Assembly (NCBI RefSeq): GCF_000801955.1
Contig: NZ_JSZO01000003.1
Span: 62,001-126,000, forward strand
Direction of reading: 5' to 3'
Source of the DNA: Ralstonia sp. A12
Lineage (GTDB): Bacteria > Pseudomonadota > Gammaproteobacteria > Burkholderiales > Burkholderiaceae
DNA: 64,000 nt
Shown here: in pieces, positions 1-64,000 of the stretch
Layout: each line of letters opens with the position of its first letter
Position numbering within the stretch: the stretch's first letter is position 1
The notes under the pieces: model-generated
What the model was told of the DNA's origin: nothing
Database searches by the model: none
The model's input: the letters and a program-made list of their open reading frames with translations, nothing else
Program-made: the position numbers and the translations under genes

Positions 1-312
1 CGCACATGTTGAATTCGATTGTTCGAGGAAAGCAACAGACTGTCAAGGCTACCAAAGGTGGGTTTGTGGCGAAAATCGGTCAGTTTCAGAAGAGGTTTTG
101 CTCGAAATTCCGTAAATCGTCCCCACCTGCCGAAAACGTTCGGCATCCAGGTCCGGCGCGCGCCCCGTTTCCAGCCCTCGGCTGGCCGGCGGAATGCCCC
201 TCGCCCGGAGTGCCGACAGGCGAACGCAATTCAGGCCAAACCATTTGCAGGGCTTGAAATCGGCGTTATTTCCCTAAATTGCGAAGTCGAAAGGAGTGGT
301 TAGAATAAGACC
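1..312. other. Upstream region of clpS, no gene seen
   Basis: No reading frame here has a credible protein composition. The left end may carry the promoter of a gene lying outside the window. The last 35 bases hold the putative clpS promoter, described separately. Nothing else supportable was seen. Confidence 0.6.
279..306 (+). promoter_or_regulatory. Putative clpS promoter with -10 very close to the start codon
   Basis: TTGCGA (279-284) and TAGAAT (301-306) are separated by 16 bases and resemble sigma-70 elements. Only six bases separate the -10 from the clpS ATG at 313, so transcription from it would begin at or next to the start codon. A purine-rich AAGGAG lies at 291-296, but that is 16 bases from the ATG, too far for a normal Shine-Dalgarno. 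An in-frame TAG at 301 excludes any earlier start. Confidence 0.4.
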
Positions 313-635
313 ATGGCAATCCGGCAAGCGACCACTCCACAACACGATGCAGGCACCGTCCTCGAGCGGAAAGAGCAAGCGCTCAAACCGCCCGCGATGT
401 ACAAGGTGCTGCTGCTCAACGACGACTACACCCCGATGGAATTCGTCGTGATGATCCTTCAGCAATATTTCAGCAAAGATCGGGAGACCGCCACGCAGAT
501 CATGCTGACGGTGCATCGGGAAGGTAAGGGCGTGTGCGGTCTCTACACCCGGGATATCGCCGCGACGAAGGTGGAATTAGTGTCAACCCATGCACGGCAG
601 GCGGGTCACCCGCTGCAGTGTGTGATGGAGGAAGC

Positions 636-639
<4 letters not shown>
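313..639 (+). CDS. clpS: ClpS, adaptor of the ClpAP protease
   Basis: This 108-residue protein is the N-end-rule adaptor that binds substrates with destabilising N-terminal residues and delivers them to the ClpA ATPase in the cytoplasm. The family core is clear: a disordered N-terminus (residues 1-28), then [17 protein letters not shown] with the Asn-Asp pair that contacts the substrate amino terminus, and a C-terminal half with HREGKGVCG, a well-conserved family stretch. Length is normal. The stop overlaps the clpA start (ATGA), so the two are translationally coupled. There is no correctly spaced Shine-Dalgarno before the ATG. Confidence 0.97.
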
Positions 640-2924
<2,285 letters not shown>

Positions 2925-2943
2925 CGTTCAGTCGCTCCAAACA

Positions 2944-2976
2944 AAACGGCCCGGAATTTCCGGGCCGTTTTTTGTT
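2944..2976. terminator. Bidirectional intrinsic terminator between clpA and dut
   Basis: An 11-bp stem (AAACGGCCCGG with CCGGGCCGTTT) around a short AT-rich loop is followed by a T run on the plus strand. The other strand also carries T-rich sequence after the stem. It lies between the convergent clpA and dut genes and can end both transcripts. Confidence 0.9.
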
Positions 2977-2989
2977 GCGTGGACGCTGT

Positions 2990-3436
2990 TCAGTGGCGAC
3001 CGGTGCTGCCGAAGCCACCCGCGCCGCGATCGCTCTCGGCAAAGTCGTCGACGATGTTCAGCTCAGCCTGGACTACCGGCACGATCACGAGTTGCGCCAG
3101 GCGCTCCATCGGGTTGAGCACGAACGCCGTGCTGCCACGGTTCCATGTGCTGACCATCAACTGGCCTTGGTAGTCCGAGTCGATCAGGCCGACGAGGTTG
3201 CCCAGCACGATACCGTGCTTGTGACCCATGCCCGAGCGCGGCAGGATCAGCGCCGCATAGCCCGGGTCGGCCAGGTGGATGGCCATGCCGGTCGGGATCA
3301 GGTGCGTGGTACCCGGTTCGATGGTGAGCGGGGCGTCGATGCAGGCGCGCAGGTCCAGCCCGGCGCTGCCGGTGGTGGCGTACTGCGGGAGTTGTTCGTG
3401 CAGGCGGGCGTCGAGGATCTTGACGTCGAGTTTCAT
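2990..3436 (-). CDS. dut: Deoxyuridine 5'-triphosphate nucleotidohydrolase (dUTPase)
   Basis: Hydrolyses dUTP to dUMP and pyrophosphate, keeping uracil out of DNA and supplying dUMP for thymidylate synthesis. The 148-residue protein has the trimeric dUTPase motifs in order: GSAGLDLRA (motif 1, about 23-31), [12 protein letters not shown] (motif 2), [15 protein letters not shown] (motif 3 with the catalytic Asp), [11 protein letters not shown] (motif 4) and the C-terminal lid [10 protein letters not shown] (motif 5). Its ATG overlaps the stop of the upstream flavin-dependent monooxygenase gene (ATGA), so it is the last gene of the coaBC operon. coaBC and dut are also neighbours in many other proteobacteria. 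Confidence 0.97.
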
Positions 3437-4476
3437 GCGGGGCAGGCGGAAGAGGTTGCAGAAACCGGAGATGGTAGCGCAAACGCCTCGGCCAGCAGCT
3501 CGTAGGAACGCAAGCGGGCCTTGTAGCTCGGGGCGACGGTCAGCACGATCAGTTCATCGGCGACGAAGCGGTCTTTGAGCGCGAGCATCTGGTCAGTGAT
3601 GGACTCGGGTGTGCCGATGATGCTGCGCGGCCGTTCGCGCATGACGATCGCCTGGTCGCGCTCAGTGTAGACGTGGGCTTCGCCTTGCTCGACAGTCGGG
3701 ATCGGGCCGTTGGCGCCGAGTGCCATTTGCAGGCGACGCAGGTCCACTGCCGCTTCATAGCGGCGCGCTTCGGCTTCCGTATCGGCTGCGATCACGAAGA
3801 CGGCGGCGGCGCTGTAGGGGCGCGCATCGTAGCCGGGTTCGAAATCGGTGCGGTACTGCTGCGCGACGATGTGGCCGACGTGCGGGTTGATGAAGTGCGC
3901 AAACGCGAAGCGAATGCCCAGGCGAGCCGCCAGCGCACCGCCGAAATCGCTGGAGCCCAGCATCCACAGTTCGGGCTTGGTATCGATCTCGGGTTGCAGG
4001 AGCACACCGTAAGCGGGGTGATCGGACGGCAGCGTGCCCGTCAGGTGCCAGATCAGTTCCTGCACCTGCTGCGGGAAGATGTCGCCGCGGTTGTAGTCCC
4101 CCATGGCCACGGCTGCTGCGGTACGCATGTCGCCGCCGGGTGCGCGGCCGACGCCGAGGTCGATACGGTTCGGGAACAGCGCCTCCAGCAGGCGGAACTG
4201 CTCGGCCAGCTTGAACGGGCTGTAGTAGGGCAGCATCACGCCACCGGAGCCGACGCGCAGGTGTTTCGTGGCACTCGCCACGCGGGCGATCATCACTTCT
4301 GGCGCGGGGTTGCTCACGCCACGCAGGCCGTGGTGCTCGGCGCACCAGTAGCGCGTGTAGCCGAGTGAATCGGCGAGCTGTGCAAGGTCGACCGTTGCGG
4401 CGATGGCATCGCGCGCGCTGTGGCCGTAGATGACGGGGCTCTGGTCGAGGACGGACAGGCGGATCGGTGCGCTCAT
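3433..4476 (-). CDS. LLM-class flavin-dependent oxidoreductase, YhbW-like
   Basis: This 347-residue cytoplasmic protein belongs to the luciferase-like monooxygenase superfamily and looks like the E. coli YhbW type. Visible family features are RYWCAEHHG near the N-terminus, [15 protein letters not shown], then [10 protein letters not shown], and [18 protein letters not shown]. It should bind FMN and use reduced flavin or an F420-like cofactor, but the substrate cannot be read from sequence. It overlaps coaBC and dut by four bases each. That overlap ties an apparently non-essential oxidoreductase to CoA and dUTP metabolism. Confidence 0.85.
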
Positions 4477-5678
4477 GGTCGCACCCCGTGCACCCGGTCG
4501 GCGATGGCGGCGACGATCTGGCGCGCCAGCGTCAGCTTGTCGGCGCGCGGCAGGCGGGTGATGCCGCTCGCGTCGAACAGTGCGACTTCGTTGTCGTCAC
4601 GGCCGAAGGTCTGGTGGCCGAGGTTGCCGACCAGCAGCGGAATCCCTTTCTTCTGGCGCTTGGCCTCGCCGAACTCTTCCAGGCGTTCGGTCTCGGCTGC
4701 AAAACCGACGCAGAACGGCGCGTTCGGGCGACGAGCAACGCCAGCGAGGATGTCAGGGTTCTGCGTGAACGTGAGCGTTGGCACGTCGATGTCGTTCTGC
4801 TTCTTGAGCTTCTGATCGGCGGCCTGTGCGACGCGCCAGTCGGCCACGGCGGCCACGGCGATAAAGATGTCGTTCTTGGTGGCGTCCAGCTCGCGCATGA
4901 CGGCGTCGTGCATCTGCTGCGCGGTCTGCACGTCGATGCGCAGCACGCCGGCGGGCGTGTCTTGATGACAAGGCCCAGCCACGAGCGTGACTTCCGCCCC
5001 GGCCTGCGACGCGGCACGCGCGAGCGCAAAGCCCATCTTGCCGCTGGAAAGATTCGTGATGCCACGCACGGGGTCGATTGGCTCGAACGTCGGGCCGGCG
5101 GTCAGCAGTACGCGGTGGCCGCGCAGTAGCTTCGGTTGGAAAAAGCCGATGAGCTGCTCGACGATGTCTTCCGGCTCGAGCATGCGGCCATCGCCAACTT
5201 CGCCGCAGGCCTGGTTACCGGCGTCGGGGCCGAGCAGGGTGACGTCATCGGCGTGCAGTTGGGCGGCGTTGCGCTGCGTGGCGGCCGCGGCCCACATCTG
5301 CCGGTTCATGGCGGGGGCGACGAGCAGCGGGCAGTCGCGCGCGATGCACAGCGTGGAGAGCAGATCGTCGGCCATGCCGTGCGCGAGCTTGGCCAGGAAA
5401 TCTGTCGAGGCTGGAGCGATGACGATGGCATCCGCCTCGCGCGAGAGGTCGATGTGCGCCATGTTGTTGCCGATCCGGCCGTCCCACTGCGAGGTGAAGA
5501 CCGGGCGGCCCGAGAGCGCCTGCATCGTCACCGGCGTGATGAAGTGCGTGGCGGCGTCGGTCATCACCACCTGCACAGTGGCGCCGGCCTTGGCCAGCAG
5601 CCGCACCAGCTCGGCCGACTTGTAGCACGCGATGCCGCCGGTCAGGCCGAGCACGAAATGTTTGCCTTGCAGTTCCAT
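4473..5678 (-). CDS. coaBC: Bifunctional phosphopantothenoylcysteine decarboxylase / phosphopantothenate-cysteine ligase
   Basis: Catalyses two consecutive steps of coenzyme A synthesis: joining cysteine to 4'-phosphopantothenate (CoaB) and decarboxylating the product (CoaC). The 401-residue protein starts MELQGKHFVLGLTGGIACYK. The N-terminal flavodoxin-like CoaC domain (about 1-190) includes the catalytic His region MAHIDLSREAD and PAMNRQMW. The CoaB domain follows from GHRVLLTAGPTFEPID, with ITNLSSGKMG and a lysine-rich KLKKQ loop. The ATG at 5678 fits the family; the frame extends 22 codons upstream without a plausible N-terminus. The stop overlaps the LLM gene start. Confidence 0.96.
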   Translation of the reverse strand: MELQGKHFVLGLTGGIACYKSAELVRLLAKAGATVQVVMTDAATHFITPVTMQALSGRPVFTSQWDGRIGNNMAHIDLSREADAIVIAPASTDFLAKLAHGMADDLLSTLCIARDCPLLVAPAMNRQMWAAAATQRNAAQLHADDVTLLGPDAGNQACGEVGDGRMLEPEDIVEQLIGFFQPKLLRGHRVLLTAGPTFEPIDPVRGITNLSSGKMGFALARAASQAGAEVTLVAGPCHQDTPAGVLRIDVQTAQQMHDAVMRELDATKNDIFIAVAAVADWRVAQAADQKLKKQNDIDVPTLTFTQNPDILAGVARRPNAPFCVGFAAETERLEEFGEAKRQKKGIPLLVGNLGHQTFGRDDNEVALFDASGITRLPRADKLTLARQIVAAIADRVHGVRP

Positions 5679-5824
5679 AAATACCCGCTTGGGAATGCGA
5701 TTGACGCAATGTGCATGGGCAGGTACAACCCTTGGCCGGGTCACCTGTCGAACACTGGCGATGATACCGGCTCGGGGCTTGCCTCGCCGGAGGCCCGATA
5801 TTCCCTCAAATACTGATTCCCAAT

Positions 5825-6391
5825 ATGGTTTTCCGTTTCTTCCGCAATGTATTGGCGGTGATTGGTGCGCTGTCCATTGTTGCCTTCATCGCCGGGGCGG
5901 TGCTGGTGTATGGAGCCAAGCAATGGCTGCGGGAGGAATCGGTGCCGGCGCACGCCGACGTGATTGTCGTGCTGGGTGGTGAGTCGAGCCAGCGTGTGAT
6001 CGGTGCGGCCGAGCTGTACCACGCGGGCGTGGCGCCGCGCGTGTTTGTGAGCGGCGAGGGCGATTGCCGGGTGATCGTGCGGCGTCTGGTGATGACTGGC
6101 GTGCCGGCAGACCGCATTGGCCGCGAGTGCCAATCCGGCAGCACCATGGAGAACGCCGAGATGACGCGCCAGGCGCTGGAGGGGCAGCAGATACAGAGTG
6201 CCGTGCTGGTCACGAGCTGGTACCACACTGGCCGCGCACTGAAGGTGTTCCGCGCGGTCTGGCCCGAGGTGACGTGGGGCGTGCGCGGCGTGTTTGCCGG
6301 CGACACGCTCTCCAAGACGTTCCCGGTCTACGAGAGCGGGACCATCCTGGCGGAGTACATCAAGCGGGCGTGGTACTCCGTGCGCTATTGA
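5825..6391 (+). CDS. DUF218 / YdcF-family inner-membrane protein
   Basis: A 188-residue protein with one N-terminal membrane anchor (about residues 7-30) followed by a DUF218 domain on the outer face or in the periplasm. Visible family features are DVIVVLGG, VSGEGD, STMENAEMTRQAL and VTSWYHTGRALKVFR. E. coli relatives include YdcF, SanA and ElyC; some are implicated in envelope or lipid-carrier metabolism, but this subgroup has no firm activity. It stands alone on the plus strand between two minus-strand operons, divergent from coaBC and convergent with lspA. Confidence 0.85.
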   Translation: MVFRFFRNVLAVIGALSIVAFIAGAVLVYGAKQWLREESVPAHADVIVVLGGESSQRVIGAAELYHAGVAPRVFVSGEGDCRVIVRRLVMTGVPADRIGRECQSGSTMENAEMTRQALEGQQIQSAVLVTSWYHTGRALKVFRAVWPEVTWGVRGVFAGDTLSKTFPVYESGTILAEYIKRAWYSVRY

Positions 6392-6416
6392 TGGTTGAGG
6401 AGGGCTGAGCCGACAA

Positions 6417-6436
6417 GGGCCGCGCATTGGCGGCCC
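6417..6436. terminator. GC-rich hairpin between ydcF-like gene and lspA (weak terminator)
   Basis: GGGCCGC (6417-6423) pairs with GCGGCCC (6430-6436) across a six-base loop in the 55-bp gap between convergent genes. Neither side has a convincing T run, so this is at best a weak or Rho-assisted terminator. Confidence 0.35.
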
Positions 6437-6446
6437 CAGGGGGATG

Positions 6447-6989
6447 TCAGCGACGCACGCGCCGCAGTTCGTCGATGATGAGCAGCACCGCGCCGATGCA
6501 GATGCCGCAGTCCGCCACGTTGAAGGCAGGCCAGTGGTAACCATTCAGGTGGAAGTCGAGAAAGTCCACCACGTGACCGTAGATGACGCGGTCAATCACG
6601 TTGCCCAGCGCGCCACCCAGGATCAGCGCCAGCGCGAAGCAGAACATCTTCTGCCCGCTGTGCCGCTTGAGCAGCCAGACGATGAACACCGCTGCCGCCA
6701 CCCCCAGGGCCGTGAAGAACCAGCGCTGCCAGCCACCAGCCGCCGCCAGAAACGAGAACGCCGCGCCCTTGTTGTAGGCCAGCACCAAGTTGAAGAACCC
6801 GGTGATGGGGCGCGACTCACCCCAGGTGAAGGTCTTGCTGATGGCAACCTTGGTCAACTGGTCCAGCAGGATCCAGATGACGGCCAGGCCCAGCCACGGG
6901 CCCACGCCATGACCGCCGCCGCCACTGCGCGAGACCGCTTTGCTCTTGCCGTTGTTGCCGCTGTTACGCGCCGCCCGAGTTGTCGCCAT
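6447..6989 (-). CDS. lspA: Lipoprotein signal peptidase (signal peptidase II)
   Basis: Inner-membrane aspartic protease that cleaves signal peptides from diacylated prolipoproteins. The 180-residue protein has a charged 24-residue N-terminal extension rich in Gly, Ser and Arg, then four membrane segments. The two catalytic-aspartate motifs are present: [10 protein letters not shown] and [12 protein letters not shown]. The ATG overlaps the ileS stop by one base (TAATG), so it is coupled to ileS. The window contains at least one lipoprotein substrate, the LivJ-type binding protein at 27 kb. Confidence 0.96.
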
Positions 6990-9868
6990 TACGCCGCGCT
7001 CCGTTGTTCACCGGCGCCGAACAGGTTGTCAGTGCAGCGCTTGCAAAGGGTCGGGTGGGCCGCGTCGTGGCCGACGTCAGCGCGGTAGTGCCAGCAGCGC
7101 TCGCACTTGGCGTGCGAAGACGGCACCACGCTGATCAGCAGGTCGCCGCCTTCCGGCGCACGCTCCAGCTTGGCGGCCGACGTGATCAGCACGAAGCGCA
7201 GGTCGTCGTTGAGGCTGGCCAATGCGTCGTACACCGTGTCGCCTGCTGCGACGGTCACTTCCGCCTGCAGCGACGAGCCGATCTTGCCGTCGATGCGCAG
7301 GGCTTCCAGCTGCTTGGTCACCTCGCCGCGCACGTTGCGGATGGCGGCCCACTTCTCCAGCAGGGCGCTGGCGCCTTGCGGCACCGGGGCGTCGTAGTAG
7401 GTACTGGTGAAGATGGTGTCGGTGTGCTCCGTGCCGTGTGCGAACACCTGCCACGCTTCTTCCGCCGTGAACGACAGGAACGGTGCCATCCAGTGCAGCA
7501 TCGCCTGGGTGATGTGGTACAGCGCGTTCTGTGCCGAGCGGCGCGCCACCGAATCCGGCGCCGTGGTGTACAGGCGATCCTTCAGCACGTCGAGGTAGAA
7601 GCCGCCCAGGTCTTCCGAGCAGAACGTCTGCAGCTTGGACACCACCGGGTGGAACTCGTACACGTCGTAGTGCGACAGCACTTCCTTCTGCAGCGCGTCG
7701 GTCATCGCCACGGCGTAGCGGTCGATCTCGAGCCATTGCTCGGTCGGCAGCGCGTGCTTGGCGTGGTCGTAGTCTGTCAGGTTGGCGAGCAGGAAGCGCA
7801 GCGTGTTGCGGATGCGGCGGTAGCCTTCCACCACGCGCTTCAGGATCTCGTCCGAGATGGCGAGTTCGCCCGAGTAGTCGGTCGAGGCCACCCACAGGCG
7901 GATGATCTCGGCGCCCATCTTGTTGGCGATTTCCTGCGGCGCGATCGTGTTGCCGATCGACTTGGACATCTTGCGGCCTTCGCCATCGACCGTGAAGCCG
8001 TGCGTGAGCAGGCCCTTGTACGGCGGCTTGCCGTACAGCATCGAGGCGGTCAGCAGCGACGAGTGGAACCAGCCGCGATGCTGGTCGGAGCCTTCCAGGT
8101 ACAGGTCAGCCAGGCGACCATCCGGCAGATCAGCCGACGCGTCGTACAGGTCAGCCGCATGCGAGCCGCGGATGACGTGCCAGTGCGTCGTGCCCGAGTC
8201 GAACCACACGTCGAGCGTGTCGCGGTTCTTCTCGTACATGTCGGCGTCATCGCCGAGCAGTTCGCGCGGGTTGAGCGTTTGCCACGCTTCGATGCCGCTC
8301 TTTTCGATGCGCTGGGCAACCTGCTCCAGCAGCTCGGGCGTGCGCGGATGCAGCGCGCCGGTTTCCTTGTGCACGAAGAAGGCCATCGGTACGCCCCATT
8401 GGCGCTGGCGCGAGAGCGTCCAGTCCGGGCGATTGGCGATCATGTTGTGCAGGCGCTGCTTGCCCCACGACGGGTAGAACGCGGTGGCGTCGATGCCGGC
8501 CAGCGCGGTTTCGCGCAGCGTGCCGTTGCCGTCGTTGGGCTGCACGTCCATCCCCGCGAACCACTGCGACGTGGCACGGTAGATGATCGGCGTCTTGTGG
8601 CGCCAGCAGTGCATGTAGCTGTGCGGGTGCTTGTGTGCGTCGAACAGGTTGCCGGAGTCGCGCAGCACGTCGACGATCTTCGGGTTGGCATCCCAGATCA
8701 GCTGGCCGCCGAACAGCGGCAGGGTGGATGCGTACACGCCGTTGCCCATCACCGGGTTGATGATGTCGGCGTCGACCATGCCGTGCGCCTTGCACGACTG
8801 GAAATCTTCCACGCCATAGGCAGGCGCGGAGTGCACGATGCCGGTACCGGTATCGGTAGTCACGTAGTCGCCCAGGTAGACAGGCGACAGGCGGTCATAG
8901 CCCGCATCCATCTTGGCGAGCGGGTGGTGGAAGCGCACGAGCGACAGCGCAGCACCCTCGCACGTGGCCAGCACAGTGCCTTCAAGCTTCCAGTTCTGCA
9001 GGCAGGCTTCGACGCGCTCCTTGGCGACGATCAGCAGGCCGCGCGTCGAATCGACCAGCGCGTATTCGATTTCCGGGTGCAGGTTCAGCGCCTGGTTGGA
9101 GGGGATCGTCCACGGCGTGGTGGTCCAGATCACGATCCAGCCCGGCTTGGCCTTGAGCACATCCGCGCCCACATGGAAGGCGCTCGACAGTGCGTCGATA
9201 TCGGCAAACGGGAAGCCGACGTCGATCGACAGGTCGGTACGGTCGGCGTATTCGACTTCCGCTTCCGCCAGCGCCGAGCCGCAGTCGAAGCACCAGTTGA
9301 CCGGCTTCAGGCCGCGGAACACATAGCCCTTTTCCAGGATCTTGCCCAGCGCACGGACTTCATCCGCTTCGTTGCGGAAGTTCATCGTCAGGTACGGATC
9401 GGCCCAGTCGCCCAGCACGCCCAGGCGCTCGAAGTCGACCTTCTGGCGGGCGATCTGGCCGGTGGCGTAGGCACGCGCCTTCTCTTGCACTTCCTTGACG
9501 GGCAGGCCCTTGCCGAACTGCTTTTCGATCTGGATCTCGATCGGCATGCCGTGGCAATCCCAGCCCGGCACGTAGACGGCGTCCAGGCCGGTCAGGCCGC
9601 GCGCCTTGATCACCATGTCCTTGAGGATCTTGTTGACCGCGTGGCCGATGTGCAGATCACCGTTGGCGTACGGCGGGCCGTCGTGCAGGATGAACTTCTT
9701 GGCGCCCTTGCGAGCGGCGCGAATCTTCTTGTAGAGCTGCTTGTCCTGCCACTGCTTGACCCATTGCGGCTCGCGTTTGGGCAGGTCGCCGCGCATGGGG
9801 AACGGGGTGTCCAGCAGGTTGACCGGGTACTTGCTTTTCTCCGGCGTGGGCTTCTTGGAATCGGACAT
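6989..9868 (-). CDS. ileS: Isoleucyl-tRNA synthetase
   Basis: Charges tRNA-Ile with isoleucine and edits valine. The 959-residue class I synthetase has the HIGH motif in [13 protein letters not shown], an editing (CP1) domain, the KMSKS motif in [11 protein letters not shown], and a C-terminal zinc module [10 protein letters not shown]...LCKRC. The ATG at 9868 ([17 protein letters not shown]) is preferred; a TTG 27 bases upstream is possible but has no better ribosome site. It lies between ribF and lspA in the conserved ribF-ileS-lspA order. The 105-bp gap to ribF shows no terminator. Confidence 0.98.
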
Positions 9869-9973
9869 GGTGTGATGTGGGGCAGATTCGGGCAATTCGG
9901 ATCGATGCAGCGCGCCGGATCAGTGCAGAGCGCGTGCGCGGTGTGGCTTTCGGGCGGTGCGTGTGGCAACCGC

Positions 9974-10972
9974 CTACTGAATTCGGTCGGTGGCGGAGGT
10001 GGCGAAGTCTCGCCGCAGCGCGGGTGATTCACCGGCCGGCGGAATCGGCAGACCGAAGAAGTTGCGGGCGTCGATGCAGTCCTGCGCGATGGCATCTTTC
10101 AGCGCATCGAGCGAATCGAAGCGGGCCTCATCGCGCAGCTTCTTCATGAATTCCACGCGGACCAGCTTGCCGTAGACGCTGGCGTTGTAATCGAAGATGT
10201 GCACTTCCAGCAGCACGCGGCCGGAATCATCCACCGTCGGGCGCACGCCGATGCTGGCGACGGCGGGCAATGGCTTGTCAGCCAGCCCATGCACCTGCAC
10301 GACAAAGATGCCTGCCACCGCCGGCTTTTTATGGGAGATGCGCAGGTTCAGCGTCGGGAAACCCAGCGAGCGGCCGAGCTTCTGCCCATGCACCACGTGC
10401 CCGCTGATGGCGTAACCGTGGCCGAGCAGGCGGCGCGCGTGTTCCAGGTCACCGGCGGCCAGTGCCTCGCGCACGGCCGAGCTGGAGATGCGGATGCCGG
10501 ACTCCGACACCGAGCCCATCTGCTCGACCTCGAAACCGAACTGGGCGCCGGCAGCCTGCAGGTAAGTGAAATCGCCCGCGCGCTTGGCGCCGAAACGGAA
10601 GTCGTCGCCCACCAGCAGCCAGCGCGTGTGCAGGCCGTCGACCAGTACGTTGCGCACGAACTCATCCGGCGTCTGGCCAGCGAAATGCGCGTTGAAGTGC
10701 TCCACGACCACCCGGTCCACGCCCTGGCGGCGCAGGCTTTCCAGCTTGTCGCGCAGCAGCGCGATGCGCGTGGGCGCGCGGTCCGGCATGAAGAACTCGC
10801 GCGGATGCGGCTCGAAGGTCATGACCGTGAGCGGCAACCCGCGTGCGTCGGCCGCCGCACGCGCGCGGGCCAGCAGCGACTGGTGGCCACGGTGCACGCC
10901 GTCGAAGTTGCCGATGGTCAGCGCGCAGGGCGCACGACTTTCAGCGTTGGGCAGGCCGCGAAAGACTTTCAC
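9974..10972 (-). CDS. ribF: Bifunctional riboflavin kinase / FAD synthetase
   Basis: Phosphorylates riboflavin to FMN and adenylates FMN to FAD. The 332-residue protein begins at a GTG (10972) giving VKVFRGLPNAES. The N-terminal nucleotidyltransferase domain carries GNFDGVHRGHQ (the HxGH-like motif), TFEPHPREFF and the strand ending in ISSSAVREAL. The C-terminal riboflavin kinase domain has GRSLGFPTLNLRI. The open frame continues 63 codons upstream but that part is low-quality and crosses the predicted promoter, so the GTG is chosen. No FMN riboswitch is present in the short leader. Confidence 0.93.
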   Translation of the reverse strand: MKVFRGLPNAESRAPCALTIGNFDGVHRGHQSLLARARAAADARGLPLTVMTFEPHPREFFMPDRAPTRIALLRDKLESLRRQGVDRVVVEHFNAHFAGQTPDEFVRNVLVDGLHTRWLLVGDDFRFGAKRAGDFTYLQAAGAQFGFEVEQMGSVSESGIRISSSAVREALAAGDLEHARRLLGHGYAISGHVVHGQKLGRSLGFPTLNLRISHKKPAVAGIFVVQVHGLADKPLPAVASIGVRPTVDDSGRVLLEVHIFDYNASVYGKLVRVEFMKKLRDEARFDSLDALKDAIAQDCIDARNFFGLPIPPAGESPALRRDFATSATDRIQ

Positions 10973-11056
10973 GAGAGGCGTCGGTGATCGAGGAAAAAAG
11001 AAACTGTTTTCGTGCCGGATTGACGTGACAATCCGCAAAAATCCAGCAAAACGCAC

Positions 11057-11062
11057 ATTATA
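11057..11062 (-). promoter_or_regulatory. Putative -10 element of the ribF-ileS-lspA operon
   Basis: A perfect TATAAT on the minus strand, preceded by TTA, lies about 85 bases upstream of the ribF GTG. No good -35 is visible at 16-18 bases. The divergent sensor kinase gene begins about 50 bases to the right. Confidence 0.45.
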
Positions 11063-11109
11063 TAAGGGATTGCCCCAGCGCCGGCGGGCGCGAGGGCGAA
11101 CGGGCAGCG

Positions 11110-13029
11110 GTGTTGCACAATCGTCCGAACGGTGTGCCCGTCCGCCGTAACCTTGCGGCACAATCCGATATCCGGTTTCTTCCCCGCCTACCTTTGAACG
11201 CCCCGTTGCGCATCTTCTTCACCAAGTTCGGGCTCGCCAGCCGCGCGCCGCTTGAACTGGACGCCCGAGCCAAGCTGCTTGCTGCCGTGCATCGCGGCAC
11301 CCCCATGGGGATCGCGGCTTCCGTCGTGCTGCCCGCCTTGACGATGGCGGCCTTCTGGGGGGATGCCTCGATTCGTCCGGCGCTGCTGGGCTGGTGCCTG
11401 ATCATGCTGTGCCTGACCGCCTCGGGCCTGCGCTTCTATTTCGGTTATCGCTACGACCTGACCCGCATGACGCTGGCCGCGCACACCCGCAAGTGGTGGA
11501 CGGGCATGCATGTCATGTCGGCCGTGGGCGGGGTGGCTTGGGGTTGCTCGGCGGGGTTGTACCTGATGTCGCCGTCGCTGGAGTTCAGCAGCCTGCTGAT
11601 GATCGTCATCATCGGGGTGGCGGCAGCGGCGGTGCTTTCGCAGGCGCCGGTGCCGTCCAGCCTGCTGATCCTGGGGACTGGCATCCTGGCGCCGCACTTC
11701 TTGCTGGCCGAGCAGGCGTTTCCCGGCCACGGGCTGTACCTGCGCGGCGTGCTGCTGTTCTTCGCGGCGCTGCTGACGCGGCATGCCGTGAACATCCACA
11801 ACACGCTGGTGCGCGAAATCCAGCTTGAGAACGAAAGCCGCCAGCTCGCACGGCGCTATCAGGACGAAAAACAACGCGCGCTGTCGGCGTCGGAAGAGAA
11901 GTCGCGCTTCCTGGCCGCTGCCAGCCACGATCTGCGCCAGCCGGTGCACGCGATCGTGCTGCTGGTGGAGGCGCTGCGGGCGCGCAACCAGTCGGAGTCG
12001 CTGGCGCCGCTGGTGGAGCAGTTGGCTTCGGGCGCGGCCACCATCGACCTGCTGTTCCGCTCGCTGCTGGATCTGTCGAAGCTGGAAAGCCGCAAGACCT
12101 CGCCGACGCTGGAGCCGGTGGATCTGGGCGAAGTCATCACCGAGGTGGTCCAGCAGTTCATGCCCGATGCGCGCGCCAAAGGGTTGACGCTGACGTCGCG
12201 CATTCCGCCGTTGCCGGTATTCGGCATGGCCGAGCCGGTGCTGCTGCGCCGGGCGCTGTTCAACCTGCTGCAGAACGCGCTGCGCTATACCGAGCGTGGT
12301 GGCGTGATGGTGGCGCTGCGTGTGCGTCAGAAGTATCTACGCATCGAGGTGTGGGATACCGGCATCGGTATCGCGCCCGAGCACCAGAAGGACATTTTCT
12401 CGACGTACTACCAGGTCGAGAACCCGGAGCGTGATCCGAGCCAGGGCCTGGGTCTGGGCCTGTCGATCTACAAGGAATGTGTGCGTCTGTTGCGCGGCAC
12501 GTTTGGTGTGCGCTCGGTGCCTGGGCGGGGCTCGATGTTCTGGATGGCGCTGCGGCCGGTGCCGGCCGAGATCAAGGCGCCGCTGGCTGCTCAGCCGCGT
12601 GCCGAGCAGAAGCGTGCGGTACTGGATCAGCCGCGCTTCTCGGGTGTGGTGCTGGTGGTGGACGACGATCCGCAGATCCGCAAGGCCTGGCACGCGCTGC
12701 TCGAAGCCTGGGGCGTCGAGGTGCACAGCGCCGCCGATGGCACCGCCGCCGATCAACTGCTCACGAAGGGCCTGCGCCCGCAGATCATCTTCTGCGACCT
12801 GCGTCTGCCGGGTAAGGAAGACGGCCTGCAATTGCTCGAGCGCTGGCAGGTCAGCCATCCGGACGCACACGCTGTGCTGCTCACGGGGGACCGCAACTCC
12901 GCGGCGCTGGCGCGTGCCGAAGAAGCCGGCTATCTGCTGCTGGCCAAGCCGATGGACCCGAACATGCTGCGTGTGCTGCTCAAGCGCTGGCTGCGCGGGC
13001 GTGCAGTCGAACCGCAGGTCGCGTACTGA
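11110..13029 (+). CDS. Membrane hybrid sensor histidine kinase with C-terminal receiver domain
   Basis: A 639-residue kinase. Six hydrophobic segments lie between about residues 60 and 235, with no obvious periplasmic sensor domain. A HisKA domain follows with SHDLRQPVHAI (His at residue 273), then an ATPase domain with NLLQNALRY, DTGIGIAP and GLGLGLSIYK, and a receiver domain with VVDDDPQ, the phospho-acceptor Asp at 563 (IFCDLRLPGK) and AKPMDP. The start is uncertain: GTG at 11110, or a TTG at 11194 beginning LNAPLRIFF. It converges on a NarL-type regulator gene, its likely partner. The signal is unknown. Confidence 0.88.
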   Translation: MLHNRPNGVPVRRNLAAQSDIRFLPRLPLNAPLRIFFTKFGLASRAPLELDARAKLLAAVHRGTPMGIAASVVLPALTMAAFWGDASIRPALLGWCLIMLCLTASGLRFYFGYRYDLTRMTLAAHTRKWWTGMHVMSAVGGVAWGCSAGLYLMSPSLEFSSLLMIVIIGVAAAAVLSQAPVPSSLLILGTGILAPHFLLAEQAFPGHGLYLRGVLLFFAALLTRHAVNIHNTLVREIQLENESRQLARRYQDEKQRALSASEEKSRFLAAASHDLRQPVHAIVLLVEALRARNQSESLAPLVEQLASGAATIDLLFRSLLDLSKLESRKTSPTLEPVDLGEVITEVVQQFMPDARAKGLTLTSRIPPLPVFGMAEPVLLRRALFNLLQNALRYTERGGVMVALRVRQKYLRIEVWDTGIGIAPEHQKDIFSTYYQVENPERDPSQGLGLGLSIYKECVRLLRGTFGVRSVPGRGSMFWMALRPVPAEIKAPLAAQPRAEQKRAVLDQPRFSGVVLVVDDDPQIRKAWHALLEAWGVEVHSAADGTAADQLLTKGLRPQIIFCDLRLPGKEDGLQLLERWQVSHPDAHAVLLTGDRNSAALARAEEAGYLLLAKPMDPNMLRVLLKRWLRGRAVEPQVAY

Positions 13030-13081
13030 GACAGGGTTGAAGCGGCGCCGTTGAGTGCGGCGCCGTGGTCAGGTCAGGCGA

Positions 13082-13747
13082 TCAGGCCGCGCCGGTCAGG
13101 CGGAAGCGCTCCATGCGCGAGATGATCTGGATGCGCGTACGCACGCCCAGCCGCTGCAGGATCGCCGAGACGTGTTCCTTGACGGTGTTCTCCGTCAGCC
13201 CCAGTTGGCGTGCGATCGACTTGTTCGGCAGGCCCTCGAGCAGCAGCGCCAGCACCGAACCCTGACGCGGCGTCAGGCCCAGTTCTGCCGGCGTGATGGG
13301 GATGCCATGCGAGGCGCTGCCTTTGCCATTGACGCCACCCAGGTCGTCTTCCGATGGGAACGACGAATCCCCACCGAAGATGCCGGCCACCGCCTTGGAG
13401 AAGGCATGCGCATCGGCGTGCTTGCCGATGAAGCCGATGGCGCCCAGGGCCTGTGCCTTGGCGACGATCTCGGGTGTGTTCTCGGCCGACATGAAAGCAA
13501 AGCGTGCCTCGGGCAGCTTGCCGCGCAGCTCGCGCATGGCATCGAAGCCGGTGCAGTCGGACAGCCATACATCGAGCAGCACGACGTCCGGGCGGACGCC
13601 GTCATCGACGAGTGCCAGCGCCTGGCGGCGGCCAATGGCAGCGTGCACCTGGACTTCAGGCAAGGCTTGTGCAAGAAACGTGGTCGTGCCAGACAAGGCG
13701 AGAGGGTGGTCGTCGACCACCAGCAGGCTACGCAGCGAGCTCGTCAT
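13082..13747 (-). CDS. NarL/FixJ-type response regulator (REC-LuxR)
   Basis: A 221-residue DNA-binding response regulator. The receiver domain starts LLVVDDHPLALSG, with acidic pair Asp12-Asp13 and phospho-acceptor Asp59 (LLDVWLSD). A Gly/Ser-rich linker (about 130-150) leads to a LuxR helix-turn-helix LTPRQGSVLALLLEGLPNKSIARQLG...TVKEHVSAILQRL. The ATG at 13747 is chosen because a GGGGA ribosome site precedes it. It is the tail-to-tail neighbour of the hybrid kinase, only 52 bases apart, suggesting one phosphorelay. The targets are unknown. Confidence 0.9.
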   Translation of the reverse strand: MTSSLRSLLVVDDHPLALSGTTTFLAQALPEVQVHAAIGRRQALALVDDGVRPDVVLLDVWLSDCTGFDAMRELRGKLPEARFAFMSAENTPEIVAKAQALGAIGFIGKHADAHAFSKAVAGIFGGDSSFPSEDDLGGVNGKGSASHGIPITPAELGLTPRQGSVLALLLEGLPNKSIARQLGLTENTVKEHVSAILQRLGVRTRIQIISRMERFRLTGAA

Positions 13748-14160
13748 TCTTATTCCCCGGTGAGGGCAGTGCCCTCTTGTTGTTGTACGCGTGCCGACCC
13801 GGCGCGGGCGGTTGGCCGTCAAGCTTGATGCCGATCGGCCGTCACGGTTATCGACCGCACGATGTTGCAGCGCAGGGTGACCGGAAGCGAGATATGCGAC
13901 GGATCACCACTGGCAGCACCCCGACCCCCGGGTGCGCGGACAATTATGGGGTCGAGATTATCAGACCGCAGCGCGGCGCGCCAACGCCTTGACGCCCGCT
14001 CCGCCCGTTTTTATCGGCACGGAAGGGATTTTGCTGAAGCCCGTCGGCTAAATACCACGCTACCGGCAAAAGCGGGCCTGGCACGGCCGTGCAGGCGCCA
14101 CCCCAGGCCGTCACAGCGGATTTTCTCGGGGGAGTGCGGCGCACTTGATAAAATGCCGCG
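13748..14160. other. Divergent intergenic region between response regulator and purN
   Basis: This 413-bp stretch has no credible gene. It holds a perfect hairpin GAGGGC/GCCCTC (13762-13776) just upstream of the regulator start, a second hairpin GCACCC/GGGTGC (13916-13935), AT-rich minus-strand hexamers around 13943-13968 that could be a regulator promoter, and the purN -10 at its right end. Confidence 0.5.
14149..14154 (+). promoter_or_regulatory. Putative purN -10 element, six bases from the start codon
   Basis: TAAAAT lies exactly six bases before the purN ATG, and no Shine-Dalgarno precedes that ATG. If used, the transcript would begin at or next to the start codon. No good -35 is visible. 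Confidence 0.35.
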
Positions 14161-14811
14161 ATGAAAAACATCGTCATTCTCATTTCCGGACGTGGCTCGA
14201 ATATGGAAGCCATCGTTCGCGCCTGTCAGACCGAGGGTTGGCCGGGGCGCATTGCCGCCGTGATTTCCAACCGTCCCGACGCCGCCGGCCTCAAATTTGC
14301 CGCCTCGCACGGCATTGCCACCGCGGTGGTCGACCACAAGGGCTTCCCTGACCGCGACAGCTTTGATACCGCCCTGGCACAGTCCATCGACGGGTTCTCG
14401 CCCGATCTGGTGGTGCTGGCGGGCTTCATGCGCATCCTGACGCCGGGCTTCGTCAATCATTACGCCGGGCGCATGCTGAACATTCATCCGTCGCTGCTGC
14501 CGTGCTTCCCCGGTCTGCATACCCACGAACAGGCGCTGGCCATGGGCGTGAAGGTGCACGGCGCGACGGTCCATTTCGTGACCGCCGAGCTGGACCACGG
14601 CCCGATCGTGCTGCAGGCAGCCATCGAAGTGCGACAGGGTGATACGCCGGAGTCGCTTGCCGGGCGGTTGCTGACGCAGGAGCATGTGATCTATCCGCGT
14701 GCCGTGCGCTGGTTTGTGGAAGGACGCTTGCGCGTCGAACAAGGCGTGGTCCGGGTGTCGCCGGATGCGTCGCAACTTGTCATTGGCGTTGACGCCCAGG
14801 AGGCAGCATGA
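14161..14811 (+). CDS. purN: Phosphoribosylglycinamide formyltransferase
   Basis: Transfers a formyl group from 10-formyltetrahydrofolate to GAR in purine synthesis. The 216-residue protein begins MKNIVILISGRGSNMEAIV, the phosphate-binding loop, and carries the catalytic Asn and His in MLNIHPSLLP and the Asp in VTAELDHGPIV. Length is normal for the family. The gene overlaps the downstream RNA methyltransferase gene by four bases (ATGA). It has no visible ribosome site and may be translated from a leaderless transcript. Confidence 0.97.
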   Translation: MKNIVILISGRGSNMEAIVRACQTEGWPGRIAAVISNRPDAAGLKFAASHGIATAVVDHKGFPDRDSFDTALAQSIDGFSPDLVVLAGFMRILTPGFVNHYAGRMLNIHPSLLPCFPGLHTHEQALAMGVKVHGATVHFVTAELDHGPIVLQAAIEVRQGDTPESLAGRLLTQEHVIYPRAVRWFVEGRLRVEQGVVRVSPDASQLVIGVDAQEAA

Positions 14812-16217
14812 GTCAGGATCGTCAGCGTTCGCGCAATGGCGGCGGTAACAGCGGTGGTGGCAACAAGCGCCAGAGTTCTGGTCACGGCGCGGGCGGCGGC
14901 GGGTGGTATCGCGCGCCGCAGGGCAAGCCCCAGCAACGCAGCGCCCCGCGCCCGCGCACCGGCGTGCACGGCAGCCATTTCGAGCACCTGGACAAGGTGC
15001 TCGCCCGCCTGCTGCACTTCGCGGCACCGGCCGACATGGTCGTCAGCCAGTACTTCCGCGAGCACCACGAACTGGGCCACCGCGAGCGCGGCATCATCGC
15101 CGAGGCGGCGTTTGCCGTGCTGCGCCGCAAGGTCGAATTCGGCCAGTTTGCCGAGAGCGGTTCCGGCCCGGCACGTCGTCGCCTGGTGGTGCTGGGCCTG
15201 CTGCAGACGGCCGGCCGCACGGCCATCGCCCCGTTCCTGACGCCGGTCGAGGCTGAATGGCTGGACCGCTGGGAACTCCGCGATCGTGCAGCTTTGGCGC
15301 CGCGCGTGCGCGCCAACCTGCCGGATTGGCTGTTCGACGCGCTGGTCGCGCAGCACGGCGCCGAATTTACCGAGGCCTTGGCCCAAGCCTGGCTGACGCC
15401 TGCGCCGCTGGATTTGCGCGTCAACACGCTCAAGGGCGAGCGCGACGCTGTGCTCGCGACGCTGGTCGAAGCCGGCATCGAAGGCGCGGTGGCGCCGTTG
15501 TCGCCGGTGGGTATTCGCCTGGCAGGCAAGCCGGCGCTGAACAAGCTCGAGATCTTCACCAACGGCACGGTCGAGGTGCAGGACGAGGGCAGCCAACTGC
15601 TGTGCCAACTCTTGGCGCCCAAGCGCGGCGAGATGGTGGTGGATTTCTGTGCAGGCGCCGGCGGCAAGACGCTGGCGATTGGCGCGGCGATGCGCTCGAC
15701 TGGGCGTCTGTACGCCTTTGATGTGTCGGAGAAGCGCCTGAGCAATCTTGGCCCTCGCCTGGCGCGCAGCGGTCTGTCGAACGTGCATCCGAGCCGCATC
15801 GACAGCGAGCACGATGCCAAGATCAAGCGCCTGGCTGGCAAGATCGACCGCGTGCTGGTCGACGCACCGTGCAGCGGGCTGGGCACGCTGCGTCGCAATC
15901 CGGACCTGAAGTGGCGCCAATCCGCGCAGGCCGTGGAAGAGATGTCGGCCAAGCAGCAGTCGATCCTCGCCTCTGCGGCGCGGCTGTTGAAGCCGGGCGG
16001 CCGTCTTGTTTACGCGACATGCAGTGTGCTGGCGCGCGAGAACCAGCAAGTGGTCGAGCAGTTCCTGGCTGCGCACGAAGACTTTGTGCTCGTGCCCGCC
16101 GGCGAGGTGCTGGCCGCGCAGAAGATCGCGCTTGAAATGGGCCCGTACCTGGAGCTGTATCCGCAAGTGCATCAGACCGATGGCTTCTTTGCCGCCGTGC
16201 TGGAGCGCCGCGCATGA
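14808..16217 (+). CDS. RsmB/NOP-family SAM-dependent RNA cytosine-C5 methyltransferase
   Basis: A 469-residue enzyme of the RsmB/NOP2 family, likely modifying rRNA cytosine in the cytoplasm. It starts with a 50-residue Gly/Arg/Ser-rich tail suited to RNA binding. The methyltransferase domain carries the SAM motif VVDFCAGAGGKTLAIG, the DAPCSGLGTLRRNPD motif with one catalytic Cys, and VYATCSVLARENQQVV with the second. It is not the classical rsmB neighbour of fmt/def, so the target base is left open. It overlaps both flanking genes by four bases. Confidence 0.9.
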   Translation: MSQDRQRSRNGGGNSGGGNKRQSSGHGAGGGGWYRAPQGKPQQRSAPRPRTGVHGSHFEHLDKVLARLLHFAAPADMVVSQYFREHHELGHRERGIIAEAAFAVLRRKVEFGQFAESGSGPARRRLVVLGLLQTAGRTAIAPFLTPVEAEWLDRWELRDRAALAPRVRANLPDWLFDALVAQHGAEFTEALAQAWLTPAPLDLRVNTLKGERDAVLATLVEAGIEGAVAPLSPVGIRLAGKPALNKLEIFTNGTVEVQDEGSQLLCQLLAPKRGEMVVDFCAGAGGKTLAIGAAMRSTGRLYAFDVSEKRLSNLGPRLARSGLSNVHPSRIDSEHDAKIKRLAGKIDRVLVDAPCSGLGTLRRNPDLKWRQSAQAVEEMSAKQQSILASAARLLKPGGRLVYATCSVLARENQQVVEQFLAAHEDFVLVPAGEVLAAQKIALEMGPYLELYPQVHQTDGFFAAVLERRA

Positions 16218-16783
16218 TGTTGCGCCAGCTGGGTTTGCTGTTGGCCGCTGCGTTGGTCTTCAGCGCCGGCGGCATCGCCCAGGCACGCAACACGCCGCCG
16301 GTGCAGCCTGCCAAGGGCACGGTGCAGGCCGCGTTCACGCCGGACGACGACATTGAAGGGCTGCTGGCCGATGCCATCGACCAGGCCCGCGAGCAGGTGC
16401 TGGTGCAGGCCTATCTGCTGTCGAACAAGGCGATCACGCGGGCGTTGCTGGCCGCGCATCAGCGTGGCGTGGACGTGCGCGTGCTGGCCGATCGCGAGCA
16501 GATGACGCGCTCGGGCGGCAGCCGCGTGCCCGAGATCGCCAACGCGGGCATTCCGGTGTGGCTGGAGGTGCGCTACAAGAACGCGCACAACAAGGTCATC
16601 GTGGTTGACCCGCGTGGGGCGCATCCGGTACTGGTGACCGGCAGCTTCAACTTCACGCAGACCGCGCAGCGCGGCAATGCCGAAAACGTACTGATCGTGC
16701 GCGGCGATGCTGACCTCGCGCAGCGTTACGCCGCCAACTGGCAGAAGCACGTGGGTGATGCGTTGCCGTATCGCACGCAATGA
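16214..16783 (+). CDS. Exported phospholipase-D-like protein, probable nuclease
   Basis: A 189-residue protein with a signal peptide (about 1-24, ending GGIAQA before RNTPP) and one phospholipase-D fold. The single HKD motif reads HNKVIVVD, followed by GSFNFTQTAQRGNAEN. One-motif PLD proteins of this size, such as the Nuc endonuclease, act as dimers and cleave nucleic acid, so a periplasmic or secreted nuclease is the best guess; a phosphodiesterase on another substrate is possible. The start overlaps the methyltransferase stop (ATGA), making it the third gene of the purN group. Confidence 0.85.
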   Translation: MMLRQLGLLLAAALVFSAGGIAQARNTPPVQPAKGTVQAAFTPDDDIEGLLADAIDQAREQVLVQAYLLSNKAITRALLAAHQRGVDVRVLADREQMTRSGGSRVPEIANAGIPVWLEVRYKNAHNKVIVVDPRGAHPVLVTGSFNFTQTAQRGNAENVLIVRGDADLAQRYAANWQKHVGDALPYRTQ

Positions 16784-16808
16784 GCGTGCGCAATAACCGC
16801 AGTCGTCA

Positions 16809-18173
16809 ATGAATGGAATCCCGCTGAATCACATCGCACTGGGCCACATGATCGGCGACATCGTCTCCGATCTGGGCGGCCCGCGCTTCATCTGGCAACT
16901 CGTGGTGCTGGTGTTGCTGCTGGGCGTAGCCTGGTTGATCGCGCGGCCGATCTCGCGGCACCTGCATGCGCGCCACGAGAACGACAACTTCGCGCTGCGC
17001 TTTGCGTGGGCGAGCCTGGAGCGGGCGATGTTCCCGCTGCTCGGCTGGCTGCTGGTGCTGGGGGCGCGCTATGCCTTGGTTGGCACGATGCCGATCAGCG
17101 TGTTCCGGCTGGCTGCGGTACCGCTGTTCGGCCTGGCGATGCTGAACCTCGCGTTCTACGTGCTGCGCCGCGTGTTGTCGGCCAGCGGCAATCTGCATGG
17201 CATGCTGGTGTTGACCGAGCGCGTGCTGACCACGCTGATGTGGGTCGTGACGGTGCTTTACGTGGTGGGCGTGCTCGGCGACGTGGTCGACTATCTGGAG
17301 AGCATCCAGTTTGCGATCGGCGGCAAGCAGAAGGTGAACCTGGCGGCCATCCTGATGGCGGCGGTGTGGATTCTGCTCACCGTGCTGGTGGCGATGTGGT
17401 TCGGCTCGTGGCTGGACAGCCGTATCACGCGTGCTTCGGCCATCGATGCGAACCTGAAGGTAGTGCTCTCGCGTGTGGCCAAGGCGGTGCTGCTGCTGGT
17501 GTCGCTGCTGCTGAGCCTGTCGCTGGTGGGGATCGACCTGACGGTGCTGTCGGTGTTTGGCGGTGCGCTGGGTGTGGGCCTGGGTTTCGGCTTGCAGAAG
17601 ATCGCCAGCAACTATGTGTCGGGCTTCATCATCCTGCTGGAGCGCTCGCTCAAGCTGGGCGATCAGATCACGGTCAGCAACTTCACCGGCATCGTCACGC
17701 AGATCCGCACGCGCTACACCGTCGTGCGCAACGGCGACGGCGACACGCTGGTGCCGAACGAACTGATGGTCGCGCAGGCCGTGCAGAACCACAACGAGCG
17801 CGGCATGGTGCGGGTGGCGGTGCGTGTGCAGGCATCGTATGCGGCAGACCCGGAAGCGGTGCTCGCGCTGCTCGTCCAATGCGCCGAGGGTGTCCCACGC
17901 GTGCTGGCCGATCCGGCACCGGCTGCCTTCATGGCGCTGTTTGCCGATAGCGGTATCGAGTACGAATTGGGCGTGTGGATCAGTGACCCCCACAACGGTA
18001 AGCTGGGCGTGCAGTCCGGCTTGAACCGCGCCATTTATCGCCGCTTCAAGGAAGCGGGGATCGAGATTCCGTATCCGCAGCGCGAAGTGCGTGTGCTGGG
18101 GCCGCTGGCGCTGCAGCAGGGTGCTTTAGGTGATGCAGGCGCCCCATCCGCCGATCCTTCTGCGCCGGCGTGA
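16809..18173 (+). CDS. MscS-family mechanosensitive ion channel
   Basis: A 454-residue membrane protein. About five hydrophobic segments precede the MscS pore helix and beta domain, recognised by GGALGVGLGFGLQKIASNYVSG followed by FIILLERSLKLGDQITV. The soluble C-terminal part ends IEIPYPQREVRVLG, as in many MscS channels. The expected role is release of solutes during hypo-osmotic shock, or a related gated conductance. It lies 25 bases after the PLD gene on the same strand and may be cotranscribed. Confidence 0.9.
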   Translation: MNGIPLNHIALGHMIGDIVSDLGGPRFIWQLVVLVLLLGVAWLIARPISRHLHARHENDNFALRFAWASLERAMFPLLGWLLVLGARYALVGTMPISVFRLAAVPLFGLAMLNLAFYVLRRVLSASGNLHGMLVLTERVLTTLMWVVTVLYVVGVLGDVVDYLESIQFAIGGKQKVNLAAILMAAVWILLTVLVAMWFGSWLDSRITRASAIDANLKVVLSRVAKAVLLLVSLLLSLSLVGIDLTVLSVFGGALGVGLGFGLQKIASNYVSGFIILLERSLKLGDQITVSNFTGIVTQIRTRYTVVRNGDGDTLVPNELMVAQAVQNHNERGMVRVAVRVQASYAADPEAVLALLVQCAEGVPRVLADPAPAAFMALFADSGIEYELGVWISDPHNGKLGVQSGLNRAIYRRFKEAGIEIPYPQREVRVLGPLALQQGALGDAGAPSADPSAPA

Positions 18174-18262
18174 CGGTCTAGCACACGGCCGTTAGGAACG
18201 AAGCCCCTTTGTTTTGGGTCAAACTGACGGTTTTCCCTCATGGAATAGAGGGGGTATTCGGT

Positions 18263-18268
18263 TAAAAT
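18263..18268 (+). promoter_or_regulatory. Putative -10 element upstream of the desaturase
   Basis: TAAAAT, extended by a preceding T, is the best -10 candidate in the gap. The -35 position is weak (TGGAAT, 16 bases upstream). If used, the leader would be about 270 bases long. Confidence 0.3.
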
Positions 18269-18363
18269 GCTGGATGCTCCCACAAAGGATCAGACGGCAC
18301 CGTCGCAATGGCTTTCAGTTGCGGCAAAGCGCCGCGAATCTCTTGCATTGCGCAGGGGCGGAG

Positions 18364-18402
18364 GTCACATGACTGGCGCGGCTGATAGCCCGCCGATGTG
18401 AC
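18364..18402 (+). promoter_or_regulatory. Stem-loop in the desaturase leader
   Basis: GTCACAT (18364-18370) pairs perfectly with ATGTGAC (18396-18402). Inside, GGCG pairs with CGCC and GGCT with AGCC around a three-base loop, giving about 15 base pairs with small internal loops. A second hairpin, CTGTCG/CGACAG at 18449-18468, follows. The outer repeat could also be a protein-binding dyad. Confidence 0.45.
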
Positions 18403-18545
18403 GCGCAAGCCGGGTGGGCACACCCGAACCCCCGCCAACACGACCCCACTGTCGTAACACTGCGACAGCGGATGGCCTGAAGAGACAGCACCGTCAACCC
18501 CGACCTAGGCTGCCTCGATTACCCGAGTTGACCACGGAGATCACT

Positions 18546-19736
18546 TTGATCGACTCCATCCTGAATTTCGTCGCTAACGGCACCTTGAACTGGGCCTGGT
18601 GGCAGATTTTGATTTTCACGCTGGTGGTGACGCATATCACCATCGCCGCCGTCACGATTTTCCTGCACCGCTGCCAGGCGCACCGTGCGCTGGATCTGCA
18701 TCCGATTCCCGCGCATTTCTTCCGTTTCTGGCTGTGGCTGACCACCGGTATGGTCACCCGTGAATGGACTGCCATCCACCGCAAGCACCACGCCAAGTGC
18801 GAAACCGAAGACGACCCGCACAGCCCGCAGACGCGCGGCATCCGCAAGGTGCTGCTCGAAGGTGCTGAGCTGTACCGCGCCGAGGCCAAGAACAAGGAAA
18901 CGATCGAGAAGTTCAGCCACGGCACGCCGGATGACTGGATCGAGCACAACCTGTATTCCAAGTTCACGTGGCAAGGCGTGGGCCTCATGCTGATCCTCGA
19001 CGTGCTGATGTTCGGCGCGATCGGCCTGACCGTTTGGGCTGTGCAGATGCTGTGGATTCCGATTCACGCTGCCGGCATCATCAACGGTCTGGGCCATTTC
19101 TGGGGCTATCGCAACTTCGACTGCGAAGACGCTTCGACCAACGTGTCGCCCTGGGGCATCATCATCGGCGGCGAAGAGCTGCACAACAACCACCACACGT
19201 ACGCCACGTCGGCCAAGTTTTCGGTCAAGTGGTACGAGTTCGACATCGGCTGGGGCTACATCCGCGCGCTGGAGATCGTCGGCCTGGCCAAGGTCAAAAA
19301 AGTGGCGCCCAAGGCACGCTTTGGTGATGTGAAGCCGGTTGACCAGAACACGCTGGAAGCCATCATTGCCAACCGCTACGACGTGATGGCCCGCTATGCC
19401 AAGACCGTCAAGGCTGCCTACCGTCAGGAGCTGGCCAAACTGAAGGACTCGCGCGACGTGGAATACCGCGCGCTGAAGCCGGCCCGCAAGTGGTTCCACC
19501 GCGACGAGACCAAGCTGGGCGCGCCGCAACGCGAGCAACTTTCGCAGATCGTGTCGGATCACTCGTCGTTGCACACCTTCGTTGAGATGCGCCGTGAACT
19601 GGGCGCCCTGTGGGGCCGCTCGAATGCCACGCGCGAGCAACTGCTGAGCCAACTGCAGGATTGGTGCAAGCGCGCCGAGGAAAGTGGCATCCACGCATTG
19701 CAGGAATTTGCCGTACGCCTGCGTCGCTACGCCTGA
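18546..19736 (+). CDS. Membrane fatty acid desaturase (acyl-CoA/acyl-lipid delta-9 type)
   Basis: A 396-residue di-iron membrane desaturase that introduces a cis double bond into fatty acyl chains. The three histidine boxes are present: HRCQAHR, HRKHH and HNNHH, spaced by hydrophobic segments. The C-terminal 150 residues are hydrophilic and helical, an extension beyond the catalytic fold. Start: TTG at 18546 (reading IDSILNFVANG next) with GGAGA five bases upstream; the frame is open further left but has no such site. A strong terminator follows. The long structured leader suggests regulation, perhaps by temperature, but that is not shown. Confidence 0.88.
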   Translation: MIDSILNFVANGTLNWAWWQILIFTLVVTHITIAAVTIFLHRCQAHRALDLHPIPAHFFRFWLWLTTGMVTREWTAIHRKHHAKCETEDDPHSPQTRGIRKVLLEGAELYRAEAKNKETIEKFSHGTPDDWIEHNLYSKFTWQGVGLMLILDVLMFGAIGLTVWAVQMLWIPIHAAGIINGLGHFWGYRNFDCEDASTNVSPWGIIIGGEELHNNHHTYATSAKFSVKWYEFDIGWGYIRALEIVGLAKVKKVAPKARFGDVKPVDQNTLEAIIANRYDVMARYAKTVKAAYRQELAKLKDSRDVEYRALKPARKWFHRDETKLGAPQREQLSQIVSDHSSLHTFVEMRRELGALWGRSNATREQLLSQLQDWCKRAEESGIHALQEFAVRLRRYA

Positions 19737-19756
19737 GTTTCCTGTTTCATAGGTGA

Positions 19757-19786
19757 AGCCCCGCTCCGCAGCGGGGCTTTTCTTTT
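19757..19786 (+). terminator. Intrinsic terminator of the desaturase gene
   Basis: AGCCCCGC and GCGGGGCT form an 8-bp stem with a six-base loop, followed by TTTCTTTT. Confidence 0.9.
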
Positions 19787-19870
19787 GGGTAAACTGCCCC
19801 AAGTCACACTTTTAACAAGCCGCACGAATCGCCTACGAGAGCGCATCGCGGTACGTGTCCTCCTCACACG

Positions 19871-19921
19871 CCGTCCGTTTCATTGCCGAGCCAGCTTCTC
19901 GGCCTCCTGCCGGACGGGGAG
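19871..19921 (+). promoter_or_regulatory. Two-tier stem-loop reaching into the nadA ribosome binding site
   Basis: CCGTCCG (19871-19877) pairs with CGGACGG (19911-19917), and inside it GCCGAG (19885-19890) pairs with CTCGGC (19898-19903). The two stems are separated by a symmetric seven-by-seven internal loop. The outer 3' arm shares two bases with the GGGGAG ribosome site (19916-19921), six bases before the nadA ATG. It could control ribosome access. Confidence 0.5.
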
Positions 19922-19927
19922 ACCATC

Positions 19928-21076
19928 ATGGAAGCCCACATCAAGACGGTTGAATTCGATCGCCCGGACATGCTTACCGAGGCGCAGTCCGGTGCCAGCT
20001 GTGTCGCCCACGCCTGGGCCAAGGTACCGCCCGTGTTGTCGCGCGAGGAGCGCGACGAGCTGAAGGCCCGCATCAAACGCCTGCTCAAGGAGCGCGAGGC
20101 CGTGCTGGTCACCCATTACTACGTGGATGCCGATCTGCAAGACCTGGCCGAGGAGACTGGCGGCTGTGTATCGGATTCGCTGGAGATGGCGCGCTTTGGC
20201 CGCGACCATTCGGCCAAGACGCTGGTGGTGGCAGGTGTGCGCTTCATGGGCGAGACCGCAAAAATCCTGAGCCCCGAGAAGACCGTGCTGATGCCGGACC
20301 TGGATGCGACCTGCTCGCTCGATCTGGGTTGCCCGCCGGATGAGTTCGCTGCTTTCTGTGATGCGCATCCGGATCGCACCGTGGTTGTCTATGCCAACAC
20401 CAGTGCCGCTGTGAAGGCGCGTGCGGACTGGATGGTGACGTCTTCCATTGGCCTGAAGATCGTGCAGCACCTGCATGCGCAGGGTAAGAAGATCCTCTGG
20501 GCGCCGGACCGCCATCTCGGCAACTACATTCAGCAACAGACCGGCGCCGACATGCTGATGTGGCAGGGCTCGTGCCTCGTACATGACGAGTTCAAGAGCG
20601 TCGAGCTGGACCTGCTGCGCGCCGAGCACCCGAACGCGAAGATCCTCGTGCACCCGGAATCGCCAGCATCCGTGGTGGCGCAGGCGGACGTGGTGGGCTC
20701 GACCTCGCAGCTGATTGCGGCGGCGCAGTCGCTGTCGGCGCAGGAATTCATCGTCGCGACCGACAACGGCATCCTGCACAAGATGCGCATGGCTGCACCG
20801 GGCAAGCGCTTCATCGAAGCGCCGACCGCCGGCAACAGCGCAACCTGCAAGAGCTGCGCACACTGCCCGTGGATGGCGATGAACGCGCTCACGAATCTGG
20901 CCGAGGTGCTGGAAACCGGCGCCAACGAAATCCATGTCGATCCGGCGATCGGCAAGCAGGCTGTGGTCTGCATTGATCGCATGCTGGACTTCTCCGCGCG
21001 CGAGAAAGCGGCGGTTCGGCCGCAGGGTGATCTGGCGGCCAATGCGCAACTCTTCCAAGGAATCGGTCCGGCATGA
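19928..21076 (+). CDS. nadA: Quinolinate synthase
   Basis: Condenses iminoaspartate with dihydroxyacetone phosphate to quinolinate, the second step of de novo NAD synthesis, using an oxygen-sensitive [4Fe-4S] cluster. The 382-residue protein has cysteines matching the three cluster ligands: Cys129 ([10 protein letters not shown]), Cys216 (GSCLVHDEF) and one in the cluster CKSCAHC (307-313). Other family stretches are [17 protein letters not shown] and [11 protein letters not shown]. The ATG at 19928 has a GGGGAG site. nadC overlaps its stop by four bases. Confidence 0.97.
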
Positions 21077-21969
21077 CGGCAACCCAGATGAACGCAACGA
21101 GCGTGACGGCGGCGCAGGCAATCTTCGACAGCTTCGGCCCGGCGCTGCGTGAGGCGCTGGCCGCCAACGTGACCGCCGCCATTGCCGAGGATGTCGGCAC
21201 GGGCGACCGTACTGGCTTGCTGGTTCCTGCCGATCGCCATGCGCGTGCGCGCGTGATTGTGCGCGAGGATGCGGTGCTGTGCGGTACGCCATGGTTCGAC
21301 GCATGCATGCGCGCAGTGGACCCAGCGCTGCGCGTGACCTGGCGCCAGCAAGAGGGCGATCGCATGGCACCCGATTCGGTGGTGTGCGAGATCGAAGGCC
21401 CGGCGCGTTCGCTGCTCACGGCTGAGCGCCCGTCGCTGAACTTCCTGCAGTTGCTCTCTGGTGTGGCGACCGCAACCGCGCGCTATGCCGATGTCATCGT
21501 GGGCACCCGTGCTCGCGTGCTCGATACGCGCAAAACGATGCCCGGCCTGCGGCTGGCGCAGAAGTACGCTGTGCGCATCGGTGGCGGCGAGAACCAACGT
21601 CTGGCGCTGTACGACGGCATTCTCATCAAAGAAAACCACATCGCCGCAGCGGGCGGTGTGACGGCGGCCCTGCGGGCGGCGCAGGCGTTGAATGCCGGCG
21701 TGCCGATCCAGGTTGAGGTGGAAACGCTCGCGCAGCTCGATGAAGCGCTGGCGGCTGGCGCCACCTCCGTGCTGCTCGACAACTTCGGGCCGTCTGCGAT
21801 GCGCGAGGCTGTGCGCGTGACCGCGGGCAGGGCGTTGCTGGAGGTGTCCGGTGGCGTGAACATCGACACGATCCGCGCGTTTGCCGAGACGGGCGTGGAC
21901 CGCATCTCCGTCGGTGCGCTCACGAAGGACGTGCGTGCGACCGACTACTCCCTGCGAATTGTGGAATAG
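21073..21969 (+). CDS. nadC: Nicotinate-nucleotide pyrophosphorylase (quinolinate phosphoribosyltransferase)
   Basis: Converts quinolinate and PRPP to nicotinate mononucleotide, the third step of NAD synthesis. The 298-residue protein carries the family signatures [33 protein letters not shown] (substrate-binding Arg and Lys) and GILIKENHI, and ends in the phosphate-binding strand LEVSGGVN...ISVGALT. It is coupled to nadA through an ATGA overlap and converges on nadB, only 30 bases away. Confidence 0.97.
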
Positions 21970-21999
21970 GCGGTCGAATAATCGGTCGAATCAGCCCGC

Positions 22000-23601
22000 T
22001 CAGTTCTTGCGGGCGATTTGCCGATGGGTCGGTTGCATGACTGTCGGCAGTGCCTTGGGCAGCGTCTCAGGGTAGTCACGCGAGAAGTGCAGGCCGCGGC
22101 TTTCATGCCGTGACAGTGCGCCATCGACGATCAGCGAGGCAACTTCAACGAGGTTGCGCAGCTCCAGCAGGTCGTGGCTCACGCGGAAATTCTTGTAGTA
22201 CTCGGCAATCTCTTCACGCAGCAGGGCAATGCGGTGCTGCGCGCGTTCGAGCCGCTTGTTCGTGCGCACGATGCCGACGTAGTTCCACATCATGCGGCGC
22301 AGTTCATCCCAGTTGTGCGAGACGACGACTTCTTCGTCGGCATCGGTCACGCGGCTTTCATCCCACGCCGGCATCTGAATCGTCGTCGGCTTCGATTGCG
22401 GTTGGGCGAGGATGTCCTCCGCCGCACCGCGCCCAATCACCATGCATTCCAGCAGCGAATTGCTCGCCAGCCGGTTGGCGCCGTGCAGACCGGTGTAGGC
22501 CGTCTCGCCCACCGCATACAGGCCGGCAATGTCGGTGCGGCCAATGTGGTCCGTCACTACGCCGCCGCACGTGTAGTGGGCCGCCGGCACCACCGGAATC
22601 GGCTCGCGCGTGATGTCGATGCCCAGTTCCAGGCAGCGCGCCAGGATGGTCGGGAAATGTTCCTGGAGGAATGCGGGGCTCTGGTGGCTGATGTCCAAAT
22701 AGACGCAGTCCAGGCCGCGCTTCTTCATCTCGAAGTCGATGGCGCGGGCGACGATGTCGCGCGGCGCCAGCTCGGCACGTTCGTCGTGCGCGGGCATGAA
22801 GCGTGTGCCGTCGGGCAGGATCAGCTTGCCACCTTCGCCGCGCACCGCTTCGGTAATCAGGAACGACTTGGCGAACGGGTGGTACAGGCAGGTCGGGTGG
22901 AACTGGATGAACTCCATGTTCGCCACGCGGCAGCCTGCGCGCCACGCCATGGCAATGCCGTCGCCGCTGGCCGTGTCCGGATTCGTCGTATAGAGATAGA
23001 CCTTGCCCGCGCCGCCCGTGGCCATCACGGTTTGGCTGGCGGTGAGCGTTTTGACGCGGCCGCTCTTGCAGTCGAGCACGTACAGCCCGTGGCAGCGCAT
23101 GCCCGGCTGGCCCAGCTTCGCATCGGTAATCAGGTCGATTGCGAAGTGGTCTTCCAGCAGCGTGATGTTCGGGTGGTTGCGCACCTTCTGCACCAGCGTC
23201 GTCACCACGGCATGGCCGGTGGCATCTGCTGCGTGGATGATGCGTCGATGTCGGTGGCCGCCTTCGCGCGTGAGGTGGAAGCCGAGCTCAGCCTGCTCGT
23301 CGCGCGTGAATGGCACACCGTGGCCGATCAGCCATTCGATGGCCGAACGCCCGTTCTCGACGATGTAGCGCGTGGCGGCCTCGTCGCAGAGGCCGGCGCC
23401 GGCGATGAGCGTATCGTCGACGTGCTCGTCATGGCTGTCGCCCGAGTCGAGCACGGCGGCAATGCCACCCTGTGCCCAATCGCTGGCGCCTTCCGGCAGG
23501 CTGCGTTTGCTGATGACGACCACACGGCGGTGATCGGCGAGGTGCAGGGCGACGGTCAGGCCCGCCAGGCCGCTGCCGACGACGGCAACATCGAAATTCA
23601 T
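22000..23601 (-). CDS. nadB: L-aspartate oxidase
   Basis: FAD enzyme oxidising L-aspartate to iminoaspartate for NadA. The 533-residue protein starts [23 protein letters not shown] (dinucleotide-binding motif) and has [10 protein letters not shown], the substrate-domain stretch [23 protein letters not shown] and the active-site region RLASNSLLE. The ATG at 23601 fits the family; the longer open frame adds 14 unrelated residues. It faces nadA-nadC tail to tail instead of sharing their operon. GCCCGC/GCGGGC around its stop codon (21995-22015) may form a weak terminating hairpin. Confidence 0.97.
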
Positions 23602-23705
23602 GGAAGACGCGAGACGCTGGGCAGACGCGGCTGGCGGTAACACAGTCGCGTGTCAATCGGAAAGGGGAGCAGTGTACACCCCAGCGTGCGCCAAACGGCA
23701 GGCAA

Positions 23706-23733
23706 CAAAAAACCCGCCTTGAAGCGGGTTTTT
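23706..23733 (-). terminator. Intrinsic terminator of rpmB-rpmG
   Basis: AACCCGC and GCGGGTT form a stem extended by A-T pairs, with a six-base loop. On the minus strand it is followed by a T run. It separates rpmG from nadB. Confidence 0.88.
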
Positions 23734-23777
23734 GCTGTCGGTCGTGCCGACGGAAGCAAGACATGCAATCGCGAGGA

Positions 23778-23948
23778 TTACTTGATCTTGGTTTCCTTGT
23801 AAGCGACGTGCTTGCGGGCGACGGGATCGAACTTCATGATCTCCATCTTTTCCGGCTTGGTGCGCTTGTTCTTGGTGGTCGTGTAGAAATGACCCGTACC
23901 TGCGGTCGATTCCAGCTTGATCTTGTCGCGTCCGCCTTTGCTGGCCAT
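23778..23948 (-). CDS. rpmG: 50S ribosomal protein L33
   Basis: A 56-residue protein beginning [20 protein letters not shown] and ending [11 protein letters not shown]. It is the zinc-free form of L33: the cysteine pairs of zinc-binding L33 are absent. It sits in the large ribosomal subunit near the E site. The gene lies 14 bases after rpmB in the usual rpmB-rpmG order, with an AGGAGTTAAATC ribosome site before its ATG, and ends at a terminator. Confidence 0.97.
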
Positions 23949-23962
23949 GATTTAACTCCTAA

Positions 23963-24196
23963 TTAGACTTCGCCGCGTGCGCGCAGGTCCACGAGCACTT
24001 CGTCGATGCCTTTTTTATCGATCAGGCGCAGACCGGCGTTCGAGACGCGCAGGCTGACCCAGCGGTTTTCGGATTCGACCCAGAAGCGGCGATTCTGCAG
24101 GTTCGGCAGAAAACGGCGCTTGGTCTTGTTGTTTGCGTGGGAAACGTTATTGCCGACCATCGGCGCTTTCCCGGTCACTTGACAGACGCGTGCCAT
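23963..24196 (-). CDS. rpmB: 50S ribosomal protein L28
   Basis: A 77-residue large-subunit protein beginning [23 protein letters not shown], with [21 protein letters not shown]. It has the normal length and composition. AGGAG lies nine bases before the ATG. It is the first gene of rpmB-rpmG, expressed from a strong sigma-70 promoter about 100 bases upstream. Confidence 0.98.
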
Positions 24197-24299
24197 GGAG
24201 CACTCCTAACTAAATTCGTTGGCTACAGTTTGCGACCGGGCGCCGGGACCAAAACCAAGCGCAGCGCCACTGTAGAGGTGGGACTTCAGCGAAACGCGG

Positions 24300-24329
24300 A
24301 TTATACACACAAAACTGCTGGCAAATCAA
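24300..24329 (-). promoter_or_regulatory. Sigma-70 promoter of rpmB-rpmG
   Basis: On the minus strand TTGATT (24324-24329) and a perfect TATAAT (24300-24305) are 18 bases apart, preceded by GTGTG. The start would be near 24293, giving a leader of about 100 bases. Confidence 0.75.
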
Positions 24330-24376
24330 CGAGATCAGTGGATTGCCGTTGAGCAACACATGATGCGGCGTCAGCG

Positions 24377-25051
24377 CTACATCTTGCCGTGTTCCAGAAA
24401 ACCGTAGACCGTGGTGCGGCCGACGATCATGTGATCCAGAACGATCACGTCCAGCAGGGCCAGCGCGCGGCACAGCTCGCGGGTCAGGACGATATCGGAT
24501 TCGCTGGGCTCGGCGTGGCCGGTCGGGTGATTGTGGGCGAGGATGATGGCTGCCGCATTGTGATGCAAAGCGCGCTTGGCGATCTCGCGAGGGTAGACAC
24601 GGGCCTCGGTCAGGGTGCCACGGAACAGTTCTTCCCATGCAATCAGCCGGTGCCGTACATCTAGAAATAGGCAAGCGAACACCTCGTGCGGGCGGTGGCC
24701 CAGCGTCAGGCGCAGGAAATCCTTCACGCTCTGCGGAGATTCAAAGGTCTGGCCGTGGCTGATGTCTTCCTTGAGTGCGCGCCGGGCAACTTCCAGCAGC
24801 GCATGTAGCTGTGCGTACTTGGCCGGCCCCATTCCGTTGATCGACGAAAATTCCTGTTGCGACGCGTGGCAGAGTCGGCTGAGCGAGCCGAAATGTGCGA
24901 GCAGCTCGCGCGCCAGGTCGACCGCACTCTTGCCTGGCATGCCAACGCGCAGGAAGATGGCCAGCAGTTCCGCATCAGACAGGACGCCCGGGCCGTGGGC
25001 GAGCAGTTTTTCGCGCGGCCGCTCGTGGATGGGCCAGTCGACAATTGCCAT
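24377..25051 (-). CDS. radC: RadC-family JAB/MPN-domain protein
   Basis: A 224-residue protein historically named RadC. The N-terminal helix-hairpin-helix region includes [14 protein letters not shown] and [12 protein letters not shown]. The C-terminal MPN/JAB metalloprotease-like domain has the zinc-binding signature [14 protein letters not shown]. The DNA-repair role once claimed for RadC has been withdrawn in E. coli, and the real activity is unknown. This copy is in a housekeeping setting, divergent from the FKBP-ispH pair, and not beside any mobile element. Confidence 0.92.
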
Positions 25052-25137
25052 ATAGATAATAGTGAGAGGGCGTTGATCGCCCGCGTGCGGCCTGTGTGGA
25101 GCAGGCGCCGCGCCAGCGATCTGGGGGAGGGCTGACG

Positions 25138-25143
25138 TACAAT
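25138..25143 (+). promoter_or_regulatory. Putative -10 element of fkpB-ispH
   Basis: TACAAT lies about 30 bases before the FKBP start in the gap shared with divergent radC. The -35 position is weak. Confidence 0.4.
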
Positions 25144-25169
25144 AACGGGTTACTTTTTGGTCAAGCAGG

Positions 25170-25655
25170 TTGAGCGTGCAAGATTTGACGAATCAGGCGT
25201 CGGCAAGCGGCGCAGGCAAGGTAGTTGGGGCGGATTCCTATTTGACGCTGCACTACCGCGTCGCCCTGGAAAACGACACGGACGTCGTCACCACTTTTGG
25301 TGACAAGCCCGCGACGCTGCTGCTTGGCCAGGGCCAGTTGGCGCCGACGCTGGAGCAGGCGCTGTTCGGCATGCGCGAGGGCGAGCGCACGACGTTCCGC
25401 CTGGCGCCCGAGCACGCATTCGGTCCGCGCAATCCTGAGCTGCTGCAGCGCGTGTCGCTGGCGACGCTGCGCGAGAACTCCTCGTTTGAAGAGGACTACC
25501 AGCCGGGCGATCTCGTCGAGTTCAATGCGCCAAGCGGTGGCAAGTACGCCGGTGTGCTGAAAGAAATTGGCGATACCTCCGCACTGTTCGATTTCAACCA
25601 CCCGCTGGCTGGGCAGACCATCCTGTTCGAAGTCCAGCTGATTGGCATTCTGTAA
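25170..25655 (+). CDS. fkpB: FKBP-type peptidyl-prolyl cis-trans isomerase, SlpA/FkpB-like
   Basis: A 161-residue cytoplasmic prolyl isomerase of the SlpA group. It has the FKBP halves [23 protein letters not shown] and [21 protein letters not shown] with an inserted flap (IF) domain containing QPGDLVEFN and ending VLFE-like [11 protein letters not shown]. The start is either TTG at 25170 or GTG at 25176; the first is listed. The stop overlaps the ispH ATG by one base (TAATG). The fkpB-ispH pairing is common in proteobacteria. Confidence 0.9.
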
Positions 25656-26629
25656 TGAGCACCACCGTAAACACCCCCGTCGATCCGGTCACCCAGGCCG
25701 ATGCTGAGGTTCTGCTGGCGCAGCCGCGCGGTTTCTGTGCCGGTGTGGACCGCGCCATCGAGATCGTTGAGCGTGCGCTGCAACTGTTTGGCGCGCCCAT
25801 CTATGTGCGCCACGAGATCGTGCACAACGCCTACGTGGTGAGCGATCTGCGTAACAAGGGGGCGGTGTTCGTGCAGGAGCTGGACGATGTGCCGGTGGGC
25901 GGCACCGTCATCTTCAGCGCGCATGGCGTGTCACGCGCGGTGCGCGAGGCGGCCGAGGCGCGTGGTCTGCGCGTGTTCGATGCGACATGTCCGCTGGTGA
26001 CCAAGGTCCATGTCGAAGTCTCGAAGATGCGCTCGCAGAGCTTCGAGATCATCATGATCGGCCACAAGGGTCACCCCGAGGTGGAAGGCACGATGGGCCA
26101 GGCTGATGACGGCATGCTGCTCGTCGAGTCGGTGGAAGACGTGGCGCATCTGGTGGTGAAGGACCCGACGCGCCTGGCGTATGTCACGCAGACCACGCTG
26201 TCGGTGGACGAGACGCAGGAGATCGTAGCCGCCATCAAGGCGCGCTTCCCCGCTGTGAACGAGCCGAAGAAGCAGGACATCTGCTACGCCACGCAGAACC
26301 GCCAGGACGCCGTGAAGTTCATGGCGCCGCAGGTGGAGGTGGTGATCGTGGTGGGTAGCCCCAACAGCTCCAACTCCAACCGCCTGCGCGAACTGGCTGA
26401 GAAGCTGGGTGTGCCTGCCTATATGGTGGATACGCCCGAGCAGGTGAAGCCCGAGTGGGTGGCCGGCAAGCGCCGCGTGGGTCTGACGGCGGGCGCTTCG
26501 GCACCGGAAGAGCTGGCGCAGTCGATCGTCGATCGGCTCAAGGTGCTGGGTGCGCGTACCGTGCGTCCGCTCGACGGTATTCAAGAAAACATGTCCTTCC
26601 CCCTTCCGAGGGGGCTTCAAATCAATTGA
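25655..26629 (+). CDS. ispH: 4-hydroxy-3-methylbut-2-enyl diphosphate reductase
   Basis: Last enzyme of the MEP isoprenoid pathway, converting HMBPP to IPP and DMAPP with a [4Fe-4S] cluster. The 324-residue protein has the three cluster cysteines in [23 protein letters not shown] and [11 protein letters not shown], plus the substrate motifs SAHGVS and [11 protein letters not shown]. It starts with a 20-residue extension before the fold. It is coupled to the FKBP gene and followed by a terminator. Confidence 0.97.
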
Positions 26630-26711
26630 AGTCGATTATGTAAATGCCCACTTAAAAGCGCACGAAAATAGTGCGCCCTAATGCGGTGCATAAAGCGCTT
26701 TCGACATGCCG

Positions 26712-26746
26712 ACGGCCACTTCTAACTGGAGTGGCCGTTTTGTTTT
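26712..26746 (+). terminator. Intrinsic terminator of ispH
   Basis: ACGGCCACT and AGTGGCCGT form a 9-bp stem with a nine-base loop, followed by TTTTGTTTT. Confidence 0.88.
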
Positions 26747-26964
26747 GTGCGTCGCAAAAATCGCTTCAATGCCCGCAAAGCCTTGATTTACTGTGCGGAT
26801 CGCCCGCCAAGCCGCGTAAACACAGGGTTTCCCCTACTCTGGCATGCTTCTTGATAAGCCTGTCTGCCATTCGCGAATGCCTGCGCGAAATGACGCCTGT
26901 TTGGGCATTGGGGAAAGCCCGTAAAGCGGCGTAGTTACTGTAAAAATCGTTGTTGCGACGCGTA

Positions 26965-26992
26965 TTGCATCCGCAAAAAAAGGGGATACAAT
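26965..26992 (+). promoter_or_regulatory. Sigma-70 promoter of livJ
   Basis: TTGCAT (26965-26970) and TACAAT (26987-26992) are 16 bases apart. Transcription would start near 27000, giving a leader of about 85 bases. Confidence 0.6.
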
Positions 26993-27083
26993 TCGCGCGT
27001 TTCAAATTGAAACAATCGGCGCAGGGGGAGCGGCCGGGAGGCAGGACGCTCTTCTTGCTCTTGCGAGATCTAGGAGATCACTC

Positions 27084-28292
27084 ATGCAAATCAAGTTTGC
27101 CAAAGTTCTGCCGCTTGCGGCTGCCGTGGCACTCGTAGCAGCTTGCGGTAAGAACGAGGAAAAGCCCGCAGACCAAGCTGCTGCACCTGCAGCAACGTCG
27201 GCTCCGGCCGCTGCTGCTGGCGGCGGCGAGACCGTCGTCAAGATCGGTCACGCAGCTCCGCTCACGGGCGGTATTGCTCACCTTGGCAAAGACAACGAAA
27301 ACGGCGCACGTCTGGCCGTTGAAGAAGCCAACAAGGAAGGCCTGACCATCGACGGCAAGAAGATCAAGCTGGAACTGGTCGGTGAAGACGATGCGGCTGA
27401 CCCGAAGACCGGCACCGCCGTCGCGCAGAAGCTGGTTGACGAGAAGGTTGTTGCCGTTGTCGGCCACCTGAACTCGGGCGTTTCGATCCCGGCCTCGAAG
27501 ATCTACAGCGATGCTGGCATCACGCAGATCTCGCCGTCGTCGACCAACCCCGACTACACCAAGCAAGGCTTCAAGACGACCTACCGCGTGGTTGCAACCG
27601 ACGCGCAGCAAGGTCCGGCACTGGCGAACTACGCTGCCAAGAGCCTGAACGCCAAGAGCGTGGCAATCGTTGACGATGCCACCGCCTACGGCAAGGGCCT
27701 GGCTGACGAGTTCGAGAAGACCGCGAAGGCTGACGGCATGAACGTTGTGGCACGTGAAGCCACCAACGACAAGGCCACCGACTTCAAGGCCATTCTGACC
27801 AAGATCAAGGGCAAGAAGCCGGACGTGATCATGTACGGCGGCATGGACGCCACCGGCGGTCCGTTCGCCAAGCAAGCCAAGGAACTGGGCATCTCGGCCA
27901 AGATCGTTGGCGGCGACGGCGTGTGTACCGACAAGGTGGCCGAACTGGCCGGCGACGCAATCGACAACATCATCTGCTCGGAAGCAGGCCTGGCGCTGTC
28001 GAAGATGGAGAAGGGCGCGGACTTCGACAAGAAGTACCAAGACCGTTTCCACACGCCGGTACAGATCTACGCACCGTTCACGTATGACGCTGTCAACGTG
28101 ATCATCGATGCGATGAAGCGTGCCAACTCGACCGATCCGGCCAAGATCCTGGCTGCCATGCCGGCAACCAACTACAACGGCGTGATCGGCAACATCTCGT
28201 TCGACGAGAAGGGTGACCTGAAGCAAGGCTCCATCACCCTGTACAACTACAAGGACAAGAAGAAGACCGTCCTTGACGTTGTGAAGATGTAA
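27084..28292 (+). CDS. livJ: Branched-chain amino acid ABC transporter substrate-binding lipoprotein
   Basis: A 402-residue receptor of the LivJ/LivK family that captures branched-chain amino acids outside the inner membrane. It starts with a lipoprotein signal whose lipobox is LVAAC (Cys at about 21), followed by an Ala/Pro-rich tether (about 27-48). The type I binding fold begins VVKIGHAAPLTGGIAHLG and includes VVGHLNSGVSIPAS and SPSSTNP. AGGAGA precedes the ATG. It is first in livJ-H-M-G-F and separated from livH by a terminator, which favours excess binding protein. Substrate range is inferred from the family. Confidence 0.93.
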   Translation: MQIKFAKVLPLAAAVALVAACGKNEEKPADQAAAPAATSAPAAAAGGGETVVKIGHAAPLTGGIAHLGKDNENGARLAVEEANKEGLTIDGKKIKLELVGEDDAADPKTGTAVAQKLVDEKVVAVVGHLNSGVSIPASKIYSDAGITQISPSSTNPDYTKQGFKTTYRVVATDAQQGPALANYAAKSLNAKSVAIVDDATAYGKGLADEFEKTAKADGMNVVAREATNDKATDFKAILTKIKGKKPDVIMYGGMDATGGPFAKQAKELGISAKIVGGDGVCTDKVAELAGDAIDNIICSEAGLALSKMEKGADFDKKYQDRFHTPVQIYAPFTYDAVNVIIDAMKRANSTDPAKILAAMPATNYNGVIGNISFDEKGDLKQGSITLYNYKDKKKTVLDVVKM

Positions 28293-28327
28293 TCGAAGGG
28301 CGATTCTTATTACGATTTGCCCTTAAA

Positions 28328-28365
28328 AACGGCACCGCGCATACCCTTGCGGTGCCGTTTTTTAT
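28328..28365 (+). terminator. Terminator between livJ and livH
   Basis: AACGGCACCGC and GCGGTGCCGTT form an 11-bp stem followed by TTTTTAT. It should stop most livJ transcripts and leave partial read-through or a separate promoter for livHMGF. Confidence 0.88.
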
Positions 28366-28516
28366 AGCCTAGCCAGTCATACAAGGCCCTCACCATGGGC
28401 GCGTTCGGCAGGCCGCTTACCAGCAACCTCACCTTACCCATCCGATTGATCGCATACCTTGCGGGCGCGCCATCCCGTCGCCTACAACAAAGCAAGGCAT
28501 AGCAGGAGCTGTTCTC

Positions 28517-29452
28517 ATGGATATCTTTATCCAGCAGATCGTGAACGGTCTGGTGCTCGGCAGCATTTACGCGCTGATCGCACTTGGCTACACCATGGTC
28601 TACGGTATTCTCGGCATCATCAACTTCGCCCACGGCGATGTCCTGATGGTCGGTGCAATGTCAGCACTGACTGCCATCAACTTCCTCCAGAAGTACTTCC
28701 CCAATCTGCCTGACTGGCTCACGCTGGTGTTCGCGTTGCTGTTTGCGATGCCGGTTTGCGCCATCGTGGCGTACACCATCGAACGGGTTGCCTACCGGCC
28801 GCTGCGCAATGCGCCGCGTCTGGCGCCGCTGATCACCGCCATCGGCGTGTCGATCGTGCTGCAGACCCTGGCGATGATGATCTGGTCGCGTAACCCGCTG
28901 ACCTTCCCGCAACTGCTGCCTTCGAGCCCGATTGATATCGGCTCCACGGGCGCAACCATCACCGGCAAGGAAATCGTCATCATCCTAGTGTCGATCCTGA
29001 CCATGGTCGGGCTGATCCTGCTGGTCAACCGCACCAAGCTCGGCCGCGCTATGCGCGCCACCGCCGAGAACCAGCGTGTGGCAGGCCTGATGGGCGTCAA
29101 CCCGAACTTCGTGATCTCTGCCACCTTCATGATCGGTGCTGCCATGGCAGCGATCGCAGGTGTGATGATGGCGACCAACTACGGCAATGCCCACTTCTAC
29201 ATGGGCTTCATCCCTGGCCTGAAGGCGTTCACCGCCGCAGTGCTTGGTGGCATCGGCAACCTGGCAGGCGCCATGGTGGGCGGCATGCTGCTGGGCCTGA
29301 TTGAGGCATTGGGTGCCGGCTATATCGGCGATCTGACTGGCGGTGTGTTCGGTTCGAACTACCAGGATGTCTTCGCGTTCATCGTGCTGATTGGCGTACT
29401 GCTGTTCCGCCCGTCCGGCATCATGGGCGAACGCGTTGCGGACCGTGCATAA
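28517..29452 (+). CDS. livH: Branched-chain amino acid ABC transporter permease LivH
   Basis: One of the two inner-membrane permeases of the Liv importer. The 311-residue protein is almost wholly hydrophobic, with about eight membrane segments, the family N-terminus QIVNGLVLGSIYALIALGYTMVYGILGIINFAHGD, and the coupling region LGRAMRATAENQRVAGLMGVN that contacts the ATPases. It lies 14 bases before livM. Confidence 0.95.
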   Translation: MDIFIQQIVNGLVLGSIYALIALGYTMVYGILGIINFAHGDVLMVGAMSALTAINFLQKYFPNLPDWLTLVFALLFAMPVCAIVAYTIERVAYRPLRNAPRLAPLITAIGVSIVLQTLAMMIWSRNPLTFPQLLPSSPIDIGSTGATITGKEIVIILVSILTMVGLILLVNRTKLGRAMRATAENQRVAGLMGVNPNFVISATFMIGAAMAAIAGVMMATNYGNAHFYMGFIPGLKAFTAAVLGGIGNLAGAMVGGMLLGLIEALGAGYIGDLTGGVFGSNYQDVFAFIVLIGVLLFRPSGIMGERVADRA

Positions 29453-29465
29453 GAAGGGGAGCGCC

Positions 29466-30602
29466 ATGACTGAAACTGCAACCGATTTCAAGGCACCGAA
29501 GAAGACGCGCGCCGCGCTCTACGGCTTCCTGATCCTGGCCCTGTTCGCACCGTTCATTGTCGGTGCTGCAGGTGGTAACTACTGGGTGCGCGTGCTGGAC
29601 TTCGCGCTGCTCTACATCATGCTGGCCCTGGGCCTGAACATCGTGGTGGGCTTTGCCGGCCTGCTCGATCTGGGATACATCGCGTTCTACGCGGTGGGGG
29701 CGTACATGATGGGGCTGCTGGGCTCGCCGCATCTGTCCAACCAGTTCGAGTGGATTCACCAGCTGTTCCCCAACGGGCTACATCTCATCGTCTGGTGGGT
29801 GATTCCGCTGGGCGCGGGGCTGGCGGCGTTGTTCGGCATCCTGCTGGGCGCGCCGACGCTGAAGCTGCGTGGTGACTACCTCGCCATCGTGACGCTGGGC
29901 TTTGGTGAAATCATCCGGATCTTCATGAACAACCTCGACCGCCCGGTGAACATCACCAACGGTCCGAAGGGCATCAACCTGATCGAGTCGGTCAAGATCT
30001 TCGGGTTCGACTTCTCGAAGCGCCATGAATTCTTTGGCATCCGCTTCGAGTCGGTACACATGTACTACTACCTGTTCGTAGCGCTGGCCGCGATCATCAT
30101 CATCGTGTGCCTGCGACTGCAGAACTCGCGTATCGGCCGTGCCTGGGTTGCCATCCGTGAAGACGAAATCGCTGCCAAGGCGATGGGTATCAACACCCGC
30201 AACGTCAAGCTGCTGGCATTTGCCATGGGCGCGTCGTTCGGTGGTGTGTCGGGTGCGATGTTCGCATCGTTCCAGGGCTTCGTGTCGCCGGAATCGTTCG
30301 TGCTGTGGGAGTCGATCTACGTGCTGGCCATCGTTGTGCTGGGCGGCATGGGCCACATCCCGGGCGTGATCCTGGGCGGCATCCTGCTGGTGGGCTTCCA
30401 GGAGCTGCTGCGTGCCCTCGCCGAGCCGATCCAGAACAAGCTGTTCGGCCATGTGATCGTGGAAGCGGAAGTGCTGCGTCAGTTGCTGTTCGGCCTGGCG
30501 ATGGTGGTGGTGATGCTGTATCGCCCCGCGGGCCTGTGGCCCTCGCCGCGCAAGGAAGACCGTCCGCAGAAGGCGCGGGTCGGTGGACTGTCCCGTATCT
30601 GA
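29466..30602 (+). CDS. livM: Branched-chain amino acid ABC transporter permease LivM
   Basis: Second permease of the Liv importer, 378 residues from the ATG at 29466. It has about nine membrane segments, LGLNIVVGFAGLLDLGYIAFYAVGAY, and the ATPase-coupling stretch SRIGRAWVAIREDEIAAKAMGIN. The 15-residue hydrophilic N-terminus is short. A GGGGAG site precedes the start. It ends 13 bases before livG. Confidence 0.95.
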   Translation: MTETATDFKAPKKTRAALYGFLILALFAPFIVGAAGGNYWVRVLDFALLYIMLALGLNIVVGFAGLLDLGYIAFYAVGAYMMGLLGSPHLSNQFEWIHQLFPNGLHLIVWWVIPLGAGLAALFGILLGAPTLKLRGDYLAIVTLGFGEIIRIFMNNLDRPVNITNGPKGINLIESVKIFGFDFSKRHEFFGIRFESVHMYYYLFVALAAIIIIVCLRLQNSRIGRAWVAIREDEIAAKAMGINTRNVKLLAFAMGASFGGVSGAMFASFQGFVSPESFVLWESIYVLAIVVLGGMGHIPGVILGGILLVGFQELLRALAEPIQNKLFGHVIVEAEVLRQLLFGLAMVVVMLYRPAGLWPSPRKEDRPQKARVGGLSRI

Positions 30603-30615
30603 TGGAGGCACGCAC

Positions 30616-31392
30616 ATGAGCAACAACAACGTCCTCCTCTCGATCCGAGGAGTGCAGAAGCGTTTCGGCGGCCTGCAAGCGCTGTCCGATGTGAACCTGG
30701 AAATCCGCGAAGGCGAGATCTACGGTCTGATCGGCCCGAACGGCGCCGGCAAGACCACGTTCTTCAACGTCATCACCGGCCTGTACACGCCGGACGCCGG
30801 TGAGTTCGTGCTGGGCGGTACGCCTTATCAGCCGACGGCCGTGCACGAAGTGGCCAAGGCCGGCATTGCGCGTACGTTCCAGAACATCCGCCTGTTCGGT
30901 GACATGACCGCGGCGGAAAACGTCATGGTCGGCCGCCACGTGCGCACCAAGTCCGGTCTGATCGGCGCGGTGTTCCGCACCAAGTTCGCGCGTGAGGAAG
31001 AGCAGTCCATCGAAGATTGGGCGCACGACCTGCTGGAGTACGTCGGCATTGGCAAGTACGCCAACTACACGGCGCGCAACCTGTCGTACGGTCACCAGCG
31101 TCGTCTGGAGATTGCGCGCGCCCTGGCCACGCAGCCCAAGCTGCTGGCCCTGGACGAACCGGCCGCCGGCATGAACGCTACTGAAAAGGTGGAACTCCGG
31201 GGTCTGCTCGACAAGATCCGGTCCGACGGCAAGACCATTCTGCTGATCGAACACGACGTGAAGCTGGTGATGGGCCTGTGCAACCGCCTGACCGTGCTGG
31301 ACTACGGCAAGGTGATCGCGCAGGGTCTGCCGCACGAAGTGCAGAGCAACCCGGCCGTGATCGAGGCCTACCTGGGCGCCGCGGCGCATTGA
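30616..31392 (+). CDS. livG: Branched-chain amino acid ABC transporter ATPase LivG
   Basis: A 258-residue ATPase of the Liv importer. It has Walker A GPNGAGKTTFFN, the Q-loop TFQNIRLF, the signature LSYGHQRRLEIARAL (LSYGH, where LSGGQ is canonical, as usual for LivG), and Walker B LLALDEPAAGMN with the switch His in LIEHDVKLVMG. The ATG at 30616 has a GGAGG site. It pairs with LivF. Confidence 0.95.
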   Translation: MSNNNVLLSIRGVQKRFGGLQALSDVNLEIREGEIYGLIGPNGAGKTTFFNVITGLYTPDAGEFVLGGTPYQPTAVHEVAKAGIARTFQNIRLFGDMTAAENVMVGRHVRTKSGLIGAVFRTKFAREEEQSIEDWAHDLLEYVGIGKYANYTARNLSYGHQRRLEIARALATQPKLLALDEPAAGMNATEKVELRGLLDKIRSDGKTILLIEHDVKLVMGLCNRLTVLDYGKVIAQGLPHEVQSNPAVIEAYLGAAAH

Positions 31393-31419
31393 TTGGGCCT
31401 GTTGGCAAAAGGATTACGG

Positions 31420-32136
31420 ATGAAACCAGTTATGTTGAAGATCGACGGCCTGAAGGTTGCCTACGGCGGCATCCAGGCGGTCAAGGGCGTGGATCTGGAG
31501 ATTCGCGAAGGTGAGCTGGTCACGCTGATCGGTGCCAATGGTGCCGGCAAGACGACCACCATGAAGGCCATCACTGGCCTGCAGGGTTGGGCCGCTGGTG
31601 ACGTGCAGTATCTGGGCAAGTCCATCAAGGGCGTGCCGAGCTACAACCTGCTCAAGCAGGGCCTGGCGATGGTGCCGGAAGGCCGCGGCGTGTTCGCGCG
31701 CATGACCATCGTCGAGAACCTGCAGATGGGCGCCTTCACGCGCAACGACGATGCCCAGATCAAGGCGGACATCGACCGCATGTTCGGCATCTTCCCGCGC
31801 TTGAAGGAGCGTGCAAACCAGCTGGCCGGCACGATGTCGGGCGGTGAGCAGCAGATGCTGGCCATGGCGCGCGCGCTGATGAGCCAACCGAAGCTGCTGC
31901 TGCTGGACGAGCCGTCGATGGGTCTCTCGCCGATCATGGTGGAGAAGATCTTCGAGGTCGTGCGCGACATCTCGGCGCAAGGCGTGACTGTGCTGCTCGT
32001 TGAGCAGAACGCGCGCCTGGCGCTGCAAGCAGCGCACCGCGGCTACGTGATGGACTCCGGTCTCATCACCATGAGCGGCGAGGCCAAGCAGATGCTGGAC
32101 GACCCGAAGGTGCGCGCCGCCTACCTGGGCGAATAA
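31420..32136 (+). CDS. livF: Branched-chain amino acid ABC transporter ATPase LivF
   Basis: Second ATPase of the Liv importer, 238 residues. It has Walker A GANGAGKTTTMK, a Q-loop followed by EGRGVFARMTIVENLQ, the signature MSGGEQQMLAMARAL, and Walker B LLLLDEPSMGLSP. The ATG at 31420 is chosen because AAAGGA lies six bases upstream; ATG 31432 is possible. It is the last gene of the cluster, followed by a bidirectional terminator. Confidence 0.95.
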   Translation: MKPVMLKIDGLKVAYGGIQAVKGVDLEIREGELVTLIGANGAGKTTTMKAITGLQGWAAGDVQYLGKSIKGVPSYNLLKQGLAMVPEGRGVFARMTIVENLQMGAFTRNDDAQIKADIDRMFGIFPRLKERANQLAGTMSGGEQQMLAMARALMSQPKLLLLDEPSMGLSPIMVEKIFEVVRDISAQGVTVLLVEQNARLALQAAHRGYVMDSGLITMSGEAKQMLDDPKVRAAYLGE

Positions 32137-32155
32137 GCACCCCGCAGTACCATGG

Positions 32156-32187
32156 AAAAAGCCTCGCAGTTGCGAGGCTTTTTTCTT
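32156..32187. terminator. Bidirectional terminator between livF and GNAT gene
   Basis: AAGCCTCGCA and TGCGAGGCTT form a 10-bp stem with a two-base spacer, flanked by A-rich sequence on one side and TTTTCTTT on the other, so it can stop transcription from either side. Confidence 0.9.
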
Positions 32188-32204
32188 TGCGCATGGCGAA
32201 CGTT

Positions 32205-32690
32205 TCAGGCCGAGGTTGCCTTGTAGATGTTCGGCCGGTGCAGTTGCATGAAGCCGATCCCCTCAGGCACATCGGTAAAGCCGTGCTTGCGATAGAGCCA
32301 GTCCGCGCCCGTGGTGACCAGCACCGTGCGGCGCAGGCTTTGCAGCTCCGGATGCTCGCGCAGGAAATCCATCAGCGCATGCGAGACGCCTTTGCCGCGC
32401 CATTCGGGCAACACGAACACGTCGCACAGATAGCCAAACGTCGCGCGATCGGTGATGAAGCGCGCGAAGCCCACGAGGTCTTCGCGCACGCCGTCGTCGT
32501 TCTGGCGATAGGCCGCGAAGCACAGCGAGTTGGCGATCGATCGGTCGAACACCTCACGCGGCAGGCCGCGAGCCCAATGCGTTTCTCGCGAGAGGAAGTT
32601 GTAGATCTGGTCCAGCGGAAGCCACGCAGGATCGTCAGATAAAACGATCCCCGTGGCCGGAACAACGTGCAGGACACGCGTTAGGGCCAT
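32205..32690 (-). CDS. GNAT-family N-acetyltransferase
   Basis: A 161-residue acetyltransferase. The acetyl-CoA site is in VFVLPEWRGKGVSHALMDFL, and the C-terminus has the WLYRKHGFTDVPEG turn typical of the fold. The substrate is not readable from sequence. GAGG precedes the ATG. It lies 71 bases after argD on the same strand, with a GC hairpin between, so it may be expressed with argD; that does not prove a role in arginine metabolism. A small-molecule or protein acetylation role is equally possible. Confidence 0.85.
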   Translation of the reverse strand: MALTRVLHVVPATGIVLSDDPAWLPLDQIYNFLSRETHWARGLPREVFDRSIANSLCFAAYRQNDDGVREDLVGFARFITDRATFGYLCDVFVLPEWRGKGVSHALMDFLREHPELQSLRRTVLVTTGADWLYRKHGFTDVPEGIGFMQLHRPNIYKATSA

Positions 32691-32711
32691 GGCAAACCTC
32701 GGGGTGGGAGT

Positions 32712-32760
32712 AGCGTTGAAGGGCGGCGCTGCGCGCGCCGCCCTGGGTGAAGCGTTGAAG
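32712..32760 (-). repeat. Hairpin flanked by direct repeats between argD and the GNAT gene
   Basis: A 9-bp perfect stem (GGGCGGCGC 32721-32729 with GCGCCGCCC 32735-32743) is flanked by two copies of AGCGTTGAAG (32712-32721 and 32751-32760). It lacks a clear T run. It may weaken read-through or protect the argD 3' end. Confidence 0.5.
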
Positions 32761-32761
32761 C

Positions 32762-33949
32762 TTAGGCGTGTGCCTTGAGCAGCGTGCGGAGCATGTCGAT
32801 CATCGTGTCGATCTCTTCGGTCGTCACGTTCAGTGCGGGCATGAAGCGCAGGATGCTCGGGCGCGGGGCGTTCAGCAGCAGGCCCGTTGGGTTCATCTCG
32901 CGTGCGGCTTCGACCAGTTGGCCGCCGATGTCCTTGCCGAGCAGCAGGGCGCGCAGCAGGCCATCACCACGCTCGCCGGCCAGACCGAACTCTTCCGACA
33001 GTTGCAGCAATTGCTTGCGCAGGTAGGCGCCGCGTTCCTGCACGCCGGCCAGGAAGCCCGGGGCCAGCAATTGCTCGATCACCGAGCAGCCGACCGCCGT
33101 CATCAGCGGGTTGCCGTTATAGGTGCCGCCCTGGTCGCCGGCTTCGAAGCTGGCGACTTCATCCGTGCACAGGAGGGCCGACAGCGGCACGCCGCCGCCG
33201 ATGCCCTTGCCCAGCGTCATGATGTCCGGCTCGATGTTCGAGAGCTGGTAGGCGAAGAGGGTGCCGCAGCGGCCGCAACCGGCTTGCACTTCATCGACGA
33301 TCAGCAGGATCTTGTGCTTCTTGGTCAGCGCGCGCAGTTGCTGCATGAACTCCGGCGTGGCCGGCAGCACGCCGCCTTCGCCTTGCACCGGCTCGAGCAT
33401 CACGCCGACGGTCTCATCGGTGATCAGCGCTTCCACCGAGGCGATGTCGTTCAGGATCGCCTTCGGGAAGCCCGGCACCTGCGGCGCGAAGATGGTGTCC
33501 CAGCCGGCTTTGCCCGATGCGCTCATGGTGGCGAGCGTGCGGCCGTGGAAGCTGTGGTCGAAGGTGATGATCTGGAACGCGCCGTTCTTGTGCTTCTTGC
33601 CCCACTTGCGGGCGAGCTTGATGGCGCCTTCGTTGGCCTCGGCGCCGCTGTTGGCGAAGAACACCTTGTCGAAGCAGCTGTGCGCGGTCAGCAGGCCGGC
33701 CAGTTTCGCCATCGGCTCGTTGTAGAAGGCCGGGCTCGGGTTGATCAGCTTCTTCGCTTGCGCGTTGAGCGCTTCGATCATGCCGTCGTTGGAGTGGCCA
33801 AGGCAGTTGACGGCCCAGCCTTGCACGAAGTCCAGGTATCGCTTGCCGTTGTGATCCGTCAGCCAGGAGCCCTTGCCTTCGGTGAAGACGATTTCGGGCC
33901 GGTTGGTGATGTACATCAGGGACTGGACGGGGTAGTCAGCAAACGCCAT
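32762..33949 (-). CDS. argD: Acetylornithine aminotransferase
   Basis: PLP enzyme of arginine synthesis, converting N-acetylglutamate semialdehyde to N-acetylornithine; many ArgD proteins also act in lysine synthesis. The 395-residue class III aminotransferase has [44 protein letters not shown] and the PLP-binding Lys248 in [19 protein letters not shown] precedes the ATG. A good promoter lies about 200 bases upstream, and between them are an arginine-codon-rich short frame and a terminator, suggesting attenuation. A related class III transaminase is possible but the motifs favour ArgD. Confidence 0.93.
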
Positions 33950-34006
33950 GGCAAAGCTCCAGAAAAAGGCGGCAGGAAGATGAAAAAGCGAACAAATGCG
34001 AGTTGG

Positions 34007-34043
34007 AAAAAGACAAAGGCCACGGGGGTTGCCCCGTGGCCTT
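34007..34043 (-). terminator. Intrinsic terminator inside the argD leader (candidate attenuator)
   Basis: On the minus strand AAGGCCACGGGG and CCCCGTGGCCTT form a perfect 12-bp stem with a four-base loop, followed by TGTCTTTTT. It lies between the argD promoter and argD, so argD transcripts must read through it. It could also end transcripts from the reductase gene upstream. Confidence 0.85.
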
Positions 34044-34076
34044 GTGATCGTCGAATCCTGTGAACCCGATATGCAA

Positions 34077-34148
34077 TCAGCAGACAGCCGCGCGGCTTCC
34101 CGGAGGGAGCAACGTACGGCGGCGTCGGAGGTGCAGGGCTTGGTTCAT
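34077..34148 (-). CDS. Candidate arginine-rich leader peptide of argD
   Basis: A 23-codon frame starting ATG at 34148 and ending TGA at 34077. Residues 8-11 are four consecutive arginines (CGA CGC CGC CGT) and residue 19 is a fifth. There is no Shine-Dalgarno; the ATG lies eight bases after the -10 of the promoter, so the transcript could begin at the A of the ATG. A terminator hairpin starts 34 bases after the stop. This matches the layout of leader peptides that sense charged tRNA. Four Arg codons in a row can arise by chance in GC-rich DNA, so translation is unproven. Confidence 0.5.
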
Positions 34149-34156
34149 AAGGCGCA

Positions 34157-34185
34157 AGAATAAGACGGATGCCAAGTCAAGTCAA
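34157..34185 (-). promoter_or_regulatory. Sigma-70 promoter of the argD leader
   Basis: TTGACT (34180-34185) and TATTCT (34157-34162) on the minus strand are exactly 17 bases apart. The first matches the -35 consensus at five of six positions. Transcription would start near 34148-34150. Confidence 0.65.
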
Positions 34186-34233
34186 AACGAAATTTCGACC
34201 CGGTTTGGATTTGTGCAACGGTTGGCCCGAGGG

Positions 34234-35286
34234 TCAACCCGCAGCTGGGTGCAGGTCCGCCTCCGAGGTGAACGAGTCGGCGAAGAACGCGTCCGGGTGC
34301 ATCTGGCACTGGGCGGCAAAGTCCGCGCGGGCTGAGTTGATCACTACCGGCGCGCCACAAGCGTAGACCTCATGGTTCGACAGATCGGGGTGGTCGGCCA
34401 TCACGGCTTGATGGACGAAGCCGGTGCGGCCGGCCCAGGCGTCTTCGGGCAGGGCGTTGGAGACGACCGGCACGTAGGTGAAGCCTGGAATCGTGCGCGC
34501 CCATTCTTCCGCCTTGGCGTGCATGTACAGGTCTTGCGGGCGGCGGCCGCCCCAGTACAGCGTCATCGGGCGCTTGCTGCCGATGAACTGCGCATGCTCG
34601 ACGATGGCCTTGATGGGCGCGAAACCGGTGCCCGAGGCCAGCAGGATGATCGGCTTGTCGGATTCTTCACGCAGGAAGAAGCTGCCGAGCGGCCCTTCAA
34701 AGCGCAGGATGTCGCGCTCCTTCATGGCCGGCGCGCCTTCCTTGGCGCCGAAGACGTAATCGGTAAAGGCACCGCCCGGCATGTGGCGGATGTGCAGCTC
34801 GATCGGCCCCTCTTCGTGCGGCGGGTTGGCGATCGAGTAGCTGCGGCGCTTGCCGTCGCGGAGGATGAATTCCACGTACTGCCCGGCGAGAAATTGCATA
34901 CGCTCGGTGGCAGGCAGTTGCAGCTTGACGATGGAGACGTCCGGCGCGGCTTTCTCCAGCGAGGCCACGCGGCACGGGATCTTCTTGATGGGCACATCGC
35001 CCGCGCCTTGCACTTCGCGCACTTCAATGGTGACGTCAGTCGCGGGCGTGGCGCAGCAGAACAGTGCGCGGCCTTCCGTGGCTTCCTGGGCGGAGAGCGC
35101 GTTGGCCGAGTGGTTGCCCTGGACGATGGAGCCTTCACGCACGTGGCCCTTGCACGAGCCACATGCACCGTTCTTGCAGCCATACGGCAGGCCGATGCCC
35201 TGGCGCAGCGCTGCTGCAAGGATGGTCTCGCCGTCTTCGGCCTGGAACTGGCGGCCGCTGGGCAGCACGTTGATCTGGTAAGCCAT
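34234..35286 (-). CDS. Ferredoxin-type reductase (2Fe-2S, FAD, NAD), CDP-6-deoxy-delta-3,4-glucoseen reductase-like
   Basis: A 350-residue electron-transfer protein. The N-terminal plant-type [2Fe-2S] ferredoxin domain has cysteines in GCKNGACGSCKG and FCC. The FAD domain has RSYSIANPP and the NAD domain LLASGTGFAPIKAI, ending YACGAPVVINSA. Proteins with this layout are often named glucoseen reductases after the sugar enzyme, but most serve as reductases for oxygenases. No oxygenase or deoxysugar gene is nearby, so the partner is unknown. The start is MAYQINVLPSGRQF; it is divergent from the SDR gene. Confidence 0.88.
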   Translation of the reverse strand: MAYQINVLPSGRQFQAEDGETILAAALRQGIGLPYGCKNGACGSCKGHVREGSIVQGNHSANALSAQEATEGRALFCCATPATDVTIEVREVQGAGDVPIKKIPCRVASLEKAAPDVSIVKLQLPATERMQFLAGQYVEFILRDGKRRSYSIANPPHEEGPIELHIRHMPGGAFTDYVFGAKEGAPAMKERDILRFEGPLGSFFLREESDKPIILLASGTGFAPIKAIVEHAQFIGSKRPMTLYWGGRRPQDLYMHAKAEEWARTIPGFTYVPVVSNALPEDAWAGRTGFVHQAVMADHPDLSNHEVYACGAPVVINSARADFAAQCQMHPDAFFADSFTSEADLHPAAG

Positions 35287-35390
35287 ACTACAATCCGAAT
35301 ATGTTGAAAAGAGTGTCTGGTCGCCCGTCCGGTCGCACAAACGCGGCACATCCAATCATGACCCCGGCAAGAGCCCGGCCACCGAAATCC

Positions 35391-36356
35391 ATGTCCCGCC
35401 TGGGGCTTCCACGCGTGCTCATTGTCGGCTGCGGCGATGTTGGCCAGCGTTGCCTGACGATGCTGCGCACGCGTTTTCGCGTCTTTGCCGTCACCTCACG
35501 CCAGGATGGCTGCGCACCGTTGCGCGAAGCCGGCGCCGTGCCGGTCCTAGCCAACCTGGACGATGCCGCATCGCTGCGCCGCTTGCGCGGCTTGAGCCCC
35601 CGCGTGCTGCACCTGGCGCCACCACCGTCCACTGGTGACGACGACCCGCGTACCGCCGCGCTGCTGCATGCACTGGCCCGTCCGGGCCAACTGCCCCAAG
35701 GCACAAAACAACGCATTTTACCCGACCGGGCGCGCCGGTTTGGTGGCTTGACGGGCCGCTTGAAAACCCGCCTCCAAGCGCGGTCGTTCGTGTACGCCAG
35801 CACCAGCGGTGTCTATGGTGATGCGGCCGGCGCGTGGGTCGACGAATCCCGCCCGGTCAACCCGACCACCGCACGCGCCCAGCGCCGTGTGGCGGCGGAG
35901 CGCCGGGTGCGCTGGTTTGGCGTGGGCGGCGGCTGGCGCACGTCGATTCTGCGCATTCCCGGCATTTATGCCGCCGACCGCCTGCCGGTGGCGCGTCTGC
36001 AACGTGGGACCCCTGCCTTGCGCGCAGAAGACGATGTCTACACCAATCACATCCATGCTGACGATCTGGCGCGCGCACTGATCGCGGCGTTAGTGCGCGG
36101 CCGTGCGCAGCGTGTCGTGCACGCCAGCGATGCCTCCGAGTTGCGCATGGGTGATTACTTCGATGCCGTGGCCGATGCGCGTGGCCTGCCGCGTCCGCCG
36201 CGCATTACACGCGCGGATGCCGTCCGGCAGATCGAGCCGTCGCTGCTGTCATTCATGAGCGAATCGCGGCGGCTGCGCAATGCACGCTTGACGCACGAAC
36301 TGCGTGTGGCACTGCGCTATCCGACCGTGGCCGACTTCCTGCAAGCTGAGGCCTGA
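35391..36356 (+). CDS. SDR-family NAD(P)-dependent oxidoreductase/epimerase, YeeZ-like
   Basis: A 321-residue extended short-chain dehydrogenase-like protein. The N-terminus VLIVGCGDVGQRCL is the nucleotide-binding motif, and SFVYASTSGVYGD resembles the catalytic YxxxK region of epimerases, though an exact Tyr-x3-Lys is not visible. A basic segment (PQGTKQRILPDRARRFGG) is inserted before it. Start is uncertain: ATGs at 35301, 35358 and 35391 are in frame and none has a good ribosome site; the last places the Rossmann motif normally. It is followed one base later by the diguanylate cyclase gene. Confidence 0.75.
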   Translation: MSRLGLPRVLIVGCGDVGQRCLTMLRTRFRVFAVTSRQDGCAPLREAGAVPVLANLDDAASLRRLRGLSPRVLHLAPPPSTGDDDPRTAALLHALARPGQLPQGTKQRILPDRARRFGGLTGRLKTRLQARSFVYASTSGVYGDAAGAWVDESRPVNPTTARAQRRVAAERRVRWFGVGGGWRTSILRIPGIYAADRLPVARLQRGTPALRAEDDVYTNHIHADDLARALIAALVRGRAQRVVHASDASELRMGDYFDAVADARGLPRPPRITRADAVRQIEPSLLSFMSESRRLRNARLTHELRVALRYPTVADFLQAEA

Positions 36357-36357
36357 C

Positions 36358-38031
36358 ATGGCTGAGCCCGCGCCTGCACCAACGCCCGCACCGGTTTCGC
36401 CCACCGAGCGCAAGCGCATGGTGCGCGTTGCACTCGTGCTGGCGGGCTTGGCTGTGGGCGTGGTGTTGTGCTGGTTTGCCGCCAACATGGTGGCCGATGC
36501 AATGGGCGCGCGTGACGTGCAGCAGATGGTGGATGTGCGCCGCCAGTTGGCTGCGCAGGTGGCCGAGGGCATGTCGAACCAGATCACCGCCGACGTGGCG
36601 CTGCTGCGCGCCGTTCCGCAGACACTCGCGCAGATCGAAGCCATCCCGCGCGCCGTGGACCGCGTCGACACGCGGCGCTGGAACCTGATGGACCAGGGCT
36701 CGCGTGCGAAGGAGGCGCTGACCCATCCCGAGGTTGCAGACACCAGCGCGTTTCTGAACACCGCCGCCGGCGACCTCGGGCTGGACTACGTGTGGGTCGT
36801 CAACCAGCGCGGCTACGTAGTGCTGGCCAGCAATGCGAGCCATGCTGAAACGTTCCTCGGCGTGCAGTCGGCCATGCAGCCGTACATGAAAGAGGCGATG
36901 CTGGGCGGACTGGGCGAGCAGTTCACCGTGGGCATGGTGACTGCCGTGCCGGGCCTGTTCTTCGCGGCACCGGTGTATGACGACGCGGGTTATCTCGTGG
37001 CGGCGATGGCCACCAAGGTGAGCCTCACGCGCCTGCAGCACTGGGTGTCGCATCCGACCTCGCTGCTGACCGATCCGAACGGGCTCATCATTTTGTCGAC
37101 CGATGCATCGCTGGTGGGCAAGATCCTGCCGGACTCGCGCCTGCAGCACATGAGCGCCAGCGAGCGCTACAACGCGTATCAGCGTGTCGATTTCGACGCG
37201 TGGCCTTATCGATCGATGGCGCAGGCGCATCGTGACGTGCCCAACTGGGTGCCGGCGGAGGTACGCAATGCGCTGACCTGGCGCGATGGCGTTGCCACGC
37301 CGTCGCTGACCGTCTCGCGCAACGCCAGCGCCGACCTTACGATCATGGTGGCCGAGCCGCTGCTGGCGTGGTCTCAGCAGATGGCCAACCATGACCGCAA
37401 CCGCGTGATCGGTTTCGTGCTGTTCGTGAGCGTGTTGCTGAGCTTCGTGCTGGTGGCGTGGTCATTGGTGCGCGAGCGGCAGCACCACCGCCTGACGCGT
37501 CACTTGAACCAGCGGCTGCAGCGCACCAACAGCGCGCTCGCCAATGAGGCGCATTTTGATCACCTGACCGGTGTGCTGACGCGGCGCCGCTTCCTTGCGC
37601 TGTTCGATACGGTGCTGACGCGGGCCCACAACCGAGGCGAGCCGCTCGTGCTGGTGTTGGCCGATCTGGACCATTTCAAACGCATCAACGACACGTGGGG
37701 CCACGCGGTGGGTGACATGGCGCTGCAGCGCTTTGCCTCACTGGCGACGGGTGTCCTGCGCAGCAGCGATCTTGTCGGCCGTCTCGGGGGCGAAGAGTTC
37801 GCCATCGTGATGGGCCGTACCACGCTGGAGGAGGCCACCGAGGTGGCCGAACGCCTGCGTACTGCCGTGGCCGAGCCCGACGAGAACTTCCCTACCGGCC
37901 TGACCATGACCGTCAGCATGGGCATGACGAGCCACCGTGCCAGCGACACCGCATCGGAGATGCTCAAGCGTGCCGATTTGGCGCTGTACCGCGCCAAGGA
38001 AAGCGGTCGCAACCGGCACGTTGCAGGTTAA
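36358..38031 (+). CDS. Membrane diguanylate cyclase with periplasmic sensor domain
   Basis: A 557-residue protein making cyclic di-GMP from two GTP. Membrane segments flank (about 20-45 and 340-370) a 300-residue extracytoplasmic region that resembles a double-Cache sensor. The cytoplasmic GGDEF domain begins near residue 400 (DHLTGVLTRRRF). The active site is RLGGEEF (477-481) and the inhibitory RxxD site RSSD is at 468-471, so product feedback is expected. The start is one base after the SDR stop, so the two are likely cotranscribed. The ligand is unknown. Confidence 0.92.
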   Translation: MAEPAPAPTPAPVSPTERKRMVRVALVLAGLAVGVVLCWFAANMVADAMGARDVQQMVDVRRQLAAQVAEGMSNQITADVALLRAVPQTLAQIEAIPRAVDRVDTRRWNLMDQGSRAKEALTHPEVADTSAFLNTAAGDLGLDYVWVVNQRGYVVLASNASHAETFLGVQSAMQPYMKEAMLGGLGEQFTVGMVTAVPGLFFAAPVYDDAGYLVAAMATKVSLTRLQHWVSHPTSLLTDPNGLIILSTDASLVGKILPDSRLQHMSASERYNAYQRVDFDAWPYRSMAQAHRDVPNWVPAEVRNALTWRDGVATPSLTVSRNASADLTIMVAEPLLAWSQQMANHDRNRVIGFVLFVSVLLSFVLVAWSLVRERQHHRLTRHLNQRLQRTNSALANEAHFDHLTGVLTRRRFLALFDTVLTRAHNRGEPLVLVLADLDHFKRINDTWGHAVGDMALQRFASLATGVLRSSDLVGRLGGEEFAIVMGRTTLEEATEVAERLRTAVAEPDENFPTGLTMTVSMGMTSHRASDTASEMLKRADLALYRAKESGRNRHVAG

Positions 38032-38117
38032 GACGGCGTAACACAACGCGGCGGGCAGCTTCCTATACTCGGCCGACGCGCCAGATGGCGCTTGTCGATC
38101 GTGCCTGGGAGAAAATC

Positions 38118-39074
38118 TTGTCGAATCGTCTGTCCGTACTGGCGGTGCTGCCGCTGTTGGGTGCCACCGCGCTGGCGCATGCCGCCGATATCAAAGGGTC
38201 CAAGGACCACCCGGCGCTGGGGCGCTTTGCCGGCGCGACGATCGCCGCCTACAAGGTGACGAGTTTCGACGAGGCCATCTTGCCCAACGCCCCCATCGAG
38301 GATGACCACAACCCGAAGGTGCTCAAGACCGAGGGCAAGATCACCTACATCAGCTACCGCATTCCTGGCGACAAGAGCGCGCTGGAGATTACGCGCAACT
38401 ACGAGCAGGCATTGGCCAAATCGGAGTTCAAGGTGCTGTTCCAGTGCGCGAATGACGCTTGCGGCAACCGCTTTGCCGGCTACGTGCACAACATGAACAA
38501 GGTCGCCCCAACCGGGTTTGGCGATGCATCGTTCGGCCCGCCGCACCGGGCGATTCTGGCGCAGCGTACCAACGCGCAGGGCACGACCACGGTGTTCCTG
38601 CATGTGATGGAAGCCAGCACCTCGGGCAACGGCGGTGCGTATGTCTACGAACAGGTGGTTGACGGGCAGGCTATGCAGACGGGGCAGGTGCAATTGCTGG
38701 ATGCACCAGCCTTGCAGAAGGCTCTGCAGAGCGACGGCAAGGTTGCGTTGTACGGCGTCTACTTCGACACCGACAAGGCAACGCTCAAGCCGGAGTCGAA
38801 AGCGCAGCTCGACCAGATGGCGCAGTTGCTGAAGACGGCGCCCGCGCTCAAGGTGTTCATCGTCGGGCACACCGACAACCAGGGGCAGTTTGCGCGCAAC
38901 CAGGAGCTGTCGCAGCAGCGTGCGGATGCAGTGGCGAAGGCGCTGTCGTCGCAGTATGGGATTGCGGCGGGGCGGCTGTCGGGCAAGGGTGTGGCGTCGC
39001 TGGCGCCTATCGCCAGCAACGATGCCGAGCCCGGACGCGCCAAGAACCGCCGCGTCGAACTCGTTCTGCAGTAA
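38118..39074 (+). CDS. OmpA-family outer membrane protein, DUF4892-like N-terminal region
   Basis: A 318-residue exported protein. The TTG at 38118 is preferred: it has GGGAG six bases upstream and gives a clean signal peptide ending HAADIKG. An ATG at 38085 would add 11 residues. The middle region (about 25-210) resembles DUF4892, a tentative match. The C-terminal OmpA peptidoglycan-binding domain has YFDTDKATLKPES, VGHTDNQGQFARNQELSQQRA and NRRVELVLQ. It probably anchors the outer membrane to peptidoglycan. It stands alone, converging on the ClC gene. Confidence 0.87.
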   Translation: MSNRLSVLAVLPLLGATALAHAADIKGSKDHPALGRFAGATIAAYKVTSFDEAILPNAPIEDDHNPKVLKTEGKITYISYRIPGDKSALEITRNYEQALAKSEFKVLFQCANDACGNRFAGYVHNMNKVAPTGFGDASFGPPHRAILAQRTNAQGTTTVFLHVMEASTSGNGGAYVYEQVVDGQAMQTGQVQLLDAPALQKALQSDGKVALYGVYFDTDKATLKPESKAQLDQMAQLLKTAPALKVFIVGHTDNQGQFARNQELSQQRADAVAKALSSQYGIAAGRLSGKGVASLAPIASNDAEPGRAKNRRVELVLQ

Positions 39075-39079
39075 GCGTG

Positions 39080-40879
39080 TTAGCGCGGCGCCCGGCCAGC
39101 GCGCCGGCGCCGCAGCTCCAGATGCGCGCGCGTGCCCGACAGCGGCACACGGCGGAAGCGCTCACGGCGCTGTTCCTCGTCAAAGAACGCCAGCGATGGT
39201 TTGACCAGGTCGCTGCGCGACACGATGCCCACCAGCTTGCGCGATTGCGAGTCGGTCACCACGGGCAACCGCTCCAGGCCATGCACGGCCAAGCGCGTGG
39301 CGACGATGCGGCAGGTTTCATCGGGCAGTGCCATCACGGGGGCGTTGGCGCCGAACAGTTCGGCAATCGTGGTGGCGCCGCGTTTCTGGCCGGCCAGCAG
39401 GGCATCTCGGTCGAGCGTGCCGACCAGCGCGCCGTCGTGCACGACAGGAAATGCGCGATGTGCCTGCGTTGCGCCAAAGCGCGCGGTCAGCACGTCCGTG
39501 ATGGACGCCGTTGCCTCAATGGTTTGCACCGACTGTGTCATCACCTCGCCCACGGCGTGGCGCTCGAGCGGGTCGACGGCGTACTCCCGGTAGATATGGA
39601 AGCCGCGGCGCGCGATCTTCTCGGTCATGATCGAGCGCGGCATGGTCAGCACGACAAAGCCGTAGGACACCGCCACCGCCAGCAGGATCGGTAGCAAGGC
39701 GTTGACGTCGTGCGTGAGCCCGAAAGCGAACACGATGGCCGTAAGCGGGGCGCCCAGCACACCAGCCAGCATGGCGGCCATGCACACCAGTGGCCACAGG
39801 CCCGGATCACCGCCCGGCAGCACGGGGCCGATCAGCACACCCAGTCCCGCACCCATCATCAGCAGCGGGGCGAGCACACCGCCCGAGGTGCCCGAGCCCA
39901 GCGCGATCACCCAGATGATGGCCTTGACCACCAGCAGCGCCAGCGCCACGCGAATGGCCAGATGGTTGTGCAGCAGGTCACCAATGACGTCGTAGCCGAC
40001 ACCCAGCGCGCGCGGCTCGAAGTACCCGCCAATGCCGACGGCCAGCCCGCCGATGGCCGGCCACCACATCCAGTGGATCGGCAAGCGGCCGAACAGGTCT
40101 TCCGTTTTGTACAGCGCCATCGACAGCGAACGGGCCAGCGCACCGCACAGCACGCCCGCGACCACGCACGAGCCCAGTGCCGGCAAGGTCGCCGGAGCTG
40201 TCTCCAGCGGGAAGAGGGGGCCCGGCTCCAGCACCAGCACGCGTAGGAAACCCGCCACTGCGCATGCCACCGCCACCGGCAGCATGCTGCGCGGGCGCCA
40301 TTCGAACAGTAGCAGTTCCACCGCCAGCAGCAACGCGGCCACCGGCGTGCCGAACACGGCCGTCATGCCCGCAGTGGCACCGGCCACCAGCAGCGTCTTG
40401 CGCTCGGCAGCGGTTAGCTTGAAGAATTGCGCGAACAGCGAGCCCAGCGCGCCGCCGGTCATGATGATCGGGCCTTCCGCACCGAACGGCCCGCCGCTAC
40501 CGATCACGATGCCCGACGACAGCGGCTTGAGCACCGCCACCTTGGGCGACATCTTGCTCTTGCCGAACAGGATGGCCTCGATGGCCTCGGGAATGCCGTG
40601 GCCACGGATCTTTTCTGAGCCGAAGCGCGCCATCAGCCCAACGATCAGTCCGCCGATGACCGGCACCACGATCACCCATAGCCCCAGCGTGTTGGCCGCC
40701 GGTGAATGATCCGCCAGCGACAGCGTCTGGAAGAAGAACAGGTTGGTGAAGAAGCGGATCAGGTTGAGCAACGCCACCGCCGCCAGCGTAGCGAAGGCGG
40801 CAATGACGACTGCCAGCGTGGTGGTGCGAAAGAGCGTCGTGTCGGTCGCGAAATCGCGCCGATGGTCGATGGTGTGCAT
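39080..40879 (-). CDS. ClC-family chloride channel/antiporter with CBS domains
   Basis: A 599-residue membrane protein. The chloride pathway motifs are GSGGPFGAEGP (with the gating Glu), and GSGTSGGVLAPLLMMG. Two CBS domains follow (about 455-515 and 525-580), a regulatory module in many ClC proteins. The proton-glutamate of E. coli ClcA could not be located by eye, so channel versus exchanger is open. The true start is ATG 40879; the frame runs 91 codons further only because it lies opposite and beside marR. The MarR gene is four bases upstream on the same strand. Confidence 0.9.
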   Translation of the reverse strand: MHTIDHRRDFATDTTLFRTTTLAVVIAAFATLAAVALLNLIRFFTNLFFFQTLSLADHSPAANTLGLWVIVVPVIGGLIVGLMARFGSEKIRGHGIPEAIEAILFGKSKMSPKVAVLKPLSSGIVIGSGGPFGAEGPIIMTGGALGSLFAQFFKLTAAERKTLLVAGATAGMTAVFGTPVAALLLAVELLLFEWRPRSMLPVAVACAVAGFLRVLVLEPGPLFPLETAPATLPALGSCVVAGVLCGALARSLSMALYKTEDLFGRLPIHWMWWPAIGGLAVGIGGYFEPRALGVGYDVIGDLLHNHLAIRVALALLVVKAIIWVIALGSGTSGGVLAPLLMMGAGLGVLIGPVLPGGDPGLWPLVCMAAMLAGVLGAPLTAIVFAFGLTHDVNALLPILLAVAVSYGFVVLTMPRSIMTEKIARRGFHIYREYAVDPLERHAVGEVMTQSVQTIEATASITDVLTARFGATQAHRAFPVVHDGALVGTLDRDALLAGQKRGATTIAELFGANAPVMALPDETCRIVATRLAVHGLERLPVVTDSQSRKLVGIVSRSDLVKPSLAFFDEEQRRERFRRVPLSGTRAHLELRRRRAGRAPR

Positions 40880-40883
40880 GACG

Positions 40884-41312
40884 TTACTGCTCGGCGGGTT
40901 GTTCAGTGTGGGGAATCTTGAAGGCGCGGCTGAAGGTGGACAGCTCGCTCTGGTGCAGCGCCGCCAGCAGCGCGACCAGGTGGTCGCCCTTCTTGCTGAG
41001 GTGAACTTCCACCTGACGGGCGTCGGCTTCGCTCGGGCGGCGTTCGACCAGGCCCGCTTCTTCACAGCGGGTGACCAGCGCCACCGTGCCGTGCGGCGAA
41101 GCCTGCAGGCGTTCAGCCAGCTCGCCCACGGTCGCCCATTCGCGCCCGGCATAGCCCTTGATGTGCAGCAACAACTGGTATTGCAGCGGCGTGATCCCTT
41201 CGGACTGGATCAGGTCTTCGGACGCACGCAGGAAGCGGCGCAGGTGATAGCGGAAATCGGACAGCGTCTCGAAATCCTGTTTGGACAGTGGGCGTGGGGC
41301 GGAGGACGACAT
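40884..41312 (-). CDS. MarR-family transcriptional regulator
   Basis: A 142-residue winged-helix repressor. The core is ITPLQYQLLLHIKGYAG, ATVGELAERLQASPHGTVALVTRCEEAGLVERRPSEADARQVEVHLS, the last part being the wing with the conserved Asp-x-Arg. It is cotranscribed with the ClC gene (four-base gap) and has an AT-rich palindrome directly upstream of its start, consistent with autoregulation. The divergent MoaF-like/LLM/MFS/AKR cluster could also be a target. MarR proteins respond to phenolics, antibiotics or oxidants; the ligand here is unknown. Confidence 0.93.
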   Translation of the reverse strand: MSSSAPRPLSKQDFETLSDFRYHLRRFLRASEDLIQSEGITPLQYQLLLHIKGYAGREWATVGELAERLQASPHGTVALVTRCEEAGLVERRPSEADARQVEVHLSKKGDHLVALLAALHQSELSTFSRAFKIPHTEQPAEQ

Positions 41313-41337
41313 GGTATGGCGGTACGTTTCGGGCGAA

Positions 41338-41360
41338 ATATATCACAACGTGACATATAT
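41338..41360. promoter_or_regulatory. Palindromic operator upstream of marR-clc
   Basis: TCAC-AAC-GTGA is a perfect dyad, extended on both sides by ATATA-type arms with one mismatch, 23 bases in all. It lies 26 bases before the marR start, where an autorepressor would act. AT-rich palindromes of this length are typical MarR sites. Confidence 0.65.
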
Positions 41361-41441
41361 GAAAGAAGTGATCGATGGCCGAATTGCAACGCGCTGATCA
41401 AGGCGATGCCACTTGCCGTGGCTGCCGGCGGCCCTGGATTG

Positions 41442-41456
41442 TTGATTAGGAATCAA
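41442..41456. promoter_or_regulatory. Perfect dyad upstream of the MoaF-like/LLM/MFS cluster
   Basis: TTGATT-AGG-AATCAA is a perfect 6-3-6 inverted repeat and contains a T-N11-A core. It lies about 115 bases before the MoaF-like gene. The binder is unknown; no LysR gene is adjacent. Confidence 0.5.
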
Positions 41457-41572
41457 GAGTCTTTCTTGTCAAACCGGGTTTATGCGCAAAGGTAAAGCAA
41501 GCACACTGCGCTCCATTCCCGCTGCGCTGAACGGTCATGCCGTTAGCGCGGTGGCATCAGGAGATCACCAAC

Positions 41573-41905
41573 ATGCACGCATCGACCCGCCCACCGCTTT
41601 TGCCACCATTTGCCGGCAAGACGTTCGAAGTCCGTTACGACGGCCTCACCGCCACCAACGCGTATGCCGAGGACGGCATCCACATGCGTTACGAGATCAC
41701 CGAAGGGCCGTTTGCCGGCGCCCGCGGCGAGGTCGCCTATACGTGGCAGCCGGTGGCCGACGGCATCTACGCGATCTCATGGCAGGAGGCCGATCGCTCG
41801 ACGGTGGTCCACATCGACGATTTTGGCGCGGGCACCTCGCGCTCGTTCTTTACGACAGCGTCACTGGAGCTGCACCGCCTGGAAGGCAGCCTGCGCGCGC
41901 GCTGA
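41573..41905 (+). CDS. Small MoaF-like protein
   Basis: A 110-residue protein resembling the MoaF domain, a lipocalin-like beta barrel. Features are FAGKTFEVRYD near the start, MRYEITEGPFAGARGEVAYTWQPV, and ISWQEADRSTVVHIDDF. No signal peptide is seen. The assignment is by motif memory; the name comes from a molybdenum-linked gene, yet no molybdenum genes are near. AGGAG lies nine bases before the ATG at 41573. It is first in a four-gene cluster, 13 bases before the LLM gene. Confidence 0.65.
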   Translation: MHASTRPPLLPPFAGKTFEVRYDGLTATNAYAEDGIHMRYEITEGPFAGARGEVAYTWQPVADGIYAISWQEADRSTVVHIDDFGAGTSRSFFTTASLELHRLEGSLRAR

Positions 41906-41918
41906 ACCGGTCACGATC

Positions 41919-42863
41919 ATGTCCACTTCACTCGACAAACTGGCACACGGCGGCTTCAGCATCGGTATCGAGCTGCCGCTCGACAACGATTGGTCCCCCG
42001 CGGGCGAAGCCAAACGCCAGCAGGATGGACGCCGCCCCGGCGTGCCCGACATGGAACACCACGCAACCCTCGTGCAACTGGCGGATACACTCGGCTTCCG
42101 TGCCCTGTGGGTGCGGGACGTGCCGGTGTACGACCCCACGTTTGGCGATGCTGCGCAGGTGTTCGAGGCGTTCTCGTATCTCGGCTACCTCGCCGGTATC
42201 ACCCGCGACATCCTGCTCGGTACGGCGGCTGTCGTGCTGCCGCTGCGTGAGCCACTGCTGACGCTGAAGTCCGCTGCGACGGTGCAAGCACTCAGCCAAG
42301 GCCGTCTGTTGCTGGGCGTGGCAAGCGGTGATCGGCCGGTGGAATATCCGCTGTTCAACCGCGACTTCGAATCGCGCGGCGCACGCTTCCGCGACCAGAT
42401 CGCGATGCTGCGCGATGGCGCCCGAGGCAACCTGCCGGCCGGCGTGGAAGTCCTGCCGGCCCTGCGCACGCCGCTGCCGTTGCTGGTCGCGGGCCTTGCG
42501 CAGCAGACACCGACCTGGATCGGCTCGCACATGGATGGCTGCCTTGCCTATCCGGGCACGCCGGCAGACCACGCGCAGCGCACCGCCGCGTGGCGTGCCG
42601 TGGCTGGTGACAAGCCGTACGTGAGCTTCATCCACCTCGACCTTGCCGACGATCCGCACGCGCCGCTGGAGCGCCATCGCTTTGGCGCGCGCGCTGGCCG
42701 CATCGCCCTGGCTGAAGAACTGGCGGCGATGCGCGAAGCGGGTGTGCAGCATATCGGGCTGCATTTCCGCCGTAATCGTCGCCCGCTTGCTGAAACGTTT
42801 GCGGAAATCGCAGCAGAAGTTCTGCCGATCTTCCATCCCCCTGTACTGGAGCACGCAGCATGA
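41919..42863 (+). CDS. LLM-class flavin-dependent oxidoreductase, BA3436-type
   Basis: A 314-residue luciferase-like oxidoreductase. It has GFSIGIELPLDNDW at the start, LGFRALWVRDVPVYDPTFGDA, DILLGTAAVVLPLREP and GRLLLGVASGDRPVEYPLF. That pattern matches the subfamily known as BA3436-type. It should use FMN; the substrate is unknown. It is distinct from the YhbW-like LLM protein at 3.4 kb. Its stop overlaps the MFS transporter start by four bases, linking oxidation with export or import of a compound. Confidence 0.85.
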   Translation: MSTSLDKLAHGGFSIGIELPLDNDWSPAGEAKRQQDGRRPGVPDMEHHATLVQLADTLGFRALWVRDVPVYDPTFGDAAQVFEAFSYLGYLAGITRDILLGTAAVVLPLREPLLTLKSAATVQALSQGRLLLGVASGDRPVEYPLFNRDFESRGARFRDQIAMLRDGARGNLPAGVEVLPALRTPLPLLVAGLAQQTPTWIGSHMDGCLAYPGTPADHAQRTAAWRAVAGDKPYVSFIHLDLADDPHAPLERHRFGARAGRIALAEELAAMREAGVQHIGLHFRRNRRPLAETFAEIAAEVLPIFHPPVLEHAA

Positions 42864-44062
42864 ACCCCACCACCCCTTCCACCGAGCAGACACGCAGCGG
42901 CGCAACGCTGCCGCTGCTCGCGCTTGCCGCTGGTGCCTTTGGCATCGGCACCACCGAGTTCTCGCCGATGGGCCTGTTGCCGGTGATTGCCGACGGCGTG
43001 CATGTGTCGATTCCCCAGGCCGGCATGCTGATCAGCGCCTATGCCATCGGTGTGATGGTCGGTGCGCCGATCATGACGCTGCTGCTCGCGCGCTGGCCCC
43101 GCCGCAAGGCGCTGATCGCGCTCATGAGCATCTTCACGATCGGCAACCTGCTGTCGGCGGTTGCCCCTGACTACACGACGCTGCTGCTTGCGCGGCTCGT
43201 CACCAGCCTCAACCACGGTGCGTTCTTCGGGCTGGGTTCGGTGGTGGCGGCAAGCCTCGTGCCGCGCGAGAAGCAGGCGAGTGCAGTGGCGACCATGTTC
43301 ATGGGGCTGACGATCGCCAACGTGGGCGGCGTACCGGCCGCCACCTGGCTCGGCCAGATGATCGGCTGGCGCATGTCGTTTGCCGCCACGGCCAGCCTGG
43401 GCCTGATCGCCATCGCGGGCTTGTTTGCCGCGTTGCCCAAGGGCGAGGCCGGCAAGATGCCCAACCTGCGGGCCGAACTCGCCGTGCTGACACGACCTGT
43501 CGTGCTCGGTGCGCTCGCTACCACGGTGCTCGGTGCCGGTGCCATGTTCACGCTCTATACGTACGTCGCCCCGACGCTTGCACAACTGACCGGTGCCTCA
43601 CCCGCGTTCGTGACGGCGATGCTGGTGCTGATCGGCATCGGCTTCTCGATCGGCAACATCGCCGGTGGCCGCCTGGCGGACCGCTCGCTGGACGGCAGCC
43701 TGATCGGTTTCCTGCTGCTGCTGATCGTGACGATGCTCGCCTTCCCCATGCTTGCCAAGACGCATGCGGGTGCAGCGATAGCGCTGCTGGTGTGGGGCAT
43801 TGCCACCTTCGCCGTCGTGCCGCCGCTGCAGATGCGCGTGATGCGCGCCGCAGCCGAGGCGCCTGGGCTGGCCTCATCGGTCAACGTTGGCGCGTTTAAC
43901 CTCGGCAATGCGCTGGGCGCGGCAGCCGGCGGTGCGGCCATCTCCGCAGGTTTCGGTTACGCGGCTGTGCCGATTGTCGGTGCGGTGATTGCAGCGGCAG
44001 GCCTGGCGCTTGTCGGCTTGCAGGTCGCACAGCGCCGGACGCGCGTGGCCCTGAACCCGTAA
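42860..44062 (+). CDS. MFS transporter, DHA1/AraJ-like
   Basis: A 400-residue major facilitator with 12 hydrophobic segments. It begins LLALAAGAFGIGTTEFSPMGLLPVIADGV and has the motif A stretch LLLARWPRRKALIALM between segments 2 and 3, typical of drug:H+ antiporters of the AraJ/YdhP type. Efflux of a small molecule is likely. It overlaps the LLM gene and is followed after 48 bases by the aldo-keto reductase gene. Confidence 0.9.
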   Translation: MNPTTPSTEQTRSGATLPLLALAAGAFGIGTTEFSPMGLLPVIADGVHVSIPQAGMLISAYAIGVMVGAPIMTLLLARWPRRKALIALMSIFTIGNLLSAVAPDYTTLLLARLVTSLNHGAFFGLGSVVAASLVPREKQASAVATMFMGLTIANVGGVPAATWLGQMIGWRMSFAATASLGLIAIAGLFAALPKGEAGKMPNLRAELAVLTRPVVLGALATTVLGAGAMFTLYTYVAPTLAQLTGASPAFVTAMLVLIGIGFSIGNIAGGRLADRSLDGSLIGFLLLLIVTMLAFPMLAKTHAGAAIALLVWGIATFAVVPPLQMRVMRAAAEAPGLASSVNVGAFNLGNALGAAAGGAAISAGFGYAAVPIVGAVIAAAGLALVGLQVAQRRTRVALNP

Positions 44063-44110
44063 TTTGATTCAACCCTTTCCATCCTCGATCCCCCTCCATT
44101 GGAGAACATG

Positions 44111-44917
44111 ATGAGCAAGATTCCCGCTTTCGGCCTCGGCACCTTCCGCCTGCAGGGCGAGGTTGTCATCGACTCGGTCCGCAATGGCCTCGAACTTGGT
44201 TACCGTGCGGTCGACACCGCGCAGATCTACGGCAATGAAGCCGACGTGGGCACGGCGATTGCCGGCTCGGGCGTCCGCCGTGAAGACCTGTTCCTGACCA
44301 CCAAGATCTGGGTCGACAACTACGCAAAGGGCAAGCTCGTGCCGAGCCTCGAAGACAGCCTCGCCAAGCTGCACACGGACTACGTCGACCTGACGCTGAT
44401 CCACTGGCCAGCCCCCGGCAACGGTGTGTCGCTCGACGAATTCATGACCGCGCTGGCCGACGCCAAGGCCAAGGGGCTGACCCGGCAGATCGGCGTCTCG
44501 AACTTCAACATCGACCTGACGCAGCAGGCGATTGCCGCTGTCGGCAAAGACGCCATTGCCACCAACCAGATCGAGCTGAGCCCGTATCTGCAGAACCGCA
44601 AGCTGGTGGATTTCATGCAGCGCGAAGGCATTCACGTCACGTCGTACATGACGCTGGCCTACGGCAAGGTGCTGGGCGATCCGGTGATCGGCGCGATTGC
44701 GCAGCGGCATCACGCGACACCGGCGCAGGTTGTGCTCGCGTGGGCGATGCAGCTCGGCTACTCGGTGATCCCGTCGTCGACCAAGCGCGAGAACCTCGCC
44801 AGCAACCTGCGTGCACAAACGCTGCGTCTGACGGCCGACGACATGGCGCAGATTGCCGCGCTTGAGCGCAACGGTCGAGAAGTCTCGCCGGATGGTCTGG
44901 CGGGGCAGTGGGACTGA
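44111..44917 (+). CDS. dkgB: Aldo-keto reductase, 2,5-didehydrogluconate reductase B-like
   Basis: A 268-residue NADPH-dependent aldo-keto reductase, the length of E. coli DkgB. The catalytic tetrad regions are visible: Asp and Tyr in [14 protein letters not shown], Lys in FLTTKIW and His in TLIHWP. NADPH-binding stretches are GVSNF and [14 protein letters not shown]. It could reduce methylglyoxal or other aldehydes. ATG 44111 is six bases after GGAG; ATG 44108 would be too close. It closes the MarR-adjacent cluster and has a terminator. Confidence 0.9.
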
Positions 44918-44940
44918 ACCTCGCCGCGCTGAGGTAGCAA

Positions 44941-44975
44941 AAAAAGGCCGAGCAATAGCTTGGCCTTTTCTTTTG
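44941..44975 (+). terminator. Intrinsic terminator after dkgB
   Basis: AAGGCCGAGC and GCTTGGCCTT form a 10-bp stem including one G-T pair, followed by TTCTTTTG. The A-rich left side could also serve the converging channel gene. Confidence 0.85.
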
Positions 44976-44997
44976 TCCAGGACCCCTAGAGATGTTC

Positions 44998-45876
44998 CTA
45001 GGGTAACTGGCCAGACTTCCGGGTAGGGGAGTCTGCTGCTTCGCTTGTGGTGGGCGCGTCCGCAACGGGCAACGCACGGCCGCAGCACGGACATTGCGGC
45101 GCATCAGGGTCGGTCAAAGGTTCGGCCGGTTGTTGGGGGCGGTAGCGTTCCAGCGCTGTCGCCACGAGTTCGGCACCCATGATGCCGGTCGGGAACGCGA
45201 TGATGCCGTAGCCGAGCAGGATCGCGCACGACGTGATCAGCCGGCCCAGCGGCGTTTGCGGCGTGAGGTCGCCGTAGCCGGTGGTGCTCATCGTGACCGC
45301 CGCCCAGTACACGCCCACGGGAATGCTCGTGATGCCGTTCTCCGGCCCTTCCACCAGGTAGATCACCGTGCCCAGGATGACGGTGAGCACGAACATGCCG
45401 CCGATGAAGACGAAGATCTTGCGGCGTGCACGGGTGAGGGCGCGCATCAGCGCCTGCCCTTCTTCCTGATAGATCGACAACCCGAGAATGCGGAACACGC
45501 GCAGCAGCCGCAGCAGGCGCACGTCAATCAGCGCGTGCAGGCTGGGGAAGAAGAACGCGAGATAGGTCGGCAGTACGGAGACGAGATCCACGATGCCGAA
45601 GAAGCTGCGCGCATAGGCGATGGGCTTGGGCGCCGTGAGCAGGCGGAACAGATATTCGGCCGTAAACAGCAGCGTGAATGCCCATTCGGTGATGTACAGC
45701 GCCTCGCCGTACTGCGCATGCAGCTCCTTCACGCTGTCGGCCATGACGACGAGCACGCTCGCCACGATCAGCCCCAGCACCACGATATCGAGGTTGCGCT
45801 GGAACCGCGCCGGGCTGACGGCATCGCTGGCGGCGTGGCGCACGATGCTCACGAGTTTTCGGATCGATGTCTTCAT
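44998..45876 (-). CDS. Voltage-gated-type potassium channel, KvAP-like
   Basis: A 292-residue six-segment cation channel. The fourth segment has regularly spaced arginines (RLLRLLRVFRILGL), as in voltage sensors, and the pore has the K+ filter TMSTTGYGDLTP. The cytoplasmic C-terminus contains CPCCGRALP, half of a zinc-ribbon motif. Expected role: membrane potential or K+ homeostasis. It lies alone between the dkgB terminator and the TlpA-like gene. Confidence 0.92.
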   Translation of the reverse strand: MKTSIRKLVSIVRHAASDAVSPARFQRNLDIVVLGLIVASVLVVMADSVKELHAQYGEALYITEWAFTLLFTAEYLFRLLTAPKPIAYARSFFGIVDLVSVLPTYLAFFFPSLHALIDVRLLRLLRVFRILGLSIYQEEGQALMRALTRARRKIFVFIGGMFVLTVILGTVIYLVEGPENGITSIPVGVYWAAVTMSTTGYGDLTPQTPLGRLITSCAILLGYGIIAFPTGIMGAELVATALERYRPQQPAEPLTDPDAPQCPCCGRALPVADAPTTSEAADSPTRKSGQLP

Positions 45877-45960
45877 GCGCCCGAGTCTAGGAGGCGCGGT
45901 TATCGAATCCTATGGGACCTGTCCGATTCGGGTGCACGCGCGCATCGGACTGCGCCCACA

Positions 45961-46770
45961 TCACGGGTTGAAGTGACCTTGCACCATGTCCTTGAGGCGC
46001 GCGGCGGTGATCTCACCCATGTGCGAGTCGACCAGCTTGCCCTGCGCATCGAAGAACAGCGTGGTCGGTAGCCCGCGCGAGCCGAAGGTCTGCATGGCTT
46101 CCGAGAGCGGGTCCAGCAGCACGTGGTTGAACGTCAGCCCTTGCTGTGCGAGGAACTGTTGCACTGTGGGTGCCTGCTCGCCCTGATTGACCATCAGGAA
46201 GACAACGCTGGGGTAGTCGGATTGCGCCTGGGCGAGGATCGGCATCTCGCGCCGGCAGGGCGGGCACCAAGTGGCCCACAGGTTCAGGACCACGGGTTTG
46301 CCGATGGGTTTGTCAAACGATACGGCGGCGCCGTCCATGCCTTCGAGTTGCAATGCGGACAGCGACGGCGTAGCACGTTGTAGCGTCGCCAAGGTGCCCT
46401 GTGCTGCCGCCCACGCCAGCATGCCAGCGGCAACGCCCATCAAGACCGGCCGGCGTAGTGCGCGCGCCTGGCGCGATTTCCAGAGCACGAACGCAACGGC
46501 GGCCGGCAGCCCGATCCACCAGTCGAAACCGCCGTCACCGATCGCGATGATGGACCTGGGCGCAGCAAGATACTCCGGCCACCAGCGCGCGACATAGCCG
46601 ATGCGCGCAGCAATCAGGCCGACAAACAGTGCGTCCAGCAACAGGTTGGCTGCCGTCTTGGGTGACGCGTCTGGCTTGGTGCGCTGCATCGATCGCGCAA
46701 CGAGCCACGCGATCAGGGCTGCCAGCGCCACGACAATCACGCGTACCGAGATTGGGCCAACACTCATCAT
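45961..46770 (-). CDS. Membrane-anchored TlpA-family thiol-disulfide oxidoreductase with Lgt-like N-terminal half
   Basis: A 269-residue protein. About four hydrophobic segments (1-125) precede a thioredoxin domain with active site WATWCPPCRREMP and the cis-proline loop RGLPTTLFFD. It should reduce disulfides outside the inner membrane, for example in cytochrome c maturation. The stretch FVGLIAARIGYVARWWPEYL and the following DGGFDWW resemble part of prolipoprotein diacylglyceryl transferase, but the Lgt HGG motif is missing. Start is ATG 46770 or 46767. It follows ilvD on the same strand but after a terminator. Confidence 0.85.
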   Translation of the reverse strand: MMSVGPISVRVIVVALAALIAWLVARSMQRTKPDASPKTAANLLLDALFVGLIAARIGYVARWWPEYLAAPRSIIAIGDGGFDWWIGLPAAVAFVLWKSRQARALRRPVLMGVAAGMLAWAAAQGTLATLQRATPSLSALQLEGMDGAAVSFDKPIGKPVVLNLWATWCPPCRREMPILAQAQSDYPSVVFLMVNQGEQAPTVQQFLAQQGLTFNHVLLDPLSEAMQTFGSRGLPTTLFFDAQGKLVDSHMGEITAARLKDMVQGHFNP

Positions 46771-46842
46771 GGGGAACCTGCAGTCAAGGTAGGAACGAGA
46801 CGCTAGACAGCCACCGCTACGGGGAGTTCGGCGGGAGGCGCC

Positions 46843-46873
46843 CAGAAAGAAAAAGCCGCTCCGGAGAGCGGCT
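46843..46873 (-). terminator. Intrinsic terminator of ilvD
   Basis: AGCCGCT (46854-46860) and AGCGGCT (46867-46873) form a 7-bp stem with a six-base loop. On the minus strand it is followed by TTTTCTTTCT. Confidence 0.85.
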
Positions 46874-46906
46874 TCGGCAGCGATGGGCACGCGGCCCGCC
46901 GCAACA

Positions 46907-48766
46907 TCAGTCGTCCAGCAGCGATAGGTCGCGCACGGCGCCCTTGTCGGCCGACATGACCAGCTTGGCATACGCCTTGAGCGCAGCCGACACCTTGCGC
47001 GGACGCGCCTTTGCCGGCTTCCAACCCTTGGCGTTCTGCTCTTCGCGGCGACGCGCGAGTTCTTCATCCGAGACCAGCACGTTGATCGTGCGGTTGGGGA
47101 TGTCGATACGGATCTTGTCGCCATCGCGCACGAGGCCAATCGCGCCGCCCGCAGCCGCTTCCGGCGAGCAGTGACCGATCGACAGGCCCGAGGTGCCGCC
47201 CGAGAAGCGGCCGTCCGTCAGCAGCGCACAGGCTTTGCCCAGACCCTTGGATTTGATGTAGCTCGTCGGATACAGCATCTCCTGCATGCCGGGGCCGCCC
47301 TTGGGGCCTTCATAGCGCACGATCACCACGTCGCCGGCCTTGACCTTGTCGGCGAGGATGTTCTCGACCGCTTCATCCTGCGACTCGGTCACGTGCGCCG
47401 TGCCTTCGAACACGAGGATGCTGTCGTCCACGCCGGCGGTCTTCACCACGCAGCCGTCGAGCGCGATGTTGCCCGTCAGCACGGCCAGGCCGCCTTCCTT
47501 CGAGAACGCGTGCTCGTTTGAGCGGATGCAGCCCTCAGCGCGGTCCAGGTCCAGGCTCGGCCAGCGCGTGCTTTGGCTGAATGCCACTTGCGTCGGAATG
47601 CCTGCGGGGCCAGCGCGGTAGAACGTCTGCACGGCTTCGTCCGACGTGCGGACGATGTCCCACTGGTCCAGCGCGTCCTTCATCGTGGGGGCGTGCACTG
47701 TGGGCGTGTCGGTGTGCAGCTTGCCGGCGCGGTCCAGCTCGCCCAGGATGGCCATGATGCCGCCCGCGCGGTGCACGTCTTCGATGTGGTACTTGTTCGT
47801 GTTCGGCGCGACCTTGCACAGCTGCGGCACGACGCGCGACAGGCGGTCGATGTCGGCCATCGTGAAGTCGATCTCGGCTTCCTGTGCGATGGCCAGCAGG
47901 TGCAGGATCGTGTTGGTCGAGCCGCCCATGGCGATGTCCAGCGTCATCGCGTTCTCGAACGCCTTGAAGCCGACCGAACGCGGCAGCACGCGCTCATCTT
48001 CCTGCTCGTAGTACTGGCGGGCCAGTTCAACGATGCGGTGGCCGGCGCGCTTGAAGAGCTGTTCGCGGTCTGCGTGCGTGGCCACCACGGTGCCGTTGCC
48101 CGGCAGCGAGAGGCCCAGTGCCTCGGTCAGGCAGTTCATCGAGTTGGCCGTGAACATTCCCGAGCACGAACCACACGTCGGGCAGGCCGAGCGTTCGACT
48201 TCCGCCACTTCTTCGTCGGAATACTTGGTGTCCGCGGCGATCACCATTGCGTCGATCAGATCGAGCTTCTTGACTTCGATGGTCTTGGTGACCGGGTTGG
48301 CCAGGCGTGTCTTGCCCGCTTCCATCGGGCCGCCCGACACGAAGACCACCGGGATGTTCAGGCGCATCGCGGCCATCAGCATGCCCGGGGTGATCTTGTC
48401 GCAGTTCGAGATGCAGACCATCGCATCCGCACAGTGTGCGTTGACCATGTATTCGACGGAGTCGGCAATGATCTCGCGGCTCGGCAGCGAATACAGCATG
48501 CCGTCGTGGCCCATCGCGATGCCGTCATCTACGGCGATGGTGTTGAATTCCTTGGCCACACCGCCCGCGGCTTCGATCTCGCGCGCAACGAGTTGGCCGA
48601 GATCCTTCAGGTGCACGTGGCCGGGCACGAACTGGGTGAACGAGTTGACCACCGCGATGATCGGCTTCTGGAAGTCTTCATCTTTCATGCCGGTGGCGCG
48701 CCACAGCGAGCGCGCACCTGCCATGTTGCGGCCGGCGGTGGAGGTTTTGGAACGGTATGCGGGCAT
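46907..48766 (-). CDS. ilvD: Dihydroxy-acid dehydratase
   Basis: Dehydrates dihydroxy acids to 2-keto acids in valine, isoleucine and CoA precursor synthesis. The 619-residue protein is the long E. coli type, starting [19 protein letters not shown]. Iron-sulfur cysteines are seen in [12 protein letters not shown] and [16 protein letters not shown]. The end has [22 protein letters not shown] 48766 matches the family; the frame extends 13 codons upstream. An extended -10 promoter lies about 100 bases upstream. No branched-chain leader peptide is evident. Confidence 0.97.
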
Positions 48767-49163
48767 TGTGGGTACTGAAGAAGGTCGATTGTGGGAGCGG
48801 GCCACGCGGATAAAGGCCCTCGCGCGCCCGTGCGAACAACCTCTTGAGCCACGCCCGGGGCAAAACGCGCATTATCCCACGCCGCGCGGTGCACGTTGTC
48901 CGGTGTCGTTGCGTTGGTTGCCGAGTATTGGAAGATGTCGCCTCTGCCGGAGCAGAAACGGCTTGGAATTGGGTGCTGGAGTTGAACCCGAGCGGCGCCT
49001 TGGACGGCTGATATTTGGCATCCACAACCGTATCGTTCCTTTCGCCGATGGCTTTGCCCAGCATGGCTTCCTAGCATTTTGATGAACGCCTGCACGCGTC
49101 GCTCGGCGGCTCAGCCGTGGTGGCGCCAGACGGTAGGCAGCCACATCATGAAAGGAGACAATC
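48767..49163. other. Divergent region between ilvD and ridA-like gene
   Basis: No credible gene is present in these 397 bp. The part nearest ilvD holds its extended -10 and leader; the rest shows no clear signal apart from the AAAGGAG ribosome site before the exported RidA gene. Confidence 0.5.
48871..48879 (-). promoter_or_regulatory. Extended -10 promoter of ilvD
   Basis: On the minus strand TGG-GATAAT forms a TGn-extended -10. No good -35 is visible, which is normal for extended -10 promoters. The leader would be about 98 bases. Confidence 0.5.
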
Positions 49164-49637
49164 ATGCTCGGACGTTGGATACTCGGAGCGCTTGTTTGCC
49201 TGGGCCTGATCGCCCCGGCTTCGAGCCCGGCACAGGGTGCGAGGCCCGCAGCCACCTCGCTCGAATTCATCCACGCGGAAGGCCAGTTTGCGATTCCCGT
49301 GCCGCTCTCTCCCGCTGTGCGAGCCGGCAACCTGATCTTCGTGTCGGGCATTCCGGCCTACGACAAGAATGGCAAGCTGGCCGTCAATGACTTTCCGACC
49401 CAGATGAAGCAGGTGATGGAGAGCATCACGGGCATTCTCAAGGCGGCAGGCGTCGGCTGGAATCGCGTCGTCAAGGTCAACGTCTACATCACGCGCCGCG
49501 AAGACTTCAAAGAGATGAACCGCATCTACGCCAGCTACTTCCCCGACGGGAAGTTTCCGGCCCGGACCACTGCCATCACGCCGTTGCCGAACCCCGACTT
49601 CATGCTTGAGATCGACTGCGTTGCGGTCCGGGAGTAG
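49164..49637 (+). CDS. Exported RidA/YjgF-family protein
   Basis: A 157-residue protein with a signal peptide (about 1-24, ending SPAQG) followed by a complete RidA fold: VRAGNLIFVSGIPAYD, TGILKAAGVGWNRVVKVNVYIT, and the conserved Arg in FPARTTAI with EIDCVAV. RidA proteins hydrolyse reactive enamines and imines in the cytoplasm; an exported version must have another substrate or use. AAAGGAG precedes the ATG. It stands alone, divergent from ilvD. RidA protects PLP enzymes of branched-chain synthesis, so the neighbourhood is suggestive only. Confidence 0.87.
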   Translation: MLGRWILGALVCLGLIAPASSPAQGARPAATSLEFIHAEGQFAIPVPLSPAVRAGNLIFVSGIPAYDKNGKLAVNDFPTQMKQVMESITGILKAAGVGWNRVVKVNVYITRREDFKEMNRIYASYFPDGKFPARTTAITPLPNPDFMLEIDCVAVRE

Positions 49638-49708
49638 GGAGGCTTGGAGTGTTGGGGCGCCCTCATGCGCGCCCACGGGTGGCATTTGAGATTGACGGGG
49701 ACGGACGC

Positions 49709-49750
49709 CCAGAAACAACAAACCCCGCTGGCTCAAGCTCTAGCGGGGTT
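49709..49750 (-). terminator. Intrinsic terminator of the tRNA-Leu gene
   Basis: AACCCCGCT and AGCGGGGTT form a 9-bp stem with a 12-base loop. On the minus strand it is followed by TTTGTTGTTTCT. It lies about 30 bases after the tRNA. Confidence 0.8.
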
Positions 49751-49779
49751 CGACGGACTCGGTGGGATGAGTCAAAAGA

Positions 49780-49864
49780 TGGTGCCCGAGGCCGGAATCG
49801 AACCGGCACGCCTTGCGGCGGGGGATTTTGAGTCCCCTGCGTCTACCAATTTCACCACTCGGGC
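49780..49864 (-). tRNA. tRNA-Leu (anticodon CAA)
   Basis: Read on the minus strand, GCCCGAG pairs with CTCGGGC as acceptor stem, followed by A and an encoded CCA. The anticodon stem GGGGA/TCCCC holds the loop CTCAAAA with anticodon CAA, reading UUG. A long variable arm CGCCGCAAGGCG and the T arm GCCGGTTCGAATCCGGC are typical for a class II leucine tRNA. Total length is 85 bases with CCA. No integrase or partial tRNA repeat is nearby. Confidence 0.97.
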
Positions 49865-49934
49865 AGGTACAACTGAGCCAATCATTATGCCAGAAGTCCG
49901 GCCAGCCAAACAAGGCTGGCCGCAAAGGGCGTAA

Positions 49935-50819
49935 TCAACCGGCTTTGGCCTCGTTCTGCAGCTCCAGCACGCGCAGCAGCGACGCCGTATCGTCATACCC
50001 CCAGCCGTTGGCGACCAGCGTATTGAGCTGCGAGGCCACCAGTTTCATCGCCGGCATCTGCAGGCCGAGTTCCTGGGCGATCTCGCGCACCAGGCCGAAA
50101 TCCTTGTCGTGCAGACGTGCCTCAATGCCGGCCGCAAAGTTGCGCTCGGCCATCTTCGGCCCTTCCAGGTCGAGCATCTTGCTGCCCGCAAAGCCCGGGC
50201 CGATGGCGGCCAGCACGCGCGACGGGTCGGTGCCCTGGGCGCGCGCAAACAACATGGCTTCAGCAATGCCCTGGATGTTGATGACCTGCACGATCTGGTT
50301 GCACGCCTTGGCCACCTGGCCCGCGCCATGGCCGCCGATGTGGGTGATGGTCGTGCCCAGCAGTTGCAGCAGCGGGCGCACGCGTTCGAGCACCTCCGCC
50401 TTGCCGCCCACCATGATCGACAGCGTGGCCTTCTGCGCACCCGCCGTGCCGCCCGAAACCGGCGCATCCAGAAACTCCAGGCCGGCCGCTTCCAACTCGG
50501 CCGCGATACGGCGCGTCGCCACAGCAGAGATCGTGCTGTGGTCGATACAGATCGCACCGCGCGGTGCCCCGTGGATGACGCCATCCGGCCCCAGCAACAC
50601 GCCTTCCACATCAGCGGTGGAGGTGACGTTGGTGAAGATGACCTCGGCGTCACGTGCGGCTTCGGCGGGGGTGTTGCACGGCTCGGCGCCGATGGCGCGG
50701 GCGTTGTCAGCGGCTTCCGGGCGGCGCACGTAGGCGCGCACGGTGTGGCCGGCGGCAATCAGGTGCTGGACCATCGGCGCGCCCATGTTGCCGAGGCCGA
50801 TGAAGGCGATACGTGTCAT
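49935..50819 (-). CDS. 3-hydroxyisobutyrate dehydrogenase-family oxidoreductase (GarR/GlxR-like)
   Basis: A 294-residue beta-hydroxyacid dehydrogenase. It has the NAD(P) motif IAFIGLGNMGAPM, the substrate motif LDAPVSGGTAGAQ, the catalytic lysine region GAGQVAKACNQI, and the cofactor stretch DKDFGLVREIA. Tartronate semialdehyde reductase is the closest functional model, but hydroxyisobutyrate or succinic semialdehyde reduction is possible. It starts 13 bases after the stop of the binding-protein gene upstream on the same strand, so the two may share an operon. Confidence 0.9.
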   Translation of the reverse strand: MTRIAFIGLGNMGAPMVQHLIAAGHTVRAYVRRPEAADNARAIGAEPCNTPAEAARDAEVIFTNVTSTADVEGVLLGPDGVIHGAPRGAICIDHSTISAVATRRIAAELEAAGLEFLDAPVSGGTAGAQKATLSIMVGGKAEVLERVRPLLQLLGTTITHIGGHGAGQVAKACNQIVQVINIQGIAEAMLFARAQGTDPSRVLAAIGPGFAGSKMLDLEGPKMAERNFAAGIEARLHDKDFGLVREIAQELGLQMPAMKLVASQLNTLVANGWGYDDTASLLRVLELQNEAKAG

Positions 50820-50832
50820 AGCGTGTCTCTGG

Positions 50833-52014
<1,182 letters not shown>

Positions 52015-52051
52015 GAAATCTCCGGGAAGTTCAGGCCAAATTGCGGGCGAA

Positions 52052-52993
52052 TCAGAGCTCGTACGCTTCGTGATCGCCAGACATGAGTTGTTCGACCAGC
52101 TTGCGTGTGAGCGTTGGCGCAAACAGTTCGATGAAGGTGTAGACGAAACCGCGCAAGTACGCGCCCTGTTTGATACCCAGGTGCGTGACGTTGGTGCCGA
52201 ACAGGTGGCCGGCGGGAATCGCACGCAGGTTGCGGTCGCGGTCGGGGTCAAAGGCGACGCCGGCCACGATGCCCACGCCCAGGCCCACTTCCACGTAGGT
52301 CTTGATGACGTCGGCGTCGATGGCCTCCAGCACGATGTCGGGCTTGATCTGGCGCAGTTCGAACGCGTGGTCGATCTTGGGGCGGCCGGCAAAGTGCTGG
52401 TCGTAGGTGATGAGCGGATAGGCTTTCAGGTCTTCCAGCGTCAGGTGCTGGCGCGAGAGCAGCGGGTGATCTGCGGGCGTCACCACCACGTGCTGCCACT
52501 GGTAGCCCGGGATCGAGATCAGGTCTTTCACATGTGACATGCCCTCGGTGGCGATGGCGATGTCGGCCTGGTCGTGCAGCACCATCTCGGCAATCTGCGC
52601 GGGCGTGCCCTGCTGAATGGAAAGGCGCACCTTGGGGTACTTGCGGGTGAACTCGGCAATCGCCTTCGGCAGGGCATAGCGCGCCTGCGTGTGCGTGGTG
52701 GCGATGGTGAAGTTGCCCTGGTCCTGCGCGGCGTAGTCCTTGCCGACGCGCTTGAGGGTTTCGACCTCTTCCAGCACGCGTTCGACCGAGGCCAGAATGC
52801 GCCGGCCCGGCTCCGTGAGACCCCGGATGCGCTTGCCGTGGCGCGTGAAGATATCGACACCCAGTTCTTCTTCCAGCTCGATGATGGCCTTGGAGACACC
52901 TGGTTGTGACGTATAGAGCGCTTTTGCTGCCTCGGTCAGGTTGAATTTCTGCCGCACGGCTTCGCGCACGAAGCGGAATTGATGAAGGTTCAT
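52052..52993 (-). CDS. cysB: CysB, LysR-type activator of sulfur assimilation
   Basis: A 313-residue LysR-family protein of the CysB type. It starts MNLHQFRFVREAVRQKFNLTEAAKALYTSQPGVSKAIIELEEELG, the winged helix, and has the sulfate/thiosulfate-region motif TTHTQARYALP and QQGTPAQIAEMV. CysB responds to N-acetylserine and activates cys genes during sulfur limitation. It is divergent from the TSUP gene that heads the sulfate cluster, with a 110-bp shared gap. Confidence 0.95.
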   Translation of the reverse strand: MNLHQFRFVREAVRQKFNLTEAAKALYTSQPGVSKAIIELEEELGVDIFTRHGKRIRGLTEPGRRILASVERVLEEVETLKRVGKDYAAQDQGNFTIATTHTQARYALPKAIAEFTRKYPKVRLSIQQGTPAQIAEMVLHDQADIAIATEGMSHVKDLISIPGYQWQHVVVTPADHPLLSRQHLTLEDLKAYPLITYDQHFAGRPKIDHAFELRQIKPDIVLEAIDADVIKTYVEVGLGVGIVAGVAFDPDRDRNLRAIPAGHLFGTNVTHLGIKQGAYLRGFVYTFIELFAPTLTRKLVEQLMSGDHEAYEL

Positions 52994-53052
52994 GACTGCG
53001 CGGGCTTATGGACAAAGGTGAGCGATCAGATCGCTACTTATAACCGAGGCCA

Positions 53053-53058
53053 TATAAA
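53053..53058 (+). promoter_or_regulatory. -10 of the TSUP gene within a repeated GCCATATAA motif
   Basis: TATAAA lies in GCCATATAA (53049-53057), which recurs before cysI. The -35 is poor, as expected for a CysB-activated promoter. An AT-rich stretch follows. Confidence 0.45.
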
Positions 53059-53103
53059 CAAACAATTTTTTATTGGTTTGGGATATGAGGCGGCGTCATT
53101 ACG

Positions 53104-53916
53104 ATGCTCGAACTCCGTGATAACACGCCCTCACTGTCCCCCATGACGCTCGCCTATACGGTTTCCGGTTTGCTGGTCGGCCTGTTGGTCGGCCTGACGG
53201 GCGTTGGCGGCGGTTCGCTGATGACGCCGCTGCTGACGCTGATGTTCGGCTTCTCGCCGGCCACGGCCGTGGGCACCGACTTGGCGTTTGCATCGCTGAC
53301 CAAGGGTGTGGGCACGATTGCGCACCGCAGCCACGGTCATATCCGCTGGGACATCGTCAAGCGCCTCTGCCTGGGCAGCCTGCCCGCCGCGCTGGTGACG
53401 GTGATTGTGCTGAAGAACGCTGGCAACCTGGATGCAGAGTGGATGCACCTCATCCGCCTGACGATCGGCGTGTCGGTCATTCTGACGGTGATCTCGCTGC
53501 TGTTCCGCCAGCGCGTGCTGGGCTGGCTGGCCGCCAACCCGCGCTACCGCCTGCAGGGTTCCGCGCTGGCCGTGGCAACCATCATCGTCGGCGCGGTGCT
53601 GGGCGTGCTGGTGACGGTGTCGTCCATCGGCGCCGGTGCTGTGGGCGCCACGCTCATCCTGATCCTGTACCCCGAATTGAAGAGCGCCGAAGTGGCCGGC
53701 ACCGACATCGCTTATGCCGTGCCGCTGACCGCTGTGGCGGGCCTCGGCCACATGTACCTGGGCACGATCGACTGGAACCTGTTGGTGTCGCTGCTGGTGG
53801 GCTCCATCCCGGGTATCTGGCTGGGCGCGCGCCTGTCGAAGAATCTGCCGGAACGTCTGGTGCGCGGCGCGCTTGCCGCCACGCTGACGGTCACGGCCAT
53901 CAAGCTGGTGTCGTGA
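53104..53916 (+). CDS. TSUP-family membrane transporter (TauE/SafE)
   Basis: A 270-residue protein with about eight membrane segments. It has GLLVGLLVGLTGVGGGSLMTPLL, the glycine-rich TSUP repeat, and a second copy near ALGVLVTVSSIGAGAVGATL. Members move sulfite, sulfolactate or other sulfur anions. Its place between cysB and cysI suggests sulfite export or sulfur-compound uptake linked to assimilation. The start may be ATG 53104 or ATG 53143; neither has a good ribosome site. Confidence 0.88.
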   Translation: MLELRDNTPSLSPMTLAYTVSGLLVGLLVGLTGVGGGSLMTPLLTLMFGFSPATAVGTDLAFASLTKGVGTIAHRSHGHIRWDIVKRLCLGSLPAALVTVIVLKNAGNLDAEWMHLIRLTIGVSVILTVISLLFRQRVLGWLAANPRYRLQGSALAVATIIVGAVLGVLVTVSSIGAGAVGATLILILYPELKSAEVAGTDIAYAVPLTAVAGLGHMYLGTIDWNLLVSLLVGSIPGIWLGARLSKNLPERLVRGALAATLTVTAIKLVS

Positions 53917-53977
53917 TGCACGACGTTATGCCGACCCTGCTTGGTTGTTGCCGCTGTCGTTAAGTCGACAGCTGCCA

Positions 53978-53983
53978 TATAAG
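53978..53983 (+). promoter_or_regulatory. -10 of the cysI operon within the repeated GCCATATAA motif
   Basis: TATAAG is part of GCCATATAA (53974-53982), the same nine bases found before the TSUP gene. The -35 is poor. The leader would be about 60 bases. Confidence 0.45.
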
Positions 53984-54047
53984 AACCGCTTTCCCCCAAT
54001 TGAATTGCACGCCGGCTCAGGTCGGCCCGGACTGAACAGTCAACGCC

Positions 54048-55712
54048 ATGTACCAATACGACGCTTACGATCAACGCCTTGTCGCCGACCGTGTCGAGCA
54101 GTTCCGTGACCAAGTGCGCCGCCGCATAGCAGATGAACTGACGGAAGAAGAATTCCTGCCGCTGCGTCTGCAGAATGGTCTGTACTACCAGCGCCATGCC
54201 TACATGCTGCGCGTGGCGATTCCGTACGGCGCGCTGTCGGCCAAGCAACTGCGCATGCTCGGCCATATCGCGGCCGAGCATGACCGCGACTACGGCCACT
54301 TCACGACGCGCCAGAACATCCAGTACAACTGGATCAAGCTGGAGCAGGCACCGGACATCCTGGCCAAGCTGGCGTCGGTGGAAATGCATGCCATCCAGAC
54401 GTCGGGCAACTGCGTGCGCAACACCACGACCGACCAGTTTGCCGGTGTGGCGGCAGACGAGTACACCGATCCGCGCCCGCTGGCCGAGATCCTGCGCCAG
54501 TGGTCGACGTTCAACCCTGAGTTCGCCTTCCTGCCGCGCAAGTTCAAGATCGCCATTTCGGCCACGCGTGAAGACCGCGCCGTGGTGCAACTGCACGATA
54601 TCGGCGTCTATGCCTACACCGGTGCAGACGGCCAACTGCTGCTGCGTATTCTGGCTGGCGGCGGCATGGGCCGCACCCCGATCCTGGGCGCGATCATCAA
54701 GGAAGACCTGCCGTGGCAGCACATGCTGTCGTACATCGAAGCGGCGCTGCGCGTGTACAACCGCTACGGCCGTCGCGACAACAAGTACAAGGCACGGATC
54801 AAGATCCTCGTGAAGGCCATCGGCGCGGAAGAGTTTGCCCGCCAGGTGGAAGAGGAATGGCAGAGCGTCAAGGACGGCCCGTCGACCATCACGCAAGAAG
54901 AGTTTGATCGCGTGAGCGCATTCTTTGCGCCGCCCGCCTACGAAAAGCTGGCCGATACCGACGCGACCTACGAAAAGGCACTGCTTGAGAACAAGGCGTT
55001 TGCCCGCTGGGTCAGCCGCAACGTGCATGCGCACCGCGTGCCGGGCTATGCGTCGGTCACGCTGTCGCTCAAGCCGGGCGTGGCACTGCCCCCGGGCGAT
55101 GCAACCTCCGAGCAGATGTCGCTGGTGGCCGACTGGTCCGAGCGCTTCGGCTTTGGCGAGCTGCGCGTGGCGCACGAGCAGAACCTGATCCTGCCGGACG
55201 TGAAGAAGCACGACCTGTTCGAGCTGTGGGAACTGGCCAAGCAGCACGGCCTGGCCACCGCCAACATCGGCCTGCTGACCGACATGATCGCCTGCCCGGG
55301 TGGGGATTTCTGCTCGCTGGCCAACGCCAAGTCGATCCCCATCGCACAGGCCATTCAAGCGCGCTTCGATAACCTCGATTACGTGTACGACCTGGGCGAG
55401 CTGTCGCTCAACATCTCTGGCTGCATCAACTCGTGCGGTCACCACCACGTGGGCAACATCGGCATCCTGGGTGTCGATAAGCACGACGAGGAGTGGTACC
55501 AGGTGTCGCTGGGTGGTGCGCAGGGCAACGATTCGGCGATCGGCAAGATCATCGGCCCGTCGTTCAAGGCGGAAGAAATGCCTGACGTGATCGAACGCAT
55601 CATCGACACCTTCGTCGCCAACCGCAACGAAGACGAGCTGTTCATCGATACCTACAACCGCATCGGCATGGCTCCGTTCAAGGAACGCGTCTACGCCCGT
55701 GAAGAAGCGTAA
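54048..55712 (+). CDS. cysI: Assimilatory sulfite reductase, siroheme/[4Fe-4S] hemoprotein
   Basis: A 554-residue nitrite/sulfite reductase-type hemoprotein. It has the two-fold repeat with TTRQNIQYNWI and the siroheme-[4Fe-4S] cysteines C416 and C422 (CPGGDFC) and C459 and C463 (CINSC). It reduces sulfite to sulfide in the cytoplasm. No CysJ-like flavoprotein is in the cluster, so electrons probably come from ferredoxin or another partner. It is followed by a DUF934 gene. Nitrite reduction is less likely in this sulfur context. Confidence 0.93.
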   Translation: MYQYDAYDQRLVADRVEQFRDQVRRRIADELTEEEFLPLRLQNGLYYQRHAYMLRVAIPYGALSAKQLRMLGHIAAEHDRDYGHFTTRQNIQYNWIKLEQAPDILAKLASVEMHAIQTSGNCVRNTTTDQFAGVAADEYTDPRPLAEILRQWSTFNPEFAFLPRKFKIAISATREDRAVVQLHDIGVYAYTGADGQLLLRILAGGGMGRTPILGAIIKEDLPWQHMLSYIEAALRVYNRYGRRDNKYKARIKILVKAIGAEEFARQVEEEWQSVKDGPSTITQEEFDRVSAFFAPPAYEKLADTDATYEKALLENKAFARWVSRNVHAHRVPGYASVTLSLKPGVALPPGDATSEQMSLVADWSERFGFGELRVAHEQNLILPDVKKHDLFELWELAKQHGLATANIGLLTDMIACPGGDFCSLANAKSIPIAQAIQARFDNLDYVYDLGELSLNISGCINSCGHHHVGNIGILGVDKHDEEWYQVSLGGAQGNDSAIGKIIGPSFKAEEMPDVIERIIDTFVANRNEDELFIDTYNRIGMAPFKERVYAREEA

Positions 55713-55739
55713 TTACCAGGGAATGCCGAGGGAATGAAC

Positions 55740-56288
55740 ATGAGCAAGATCATCAAGCTGGAAAGCGGTGCCCCGGCCGTCGTGGCCGATGACTGGACCG
55801 TGCTGCGTGCCCCTGAGGGCGGCGAACTGACCCAGGCCGACGTGGATGCCGCCGCGCACGCCATCGTGCCGCTGCCCTACTGGGAAGCCAACCGTGACGC
55901 GCTGCTGGCCCGCGCTCGCGCCGGCACGCTGGCTGTGTGGCTGGCCCCGGACGACGAGCCGTTCACCCTGCAGGCCGATCTGCCGAGCCTGCCGCTGGTG
56001 GCAGTGGATTTTCCGGTCTTCCGCGATGGCCGCGGCTATAGCACCGCGTTCCTGCTGCGCCAACGCCTGGGCTTCACGCGTGAATTGCGCGCCATTGGCG
56101 ACGTGCTGCGTGACCAGCTCGACTACATGCGCCGTTGCGGTTTCGACGCCTTTGCCGTGCGTGCTGACAAGAACATCGACGATGCCCTGAACGGCTTCGG
56201 CGAGATCAGCGTGCGCTACCAAGGCGCCATCGACGAGCCGCGTCCGCTGTTCCGCCGCGAGCGCGCGACTGAAGCGAGCGCAGCATGA
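55740..56288 (+). CDS. DUF934 protein of the sulfite reductase operon
   Basis: A 182-residue protein of the DUF934 family, found next to cysI in many beta- and gamma-proteobacteria. Visible conserved stretches are VDFPVFRDGRGYSTAFLLRQRLGF and RAIGDVLRDQLDYMRRCGFDAF. There is no signal peptide, cofactor motif or cysteine cluster. It may assist the sulfite reductase as an electron-transfer or assembly partner, but the function is unproven. The ATG at 55740 has GAGGGA eight bases upstream. It overlaps cysH by four bases. Confidence 0.88.
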   Translation: MSKIIKLESGAPAVVADDWTVLRAPEGGELTQADVDAAAHAIVPLPYWEANRDALLARARAGTLAVWLAPDDEPFTLQADLPSLPLVAVDFPVFRDGRGYSTAFLLRQRLGFTRELRAIGDVLRDQLDYMRRCGFDAFAVRADKNIDDALNGFGEISVRYQGAIDEPRPLFRRERATEASAA

Positions 56289-57100
56289 GCGACACCCAAG
56301 ACATCGCTGTGTCTGAAGCGCCGGTGTCCGTCATTGGGCGCCCGGTGCTGTGGACGCGCCCCGTCTACACCGGCACCGCTGAAGCCCTGGCTGCCAAGGA
56401 AGTCGCGCTGTTTGAGCGTCTGGCTGAGATTGCCGCCAAGCACGGCGTGGCGAAGTTCGCCACCAGCCTGGCCGCCGAAGACATGGTCGTGACCGACGCG
56501 ATCCTGCGCAGCCCCGAGGCCGTGCGCGCGCACCTGCCGATCTTCACGCTGCAGACCGGCCGCCTGCACGCTGAGACGCTGGCAATGCTCGACCGCATTC
56601 GCGAGCACTATGGTTATGCAGTCGAGCAGTACGCACCGGACGCCCGCGCAGTGGAAGCCTACGTGCGCGACCACGGCCTGAACGCGTTCTACGACAGCAT
56701 TGAACTGCGCAAGGCCTGCTGCAACATCCGCAAGGTGGTGCCGCTGAACCGCGCGCTGAAAGATGCCGACGCATGGCTTACGGGCCAGCGCCGCGAGCAG
56801 GCCGTCACCCGCGCCGACCTGCCGTTTGCCGAAGACGACGACACCCGAGGCATCGCCAAGTACAACCCGCTGTTCGACTGGACGGAGGCCGAAGTCTGGG
56901 CTTATCTGGAACAGCACAACGTGCCCACCAATGCCCTGCACGACAAGGGCTACCCGAGCATCGGCTGCGAGCCTTGCACGCGTGCAGTGCGCGCTGGCGA
57001 GGATGTGCGCGCCGGCCGCTGGTGGTGGGAATCGCGCGACAGCAAGGAATGCGGTCTGCATGTGACAAATTCGGCGACGAACGTGTCGCAAAAAAGCTAA
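56285..57100 (+). CDS. cysH: Adenylylsulfate (APS) reductase, iron-sulfur CysH
   Basis: A 271-residue thioredoxin-dependent reductase. It carries the iron-sulfur motif with Cys145-Cys146 (KACCNIRK), Cys228 and Cys231 (GCEPC), and the catalytic Cys in KECGLH. These [4Fe-4S] ligands mark the APS-using type, as opposed to the PAPS-using E. coli enzyme. ATFSTSLA-like FATSLAAEDMV forms the nucleotide loop. It overlaps the DUF934 gene and is nine bases before cysD. Confidence 0.94.
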   Translation: MSDTQDIAVSEAPVSVIGRPVLWTRPVYTGTAEALAAKEVALFERLAEIAAKHGVAKFATSLAAEDMVVTDAILRSPEAVRAHLPIFTLQTGRLHAETLAMLDRIREHYGYAVEQYAPDARAVEAYVRDHGLNAFYDSIELRKACCNIRKVVPLNRALKDADAWLTGQRREQAVTRADLPFAEDDDTRGIAKYNPLFDWTEAEVWAYLEQHNVPTNALHDKGYPSIGCEPCTRAVRAGEDVRAGRWWWESRDSKECGLHVTNSATNVSQKS

Positions 57101-57109
57101 GGAAGAATC

Positions 57110-58060
57110 ATGGGAGTGATGAGCGAGATCCCCGGCACGGCACTGACGCCCGTGCAGAACGAGCACCTCGACTGGCTGGAAGCCGAGTCGATCTACATCA
57201 TCCGTGAGGTGGTGGCCGAATGCCGTAACCCGGCGCTGCTGTTCTCCGGCGGCAAGGATTCGATCGTCATGCTGCACCTGGCACTCAAGGCTTTCCGCCT
57301 GGGCGACCGCAAGATCGAACTGCCGTTCCCGCTGGTGCACATCGACACGGGCCACAACTACCCGGAAGTGATCCAGTTCCGCGACCAGCGTGTTGCTGAG
57401 TTGGGCGCGCGCCTAGTGGTCGGCCATGTGGAAGACTCCATCAAGCGCGGCACCGTGCGCCTGCGCAAGGAAACCGATTCGCGCAACGCCGCACAGGCCG
57501 TCACGCTGCTGGAAACGATCGAATCGCACGGCTTCGACGCGCTGATGGGCGGTGCCCGCCGCGACGAAGAGAAGGCCCGCGCCAAGGAGCGCATCTTCTC
57601 GTTCCGCGACGAGTTCGGCCAGTGGGATCCGAAGGCTCAGCGCCCGGAACTCTGGAGCCTGTACAACGCCCGCATGGCGCAAGGGGAACAGATGCGCGTG
57701 TTTCCGATCTCCAACTGGACGGAACTCGACGTGTGGCAGTACATCGCCCGCGAAAACCTCGCCCTGCCGCCGATCTACTACGCGCATCAACGTGAAGTCG
57801 TGCGCAAGAACGGCCTGCTGGTGCCGGTCACGCCGATCACGCCCAAGGCGGATGGCGACGAGAGCGAAGTCCTGTCGGTGCGCTTCCGCACCGTGGGCGA
57901 CATCAGCTGCACGTGCCCGGTAGCCAGCACCGCTGCCACGCCGGCCGAGATCATCGCCGAAACGGCTGTCACCGAAATCACTGAACGCGGCGCCACGCGC
58001 ATGGACGACCAGACGAGCGAAGCCTCGATGGAAAAGCGCAAGAAGGAAGGGTATTTCTGA
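57110..58060 (+). CDS. cysD: Sulfate adenylyltransferase subunit 2
   Basis: Small subunit of ATP sulfurylase, making APS from sulfate and ATP. The 316-residue protein has the PP-loop LLFSGGKDSIVMLHLALKAF, VHIDTGHNYPEVI, and MGGARRDEEKARAKERIFS. The ATG at 57110 is preceded by AAGGAA; an internal ATG at 57119 is possible. It lies two bases before cysN and works as the CysDN complex. Confidence 0.96.
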   Translation: MGVMSEIPGTALTPVQNEHLDWLEAESIYIIREVVAECRNPALLFSGGKDSIVMLHLALKAFRLGDRKIELPFPLVHIDTGHNYPEVIQFRDQRVAELGARLVVGHVEDSIKRGTVRLRKETDSRNAAQAVTLLETIESHGFDALMGGARRDEEKARAKERIFSFRDEFGQWDPKAQRPELWSLYNARMAQGEQMRVFPISNWTELDVWQYIARENLALPPIYYAHQREVVRKNGLLVPVTPITPKADGDESEVLSVRFRTVGDISCTCPVASTAATPAEIIAETAVTEITERGATRMDDQTSEASMEKRKKEGYF

Positions 58061-58062
58061 TC

Positions 58063-59370
58063 ATGAGCAACCAAACATCGCACCAAGGGCTGCTGCGCTT
58101 CATCACCGCCGGTTCCGTCGACGACGGCAAGAGCACGCTGATCGGCCGTCTGCTGTACGACAGCAAGGCCGTGCTGACCGACCAGTTGCAAGCGCTGGCC
58201 AACGCCAAGAACAAGCGCACCGCCGGCGAGCAGATCGACTTCTCGCTGCTGACCGACGGCCTGGAAGCCGAGCGCGAGCAGGGCATCACGATCGACGTGG
58301 CGTACCGCTATTTCTCGACCGCGCGCCGCAAGTTCATCATTGCCGACACGCCGGGTCACGAGCAGTACACGCGCAACATGGTGACGGGCGCCTCGACCGC
58401 GCACGCCGCCATCATCCTGATCGACGTCACGCGCGTGACGACCGTCGACGGCAAGGCTGAGCTGCTGGCCCAGACCAAGCGCCATTCGGCCATCGTCAAG
58501 CTGCTTGAGCTGCAGCACGTGATCGTGGCCGTCAACAAGATGGACCTGATCGACTACAGCGAAGCACGCTTCAACGAGATCCGTGCCGCTTACGACGCAC
58601 TGGCTGCTCAACTGGGCCTGCGCGACGTACGCTATGTGCCGGTGTCGGCCCTGCGCGGCGACAACATCGTGCACGCCTCCGAAGCCATGCCGTGGTACCA
58701 GGGCGAGCCGCTGCTGGCATTGCTCGAAGACCTGAAGGTGGAAGAGACCGCCCCGGCGGGTGACGATGCACTGCGCTTCCCGGTGCAGTTCGTGGCGCGC
58801 CAGGATGGCTCGCAGGCTGACGACTTCCGCGGCTACATGGGCCGTGTGGAAGCCGGTACCGTGCGCGTCGGCCAGGCTGTGCGCGTGCTGCCCGCCAACC
58901 GCGAGACCACCGTGGCCGAGGTGCTGACGCCCAACGGCGCGGCCGAGTCCGCCGGCCCCGGCGAGACCATCACCGTGCGCCTAGCGGACGACGTGGACAT
59001 CTCGCGCGGCGACACCATTGTTGCCGCCCCGACGACTGCTGCCAACGCTGCCAAGAAGCTGCACGCCGACCTCTGCTGGTTCGATGAACACGCGTTGAAC
59101 CCGGCCCGCAAGTACGTGCTCAAGCACACCACCGCCACCGTGTTCGCACGCGTGTCGGAAGTGGAGCGTGTGCTGGACGTGCACACGCTGTCGCACGAAA
59201 CCGGCCGCAAGCAGATCGCGCTGAACGACATCGGCACGGTCAACATCAGCCTGCAGAAGCCGATCGTGTGCGATGCGTATGGCGATAACCCGGCCACCGG
59301 CGCATTCATCCTGGTGGACGAGGCCACGCACCACACGGTGGCGGCTGGCATGATCCGTGCATTTTCCTGA
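58063..59370 (+). CDS. cysN: Sulfate adenylyltransferase subunit 1 (GTPase)
   Basis: Regulatory GTPase of ATP sulfurylase. The 435-residue protein has G1 GSVDDGKSTLIGRLLYDSK, G3 DTPGHEQYTRNM and G4 NKMDLIDY, followed by elongation-factor-like beta domains. The length fits CysN alone: there is no C-terminal APS kinase (CysC). This agrees with the direct APS reductase. It is coupled to cysD. Confidence 0.96.
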   Translation: MSNQTSHQGLLRFITAGSVDDGKSTLIGRLLYDSKAVLTDQLQALANAKNKRTAGEQIDFSLLTDGLEAEREQGITIDVAYRYFSTARRKFIIADTPGHEQYTRNMVTGASTAHAAIILIDVTRVTTVDGKAELLAQTKRHSAIVKLLELQHVIVAVNKMDLIDYSEARFNEIRAAYDALAAQLGLRDVRYVPVSALRGDNIVHASEAMPWYQGEPLLALLEDLKVEETAPAGDDALRFPVQFVARQDGSQADDFRGYMGRVEAGTVRVGQAVRVLPANRETTVAEVLTPNGAAESAGPGETITVRLADDVDISRGDTIVAAPTTAANAAKKLHADLCWFDEHALNPARKYVLKHTTATVFARVSEVERVLDVHTLSHETGRKQIALNDIGTVNISLQKPIVCDAYGDNPATGAFILVDEATHHTVAAGMIRAFS

Positions 59371-59378
59371 TTAGGAAC

Positions 59379-59412
59379 GGGGCGCCGCACGTCGTAAACT
59401 CGTCTGCGCCCC
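59379..59412 (+). promoter_or_regulatory. Intercistronic hairpin between cysN and cobA
   Basis: GGGGCGC and GCGCCCC form a perfect 7-bp stem with a 20-base loop in the 69-bp gap. There is no T run, so an mRNA processing or stability role is more likely than termination. Confidence 0.35.
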
Positions 59413-59439
59413 GCAAGGAAAACGCAAAGGAAGCTGCAA

Positions 59440-60246
59440 ATGGAAGCGAAGACCAACAAGACTCTGGGCCACGTGAGCCTGATTGGTGCGGGCCCCGGCG
59501 CCGCGGACCTCATCACGGTGCGTGGTGCACGGTTGTTGGGCGAAGCCGAGGTCGTGCTGCACGACGCACTGGTCTCGCCCGAGGTCTTCCAGTACTGCCC
59601 ACAGGCGGTGCTGATTGCTGTTGGCAAGCGCTGCGGCAAGCGCTCGACCGCGCAGCGCTTCATCAACCGTCAGCTCGTCGATCTGGCGACCAAGTACCAG
59701 CGCGTGGTGCGCCTCAAGGGCGGTGACCCGATGCTGTTCGGTCGCGCCGATGAGGAGCTGCAGGCGCTGGAGCAGGCCGGCATCGACTACGAAGTCGTAC
59801 CCGGCATTACCGCAGCGCTGGCAGCCGCGTCCGCCATTCGTCAGCCGTTGACCAAGCGCGGCGTGGCGCGCAGCGTGGCCTTCGTCACGCAAGCCAAGGC
59901 CACCGACCCTGATACGCCGCAACCCGAAGGCGTAACGCCCGAACCGGTTGCACAGGCCGATTCGCTCGTCTACTACATGGGCCGCGATCAAGCTGCATCC
60001 ATCGCAACAGACCTGATCGCCCGCGGCCGCGCACCGTCGACGCCCGCCTGGGTAGTCGAGGCTGCCACCACGCCCGAGCAGCGCTCGGCGTGCTTCACGC
60101 TGCAGCAGATGGCCGATGGCGCTGCCGCCGCGTGGATCAACCCCGAACACCCGAGCCTGCTGATGATTGGCGATGCGTTTGCCGCTCGCGCGACGAGCGC
60201 TGTACCGCAGGCCTTCTCCAGCGAGCCTCACGTTCTGGCGGCCTGA
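59440..60246 (+). CDS. cobA: Uroporphyrinogen-III C-methyltransferase
   Basis: Methylates uroporphyrinogen III twice to precorrin-2, the first step toward siroheme. The 268-residue protein has SLIGAGPGAADLITVRGARLL, VVRLKGGDPMLFGRADEE and VVPGITAALAAASA, typical SUMT motifs. It lacks the CysG dehydrogenase/chelatase domain. AAAGGAAG precedes the ATG. Its place at the end of the cys operon points to siroheme for CysI. Confidence 0.95.
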   Translation: MEAKTNKTLGHVSLIGAGPGAADLITVRGARLLGEAEVVLHDALVSPEVFQYCPQAVLIAVGKRCGKRSTAQRFINRQLVDLATKYQRVVRLKGGDPMLFGRADEELQALEQAGIDYEVVPGITAALAAASAIRQPLTKRGVARSVAFVTQAKATDPDTPQPEGVTPEPVAQADSLVYYMGRDQAASIATDLIARGRAPSTPAWVVEAATTPEQRSACFTLQQMADGAAAAWINPEHPSLLMIGDAFAARATSAVPQAFSSEPHVLAA

Positions 60247-60259
60247 GCCTATCCGGGTT

Positions 60260-61276
60260 TCAGAACGCCAGCGCAAGCTTCCCAAAGACTTTCCCGGCTT
60301 CCATCGCCCGGAACGCCTCCGGCGCGTTTTGCCACGGCAGCACCTGATCGACGATCGGGTGCAGGCCGTGCAGCGCCAGCGCCCGGTTCATCGCCTCAAA
60401 CGAGGTACGCGAGCCAACCGAAGCCGGCCGAATGATCGCCTTGCGCGCGAAGATTTCCAGTGGGCTCACGACACCCTCGCGCCCTGCCAGATAGCCGACG
60501 AGGTGGATCTGCCCACCCACCCGCAGCGCCTTCAGTGAGCGCTGGAACGTGCCCCCACCACCCACTTCGATGACGTGATCGACGCCGCGGCCATCCGTGC
60601 ACGCGAGCACCGCTTCGTGCCAGTCAGGCGTCGTGCGGTAGTTGATCGTGTCGGATTCGGGCACGCCCAGGGTCTGCACGCGTTCGAGCTTTGCGTCGCT
60701 GCTAGACAGCACAATGGGCCGCGCCCCAGCCATCAGGGCGAATTGCACCGCGAACATCGACACGCCGCCCGTGCCCTGTACGAGCACTGTTTCACCCGGC
60801 TGCAGGTTGCCCGCTTCGATCAGGCAATGCCATGCGGTGAGGCCAGCGCAGGGCAGGGTGGCGGCTTCGGTGTCGCTGAGGTGCGGCGGAACGACCACCG
60901 TGCCACCCGCATCCAGGCGGATGGTGTCTGCCAGCCAGCCGTCGATGGGGCCGCCGAGCATACGGCGCGTGTCGGCGTTGCGGAAATCGCCGCCGTCCCA
61001 GCGCTGCCAGAACGTACCGGCGACCCGGTCGCCGGGGCGCACGCGCGTCACGCTGTCACCAACGGCCACCACCTCGCCCACGCCGTCCGACAGCGGAATC
61101 AGCGGCAGCGGAAAGCGCGTGAAGAACTTGCCAGAGACGATCTCCAGGTCGCGGAAATTGAGCGAGGCGGCGCGCGTGCGCACGATGATTTCGTCGTGGG
61201 CGAGCGTGGGGTCGTCGCGCTCGATGGGGCGCAGGGCGTCGATGCCATAACCGTCGGTCAGTGCCAGGGCTTTCAT
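60260..61276 (-). CDS. Zinc-independent MDR/quinone oxidoreductase-like alcohol dehydrogenase
   Basis: A 338-residue medium-chain dehydrogenase/reductase. It has SLNFRDLEIVSGKF, PLSDGVGEVVAVG, GDRVAGTFWQRW, LPCAGLTAWHCLI and the NAD(P) motif GTGGVSMFAVQFA. The typical catalytic-zinc and structural-zinc cysteine clusters are not seen, which suggests the quinone/enone reductase group. ATG 61276 starts the protein; the longer open frame beyond is the shadow of the LysR gene. It is divergent from that LysR regulator, its likely controller. Confidence 0.88.
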   Translation of the reverse strand: MKALALTDGYGIDALRPIERDDPTLAHDEIIVRTRAASLNFRDLEIVSGKFFTRFPLPLIPLSDGVGEVVAVGDSVTRVRPGDRVAGTFWQRWDGGDFRNADTRRMLGGPIDGWLADTIRLDAGGTVVVPPHLSDTEAATLPCAGLTAWHCLIEAGNLQPGETVLVQGTGGVSMFAVQFALMAGARPIVLSSSDAKLERVQTLGVPESDTINYRTTPDWHEAVLACTDGRGVDHVIEVGGGGTFQRSLKALRVGGQIHLVGYLAGREGVVSPLEIFARKAIIRPASVGSRTSFEAMNRALALHGLHPIVDQVLPWQNAPEAFRAMEAGKVFGKLALAF

Positions 61277-61354
61277 GGTGTCCTCGTGGTGGGGTGGTGG
61301 GGAGGAAAGCAACGCAAAAGCGCGTCTGGCGATACTGTGGCGCGTCGCATAAGA

Positions 61355-61367
61355 TGAATCCAATTCA
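61355..61367. promoter_or_regulatory. LysR-type binding site between the MDR gene and its regulator
   Basis: TGAATCCAATTCA is a perfect TGAAT-N3-ATTCA dyad with the T-N11-A form of LysR boxes. It lies in the 129-bp gap between the divergent genes, 39 bases before the LysR start. Confidence 0.65.
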
Positions 61368-61405
61368 ATTTGTTCAGAGAAAATATAACGATTGGGAATG
61401 TCATC

Positions 61406-62302
61406 ATGCTTGAAGAGATGCGTACCTTCGTGCTGCTGGCACAGACCGGGTCGATCGCCCGCGTGGCCGAGCACCTGCCGCTCACGCAACCGGCCGTCAC
61501 CAAGCAGATTCAGCGGCTGGAGCGCGCGCTCGATACCGTGCTGTTCGACCGGCGCGTCAAGCCGTTTCGGCTGACCGCCGAGGGCGAGGCGGTGCTGGCG
61601 CGCTGCCGCACCATCGTGGGTGAATTTGAGGCGCTGCGCGGTGCCGTGCGTGCCACCGGCGAGCCCGAGGGTGCGCTGCGCGTGGGTGTCAGCCATGCGG
61701 TGAGCGATGCGCGGTTTGCGCGCCTGCTGTCGGGGTTGCGGGCGCGCTATCCGGGTGTGTCGTTTCGTCTGAGCTGCGAGTGGGGTGGCGTGCTGCGTGA
61801 TCGCCTGAAGCGCGCCGAGCTGGACGTCGCGCTGTGGCTGGCGCCGGCCAACGCGCGCGGCAACCATGCCGATGCGGACATCCGCGTGATCGGCACCGAG
61901 CCTGTCAGCCTGATTGCCGCGCCCTCGCGCAAGTTGCCGCCGACGTTGTCGATGGGGCAAGTCACGGAGGAGGCCTGGGTATTGAATCCGGCCGGCTGCG
62001 AGATGCGGGCCTGGCTGCTGGGCCGCTACGAGGCCGATCGCCTGACGCCGAACGTGGCCGCCGAAGTGCAATCCGTGCCGCTGCAGCATGCACTGGTGGC
62101 GGAGGGCTTTGGGCTCGGGTTCGCGCCCGTGCGGCTGATCGGGGCGCAGATTGCCGAGGGTGCGCTGTCGGTGCACAAGCTCACTTCGGCCCCATCGGAA
62201 TGGGATGTCTGCGTGCAGCGAGCGCCGTCACTCGGGCGTTTGGCGCGCGTGGTGGATGCGCTCGAATCGGCGATGTCCACCGAGGCCGCAGCGACGCGTT
62301 AA
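61406..62302 (+). CDS. LysR-family transcriptional regulator
   Basis: A 298-residue LysR regulator. The helix-turn-helix is in MLEEMRTFVLLAQTGSIARVAEHLPLTQPAVTKQIQRLERAL, and the C-terminal ligand domain begins GALRVGVSHAV. The ATG at 61406 is chosen over an upstream TTG. It is divergent from the MDR oxidoreductase gene and has a T-N11-A dyad between them. The inducer is unknown. Confidence 0.93.
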   Translation: MLEEMRTFVLLAQTGSIARVAEHLPLTQPAVTKQIQRLERALDTVLFDRRVKPFRLTAEGEAVLARCRTIVGEFEALRGAVRATGEPEGALRVGVSHAVSDARFARLLSGLRARYPGVSFRLSCEWGGVLRDRLKRAELDVALWLAPANARGNHADADIRVIGTEPVSLIAAPSRKLPPTLSMGQVTEEAWVLNPAGCEMRAWLLGRYEADRLTPNVAAEVQSVPLQHALVAEGFGLGFAPVRLIGAQIAEGALSVHKLTSAPSEWDVCVQRAPSLGRLARVVDALESAMSTEAAATR

Positions 62303-62336
62303 TCACTTCACTTAACCCTTTCTCCGGACGCCTGCG

Positions 62337-62738
62337 ATGCCGCACGTCATCATCGAGTACACCGCCAACGTTGAAGTTGATGCGCGCATTCCCGATCTGA
62401 TGCGCCTGCTCAACGGCGTGCTGATCGGCCATGCCGATGTGTTTCCTACGGGTGGCATCCGTACGCGCGCGCTGCGCCTGGACCAGTACCGCATGGCAGA
62501 CGGCACCGAGGACGATGCCTTCATCCACGTGGTCTTCCGCATCAAGGCCGGTCGGCCCAAGGCTGTGACCGGGCCGATCTGCGCGGAATTGTTTGCCGCC
62601 CTGCGCGCGCATCTGGTCGACGTGTTTGCGCGCCGCAATCTCGGGTTGACGCTGGAGTTGGTTGAGTTCGACACGCACGGCTTCCACGTAGAGAACAACG
62701 TGCACACGCGCTTCGTGGGCGCGATGGAGCCGCAATAA
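62337..62738 (+). CDS. 5-carboxymethyl-2-hydroxymuconate isomerase-like protein
   Basis: A 133-residue protein of the CHMI/tautomerase superfamily. It starts MPHVIIEYTANVE, so the catalytic Pro is the first residue after Met removal, and has the family end FDTHGFHVENNVHTRF. The classical enzyme acts in homoprotocatechuate degradation, but no other hpa genes are nearby, so another ketonisation substrate is possible. It lies 34 bases after the LysR gene and may be coexpressed. Confidence 0.85.
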   Translation: MPHVIIEYTANVEVDARIPDLMRLLNGVLIGHADVFPTGGIRTRALRLDQYRMADGTEDDAFIHVVFRIKAGRPKAVTGPICAELFAALRAHLVDVFARRNLGLTLELVEFDTHGFHVENNVHTRFVGAMEPQ

Positions 62739-62751
62739 GGGAAGTGCAAGC

Positions 62752-63123
62752 TCAACCGAGCTGGCGCACGCAGTAGCCGGCGATGGCGTCGAGCACGGCG
62801 TCGTCTTCGCCGACAGCTTCCGCGCAACGGATGGAGAGGGTAGGGTGAGCCTGCACGCAGCGCTCGACCAGCGCCGGCAAGTCTCGCCGCAAGTGACCGC
62901 CCTGGCCAAAGAACACCGGCACGATGGTGATGTGCTGCACACCGGCGGCAGCGAGTTCGTTGATCGTGCCCGGCAGCTCGGGCGTCATCAGCTCAAGAAA
63001 GGCGAGGCGGACGTCGACGTTGGGTTGCTGGGCGGCGAGGCGCTCGCGCAGCCGGTCGAACGGCTCGCGCCAGCGGGCGTCGCGCGCGCCATGCGCAAAC
63101 AGCACGAGCGCGCGCGCGGCCAT
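62752..63123 (-). CDS. Sirohydrochlorin chelatase SirB/CbiX-like, short form
   Basis: A 123-residue class II chelatase-type protein. It has the metal-binding His in LVLFAHGARDARW and the second in ITIVPVFFGQGGHLRRDLP. The length fits a single CbiX domain acting as a dimer. It likely inserts iron in siroheme synthesis (or cobalt). Its ATG overlaps the lptG stop by one base. Precorrin-2 dehydrogenase is not seen here. Confidence 0.88.
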   Translation of the reverse strand: MAARALVLFAHGARDARWREPFDRLRERLAAQQPNVDVRLAFLELMTPELPGTINELAAAGVQHITIVPVFFGQGGHLRRDLPALVERCVQAHPTLSIRCAEAVGEDDAVLDAIAGYCVRQLG

Positions 63124-64000
63124 CAGTGACGCTCCACCCAGCGTAGCGCCACCAGCGCGAATGCCAGGTACAGGGCGCCCGGCACGATGGCCGTGAAGAT
63201 GGCTGGCCACGTATTGAGCAGTCCAACGTGTGAGAACAGGTTGTTCACCAGCTGGAACGACAGCCCCAGCATGATCCCGCCGAACACCTTCAGGCCGACG
63301 GCGCCGGCACGGGCGTGCAGGTAGGCGAAGGGCAGGGCCAGCGCCATCATCACCAGCACGGTGAACGGGTACACGACCTTCTTCCAGAGCGCGATTTCGT
63401 AGCGCTGTGAATCCTGTTTGTTGTCACGCAGATGGCGGATGTACTGGAACAAGTCCAGCGTGGCCATGCGATCGGGTGTGACCATCAGCACCGACAGCAG
63501 CTGCGGCGTGAGTTCCGAGCGCATCTCCTGTTGCGGCACCGAGATTTGCTCGCCACGGAAATCCGGCGCCAGCGCATCGGGTGCGCCGGGTGCGGCCTGC
63601 ACGTTGTCTTGCGGCGCACCGGTGGCAGGCTTGCGCGGGAATTCAATGAAGCGCGTCTCGGTCACGTTGCTCAACTGCCAGTTCTGATGCCCCTCGTATC
63701 GCGCCTGCTGCGCCACACGGATCGTGCTCAGTCGATAGTCCGAATCGAATTCATAGATGCGCAGGCCCTGGATGGACTGGTCTGCCTGCAGCGCGCCCAC
63801 GTTGATGAAGCGCGTCACCTCGCCGCCGCTGCCGTCCGGTTTGGCCGGGCCGCGGTCCTTGACCCACACGCCCGAGCGGAAGCCCGCCGACACCGTGGCG
63901 CCCAGCGCTTCAAGCCGCACCTTCTGCGCATACTGTTCTGCCTTCGGGCCGATGAACTCGCCAAAGATGTACGTCACCAGCGCCAGCGGCAGCGCAATCT
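63123..64000 (-). CDS. lptG: Lipopolysaccharide export permease LptG, start missing at window edge
   Basis: The C-terminal 292 codons of an LptF/LptG-family permease; the frame is open through 64000 and the N-terminus lies outside. It has a membrane segment ending IALPLALVTYIFGEFIGPKAEQ, a periplasmic beta-jellyroll-like part, and three C-terminal membrane segments (TVLVMMALALPFAYLHA, FGGIMLGLSFQLVNNLFSHVGLL, and the last). With LptF and LptB it extracts LPS from the inner membrane. The choice of LptG over LptF rests on the C-terminal motifs and is likely. SirB follows with one-base overlap. Confidence 0.9.
   Translation of the reverse strand, partial: IALPLALVTYIFGEFIGPKAEQYAQKVRLEALGATVSAGFRSGVWVKDRGPAKPDGSGGEVTRFINVGALQADQSIQGLRIYEFDSDYRLSTIRVAQQARYEGHQNWQLSNVTETRFIEFPRKPATGAPQDNVQAAPGAPDALAPDFRGEQISVPQQEMRSELTPQLLSVLMVTPDRMATLDLFQYIRHLRDNKQDSQRYEIALWKKVVYPFTVLVMMALALPFAYLHARAGAVGLKVFGGIMLGLSFQLVNNLFSHVGLLNTWPAIFTAIVPGALYLAFALVALRWVERH

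Follow-up and report, generated by a model that had tools for sequence, protein, structure and literature searches.

The classical amino-acid attenuators control the trp, his, leu, thr and ilv operons of proteobacteria, and to our knowledge arginine is not among the amino acids usually named as having one. In fungi the arginine attenuator peptide is encoded by an arginine-responsive upstream frame that arrests the ribosome at high arginine and acts on translation. The leader of argD described here is likewise proposed to be an arginine-responsive frame, whereas the fungal system is eukaryotic and translational. With the classical attenuators it has in common a product-rich leader peptide, a terminator and a competing (here predicted) antiterminator, a stop codon that is often near region 2, and a codon run that pairs (here again by prediction) with region 2 when the RNA is untranslated. 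It is unlike them in the amino acid, in the control of mostly a single gene, argD, and in a leader frame that is predicted to be leaderless.

The mechanism of ribosome-mediated attenuation is summarised in the text of PMC7298713, where the leader ATG of Sinorhizobium meliloti trpL is given as the 5′ end of the RNA and the terminated RNA, rnTrpL, as a known sRNA. The argD leader would resemble trpL in both respects, but encodes arginine instead of tryptophan, and its 5′ end is placed by promoter spacing, whereas in S. meliloti the 5′ end and the action in trans have been shown (PMC7298713). The text of PMC6386406 describes a second relative, orf34 of the Salmonella speF leader, in which low arginine is sensed by a pair of adjacent Arg codons. 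These codons are AGG-CGG, orf34 has a Shine-Dalgarno sequence, Rho and RNase G take part, no intrinsic terminator was found, and the gene controlled encodes ornithine decarboxylase. The initial annotation of the present locus knew of no arginine version of attenuation; sensing through Arg codons has a precedent in speF, but not, in that text, as terminator/antiterminator control of an arginine-biosynthesis gene.

The argD leader locus

The window analysed was a stretch of 64,000 nucleotides from Ralstonia sp. A12, and the elements of the argD leader locus within it are given in Table 1. The initial annotation had listed a TTGACT-17-TATTCT promoter, an ATG 8 nt after the -10 element, a 23-codon Arg frame, a 12-bp terminator, a TGGAG site and argD, all of which were present. 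The 23-residue leader peptide (translation of 34148-34077) carries arginines at positions 8-11 and 19, the terminator tail has the sequence TGTCTTTTTC, and the product of argD is an enzyme of the arginine pathway (NF002985), matching the amino acid proposed to be sensed. A consensus scan of positions 33500-34600 gave one promoter-like site compared to a shuffle mean of 0.1. No promoter-like site lay between the hairpin and argD, so that the scan gave no sign of a transcription start downstream of the hairpin, which the initial annotation had named as evidence against its reading. The same interval contained two terminator-like sites compared to a shuffle mean of 1.0, the terminator alone being not above chance.

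Table 1. Positions of the elements of the argD leader locus in the window.
Element	Position	Strand	Basis or remark
Upstream gene, ferredoxin/flavin-reductase-like	34234-35355	-	top NCBIfam match BenC at 201 bits, under the cut-off
-35 element TTGACT	34180..34185	-	consensus scan and sequence
-10 element TATTCT	34157..34162	-	17-nt spacer from -35; ATG 8 nt downstream
RF02884 BcKCsr7 match, model 1-157	34015..34163	-	32.8 bits, E 4.1e-5, gathering score 59
Leader frame, predicted leaderless	34077..34148	-	ATG 34148; stop UGA 34079-34077; conceptual translation
Arg run CGA-CGC-CGC-CGT, region 1, proposed sensing codons	34116..34127	-	sequence, codon statistics
Small hairpin, between Arg run and antiterminator	34098..34108	-	folding
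Antiterminator 5′ strand, region 2, CCGCGCGGCU	34086..34095	-	folding; predicted to pair with the Arg-run region when untranslated
Terminator 5′ arm = antiterminator 3′ strand, region 3, GGCCACGGGG	34032..34041	-	folding
Intrinsic terminator stem-loop, 12 pairs	34016..34043	-	U-rich tail to about 34006
argD ribosome-binding site TGGAG	33957..33961	-	sequence
argD, acetylornithine transaminase	32762..33949	-	ATG 33949; NF002985, 783 bits

The spacing of the promoter and the leader frame was measured in 50 non-redundant leaders, picked from 144 at a similarity below 0.93. The distance between the -10 element and the ATG was 6 bases in 12 leaders, 7 in 36, and 8 and 9 in one each; in one of the 50 (L149) the -10 element matches the consensus at 3 of 6 positions only. 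Because the -10 hexamer sits 6-9 nt from the ATG there is no room for a Shine-Dalgarno sequence, and Shine-Dalgarno-like bases were seen within the 20 nt before the ATG in one leader of the 50. The suggestion of the initial annotation that the frame is apparently leaderless was thereby supported, in six families, and the spacing would place the start of transcription on the leader ATG or no more than a few bases away. This suggests that an attenuator can retain leaderless initiation across an order.

Conservation and distribution of the leader

A total of 96 loci were compared, consisting of 80 named argD loci (the best 80 among the matches listed, from Ralstonia, Cupriavidus and Paraburkholderia, with a few from records under the title Burkholderia or Burkholderiaceae) and 16 genomes from the window's genus, some genomes being in both sets. 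A short ATG frame directly after the -10 element, adjacent Arg codons and a terminator were found in 96 of 96. The occurrence of this arrangement by chance was examined with a rule that required a leaderless short ATG frame with two adjacent arginines, followed downstream by an intrinsic terminator. The rule was satisfied in 80/80 upstream regions of the named argD loci, again the best 80 among the matches listed, compared to 0/800 dinucleotide shuffles of argD upstream regions, in which the frame alone appeared 14 times. Other overlapping 462-nt segments of the same loci satisfied it in 18 of 3132 cases, and the 15 of these that were inspected all fell at two overlapping positions of related loci. 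The arrangement of promoter, frame and terminator is not a product of chance.

A sample of 80 genomes was drawn from the family, of which 59 contained argD at E <= 1e-150. The leader was identified by the rule in 42 of these 59 genomes and in 12 of 19 genera, and no genus with several such genomes was mixed for its presence. The Arg codons are therefore conserved together with the terminator, in these genomes and in the 96 loci, a point on which the initial annotation had made its reading depend. The remaining 17 argD-bearing genomes lacked the leader by the rule, as did seven genera; 14 of the 17 (12 plus a further two, all except L181, L194 and L196) were read by eye. In several genera without the leader argD appeared by eye to lie within a few tens of bases of an apparent upstream reductase gene, which suggests that the attenuator may have been lost when argD joined the reductase gene. 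At L178 and L197, which have no attenuator, argD sits closely behind an apparent reductase gene. Within the genus of genome G306, five members of which were also in the family sample, the leader was matched at the DNA level in 65 of 65 genomes.

In a wider sample of 150 genomes from the order, 22 contained argD at E <= 1e-130. Inspection by eye revealed a leaderless Arg frame with a terminator in 12 of the 22, belonging to families f1, f3, f5, f8, f24 and f35, and no such frame and terminator in the other 10. The leader peptides of different families have little in common beyond the Arg run, and the terminator stems also differ by family (GCCACGG, GCCACAGG, GCCGCGC, GGCCGCAT, GGCCACGAG and GGGCCACGG). 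A class-wide search matched argD in 6/185 genomes at E <= 1e-110, and the five relatives outside the window's genome, which were also outside the order, had no such leader. A covariance model of the leader, R1, gave hits in 60 of 250 order genomes at E <= 0.01. At the R1 loci L098-L129 (n = 32, including two weak hits in the window's own genome) argD adjoins six, one of them the window's own, and R1 loci without an adjoining argD were excluded from the leader counts. The next R1 match in the window's own genome had an E value of only 0.29.

Codon usage of the Arg run

A single tRNA, which has inosine at its wobble position, decodes the Arg codons CGA, CGC and CGU. Across the 50 leaders the Arg runs, which vary in length from 2 to 4 codons, contained 53 CGA, 85 CGC and 32 CGT codons, and no CGG, AGA or AGG; in the leader frames outside the run these last three were present 6, 3 and 8 times. 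CGA occurred in every run (50/50, and 144/144 before thinning) and was the first codon of the run in 48 of 50 leaders, whereas in 80 argD genes, the best 80 among the matches listed, it made up 49 of 1381 Arg codons (3.5%). The presence of CGA in every run, although the codon is rare, makes these leaders a natural test case for how codons are chosen in attenuators. According to the text of PMC4046918, CGA-containing Arg pairs in a Salmonella his-leader reporter gave high de-attenuation, with CGU and CGC read faster than CGA. In the Salmonella speF leader, as described in the text of PMC6386406, arginine control was conferred by rare and frequent Arg codons alike, and CGA may thus be dispensable for sensing. 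The conservation of CGA may have a reason in RNA structure.

Predicted RNA structures

The window RNA was folded from roughly the position at which a ribosome stalled in the Arg run would release it, minus the 3′ arm of the terminator. Positions 34095-34086 then paired with 34041-34032 on the 5′ arm of the terminator, and when the 3′ arm was included the terminator won. The initial annotation had found no convincing antiterminator by eye and had considered Rho or RNA release as well; as an antiterminator is predicted, neither need be invoked. RNAalifold on a MAFFT alignment gave the terminator and the small hairpin only and no antiterminator. The antiterminator was examined by folding because its strand is offset by one alignment column between genera.

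For the 50 leaders the 5′ arm of the terminator was predicted to be sequestered with a mean probability of 0.64 when the ribosome was placed on the Arg run, compared to 0.46 in shuffles (Wilcoxon p 2e-9), and with a mean probability of 0.40 when the ribosome was on the stop codon (p 3e-7). The test statistics treat the leaders as unrelated, while they share kinship, which makes these p values and those below optimistic. In the untranslated RNA the mean sequestration was 0.28, and region 2 paired with the Arg-run region instead, with a mean of 0.55 and a value above 0.5 in 33 of 50 leaders. Averaged over the leaders, these three predicted RNA states are those of a classical attenuator. Among individual leaders, pairing of the arm in the stalled state was not above 0.5 in 10 of 50, and sequestration with the ribosome on the stop codon was lower than in the stalled state in 38, higher in 10 and equal in 2. 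The stalled-state pairing of L002, which is closely related to the leader in the window and of the same type, was matched by 16% of its shuffles, and in L144 and L147 the arm was also sequestered in the untranslated RNA (0.93 and 0.99). A ribosome on the stop codon would cover at least half of region 2 in 29/48 leaders, all of it in L002 but less than half in, for example, L166.

The fit of each antiterminator strand to its own terminator arm was compared with its fit to the arms of other families. Initial folds used 23 representatives, and the two final arm-swap tests drew 15 and 12 of the 50 leaders. The mean was -10.8 kcal/mol for own arms against -8.9 for foreign arms in 15 leaders (permutation p 0.00055), and -11.2 against -8.8 kcal/mol outside f1 in 12 leaders (p 0.0001); an earlier swap with loosely trimmed arms gave -10.7 against -9.4 in 17 leaders (p 0.0073). 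The cross-family fit was driven by f24 and f5, while in f1, f3, f8 and f35 the own pairing was mostly no better than the foreign one. A mutually exclusive antiterminator that uses the 5′ arm of the terminator is predicted, with support that is uneven between leaders.

In L144, of family f24, the antiterminator strand nearly copies the loop and 3′ arm of the terminator, TTCGTGCGGCC being present in both, as if this switch had arisen by a short duplication.

Relationship to RF02884

The RNA family RF02884 is named BcKCsr7, described as 'Burkholderia sRNA 7' and typed as 'Gene; sRNA'. Its match to the window runs over the full length of the model, from the -10 element to the U tract, and indicates a homologous RNA although the score is below the gathering score (Table 1). 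Of 13 other loci, six matched at 59.9-164.7 bits and the remaining seven gave no RF02884 match at E <= 0.01. The family differs from the leader described here in being filed as an sRNA gene, in a structure without the antiterminator and in its 5′ boundary. In our reading the structure line of RF02884 has the Arg run paired with region 2, the terminator formed and the antiterminator absent, and the consensus structure is the terminated state. This boundary falls within the -10 element, 14-15 nt before the leader ATG, and was probably set too far upstream. By homology, the terminated RNA of the argD leader belongs to this known sRNA family, and an Rfam 'sRNA' of unknown function would become the terminated half of a switch. 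No Rfam family, including T-box and riboswitch families, reached its gathering score in the window apart from one tRNA. Searches with three leader peptides matched nothing in Pfam or NCBIfam at E <= 1, which includes DUF2618 (PF10940), the family named for speF orf34 in PMC6386406.

In a 2024 review (PMC10987360), the main text and table of which are used here, the expression of Bc_KC_sr1 to sr7 is given as experimentally confirmed. Bc_KC_sr7, named in Ghosh et al. 2017 (via PMC10987360), is listed there as identical to nc5U30 and RIT34, as an expressed RNA of 147 nt on chromosome 1 of B. cenocepacia J2315 (2,967,641-2,967,787), and as changing in level under some conditions. For comparison with this span of 147 nt, a count in L166 gave 147 nt from the ATG to where the stem ends and 153 nt to where the U tract ends. 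Neither argD nor acetylornithine occurs in the main text of PMC10987360. A 2017 study reported 82 'short 5′UTRs' with processing or attenuation (PMC5688073); argD and arginine do not occur in its main text, and the argD 5′UTR is likely to be listed in its tables, as the name nc5U points that way. No description of an arginine attenuator at argD was found in the part of the open-licence literature that was searched, supplementary tables excepted.

Proposed mechanism and alternative explanations

The argD leader is very probably a ribosome-mediated transcription attenuator on a leaderless mRNA, which senses charged arginyl-tRNA; of this reading, the arginine response and the precise 5′ end are the parts deduced from sequence. 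Transcription would begin at or near the ATG, as the spacing implies, and the ribosome would read the frame as a leaderless mRNA. At low levels of charged tRNA-Arg it would wait on the CGA-CGN run and block the pairing of the Arg run with region 2, leaving region 2 to bind the 5′ arm of the terminator, so that no terminator forms and argD is transcribed. With ample arginine the ribosome would run on to the stop codon, which is at region 2 or close to it, the arm would be free, the terminator would form and transcription would end after about 140 nt. In the absence of translation the Arg run would pair with region 2 and termination would again be favoured. The interpretation of the initial annotation, an arginine attenuator of argD, is supported, and the leader is best read as a classical amino-acid attenuator, apparently leaderless and distinct from the Arg-codon leader of Salmonella speF. 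It has four defining features of that kind: a short frame with a run of Arg codons, an intrinsic terminator ahead of argD, a competing antiterminator (as a prediction) and a controlled gene that serves arginine synthesis. In Ralstonia, Burkholderia and many relatives argD is most likely switched on only when arginine is short.

The classification of RF02884 as an sRNA gene and the condition-dependent changes of Bc_KC_sr7 in the table of PMC10987360 would be expected of a trans-acting sRNA with its own terminator, with the Arg frame incidental and argD expressed by read-through or separately. This explanation is nevertheless very unlikely, as in every argD locus examined for it the leader, where present, directly precedes argD, the Arg run persists where the terminator stem and the tail of the peptide vary, and the consensus scan offered argD no promoter-like site of its own after the hairpin. 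An additional role of the leader RNA in trans, by analogy to rnTrpL, may exist alongside attenuation.

Sensing by the nascent peptide is known from SpeFL, where a free metabolite triggers arrest of the ribosome. An Arg-rich argD leader peptide might similarly respond to free arginine or ornithine instead of to codon starvation, and Salmonella orf34, with its Arg codons, gives a precedent (text of PMC6386406). Arrest at high arginine would however induce argD, which is the wrong sign, the families differ in the residues beyond the Arg run, the length of the run varies, and the preserved codon identity, with CGA present and CGG, AGA and AGG absent, argues for decoding; peptide sensing is accordingly judged highly improbable. 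It is scarcely credible that the hairpin is a plain end-of-gene terminator of the reductase-like gene and that the Arg frame arose by accident in G+C-rich sequence. That gene does run in the same direction as argD and ends 190 nt before the hairpin, but a promoter-like site sits between the two, several genera without the leader have argD close behind an apparent reductase gene (by eye), and the contrast between the argD loci (the best 80 among the matches listed) and their shuffles argues against an accident.

ArgR and other arginine loci

A search for the arginine repressor ArgR (PF01316) gave nothing in the genome of the window, and 0 of 150 order genomes had a match over the cut-off, with one weak match among them, compared to 8 of 14 control genomes. 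An arginine attenuator conserved over six families of an order without a recognised arginine repressor is a possible means of argD control. In the window's genome, no leader of the argD kind was found at the argF locus, at a second carbamoyltransferase locus or at two argC-like loci (below the family cut-off). More speculatively, and with less than even confidence, the leaderless attenuator could gate arginine biosynthesis in this order, which has no recognisable ArgR, through the slowest codon, CGA, and its tRNA-Arg(ICG, inosine-34). Each run has CGA, any CGC or CGU in it would be decoded by this tRNA too, and codons of other Arg tRNAs are absent. The switch would then report both the charging and the A-to-I editing of that tRNA, and the terminated BcKCsr7 RNA would also serve as a tiny mRNA/sRNA acting in trans.

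An acetyltransferase-like frame (32205-32690, minus strand; weak ArsN2 hit, 27 bits) lies downstream of argD in the window. None was seen in Cupriavidus (L015), and a similar-looking frame is present 3′ of argD in Paraburkholderia xenovorans (L056). The frame in the window is possibly a second gene under the attenuator.
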